NCBI GenBank assembly: GCA_020346965.1
Contig: CP070793.1
Span: 1,404,650 to 1,415,649, forward strand
From: Chloroflexota bacterium
GTDB lineage: Bacteria; Chloroflexota; Dehalococcoidia; GIF9; AB-539-J10
DNA: 11,000 nt
Direction of reading: 5' to 3'
A program made the position numbers and the translations under genes. The notes under the pieces are model-generated. The model searched no databases. It saw only the letters and a program-made list of their open reading frames with translations, and was not told the origin of the DNA. Within the stretch, counting starts at the first letter, position 1; each line of letters begins with the position of its first letter. Positions 1 through 11,000 of this stretch are shown piece by piece.

Positions 1-147
1 ATGATATACGATGGACTAAAGCAAACCAATGCAAGGACGAGGATAGAAGCCTTTATACATCAGGCGAAGTTATACCATCAAAGATACAGCACGATTCAAT
101 AACCTGATATTTCGAATTCGTACAAAGTTAGCGCTGTCACGGTGTGA
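1..147 (+). pseudogene. Possible decayed C-terminal remnant of an IS3-type transposase
   Basis: Frame 1 reads an Arg-Thr-Arg-Ile-Glu-Ala-Phe stretch, then LYHQRYSTIQ, a TAA stop at about 100-102, then PDISNSYKVSAVTV and a TGA at about 145-147. IS3-family orfB proteins usually end with an R-T-R-x-E-A segment, a Y-N-x-x-R-x-H-S-T-I-G-Y-L-(S/T)-P motif and a short tail containing VS...TV, so the order of elements fits a worn, stop-interrupted tail. The resemblance is by eye only and the upstream part lies outside the window. I found no terminal inverted repeat or target duplication. It could equally be chance. Confidence 0.3.
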
Positions 148-250
148 GCGGTCCAATCCTAGCTCCTAATGAGATACCCACGTAATATCACTTTTCTGTA
201 ATGACACACCACTCTCAGTGGAGCTCCCAAATTCGTGCAGACTCTAGAAC
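148..250. other. Non-coding stretch downstream of the operon
   Basis: No open frame of coding character is visible between the putative transposase remnant and the stop of the phosphopantetheinyl transferase gene. A small perfect stem, CCACT-CTC-AGTGG at 209-221, lies about 30 bases beyond the operon's last stop codon. It is short and is not followed by a T-run on the minus strand, so I do not call it a terminator. Confidence 0.4.
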
Positions 251-826
251 TCAGGGTTTGAAGTCTTCCAGAATTATCCAATCAATTTGGTTGTCACCCT
301 TGAGGACGGAAACAATATGGTTCTTGTATCGTAGTTGCTCCACTACAAATGACTGTCCATTATAGTCCAACGAAATGTGGTTCTCGTCGGGGACCGAGAT
401 TATCCGACAGGTCCTTAACCCACTTATACCAATGCCAATAACCTTCAGAATCGCTTCCTTTGCTGTCCAATAACGAAAAAAGGCCTCCCAAGACTTTTCC
501 TTTAACTCCCATTCCTTGTCACTAGCCACACGTGCAAACAGCAATTCATCTCGGGGTTTTACTTCTTCGATATCGATTCCTACCTTATCTTTGCTAACCA
601 CCGCCACCACGTACTCAGGCTTGTGCGAGAGAGACCAGTAATTGCCATTAACGCGACACGGGGCACCATTTTCGTCCTTAAGCAGTTTTCCAAGTGTTAC
701 TCCGCTTTTTTTGGCACTCACTTTAAGTGCTTCTCGAGCAATTCGGCCTAGGTAGTCTATCTTTTCTCCACCACGCAGTCTACGTTCAGTTTGGATAACT
801 GGCATAACTACTGGAAATAAAATCAT
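251..826 (-). CDS. Sfp-type 4'-phosphopantetheinyl transferase
   Basis: This enzyme would transfer phosphopantetheine from CoA to the active serine of an acyl carrier protein, most likely the ACP encoded at 5747-5998. From the ATG at 826 it has 191 residues. The Sfp-family signature is clear: LSHKPEYVVAVV (the SxSH-like element) near residue 67, VGIDIEE with metal-binding Asp85 and Glu87, and YWTAKEAILK with Glu124 and Lys123. A TTG at 871 would add 15 residues and overlap the preceding reductase gene. I prefer the ATG at 826 because it lies just past that gene's stop at 831, although its ribosome binding site is weak (a GAGGA about 12 bases upstream). At 191 residues it is short for an Sfp (about 220-230) and closer to compact pathway-specific transferases. 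It is the last gene of the operon, and its presence suggests the pathway does not rely only on the housekeeping AcpS. Confidence 0.88.
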   Translation of the reverse strand: MILFPVVMPVIQTERRLRGGEKIDYLGRIAREALKVSAKKSGVTLGKLLKDENGAPCRVNGNYWSLSHKPEYVVAVVSKDKVGIDIEEVKPRDELLFARVASDKEWELKEKSWEAFFRYWTAKEAILKVIGIGISGLRTCRIISVPDENHISLDYNGQSFVVEQLRYKNHIVSVLKGDNQIDWIILEDFKP

Positions 827-830
827 GGGC

Positions 831-1634
831 TTACTGAATCCTCGTTGTCTTATCAATAATATCTCTATCAAAGTAGTTAACTGACATTCCGCAATCTACG
901 ACGACCCCTTGTGCGTTAATCCCACTGGAGCGATCGCTCAACAGGAATACTGCCGTATTGGCTACTTCTTGGGCAGTTAGAATCTTTTTACGAAGCGTTA
1001 GTTTTTCAGTATAAAGATAATAATTGACGAATCCTGGTATTCCGGCGGATGCTGAGGTTTTCAGCGGCCCAGCGTTAACTGAGTTAAATCTAATTTGAGA
1101 AAACGCACTAAATGATTTAGCCAGAAAACATATAGTTGAATCTAGGGCAGCCTTTACTGGAGCCATAAAGCCATAAGGTTCGGCTGCCATTCTAGTCGTT
1201 GATATTGATACGGTGACTATCGATGCCTTTTCATCCAATAGGTCTTTGAACTCATTAGCGATGGCTATTAACGAATAGCAAGAGATATCAATCGACTGCA
1301 GGAAGTCTTTCTTTGCCGTTTCGTGAAATGGCTTAAGCCCCTCATCGTAATTGGCAAAAGCGACGGAATGAACAATACCGTGGAGTTTGGGATATTTTGG
1401 GGAAATATCTTTGGCGAGTTTCCTGATATCCTGCCCGCGTTCGACGTCGCATACAAAGATATCAGAACCAGGAAGGATTTTGGAGACACTCTCCCTACGT
1501 TCTTTCGATCGAACACTATAGACTACTTTGGCGTTTGTCTGAGAAAGAACCTGTCCGATAGAGAAGGCGATGCTCTTCTTGTTGGCCACTCCAAAAACAA
1601 GAAAAGTCTTACCCGCGATGTTTAAGAAATCCAT
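831..1634 (-). CDS. FabI-like enoyl-ACP reductase (SDR family), atypical active site
   Basis: The 267-residue protein follows FabI throughout: FGVANKKSIAFSIG at residues 14-27 (the FabI-type nucleotide-binding loop, not the classical TGxxxGIG), CDV at 62-64, a VHS element at 88-90, NAGP at 187-190, and a C-terminus resembling FabI's SGISGE...VDGG as SGINAQ...VDCG. The catalytic Tyr154 and Lys161 keep the Y-x6-K spacing of E. coli Tyr156/Lys163. Aligned without gaps, the second conserved Tyr of FabI (E. coli Tyr146) is Ile144 here. The expected role is NAD(P)H reduction of the trans-2-enoyl double bond on the cluster ACP, but the missing Tyr leaves substrate and even activity open. The ATG at 1634 is preceded by a strong AAGGAG six bases away. 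The gene lies 30 bases after fabZ and 4 bases before the transferase gene. Confidence 0.88.
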   Translation of the reverse strand: MDFLNIAGKTFLVFGVANKKSIAFSIGQVLSQTNAKVVYSVRSKERRESVSKILPGSDIFVCDVERGQDIRKLAKDISPKYPKLHGIVHSVAFANYDEGLKPFHETAKKDFLQSIDISCYSLIAIANEFKDLLDEKASIVTVSISTTRMAAEPYGFMAPVKAALDSTICFLAKSFSAFSQIRFNSVNAGPLKTSASAGIPGFVNYYLYTEKLTLRKKILTAQEVANTAVFLLSDRSSGINAQGVVVDCGMSVNYFDRDIIDKTTRIQ

Positions 1635-1664
1635 ATAGTGCTCCTTCTATTTACATGTTGTATG

Positions 1665-2090
1665 TTAAGGCACCTCTTTGGCCAGTGTGACAGTGAACTC
1701 AACCGTAACCGAGATTTTGCCGTCAACTGAGGCTTTGCCCTTCATGAAATAGGCATTGCTCACTTTTTCAACAAGCTCCGCTTCAATATCCAGGGTACTG
1801 CCGGGCTTGACGATACTTTTGAACTTGGCGTTATTGATTCGGGTCAAAACAGGAATACCTTCGCTGATGCCACCCATTATATTTGAAAGTAGGATTGCAC
1901 CTGTCTGAAATATGGATTCACAGATGAGCGCCCCGGGCATAATTGGTTGCCCCGGATAGTGTCCCTCAAAGACTGGTTCATCGGGCTTCACCTCTTTCTC
2001 TGTCTTGATTTTTGCTCCGCCTAATTCCACGATCCTGTCGACAAATAAGAATGGTGGACGATGGGGTATGGCATTTAGGATATCCTCCAT
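1665..2090 (-). CDS. fabZ: 3-hydroxyacyl-ACP dehydratase, FabZ type
   Basis: A single hot-dog-fold dehydratase of 141 residues, close to the usual FabZ length. HRPPFLFVDRI at residues 10-20 is the FabZ N-terminal signature. EGHYPGQPIMPGALICESIFQ at 42-62 carries catalytic His44 and Glu58, with the family spacing. It should remove water from 3-hydroxyacyl-ACP made by the adjacent ketoreductase, giving trans-2-enoyl-ACP. I chose the ATG at 2090 because GGAGG lies eight bases upstream, inside the last codons of fabG, and the product then begins MEDILNAIPHRPP as in other FabZ proteins. The longer frame from 2132 would add 14 residues that simply re-read fabG sequence. Only one base separates it from the fabG stop, so the two genes are probably translationally coupled. 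Whether it also isomerises like FabA cannot be told from sequence. Confidence 0.93.
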   Translation of the reverse strand: MEDILNAIPHRPPFLFVDRIVELGGAKIKTEKEVKPDEPVFEGHYPGQPIMPGALICESIFQTGAILLSNIMGGISEGIPVLTRINNAKFKSIVKPGSTLDIEAELVEKVSNAYFMKGKASVDGKISVTVEFTVTLAKEVP

Positions 2091-2091
2091 C

Positions 2092-2832
2092 TCATAATCC
2101 TCCAGCCACTTCAAGGGTAGAACCGGTAACATAGGATGCCTCTTTGGAGGCTAAGAAAAGAACACAAGTGGCTACTTCTTCAGTGCTTCCAAATCTCCTT
2201 AAGGGAATCCTGGCCAAGTAGGATTCACGCAACTTATCCGGAATGTCTTCAATTAATTCGGTAGCAATGAATCCCGGAGAGACACAATTGACTGTAATGC
2301 CCCGAGTGGCAACTTCCTTGGATAATGATTTAGTCAATGCACTCAAGCCTGCCTTTGAAGCTGCATAATTCGCCTGGCCTTCAAAGCCGTATCTTTCCAT
2401 CACCGAGCCTATGTTGATAATCCGTCCATACCGTTTGCGCATCAGGCTTTTAACTGCAAATTTGCACATATAAAAGATTCCAGCGAGATTGACATTCATC
2501 ACGTCGTGCCAGTCCGATTCTCTCATCATGGCCAAGACAGAGTCCTTTCGAATACCGGCGTTGTTCACCAGAACTTCAAAATTCTCATATTTCGTGTCCA
2601 TGTATCTAAAAAACTCTTCTACGTCTTGGTAATTTGATACATCAAGTTTCTGGATATCTACATTCTCAATAAACTGGCCGCTATCTTGCTTAAATTGTGC
2701 CGCCGCAGCTTCATTTGCGGTATACGTGACAATAACTCTGGCACCAGCCTTCAGGAAACTCTCGGCAATGGCTTTACCTATTCCTCTAGTACCACCGGTA
2801 ACGATGACAGTCTGGTATTTATAGTCATACAT
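2092..2832 (-). CDS. fabG: 3-oxoacyl-ACP reductase, FabG type
   Basis: A classical short-chain dehydrogenase of 246 residues, standard for FabG. It has TGGTRGIG at 12-19 (NADP-binding loop), NNAG at 90-93 and the catalytic tetrad Asn115, Ser143, Tyr156 and Lys160 (YAASK at 156-160), then the [12 protein letters not shown] segment and a C-terminal [11 protein letters not shown] typical of the family. It should reduce the 3-oxoacyl-ACP formed by the KAS enzymes of this operon. The ATG at 2832 is chosen because AGGAG sits six bases upstream; the longer frame from 2877 only re-reads the upstream oxidoreductase gene. The start overlaps the end of that gene by 8 bases. Sequence alone cannot show whether this is the housekeeping FabG or a pathway paralogue; its place in the operon favours the latter. 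Confidence 0.93.
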
Positions 2833-4249
2833 TTCTCGCTCCTGTCGACAAGAATTTGTCCACGTTATTGGCAACAATTACTCCGTAGTTAGCTGCACCC
2901 AGCCACCCGGACATGATAATCCCCACGGAACCGGTATGGAAAAGTCCAGATATCTCTTTAGGAAGCCCCGTGCTGATCTTCAATCCTTCAAATTTGGTGC
3001 CGAAAGAAGCCCCACTCAAGTGTAGTGTATACCTTTGAAATGTTCTTGGGGTGGCGGCCTCCAGGTAATCTACCTTATCTCGAATCTTAGGCACGTACTT
3101 CTCCAGAGCATTAAGCGTTCGTTGAATTAAATTTTCCTTAGCAGTTTGATATTCTTCTTCAGATAGGTTAGTCCAGTCTGCGTACTTGGCGTTAGTAGAG
3201 GCTACGACCGAAAACATATCGGAGCCAGGTCGCGTTTGCGGATAGTAGATTGAGAAGGTCCGACTGGTAGTGTTTTTACTGCAAAGTTCTTTGGACTCGA
3301 ATTTCTCCGCCTCTGAGGTAAAAAGCAAATCGCCTATATAGTCGATTCTCTCGCCCGTCCTGATACCTATATACACTTGACAACTGCTGTTATTAAGGCG
3401 CACTTTCTTGGCTTCTTCAACGAAGCCTTCGGAGAAGTTCTCGTCTCCGACTAGTCTATGAACAGTTGATAATAGATTACCATTGGAGACAACAGTTTTG
3501 CCTTTGATCGTTCTTCCATTCGCTACCACTCCGGCAACCTTTTTATCCTCGATGCCAATTCTTTCCACCAGACATCTGGTTCGAATATCAACCCCATTCT
3601 TTTTAAGCTCCGCCCTCATCATTTCGATAATCTTGTCCGTCCCGCCTCGAAAGGTATAAACACCCTTGTTAAGGAAATTGGAGAAGACTATCCCGTAGGT
3701 TATCGCAGGGTCATCCAAGGTCGACCCATTGGCATAGGTGATTGGTTCCATTATCATGCGGACAATATCGTGACGACCGGGAAAGAATTTTTCAAAAAGC
3801 TGCCTCGTAGTCATAGTTTGGTCATCATAAAAGTTCATGCCTCGGAGTGTGTTAATGAAGTTATCAATAGTCTCTCCGGGGATATTGAAGTGTTCCTGCA
3901 TTACACGTTTGAAATCATCGCTATCATAAGTCGTTGTGAGGGAGAACTGAGGGTTGTCCAATCGAATACCTTTGAGTTGAACGATGGAGTCAGCAATTTC
4001 CGGGTTCCAATACTTACGGCAGGTTTTGATCATACCCACTGGAAATCCGTGCAAGGAGATATCAAAGATGTGTCCTCCCTTTCTCTTGAACCACGCGGCC
4101 AATCCGCCAAGGTTAGTATGTTGCTCCAGAAGTAAGACGGAATGACCTACTTTGGCCAGCATATTAGCACAGGTCAATCCTGCCAAACCGCTGCCAATGA
4201 CAATTACATCGTATTCTGATTTTGTGTCTTTCAACCAATCGCGGTTCAT
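2825..4249 (-). CDS. CrtI/retinol saturase-type FAD oxidoreductase, copy 2
   Basis: A 474-residue flavoprotein of the phytoene desaturase/retinol saturase group. The N-terminus binds [15 protein letters not shown] with GxGxxG at 19-24, the ribose-binding Glu42, GG at 48-49, then a GG..FDISLHG segment around 58-68. The C-terminal FAD motif is present in the stretch ending [18 protein letters not shown]. Such enzymes desaturate, isomerise or saturate long polyene or isoprenoid chains. No carotenoid gene is nearby and all neighbours are type II fatty acid synthase genes, so an acyl-ACP or derived polyene is the likelier substrate (inference). An ATG at 4267 overlaps the previous stop as ATGA, but the ATG at 4249 has GGAG five bases upstream and starts MNRDWLKD, so I prefer it; the other start adds six residues. 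No transmembrane segment or signal peptide is evident. Confidence 0.87.
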
Positions 4250-4263
4250 TGAATCTCCGCTTT

Positions 4264-5649
4264 TCATGCCCCCTGCAGAACATGAAGATTTGCTATGGAG
4301 ATACCACTAAGCATTGCTCCGACAATCCCCAAGAATCCCTGGTCAGTGCCACAGACGAATAAGTTGTTTAAATGAGTCCTGCCCGTTTTTACTTTATTCG
4401 GCATACCATAGACCGCGCCATTTATATGACCAGTGAATCTCTGGATTGTCTTGGGAGTGAAAACGTCCGTAAAGACTATAGAATCACGAAAATCAGGCAT
4501 GAGTTTCACCACTTCATTGAGAGAGGTTCCGAGCCAGGCAGCCTTTTGCGCGTTATACTCTTCCTCGCCCAGTCTGTCCCAGAGGTCGAAGTTAGCGAGG
4601 TTAGTTATTCTTATCATGCCCTCCGGTAGGGGATTTTCGTATTGGAAATTATTGGGGCAGCATATGACCCCGCTGGAAACGTTGACCAGCTCATCAGGTT
4701 TTCGATAATCAAATCTATCTGAATTGTTATAAAAGATGATGGTCGTTTCGTGCCCTTTCTCAGCAGGCTGCCTGTTTAGCACCGTAATGAATTCTACCAT
4801 AGAGAGTTGCCCTGCTTTATCCTCTATTCCCGCGGGATCATAGTTAGACAGGAGTCTCATGGTTTCAACATACCCAGCGGAAGAGAGTATCTTACCGGTT
4901 GTGAGAACTTCACCGTTCTCGAGCTGGACAGATTCAACTCTGTCATTGGTAGCTTGAATACTTGTTACTGCGCTCCTCATTCTCAATTCACCACCACAAC
5001 TCTTATATTTTCTCACCAGCACGTCAAGGACTTGGCGCACGCCAGCTCGAGGTCTGGCAAAACCTTCACAGTAGATGCCCTTGAACATAATGACAAACTG
5101 GCTGAACTCTATATCGTTTTCCTGAGCATTTCCGTAAAACATTAGCGGGCAAAAAACCATATCGATAAGAAGCGGGTCAGAAATAATAGAGCCCACAATT
5201 TCGCGAGCTGAAACTGGTTTGGCATACAAGTTCAGCTCATCATATTCGAAAATGGTCTTGAGCAGTTTTCGGAAATTATCAGCCTGCGCTGGGAAATTAT
5301 CGACCACCTCCTGGACAAATAATTCGAGGCCGTTATTGAATCTGAGGGTTTTATCCGGAAATTTTATTGCGGACATTCGCTGTGGGCAAAGATCAAAATC
5401 TTCTCGTTTTAGCTTGAGTTGCCGGAGTAGCTTTGGCAGTGGCGTTAATCTAACACCCACAGGAACATAGTTGGTAACAGCATGAAGGCCGACATCGAAT
5501 TTACGTCCCCCACGGTTGTAAAAGGAATTAAGCCCGCCAACACGATGATGCTTCTCGATGATGCACACCCTTTTATCGTAGTAAGCCAACCTAATGCCAG
5601 CAGCAAGGCCAGACATCCCTGCGCCGATAATCAAAACATCGTAATCCAC
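4264..5649 (-). CDS. CrtI/retinol saturase-type FAD oxidoreductase, copy 1
   Basis: A 461-residue relative of the next gene in the operon. [12 protein letters not shown] carries GxGxxG at 9-14, Glu32 is the ribose-binding acid, GG is at 38-39, and [12 protein letters not shown] follows at 47-58. The C-terminus ends in a FAD-contacting [19 protein letters not shown] segment. The start is GTG at 5649, giving MDYDV; no in-frame ATG fits the Rossmann strand better, and the Shine-Dalgarno is weak. The family removes or adds hydrogen on conjugated chains; here the partners suggest an acyl substrate made on the cluster ACP (inference). Its stop overlaps a possible start of the second copy by four bases. 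The two copies differ clearly in sequence, so they probably do different steps or form a heteromer rather than being a recent duplication. Confidence 0.87.
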
Positions 5650-5746
5650 AGTCGGGCTCTTTTCAGGAAAAAGCTCTAACTTGAACCTTTAATCCTCGGG
5701 GGAAATGATATAAGAATTTGTGCTTCTGGCTTAATAACACTACCAG

Positions 5747-5998
5747 TTAAAGGTCTTTCATCCGTGGCTCTAGATAAGCTACAGAGCTATCTATCGTGGC
5801 TAACTGCATATAGTCATCTTCAGGAACTTCTATACCGTAACGTTTTCGTAGCTCCATAATAATGTCTAAGAAATCCATTGAGTCCAATTCAACTTGCTCT
5901 CGGATCGGGATATCGCCCTTAAGATTGGTCAGGTCCTCATCCGGTATAATTTCGGCGACAATCTCCATAAGGACGGATTTAATTTGCTCCTTGGTCAT
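5747..5998 (-). CDS. Acyl carrier protein
   Basis: An 83-residue acidic protein with the ACP fold pattern. The phosphopantetheine site is VELDSMDFLDII with Ser40, followed by the acidic recognition helix and the IEVPEDDYMQLATIDSSVAYLE segment that matches helix III-IV of ACPs. It would carry the growing chain between the KAS, FabG, FabZ and FabI-like enzymes encoded around it and be activated by the transferase at the operon's end. The ATG at 5998 is preceded by a run of six G bases a few nucleotides upstream, a plausible though close ribosome binding site. It follows the KAS II gene by 40 bases and precedes the first FAD oxidoreductase gene by 97 bases, a gap with no gene of its own. The Leu-Asp-Ser-Met-Asp form of the motif is common in specialised ACPs as well as in FAS ACPs. 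Confidence 0.94.
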   Translation of the reverse strand: MTKEQIKSVLMEIVAEIIPDEDLTNLKGDIPIREQVELDSMDFLDIIMELRKRYGIEVPEDDYMQLATIDSSVAYLEPRMKDL

Positions 5999-6038
5999 GT
6001 ACCCCCCATTTGCTTATTTGAAAATGGCGTTTTCAGAT

Positions 6039-7289
6039 CTATTCTTCAAGCCTTTTTATAATGACGACCGAATTGATGCCTAGCATTCCGAAGGAATTAT
6101 TCAATATATAGTTCACCTTGTCAACCTTTTTAGGTTCATTAATAACCAGGTTCTCAAATGAGCATTCGGGGTCTAGTTGGTCTACATTGATCGTCGGATG
6201 AACGATGTGGTCTTCGAAAGAAGGTAAATTCCCCGCCAATTCCAGAGCGGCAGCTGCCCCCATGGTATGACCAATATAACTCTTGGTGTTGTTTATATAT
6301 GCATCGGTACAGCTGCCGAAGACTTCTCTTATTGCCTGGCACTCTGCGGTATCTCCCTCACGAGTTCCGGTCGCATGTGTATTGATAATATCCACATCTC
6401 CAGGAGAGATGCGGGCCTTATTGAGGGCGAGTTTCATGCACTCAGCTTGCCTTTCTGAGTTTGGGAGAACGAAATCAGAAGCATCTGAGTTAACAGCATA
6501 CCCCACTATCTCGCCATAAATCCTGGCTCCCCTCTTAAGGGCATCGCCCAGCCTTTCCAGAATGAAAATGGAGCCGCCTTCGGAAACAACCAGACCATTC
6601 CTATTTTTATCGAAGGGCCGGCAAGCCTTTTCAGGGTCTCTGTGAGAAGCCAAAGCACCTTCGCTTCTAAAACTGGCAAAAGCACCAAAGGCATGAATAG
6701 TCTCTGAAACCCCGCCAGCTAGGGCCAAATCAACTTCACCCAGCAGCAACATTTGGAAGCCTTGTATAAGTCCAATATTACCGCCAGCGCAAGCGGCCCC
6801 CAATGTGTAATGTGGCCCGGTAATTCCCATATTCAAGGTTACTTCGCCGGCTGGATTGTTGGCCACTATTCTGGGGTTGTAATGGTGTGACACGAATGTT
6901 GTATCGTAATCGAATTGCTTGATTTCATATATTTGCTTTTCCGTGTCCACATTACCATGCTCGGTAATCCCGACATAGACGCCAATCCTCGATTTGTCAA
7001 GGCAGGCAAGTTCCAATTTGGCATCAGCGATTGCCTCGTGAGCACAGTAGATCGCTACCGAGCCGGCCCTCGTTCCTCGACGTAATTCCTTCTTCTTTTG
7101 ATACTTGAGTGGGTCGAAATGGCATACACCAGCCAACACTTCACCCATATAGCGGACGTTGAATTTTTGGATCCCGGATTTGCCCGTAAGTAGGCTTTCT
7201 CGAAATTCCGCCAGGTTATTTCCGTTTGGCGCCGTCAGACCGACCCCGGTGATAACAATTCGTCTTGCGTTAGGTTTTCCTGCCATCAT
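6039..7289 (-). CDS. 3-oxoacyl-ACP synthase, KAS I/II (FabF) type with unusual gating loop
   Basis: A 416-residue thiolase-fold condensing enzyme, typical for FabF. The catalytic Cys167 lies in GAACAGG, His305 in NTHATGT and His341 in KSYIGHTMGAA, with Lys336 also kept, so decarboxylative chain elongation with malonyl-ACP is expected. The C-terminal loop that reads NSFGFGGTN in FabF is NSFGMLGIN here (398-406): the gatekeeper Phe is Met402 and the next Gly is Leu403. There is no second KAS II copy, so no chain-length-factor partner as in aryl polyene or aromatic polyketide systems. The start is one of two adjacent ATGs at 7289/7286, with no strong Shine-Dalgarno. A 109-base gap separates it from the KAS III gene. 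It probably builds the main chain, possibly with shifted chain-length or unsaturation preference because of the loop. Confidence 0.92.
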   Translation of the reverse strand: MMAGKPNARRIVITGVGLTAPNGNNLAEFRESLLTGKSGIQKFNVRYMGEVLAGVCHFDPLKYQKKKELRRGTRAGSVAIYCAHEAIADAKLELACLDKSRIGVYVGITEHGNVDTEKQIYEIKQFDYDTTFVSHHYNPRIVANNPAGEVTLNMGITGPHYTLGAACAGGNIGLIQGFQMLLLGEVDLALAGGVSETIHAFGAFASFRSEGALASHRDPEKACRPFDKNRNGLVVSEGGSIFILERLGDALKRGARIYGEIVGYAVNSDASDFVLPNSERQAECMKLALNKARISPGDVDIINTHATGTREGDTAECQAIREVFGSCTDAYINNTKSYIGHTMGAAAALELAGNLPSFEDHIVHPTINVDQLDPECSFENLVINEPKKVDKVNYILNNSFGMLGINSVVIIKRLEE

Positions 7290-7398
7290 GGGATATGATT
7301 TCCATCAAGAATGCATATATTAGGGCAGTTTGAGGAAATCTAGTTGCATTGCTACTAAGGAGTATTCCTCTGACTTCATGCTGCTGGGGCTATCTTCT
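7290..7398. other. Intergenic gap inside the operon
   Basis: The largest gap within the minus-strand cluster. It contains a short imperfect palindrome, AGGAATACTCCT, and a 19-codon frame starting at 7379 on the minus strand that has no convincing ribosome binding site. I see no recognisable -35/-10 pair and no terminator, so read-through from the KAS III gene is the simplest view, but an internal promoter cannot be excluded. Confidence 0.35.
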
Positions 7399-8448
7399 CT
7401 ACCATTCTAGACCCAGCATTAGACAGACTATGCCACTGCCAATTCCCATCATGGCAACCTTATCACCAGGGCTAAGGCAACCCTGGTCAATTCCGATAGC
7501 CATGGTAATGGGCAGAGAAACCGACCCAATGTTTCCTAGGTATTCTACGGTCGAAAAGTCTTTTGCTTTCTCTAGTCCCAGGGTCTTGAACAATAACTTA
7601 CTATGCACAGCGCTAACCTGATGAGTAAAAAACCTATCTACGTCGGGGTTCTCCCACTCAAGTTCATGTTTTACGGCCTCCCAGGTGTCAGGTGCCAATC
7701 TTGCTCCATTCTTTAGCAGTTCAGTGGAGTTTGTGTGCATGTCAGGCAAAATGCTTGGATCAAAGAAGCAGGTATCCTCTTTTATACGGCAAAGATCATT
7801 GTGCTGTGAGGCTGCGCGCGTTACTCCGCCAAGAAGCTTATGACCTTCTCGCGACAAGGAGGAGTGAGTCAGTACCGCTGCTGCTGCTCCTGACCCCAAA
7901 GTCAGAGTAGCAAAGGCCGTTTTGACTTTTTCCTTGGTGATGTGCGGGTCTCTCAAAATCTTATCGATTATTGCATCAACAACTCGTTTGCTGCTCTCAG
8001 AACCAACTACAATCCCTGCTTTTACCTGACCCAACTCGATCATATTGGCCAGAGTTACCATTCCGTTAATGAAACCGAGGCAGGCATTTGAGATGTCAAA
8101 AATGGTAGCTGTGGATGGGAGACCTAGGGAATCGTGGACTACCGTAGCCGTTGCTGGCTCCAGGAAATCACGGGATACCGACGTATGCAGTAGACATCCG
8201 ATATCCTCCTTTTCGACTCCAGACTTGGCAACAGCCTTCTCTGCTGCCTTTATGCTGGCCTGGCTGGGCGCAACTTTGTCGTTCCACAATCGTCGTTCAC
8301 GAATCCCTGTCATCATTTCCAGGCGTCCGTAACGGAGATTCAACTTTTTATATATCGGAGCTAGTCTTTCCTCCAGGCTCAAAGATGTAACGGTAGTCTC
8401 AGGTAGTTCATAACCAAAAGACTCAACACAAACTTTCTTGTACCTCAT
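7399..8448 (-). CDS. OleA-like KAS III / thiolase-superfamily condensing enzyme
   Basis: A 349-residue KAS III-fold protein, longer than FabH (about 320) and of OleA length. The Cys-His-Asn triad is Cys123 (SNACLGFINGM), His276 (THQVS) and Asn306 (GNIGSVSLP). It carries features I associate with OleA: GIRERRLW at 48-55, HTSVSRDFLEPATA at 88-101 with Glu97 exactly 26 residues before the catalytic Cys, as Glu117 and Cys143 in Xanthomonas OleA, and a GIGSG..C tail. OleA joins two fatty acyl-CoAs head to head by non-decarboxylative Claisen condensation, giving a beta-keto acid. No oleB, oleC or oleD is in the window, so here it may prime the pathway with an acyl-CoA or make a ketone or branched product (inference). 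The ATG at 8448 lacks a good Shine-Dalgarno. It sits 72 bases after the repeat-protein gene. Confidence 0.87.
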   Translation of the reverse strand: MRYKKVCVESFGYELPETTVTSLSLEERLAPIYKKLNLRYGRLEMMTGIRERRLWNDKVAPSQASIKAAEKAVAKSGVEKEDIGCLLHTSVSRDFLEPATATVVHDSLGLPSTATIFDISNACLGFINGMVTLANMIELGQVKAGIVVGSESSKRVVDAIIDKILRDPHITKEKVKTAFATLTLGSGAAAAVLTHSSLSREGHKLLGGVTRAASQHNDLCRIKEDTCFFDPSILPDMHTNSTELLKNGARLAPDTWEAVKHELEWENPDVDRFFTHQVSAVHSKLLFKTLGLEKAKDFSTVEYLGNIGSVSLPITMAIGIDQGCLSPGDKVAMMGIGSGIVCLMLGLEW

Positions 8449-8520
8449 TCAGTACTCTACTTTTTCCTTGCAAGCATCGTAGGAATCCACGACGAATCTA
8501 GCTGTATCAACTGCACAGGT

Positions 8521-8934
8521 TCACTTCGGTCTGCTCGATATTAATCTCGGAATATGGAACTTAGTTCTGATATTTTCCCACCTTCCTGTTGACTCAGGGG
8601 GAATTAACTCGTCCGGAATATATTTCCCCACCCCGGCAAGGACGGTACAGACTTTCCTCGAGTTCGCCACTTCGTCGGGAACATACTCGTCAGCCATAGC
8701 AATAGCAAAGGAGCGCAGTCTATTGGAAGCTACTTTTTCGACCACTCTAATTCCGAAGGAAATCAACCTATTTGGGACACGCCTATCCAAAAAATTGAGG
8801 CCAAAGAGCAGCAGCCTGTCTGGCGCATATTTATCTACAGCCTTCACAACAATAAAGAACCCTCTCCTCGATATGGGTCTAATTATGGAATCAAACTTGG
8901 GTTTCTTTTCCTGTGCTACTTTGTCCTCTTCCAT
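8521..8934 (-). CDS. Hypothetical 137-residue protein of tandem 16-residue repeats
   Basis: I do not recognise this family. After a charged N-terminus, the protein is mostly tandem 16-residue units with no gap: 15-30, 31-46, 47-62, 63-78 and 79-94, with a further related unit at about 100-115 after a short insert. The shared pattern is roughly hydrophobic-x-x-(D/E)-(K/R)-x-x-(P/S)-(D/N)-R-L-x-x-F-x-(I/L), seen as KYAPDRLL, RRVPNRLI, KVASNRLR, EYVPDEVA and KYIPDELI. The units are basic and amphipathic; there is no signal peptide or clear membrane span, although the helices could lie on a membrane or bind a partner. The ATG at 8934 has GGAG seven bases upstream. It is the first gene of the minus-strand operon, so it may serve the pathway as a scaffold or membrane-associated accessory protein (inference). 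Confidence 0.72.
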   Translation of the reverse strand: MEEDKVAQEKKPKFDSIIRPISRRGFFIVVKAVDKYAPDRLLLFGLNFLDRRVPNRLISFGIRVVEKVASNRLRSFAIAMADEYVPDEVANSRKVCTVLAGVGKYIPDELIPPESTGRWENIRTKFHIPRLISSRPK

Positions 8935-8956
8935 TTGCTCTCTCCCGGACAGTATA

Positions 8957-8986
8957 TTCTTATCACGCTTTACTACTATTTGTCAA
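8957..8986 (-). promoter_or_regulatory. Candidate promoter of the biosynthetic operon
   Basis: On the minus strand a perfect TTGACA (8986 to 8981) is followed after 18 bases by TAAGAA (8962 to 8957), a weak -10. Transcription would begin about 15-20 bases upstream of the ATG at 8934. It is the only reasonable promoter I can see for the operon, but the poor -10 keeps confidence low; an activator may be needed. Confidence 0.35.
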
Positions 8987-9002
8987 AGATAATATTATCC
9001 TT
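8985..9002. promoter_or_regulatory. AT-rich palindrome between divergent promoters, candidate operator
   Basis: GATAATATTATC at 8988-8999 is a perfect 12-base palindrome. With its flanks (AAAGATAATATTATCCTT) it extends to 18 bases with one mismatched pair. It lies between the two outward-facing -35 hexamers and touches that of the minus-strand operon, a usual place for a repressor or shared regulator to bind. No regulator gene is in the window. Confidence 0.35.
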
Positions 9003-9009
9003 CCGCTGA

Positions 9010-9038
9010 TTGACACGCTTCAACAACTGGGGTAGAAT
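9010..9038 (+). promoter_or_regulatory. Sigma-70-type promoter of rpsU
   Basis: A perfect TTGACA at 9010-9015, a 17-base spacer and TAGAAT at 9033-9038 form a strong housekeeping promoter. Initiation would be expected near 9044-9046, only about 6-8 bases before the rpsU ATG at 9052, implying a very short or absent leader. Confidence 0.72.
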
Positions 9039-9051
9039 ACATTGTTTTGAT

Positions 9052-9228
9052 ATGGCCGACGTAAAGCTTGGTTCAGGTGAGAGTTTCGAGGCCCTGCTGC
9101 GTAGGTTCAATAGACAAGTGCAGCAGGACCGTATTTTGGCTGAAGTTCGCCGCCGTAAGCATTTTGAAAAGCCCAGCGAAGAGAGGAGAAAAAAAGCGGC
9201 AGCGAAAAGGCGGAAAAGTTCCAGATAG
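9052..9228 (+). CDS. rpsU: 30S ribosomal protein S21
   Basis: A 58-residue, highly basic protein with the S21 pattern: MADVKLGSGESFEALLRRFNR at the start, then an arginine-rich helix (QQDRILAEVRRRKHFEKPSE) and a Lys/Arg tail. S21 joins the small ribosomal subunit and assists translation initiation. I chose the ATG at 9052 because the product then begins with the conserved S21 N-terminus; the frame is open upstream to 9010 but that part overlaps the promoter. No Shine-Dalgarno precedes the ATG, consistent with the near-leaderless arrangement predicted from the promoter. It heads the plus-strand group and is divergent from the biosynthetic operon. rpsU next to a YqeY gene is a common bacterial arrangement. 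Confidence 0.95.
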   Translation: MADVKLGSGESFEALLRRFNRQVQQDRILAEVRRRKHFEKPSEERRKKAAAKRRKSSR

Positions 9229-9340
9229 TTACCCCACAAGAACTTCGTTTTCAGGTAGCCTTAGGTTTATTCATTGACATCTTTGGGGTCTCGTTAAGAA
9301 CAGTAAAACGGATTTTTCGTATGGAGATGGTAGCCAGGAA

Positions 9341-9790
9341 ATGACACTTAAGGACAATATTCAGGAATCCCTCAAAAGAGCACTTAAGCAGCAGCAGAAA
9401 ATAGAAGTTGCCACATTAAGATTACTATTATCTGAAATAAAGAACGCTGAAATTGCTCAGCAAAAGCCCGCCGACGATAGCAAAGTGCTTGATGTTATTA
9501 CCAGGGAAGTGAAACGTCGTCGGGAGAGCATCGAAGCCTTTAAGCAGGGGAATCGTGGCGATCTCGTAGCGCAGGAAGAAGCAGAACTGGCGATCCTCAT
9601 GAGCTATCTCCCTGAGCAAATGAGTAGGGAAGAGATCATAGCAACAGCACGACAGGTGATTGATACGGTCGGAGCTCAGGGGCTGAGCGACAAAGGCAAA
9701 GTCATGTCTCAGCTTATGCCTCAACTCAAAGGCAAAGCTGATGGTAAAGAGATAAGCGATATAGTTACAGAATTGCTTACTGCCGTCTAG
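9341..9790 (+). CDS. yqeY: GatB/YqeY-domain protein
   Basis: A 149-residue helical protein of normal YqeY length. Family motifs are visible: LRLLLSEIKNAEIA at 26-39, REVKRRRESIEAF at 55-67, MSYLPEQMSREEI at 87-99 and DKGKVMSQLMPQLKGKADG at 117-135. The C-terminal half resembles the tail domain of the GatB subunit of the tRNA-dependent amidotransferase, so a link to tRNA is assumed, but the exact function of stand-alone YqeY is not settled. The ATG at 9341 follows AGGAA directly, too close to be an ideal ribosome binding site. A seven-codon frame (9321-9344) ends in TGA overlapping this ATG as ATGA, which might help re-initiation, or be chance. It lies 112 bases after rpsU with no terminator visible between them. 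Confidence 0.92.
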   Translation: MTLKDNIQESLKRALKQQQKIEVATLRLLLSEIKNAEIAQQKPADDSKVLDVITREVKRRRESIEAFKQGNRGDLVAQEEAELAILMSYLPEQMSREEIIATARQVIDTVGAQGLSDKGKVMSQLMPQLKGKADGKEISDIVTELLTAV

Positions 9791-9819
9791 ACTAAGAAGG
9801 CGGTCGAATTTTCTACATT

Positions 9820-9851
9820 ATGGCGGTATGGAGATAAAAGATTACCGCCAT
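9820..9851. promoter_or_regulatory. Nine-base-pair inverted repeat before the DUF1015 gene
   Basis: ATGGCGGTA (9820-9828) and TACCGCCAT (9843-9851) form a perfect 9-bp stem with a 14-base loop, followed by TATTCTTTA. It could be a weak intrinsic terminator for yqeY. It also overlaps a possible leaderless promoter for the next gene (TGGAGA at 9829-9834, 17 bases, TATTCT at 9852-9857, ATG at 9863) and could then act as an operator. A second GGCGGT at 9799-9804 could compete for the ACCGCC strand, as in an attenuator. Confidence 0.45.
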
Positions 9852-9862
9852 TATTCTTTAGC

Positions 9863-11000
9863 ATGGAAGTTTCTCCATTTCGAGGTATAAGTTATAACCA
9901 GAGAATAGCCGGCGATCTCGTCCAAGTTATTTGCCCGCCATATGACATCATCACTCCTGAACAACAAAAACTCTACTACCAAGAAAGTAGCTACAATGCT
10001 ATTCGCCTGGAATTCCCCACTGAAAGCCAGGAAACGACAGTAGATCACTATCAAAGGGCAGCTACTACCTTTCAACAGTGGTTGAAGCAAGAAATTCTTC
10101 AACTTGACAGCGTAGCCAGTTTCTACCTGCATGACCATCGCTTTGCGTATTCAGGCGAAAGGAAGACGAGGCGCGGCCTAATAGCTCGTGTTAAGCTTGA
10201 ACCCTGGGGCACTGCCATATATCCTCACGAAGAAACCTTCCCCAAAGCTAAAGGTGATCGTTTGCAGCTGATGCGAGCTTGCCAGGCTACTTTCAGTCCG
10301 TTACTTGCTCTTTACCATGATCCGGAGCAAAAAATCGCCCCGGTATTGTCCGGCATAACACAAGAAAAACCGTTAATATCGTCAAAAGCAAAGCGAAGCA
10401 ATCTCCCCGACTCTAACGAAGCTCATACTCTATGGGCAATAACAGAACCGGAAATCAAGCAGGAGCTAAGTCAGTTTCTATCCTCTCAGCCCCTTTACAT
10501 TGCTGATGGACATCACCGCTATGAGACAGCCCTGACTTACCAACAGGAAAGAGCAAAAGACCAACCTGTAACTGGCAAGGAAGCTTTCAATTATGTAATG
10601 CTGGAGTTAGTCGACTTTTCTGACCCTGGGCTGGTGATTCTACCTCTGCACAGGTTAGTGCGCGGTATACTGCCCTCTATCTTGGGAGAGCTGGAAGACC
10701 GACTCAAGAACTTCTTCGTTCTTGAGTCTGCACCCTTAAAAGATGACAACTGTCAGATCCCAACCGATAGCTGCTTGGGAATCCTTGGCTTACAGTCTGG
10801 CTCATTGGTCTTATTGAGGAAACGTCGGGATATTTCCCTTGACGCTATGATGCCAGGCAACAGGTCCCGAGCTTATCGGCAGTTCGACGTTAGCATTCTC
10901 AATCATATTATTTTGGAAAAGATAATGGATCTCACTCTAAGAGATAACATCGCTTACACCGTAGACCTGAAAGAAGCTCACCAGCAGATAAAGGACGGGG
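9863..11000 (+). CDS. DUF1015 family protein (3' end outside window)
   Basis: The frame from ATG 9863 stays open to the window edge, about 379 residues, against roughly 400-450 for the full family. The start MEVSPFRGISYN and the nearby CPPYDIITPEQQ are typical of DUF1015, as is the signature ADGHHRYETA, with Asp215, Gly216, His217, His218, Arg219 and Tyr220. A PHEETFPKAKGDR segment, also conserved in the family, precedes it at about 122-134. The biochemical role of this widespread family is not established; the His-rich signature suggests a catalytic or metal site (inference). There is no Shine-Dalgarno before the ATG. It follows yqeY by 72 bases across the inverted repeat described separately. 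No frameshift is seen. Confidence 0.88.
   Translation, partial: MEVSPFRGISYNQRIAGDLVQVICPPYDIITPEQQKLYYQESSYNAIRLEFPTESQETTVDHYQRAATTFQQWLKQEILQLDSVASFYLHDHRFAYSGERKTRRGLIARVKLEPWGTAIYPHEETFPKAKGDRLQLMRACQATFSPLLALYHDPEQKIAPVLSGITQEKPLISSKAKRSNLPDSNEAHTLWAITEPEIKQELSQFLSSQPLYIADGHHRYETALTYQQERAKDQPVTGKEAFNYVMLELVDFSDPGLVILPLHRLVRGILPSILGELEDRLKNFFVLESAPLKDDNCQIPTDSCLGILGLQSGSLVLLRKRRDISLDAMMPGNRSRAYRQFDVSILNHIILEKIMDLTLRDNIAYTVDLKEAHQQIKDG

Follow-up and report, generated by a model that had tools for sequence, protein, structure and literature searches.

A conserved Dehalococcoidia operon combining an OleA-like synthase, a type II fatty acid synthase and two CrtI-type flavoproteins: a candidate route to polyunsaturated head-to-head lipids

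The multidomain Pfa synthase is favoured as the usual source behind the polyunsaturated hydrocarbon C31:9, because the producers known when the subject was reviewed also make EPA or DHA and because the pfa and ole genes of Geobacter bemidjiensis lie in tandem, according to the accessible text of that review (PMC4882568). When OleA was combined with Pfa in Escherichia coli, a 31:8 ketone was formed, and the authors conclude in the available part of the article that OleA takes acyl-ACP (PMC6463001). A 2009 report, in its accessible sections, attributes polyunsaturated C31 hydrocarbons (C31:8 and C31:9) to Desulfotalea psychrophila, described there as having type II fatty acid synthase (FAS II) and phytoene-dehydrogenase-like genes and as lacking a known PUFA synthase (PMC2649909). 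The role of such flavoproteins is unproven, since, as far as the available text of a later study goes, two CrtI-like enzymes from Kuenenia yielded no lycopene and E. coli carrying an operon with Kuste3336 made no new fatty acid, the proteins being mostly insoluble (PMC4790861).

The locus described here occupies positions 251–8934 of the window, i.e., the whole 11,000-nucleotide stretch of DNA that was analysed. Its ten genes are all on the minus strand and contain no internal stops in the reading-frame check. Three start codons were shifted inwards, to 2832 for FabG, 2090 for FabZ and 826 for the PPTase; with these revised starts, the largest intergenic gap is 109 bases, and overlaps occur at two junctions, 4 bases at CrtA/CrtB and 8 bases at CrtB/FabG. 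The original prediction had named ten same-strand genes with their families, and all ten were found, with REP having no family match; it had also judged an anammox planctomycete an improbable host, in keeping with the source organism, which is a member of the Dehalococcoidia. The features are as follows.

8521..8934, minus strand: REP, a predicted all-helical small repeat protein, first gene of the operon; no family match
7399..8448, minus strand: OleA-like KAS III (head-to-head acyl condensing thiolase); PF08541, NF006720
6039..7289, minus strand: KAS II of a separate clade, Cys-His-His triad intact; PF00109/PF02801
5747..5998, minus strand: dedicated ACP, Ser40; PF00550
4264..5649, minus strand: CrtA (our label), first CrtI/CrtISO-type FAD oxidoreductase, GTG start; Amino_oxidase/CrtI-type
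2825..4267, minus strand: CrtB (our label, not the phytoene synthase crtB), second CrtI/CrtISO-type FAD oxidoreductase; Amino_oxidase/CrtI-type
2092..2832, minus strand: FabG ketoacyl reductase; NF009466 over cut-off, Ser-Tyr-Lys present
1665..2090, minus strand: FabZ-type dehydratase, His/Glu site; PF07977, NF000582
831..1634, minus strand: ENR, FabI-like enoyl-ACP reductase; PF13561
251..826, minus strand: Sfp-type phosphopantetheinyl transferase (PPTase); PF01648
9010..10999, plus strand: rpsU, yqeY and DUF1015, divergent neighbours outside the pathway; family matches

The genes rpsU and yqeY adjoin REP in several other Chloroflexota loci too.

By family model and active-site residues, the KAS III is an OleA, predicted to condense two acyl thioesters without malonyl. 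It scores 447 bits (curated cut-off 285) on NF006720, which, with PRK09258, we take to be the model covering OleA; this cut-off was passed in 26 of the 27 cluster genomes and in none of 14 controls. Its twelve best solved relatives, the 3row group, matched at 5e-67 to 2e-65, with the next entry at 9e-21; they are annotated as 3-oxoacyl-[ACP] synthase III or 3-oxoacyl-synthase III and presumably represent Xanthomonas OleA. When aligned to 3row, residues E97, C123, H276 and N306, which we assume to be the active-site Glu, Cys, His and Asn of OleA, were conserved in at least 95% of 35 rows. The REP protein has no Pfam or NCBIfam match, and BLAST found it in Chloroflexota loci only among the 118 loci examined (16 alignment rows), each copy preceding a same-strand OleA by 75–181 bases. 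Its predicted model (pLDDT 62) gave no PDB match at E<=0.001.

In the KAS II, the presumed catalytic residues C167, H305, K336 and H341 are conserved in at least 95% of 47 rows, and the ACP motif DSMDF is conserved at the same level across 40 rows. FabG retains Ser-Tyr-Lys and reaches 254.5 bits on NF009466 (cut-off 222) and 293.2 bits on TIGR01830, under the 297.75 cut-off of that model. FabZ scores 123.8 bits on NF000582 against a cut-off of 113, and its His/Glu site (H44/E58 with the revised start) presumably follows the FabZ rather than the FabA pattern. The ENR motif Y154-x6-K161 is conserved in at least 95% of 27 rows; among the 25 matches listed for this protein are twelve FabI models, every one under its cut-off. 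The PPTase matches PF01648 with 53.5 bits (cut-off 25) and conserves G98-I99-D100 and W135-T-A-K-E-A, numbered from the longer start. In the KAS II tree, the cluster clade is separate from the FabF sequences, three rows belonging to two relatives; FabF genes are present in L028, L029 and L030 (the names plsX, acpP and fabG in L029 were assigned by eye). A role as sole or housekeeping FAS II was rejected from the relatives, as all 27 genomes encode further ketosynthases, FabF is separate and the KAS2 clade is distinct.

For CrtA and CrtB, the closest curated models are carotenoid isomerase and CrtD, both far under cut-off. The two proteins are like the carotenoid flavoproteins CrtI, CrtISO and CrtD in fold and in distant sequence similarity, but CrtA shares only 17–20% identity with 4rep and 4dgk in structural alignments. 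The phytoene/squalene synthase family PF00494 was found in 4 of 27 genomes overall and in none of the 16 Chloroflexota genomes; a carotenoid pathway was rejected on account of this last absence. Thus, neither of the two outcomes that would have spoken against a dedicated line for an unusual acyl chain, namely an only FAS II set with ordinary phylogeny or CrtI genes from a separate carotenoid pathway, was encountered in the relatives, which have separate FabF/FAS II genes and lack phytoene synthase; the original prediction of such a line is thereby supported.

The gene order is conserved synteny and not chance, as 11 of 16 Chloroflexota loci contain the full set of ten genes. These relatives came from a scan with six short peptide patterns, whose reach is limited to close relatives; of the 48 stretches that matched, 27 encoded a relative. 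Two Dehalococcoidia MAGs with KAS II proteins 92% and 91% identical have the same operon. Three of the five remaining loci (L006, L007, L015) end at contig ends, and L011 has no REP, its piece beginning inside a KAS III. The last, L014, begins inside KAS II on a contig piece without ACP, KAS III and REP; the REP-OleA-KAS2-ACP genes of that genome sit on another contig (L056). The class of G026 is represented by 294 genomes, with KAS2 detected in 23, OleA in 22 and both in 18; the mismatches (5 of 23 KAS2 genomes without detected OleA, 4 of 22 OleA genomes without detected KAS2) may be due to fragmented MAGs or thresholds.

Coupling of the FAS II line to OleA is strongly supported by planctomycete genomes. 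In L112, the order on one strand is OleA-KAS2-ACP-CrtA-CrtB-FabG-FabZ-ENR-PPT-OleB-OleC-OleD, i.e., the nine genes from OleA to PPTase are collinear with the Chloroflexota operon and are followed by oleB-oleC-oleD, with approximately 1 kb lacking an assigned gene between OleA and KAS2. An ole gene lies within the stretch in 12 of the 20 planctomycete loci examined, which were drawn from 98 matches; this count excludes L113, whose one match, to OleD, is weak (30% over 182 residues). Shorter arrangements include CrtB(end)-FabZ-ENR-OleA-OleB in L052 and FabZ-ENR-OleA-OleB in L057. OleB and OleD labels are based on fold family and position rather than on a curated model. Across 392 planctomycete genomes, CrtA occurs in 98, OleC in 152 and both in 97 (expected 38, treating related genomes as independent); the single CrtA genome without an OleC call (G549) has fragments of OleC and OleD where a contig ends (L109). 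CrtA and OleC lie within 20 kb in at least 39 of the 98 genomes and within 10 kb in at least 37, lower bounds derived from 43 OleC places selected by eye. The family PF18582, a model that did not single out anammox members, was found in 4 of the 57 CrtA-bearing planctomycete genomes searched (of 98), one with 13 copies.

The Chloroflexota carriers differ in the steps after OleA. No OleB, OleC or OleD was found among the window genes, and OleC over cut-off was found in none of the 34 Chloroflexota genomes that carry KAS2 or OleA (0/16 and 0/18); therefore, the product there is probably a long ketone rather than an olefin. Weaker ligase matches to OleC do occur (best 164 bits vs. the 478 cut-off, 16 genomes), and for OleB there are only 30–33% identical matches, in 6 of 16 genomes. 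A Pfa synthase was rejected as the chain source because none of 47 genomes has PfaA (TIGR02813, multidomain) over cut-off. At E<=1e-60, PfaA had no match in the 16 Chloroflexota genomes or in the L112 genome; polyketide-synthase-like matches under cut-off appeared at this threshold in 9 of the 47 genomes, all planctomycetes, in which a pfa-like source may exist.

Taken together, we consider it probable that a Pfa-independent line of FAS II and CrtI-type enzymes makes a polyunsaturated acyl-ACP, that OleA joins two such chains and that the Chloroflexota pathway ends at a ketone or another fate. In this scheme, the PPTase would activate the ACP, and KAS II, FabG and FabZ would perform elongation and dehydration. 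The FabI-like reductase would saturate some rounds only, and CrtA and CrtB would place or retain double bonds, with isomerisation or desaturation of enoyl-ACP intermediates as the most likely mechanism. The outcome would be a short-to-medium polyunsaturated acyl-ACP (16:4 by analogy), made without a Pfa synthase, two of which OleA would join head to head into a beta-keto acid. In planctomycetes with the same operon, OleBCD would convert this acid to a hentriacontanonaene-like olefin; in Chloroflexota carriers, it would become a long polyunsaturated ketone (31:8 kind) or be taken elsewhere, because neither a close OleB nor any OleC over cut-off was found there. We infer the chain length and the flavoprotein role from the gene set. 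Of the three chain fates first suggested, head-to-head joining is favoured by the OleA cut-off, the oleBCD collinearity and the presence of OleC in 97 of 98 CrtA genomes; polyunsaturation is likely by inference; cyclisation finds no support, as the window genes scanned include no radical SAM gene and the KAS II keeps its whole triad.

The best-surviving alternative, though an unlikely one, retains the FAS II-OleA coupling and supposes saturated or mono-unsaturated chains, with the flavoproteins acting after condensation, e.g., by oxidising or isomerising the long ketone. CrtI relatives act on long hydrophobic chains, neither sequence nor fold of CrtA and CrtB gives a sign of acyl-ACP as substrate, and the FabI-like reductase could saturate every round. 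However, OleC occurs without CrtA in 55 of 152 planctomycete genomes at the thresholds used, so Ole does not depend on a CrtA-containing line, and oleC can be remote from the KAS2-ACP-CrtA block, as in G013, where 5.1 Mb separates them; a precursor-specific role fits better for both reasons. Such a late role also leaves a private KAS II, ACP, FabG and FabZ set for ordinary chains unexplained.

It is less probable still that the KAS III is a starter enzyme priming KAS II with an unusual acyl group, yielding a membrane fatty acid that is related to ladderanes and has a single polyunsaturated or cyclic chain. The combination of FAS II and CrtI-type enzymes does resemble ladderane candidate loci as described in the accessible text of two reports (PMC2649909, PMC4790861), and the Chloroflexota carriers lack OleC over cut-off; yet the KAS III passes NF006720 with its four residues retained, oleBCD is present in same-order loci, and the Kuenenia cluster features (radical SAM, KAS II with a lost triad) are absent here. 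In a quite improbable variant, enzymes encoded elsewhere in the genome divert the beta-keto acid from OleA into a beta-lactone or another natural product. Homologues of OleA, OleC and OleD also produce beta-lactones, as the available part of one article states (PMC7064751), and in several relatives the opposite strand immediately downstream encodes Condensation-domain and Polyketide_cyc2 proteins; these genes are convergent to the operon and therefore not one operon with it, and the OleC family is over cut-off in 0/34 carriers. Finally, a partly decayed ole operon retained by chance after oleBCD loss is hardly credible, for although oleBCD was not found among the window genes and presence is patchy (23 of the 294 class genomes have KAS2), ten genes persist in 11/16 loci with conserved catalytic residues and KAS2 identities of 72–92%, and OleA-KAS2 pairs are duplicated in L011 and L017.

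Returning to the polyunsaturated acyl-ACP line, a broader proposal, to which we give about an even chance, is that it represents a second, Pfa-independent polyunsaturated route, in which a type II synthase and two CrtI/CrtISO-type flavoproteins working on acyl-ACP are tied to OleA, common to Planctomycetota, Verrucomicrobiota, Lentisphaerota and Dehalococcoidia. Such a route would explain anaerobic C31 polyene hydrocarbons, make Dehalococcoidia producers of long polyunsaturated ketones, and render the CrtI-type enzymes of ladderane loci acyl-ACP relatives of the same kind. The operon is a short, self-contained candidate enzyme set for polyunsaturated C31-type hydrocarbons that could be expressed in its entirety; planctomycetes carrying the more extensive version may provide culturable test beds. 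It further suggests a function for CrtI-type enzymes proposed, but unproven, as ladderane desaturases. Dehalococcoidia are common in anoxic sediments, and the predicted, unrecognised lipid class could serve as a biomarker.

With respect to known systems, aryl polyene clusters contain a KS pair with a chain length factor, an AMP ligase and acyltransferases. Membership in this group was rejected since the locus has one KAS II with an intact triad and the window encodes no ligase or acyltransferase, confirming an absence already noted in the original prediction. The ladderane candidate trait, FAS II with CrtI-type enzymes, is present; membership was nevertheless rejected, because a scan of 13 window genes turned up no radical SAM gene and the KAS II still has its full triad. 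No earlier report of a FAS II-CrtI-Ole linkage was found in the mostly open-access literature searched. By published description, in the accessible text (PMC2649909), the clusters of Kuenenia stuttgartiensis and D. psychrophila also pair FAS II with CrtI-type enzymes, in anaerobes. They additionally encode radical SAM enzymes, and the FabF paralogues of Kuenenia have lost residues; neither feature occurs in the operon. The OleABCD olefin pathway of Xanthomonas and Shewanella, the distribution of which has been described (PMC7158056), shares OleA with four catalytic residues, and planctomycete versions of the operon have oleBCD; in contrast, neither an OleC over cut-off nor a close OleB was found in the Chloroflexota relatives, and the operon encodes a FAS II of its own together with two CrtI-type enzymes. 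In the Pfa and Ole systems of Shewanella, Photobacterium and G. bemidjiensis, which lead to hentriacontanonaene, a dedicated chain maker, PPTase included, likewise passes acyl-ACP to OleA, according to the accessible text of three sources (PMC6463001, PMC4882568, PMC3098273), whereas the operon uses discrete FAS II enzymes and flavoproteins in place of the multidomain Pfa.

The ten same-strand genes of the original prediction are all present and free of internal stops, and are separated by gaps of at most 109 bases, with two overlaps. In the layout below, CrtA and CrtB denote two CrtI/CrtISO-type FAD flavoproteins (labels distinct from the carotenoid genes so named), REP a small repeat protein and ENR a FabI-like enoyl-ACP reductase.

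251..8934, minus strand: ten-gene operon (REP, KAS III, KAS II, ACP, CrtA, CrtB, FabG, FabZ, ENR, PPTase)
right of the operon, plus strand: rpsU, yqeY and a DUF1015 gene

The divergent rpsU-yqeY pair (window 9010-9790) adjoins REP, an arrangement shared with several relatives; about 3 kb of other sequence lies between them in one locus (L010:5255-8349).

Relatives were collected by scanning genome_contigs (one genome per species, 84,980 species) with six short KAS II patterns, and genome-wide statements of presence or absence refer to these relatives' genomes. The scan returned 27 loci, the best of which, 92% and 91% identical, are both from Dehalococcoidia MAGs. By title, 16 are Dehalococcoidia, Dehalococcoidales, Chloroflexi or Chloroflexota, and the remaining 11 Planctomycetota, Verrucomicrobia/Opitutae or Lentisphaeria. 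The complete ten-gene set occurs in 11 of the 16 Chloroflexota loci; contig ends truncate the operon in L006, L007 and L015, L014 begins within KAS II (another contig of that genome, L056, carries REP-OleA-KAS2-ACP, KAS2 being the cluster KAS II), and L011 begins within a KAS III and is without REP. The operon is real, conserved and dedicated. Judged by these loci, the host is a member of Dehalococcoidia, in keeping with the expectation that it was probably not an anammox planctomycete. Separately, L025, on a chromosome titled Planctomycetota bin1449, holds a duplicated cluster of the Chloroflexota type, with one KAS II partly read as N; its proteins and those of the window are 66-75% identical. 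It represents either a transfer or a mislabelled bin.

Judged by family model and active site, the KAS III is an OleA. Its NF006720 score of 447 bits is well over the cut-off of 285, and among solved structures it is closest to the 3row group (5e-67; next entry 9e-21), which we take to be Xanthomonas OleA. Of 35 aligned rows, at least 95% keep residues E97, C123, H276 and N306. An OleA over the NF006720 cut-off was found in 26 of 27 cluster genomes (the exception being G027) and in none of 14 control genomes. In the OleA tree, 19 rows (Chloroflexota, the window and the L025 genome) form one group (100/100) that, under midpoint rooting, joins five planctomycete rows (96/95); transfer between the two phyla, in either direction, is plausible.

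In other phyla, the cluster is linked to the remaining genes of the head-to-head olefin pathway, OleB and OleD being labelled by fold family (Abhydrolase_1 and 3Beta_HSD, respectively) and by place beside OleA or OleC. A Planctomicrobium piriforme MAG (L024) carries the 3' part of oleC (a contig-end fragment, 210 bits to the OleC model) and oleD, with KAS II-ACP-CrtA-CrtB-FabZ-ENR immediately after them; the order is CrtB(end)-FabZ-ENR-OleA-OleB in Opitutales (L052) and FabZ-ENR-OleA-OleB in Verrucomicrobia (L057). Among 392 planctomycete genomes, 98 have a CrtA match at E<=1e-50, and 12 of 20 neighbourhoods inspected contain at least one ole gene within the stretch, the eight without including L113, with its single weak OleD match. 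One of them, L112, reads OleA-KAS2-ACP-CrtA-CrtB-FabG-FabZ-ENR-PPT-OleB-OleC-OleD on one strand, with about 1 kb without an assigned gene between OleA and KAS2; its OleA-to-PPTase order is that of the window, to which it adds oleBCD, and L114 repeats it minus a FabG match. OleC (E<=1e-100) occurs in 152 of the 392 genomes (145 over the curated cut-off) and in 97 of the 98 bearing CrtA, where 38 would be expected, a count that ignores shared ancestry. In G549, the sole miss, pieces of OleC and OleD stand where a contig breaks off (L109). CrtA and OleC are no more than 20 kb apart in at least 39 pairs. OleC occurs in another 55 planctomycete genomes that have no CrtA, so that Ole can also work on other chains. 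For the class to which relative G026 belongs (294 genomes), KAS2 (E<=1e-100) was found in 23 and OleA in 22, with both in 18, KAS2 alone in five and OleA alone in four, again ignoring shared ancestry. Head-to-head joining, one of the options named in the original prediction, is strongly supported by the OleA model match, the collinearity of L112 and the OleC co-occurrence. On these sequence comparisons, the operon is assigned to a head-to-head lipid system with a chain maker unlike Pfa, the multidomain polyunsaturated fatty acid synthase, and an incomplete Ole tail. No report tying a FAS II-CrtI operon to Ole was found in the literature searched.

The tail is incomplete in the Chloroflexota themselves: OleC exceeded the cut-off in none of the 16 genomes, nor in 18 further Chloroflexota genomes with KAS2 or OleA, a search in which four of five planctomycete genomes did. 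Weaker ligase matches appeared in each genome of the first search, the best in Chloroflexota reaching 164 bits where the cut-off is 478. A close OleB (E<=1e-80) was present in nine of 27 genomes, all of them outside the Chloroflexota; six of the 16 Chloroflexota have nothing closer than matches of 30-33% identity. With these genes missing, the OleA beta-keto acid of Chloroflexota carriers would yield a ketone, its decarboxylation being spontaneous in assays (PMC7064751), or pass to another enzyme. The genomes of L021, L022 and L023 (G021, G022, G023), with OleA over cut-off, a close OleB and no OleC over cut-off, hold another incomplete Ole set.

Several loci carry extra copies. L011:3-5077 and L017:7210-12664 each contain two KAS III and two KAS II, and L025:7112-11233 two KAS II and one KAS III within the piece; such duplication could mean that two acyl partners are joined head to head into an asymmetric product. 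A second REP-OleA-KAS2-ACP set (G009:C60, L061) accompanies a full operon in the same genome. REP (137 residues; short repeats with Y-x-P-D-x-L-like motifs, judged by eye) is restricted to Chloroflexota among 118 loci compared and lies 75-82 bases upstream of an OleA in each case (181 in L061), the second OleA of L017 being without its own; as a guess, it may be a lipid-facing accessory. After the PPTase, a same-strand FabD-type malonyl transacylase follows in L017:18279-19226 (PF00698 tested) and L011:10668-11609 (by eye). Convergent DUF362 and Condensation-domain genes occupy this place in L003:13893-17191 (Pfam tested) and, by eye, in L002, L004, L005, L009, L010 and L012, five of these seven loci also having a Polyketide_cyc2 protein (Pfam for L003 only); L001 and L026 have a different long gene there.

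The original prediction had named two readings that would count against it, and both were rejected in the relatives. That the cluster is the only FAS II set, with ordinary phylogeny, did not hold: all 27 genomes have ketosynthase matches besides the cluster KAS II (some listed ones weak and thiolase-like), and G026 and G010 have separate FabF genes, one in an apparent plsX-acpP-fabG-fabF operon (judged by eye) near ribosomal genes. In a KAS II tree (50 rows), 47 cluster rows are split from the three FabF rows included by a long branch (100/99). A carotenoid pathway for the CrtI-type genes is rejected: phytoene/squalene synthase (PF00494) occurs in four of the 27 genomes, all outside the 16 Chloroflexota.

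In Shewanella, Pfa is believed to supply OleA with a 16:4 chain, and when OleBCD are lacking the outcome is a 31:8 ketone (PMC6463001). PfaA (TIGR02813) exceeded its cut-off in none of 47 genomes (weaker polyketide-synthase-like matches in nine, every one planctomycete), and no match at E<=1e-60 was found in the 16 Chloroflexota genomes or that of L112 (G679); since PfaA is thus absent over cut-off, the FAS II line seems, by analogy, to stand in for Pfa. Two statements weigh against a Pfa-free source: C31:9 producers known at the time of one review also make EPA or DHA (PMC4882568), and pfa-like synthases were proposed as the source in Geobacter and a planctomycete (Shulse and Allen, 2011; PMC3098273). 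In the account of PMC2649909, D. psychrophila makes C31:8/C31:9 hydrocarbons with no known PUFA synthase, and planctomycetes were already known for such hydrocarbons. Unlike Shewanella, where a multidomain Pfa feeds OleA, the window has a discrete FAS II line, and its combination of FAS II with CrtI-type genes resembles the FAS II clusters with phytoene-dehydrogenase-like genes that Rattray et al. (2009; PMC2649909) described in Kuenenia and D. psychrophila.
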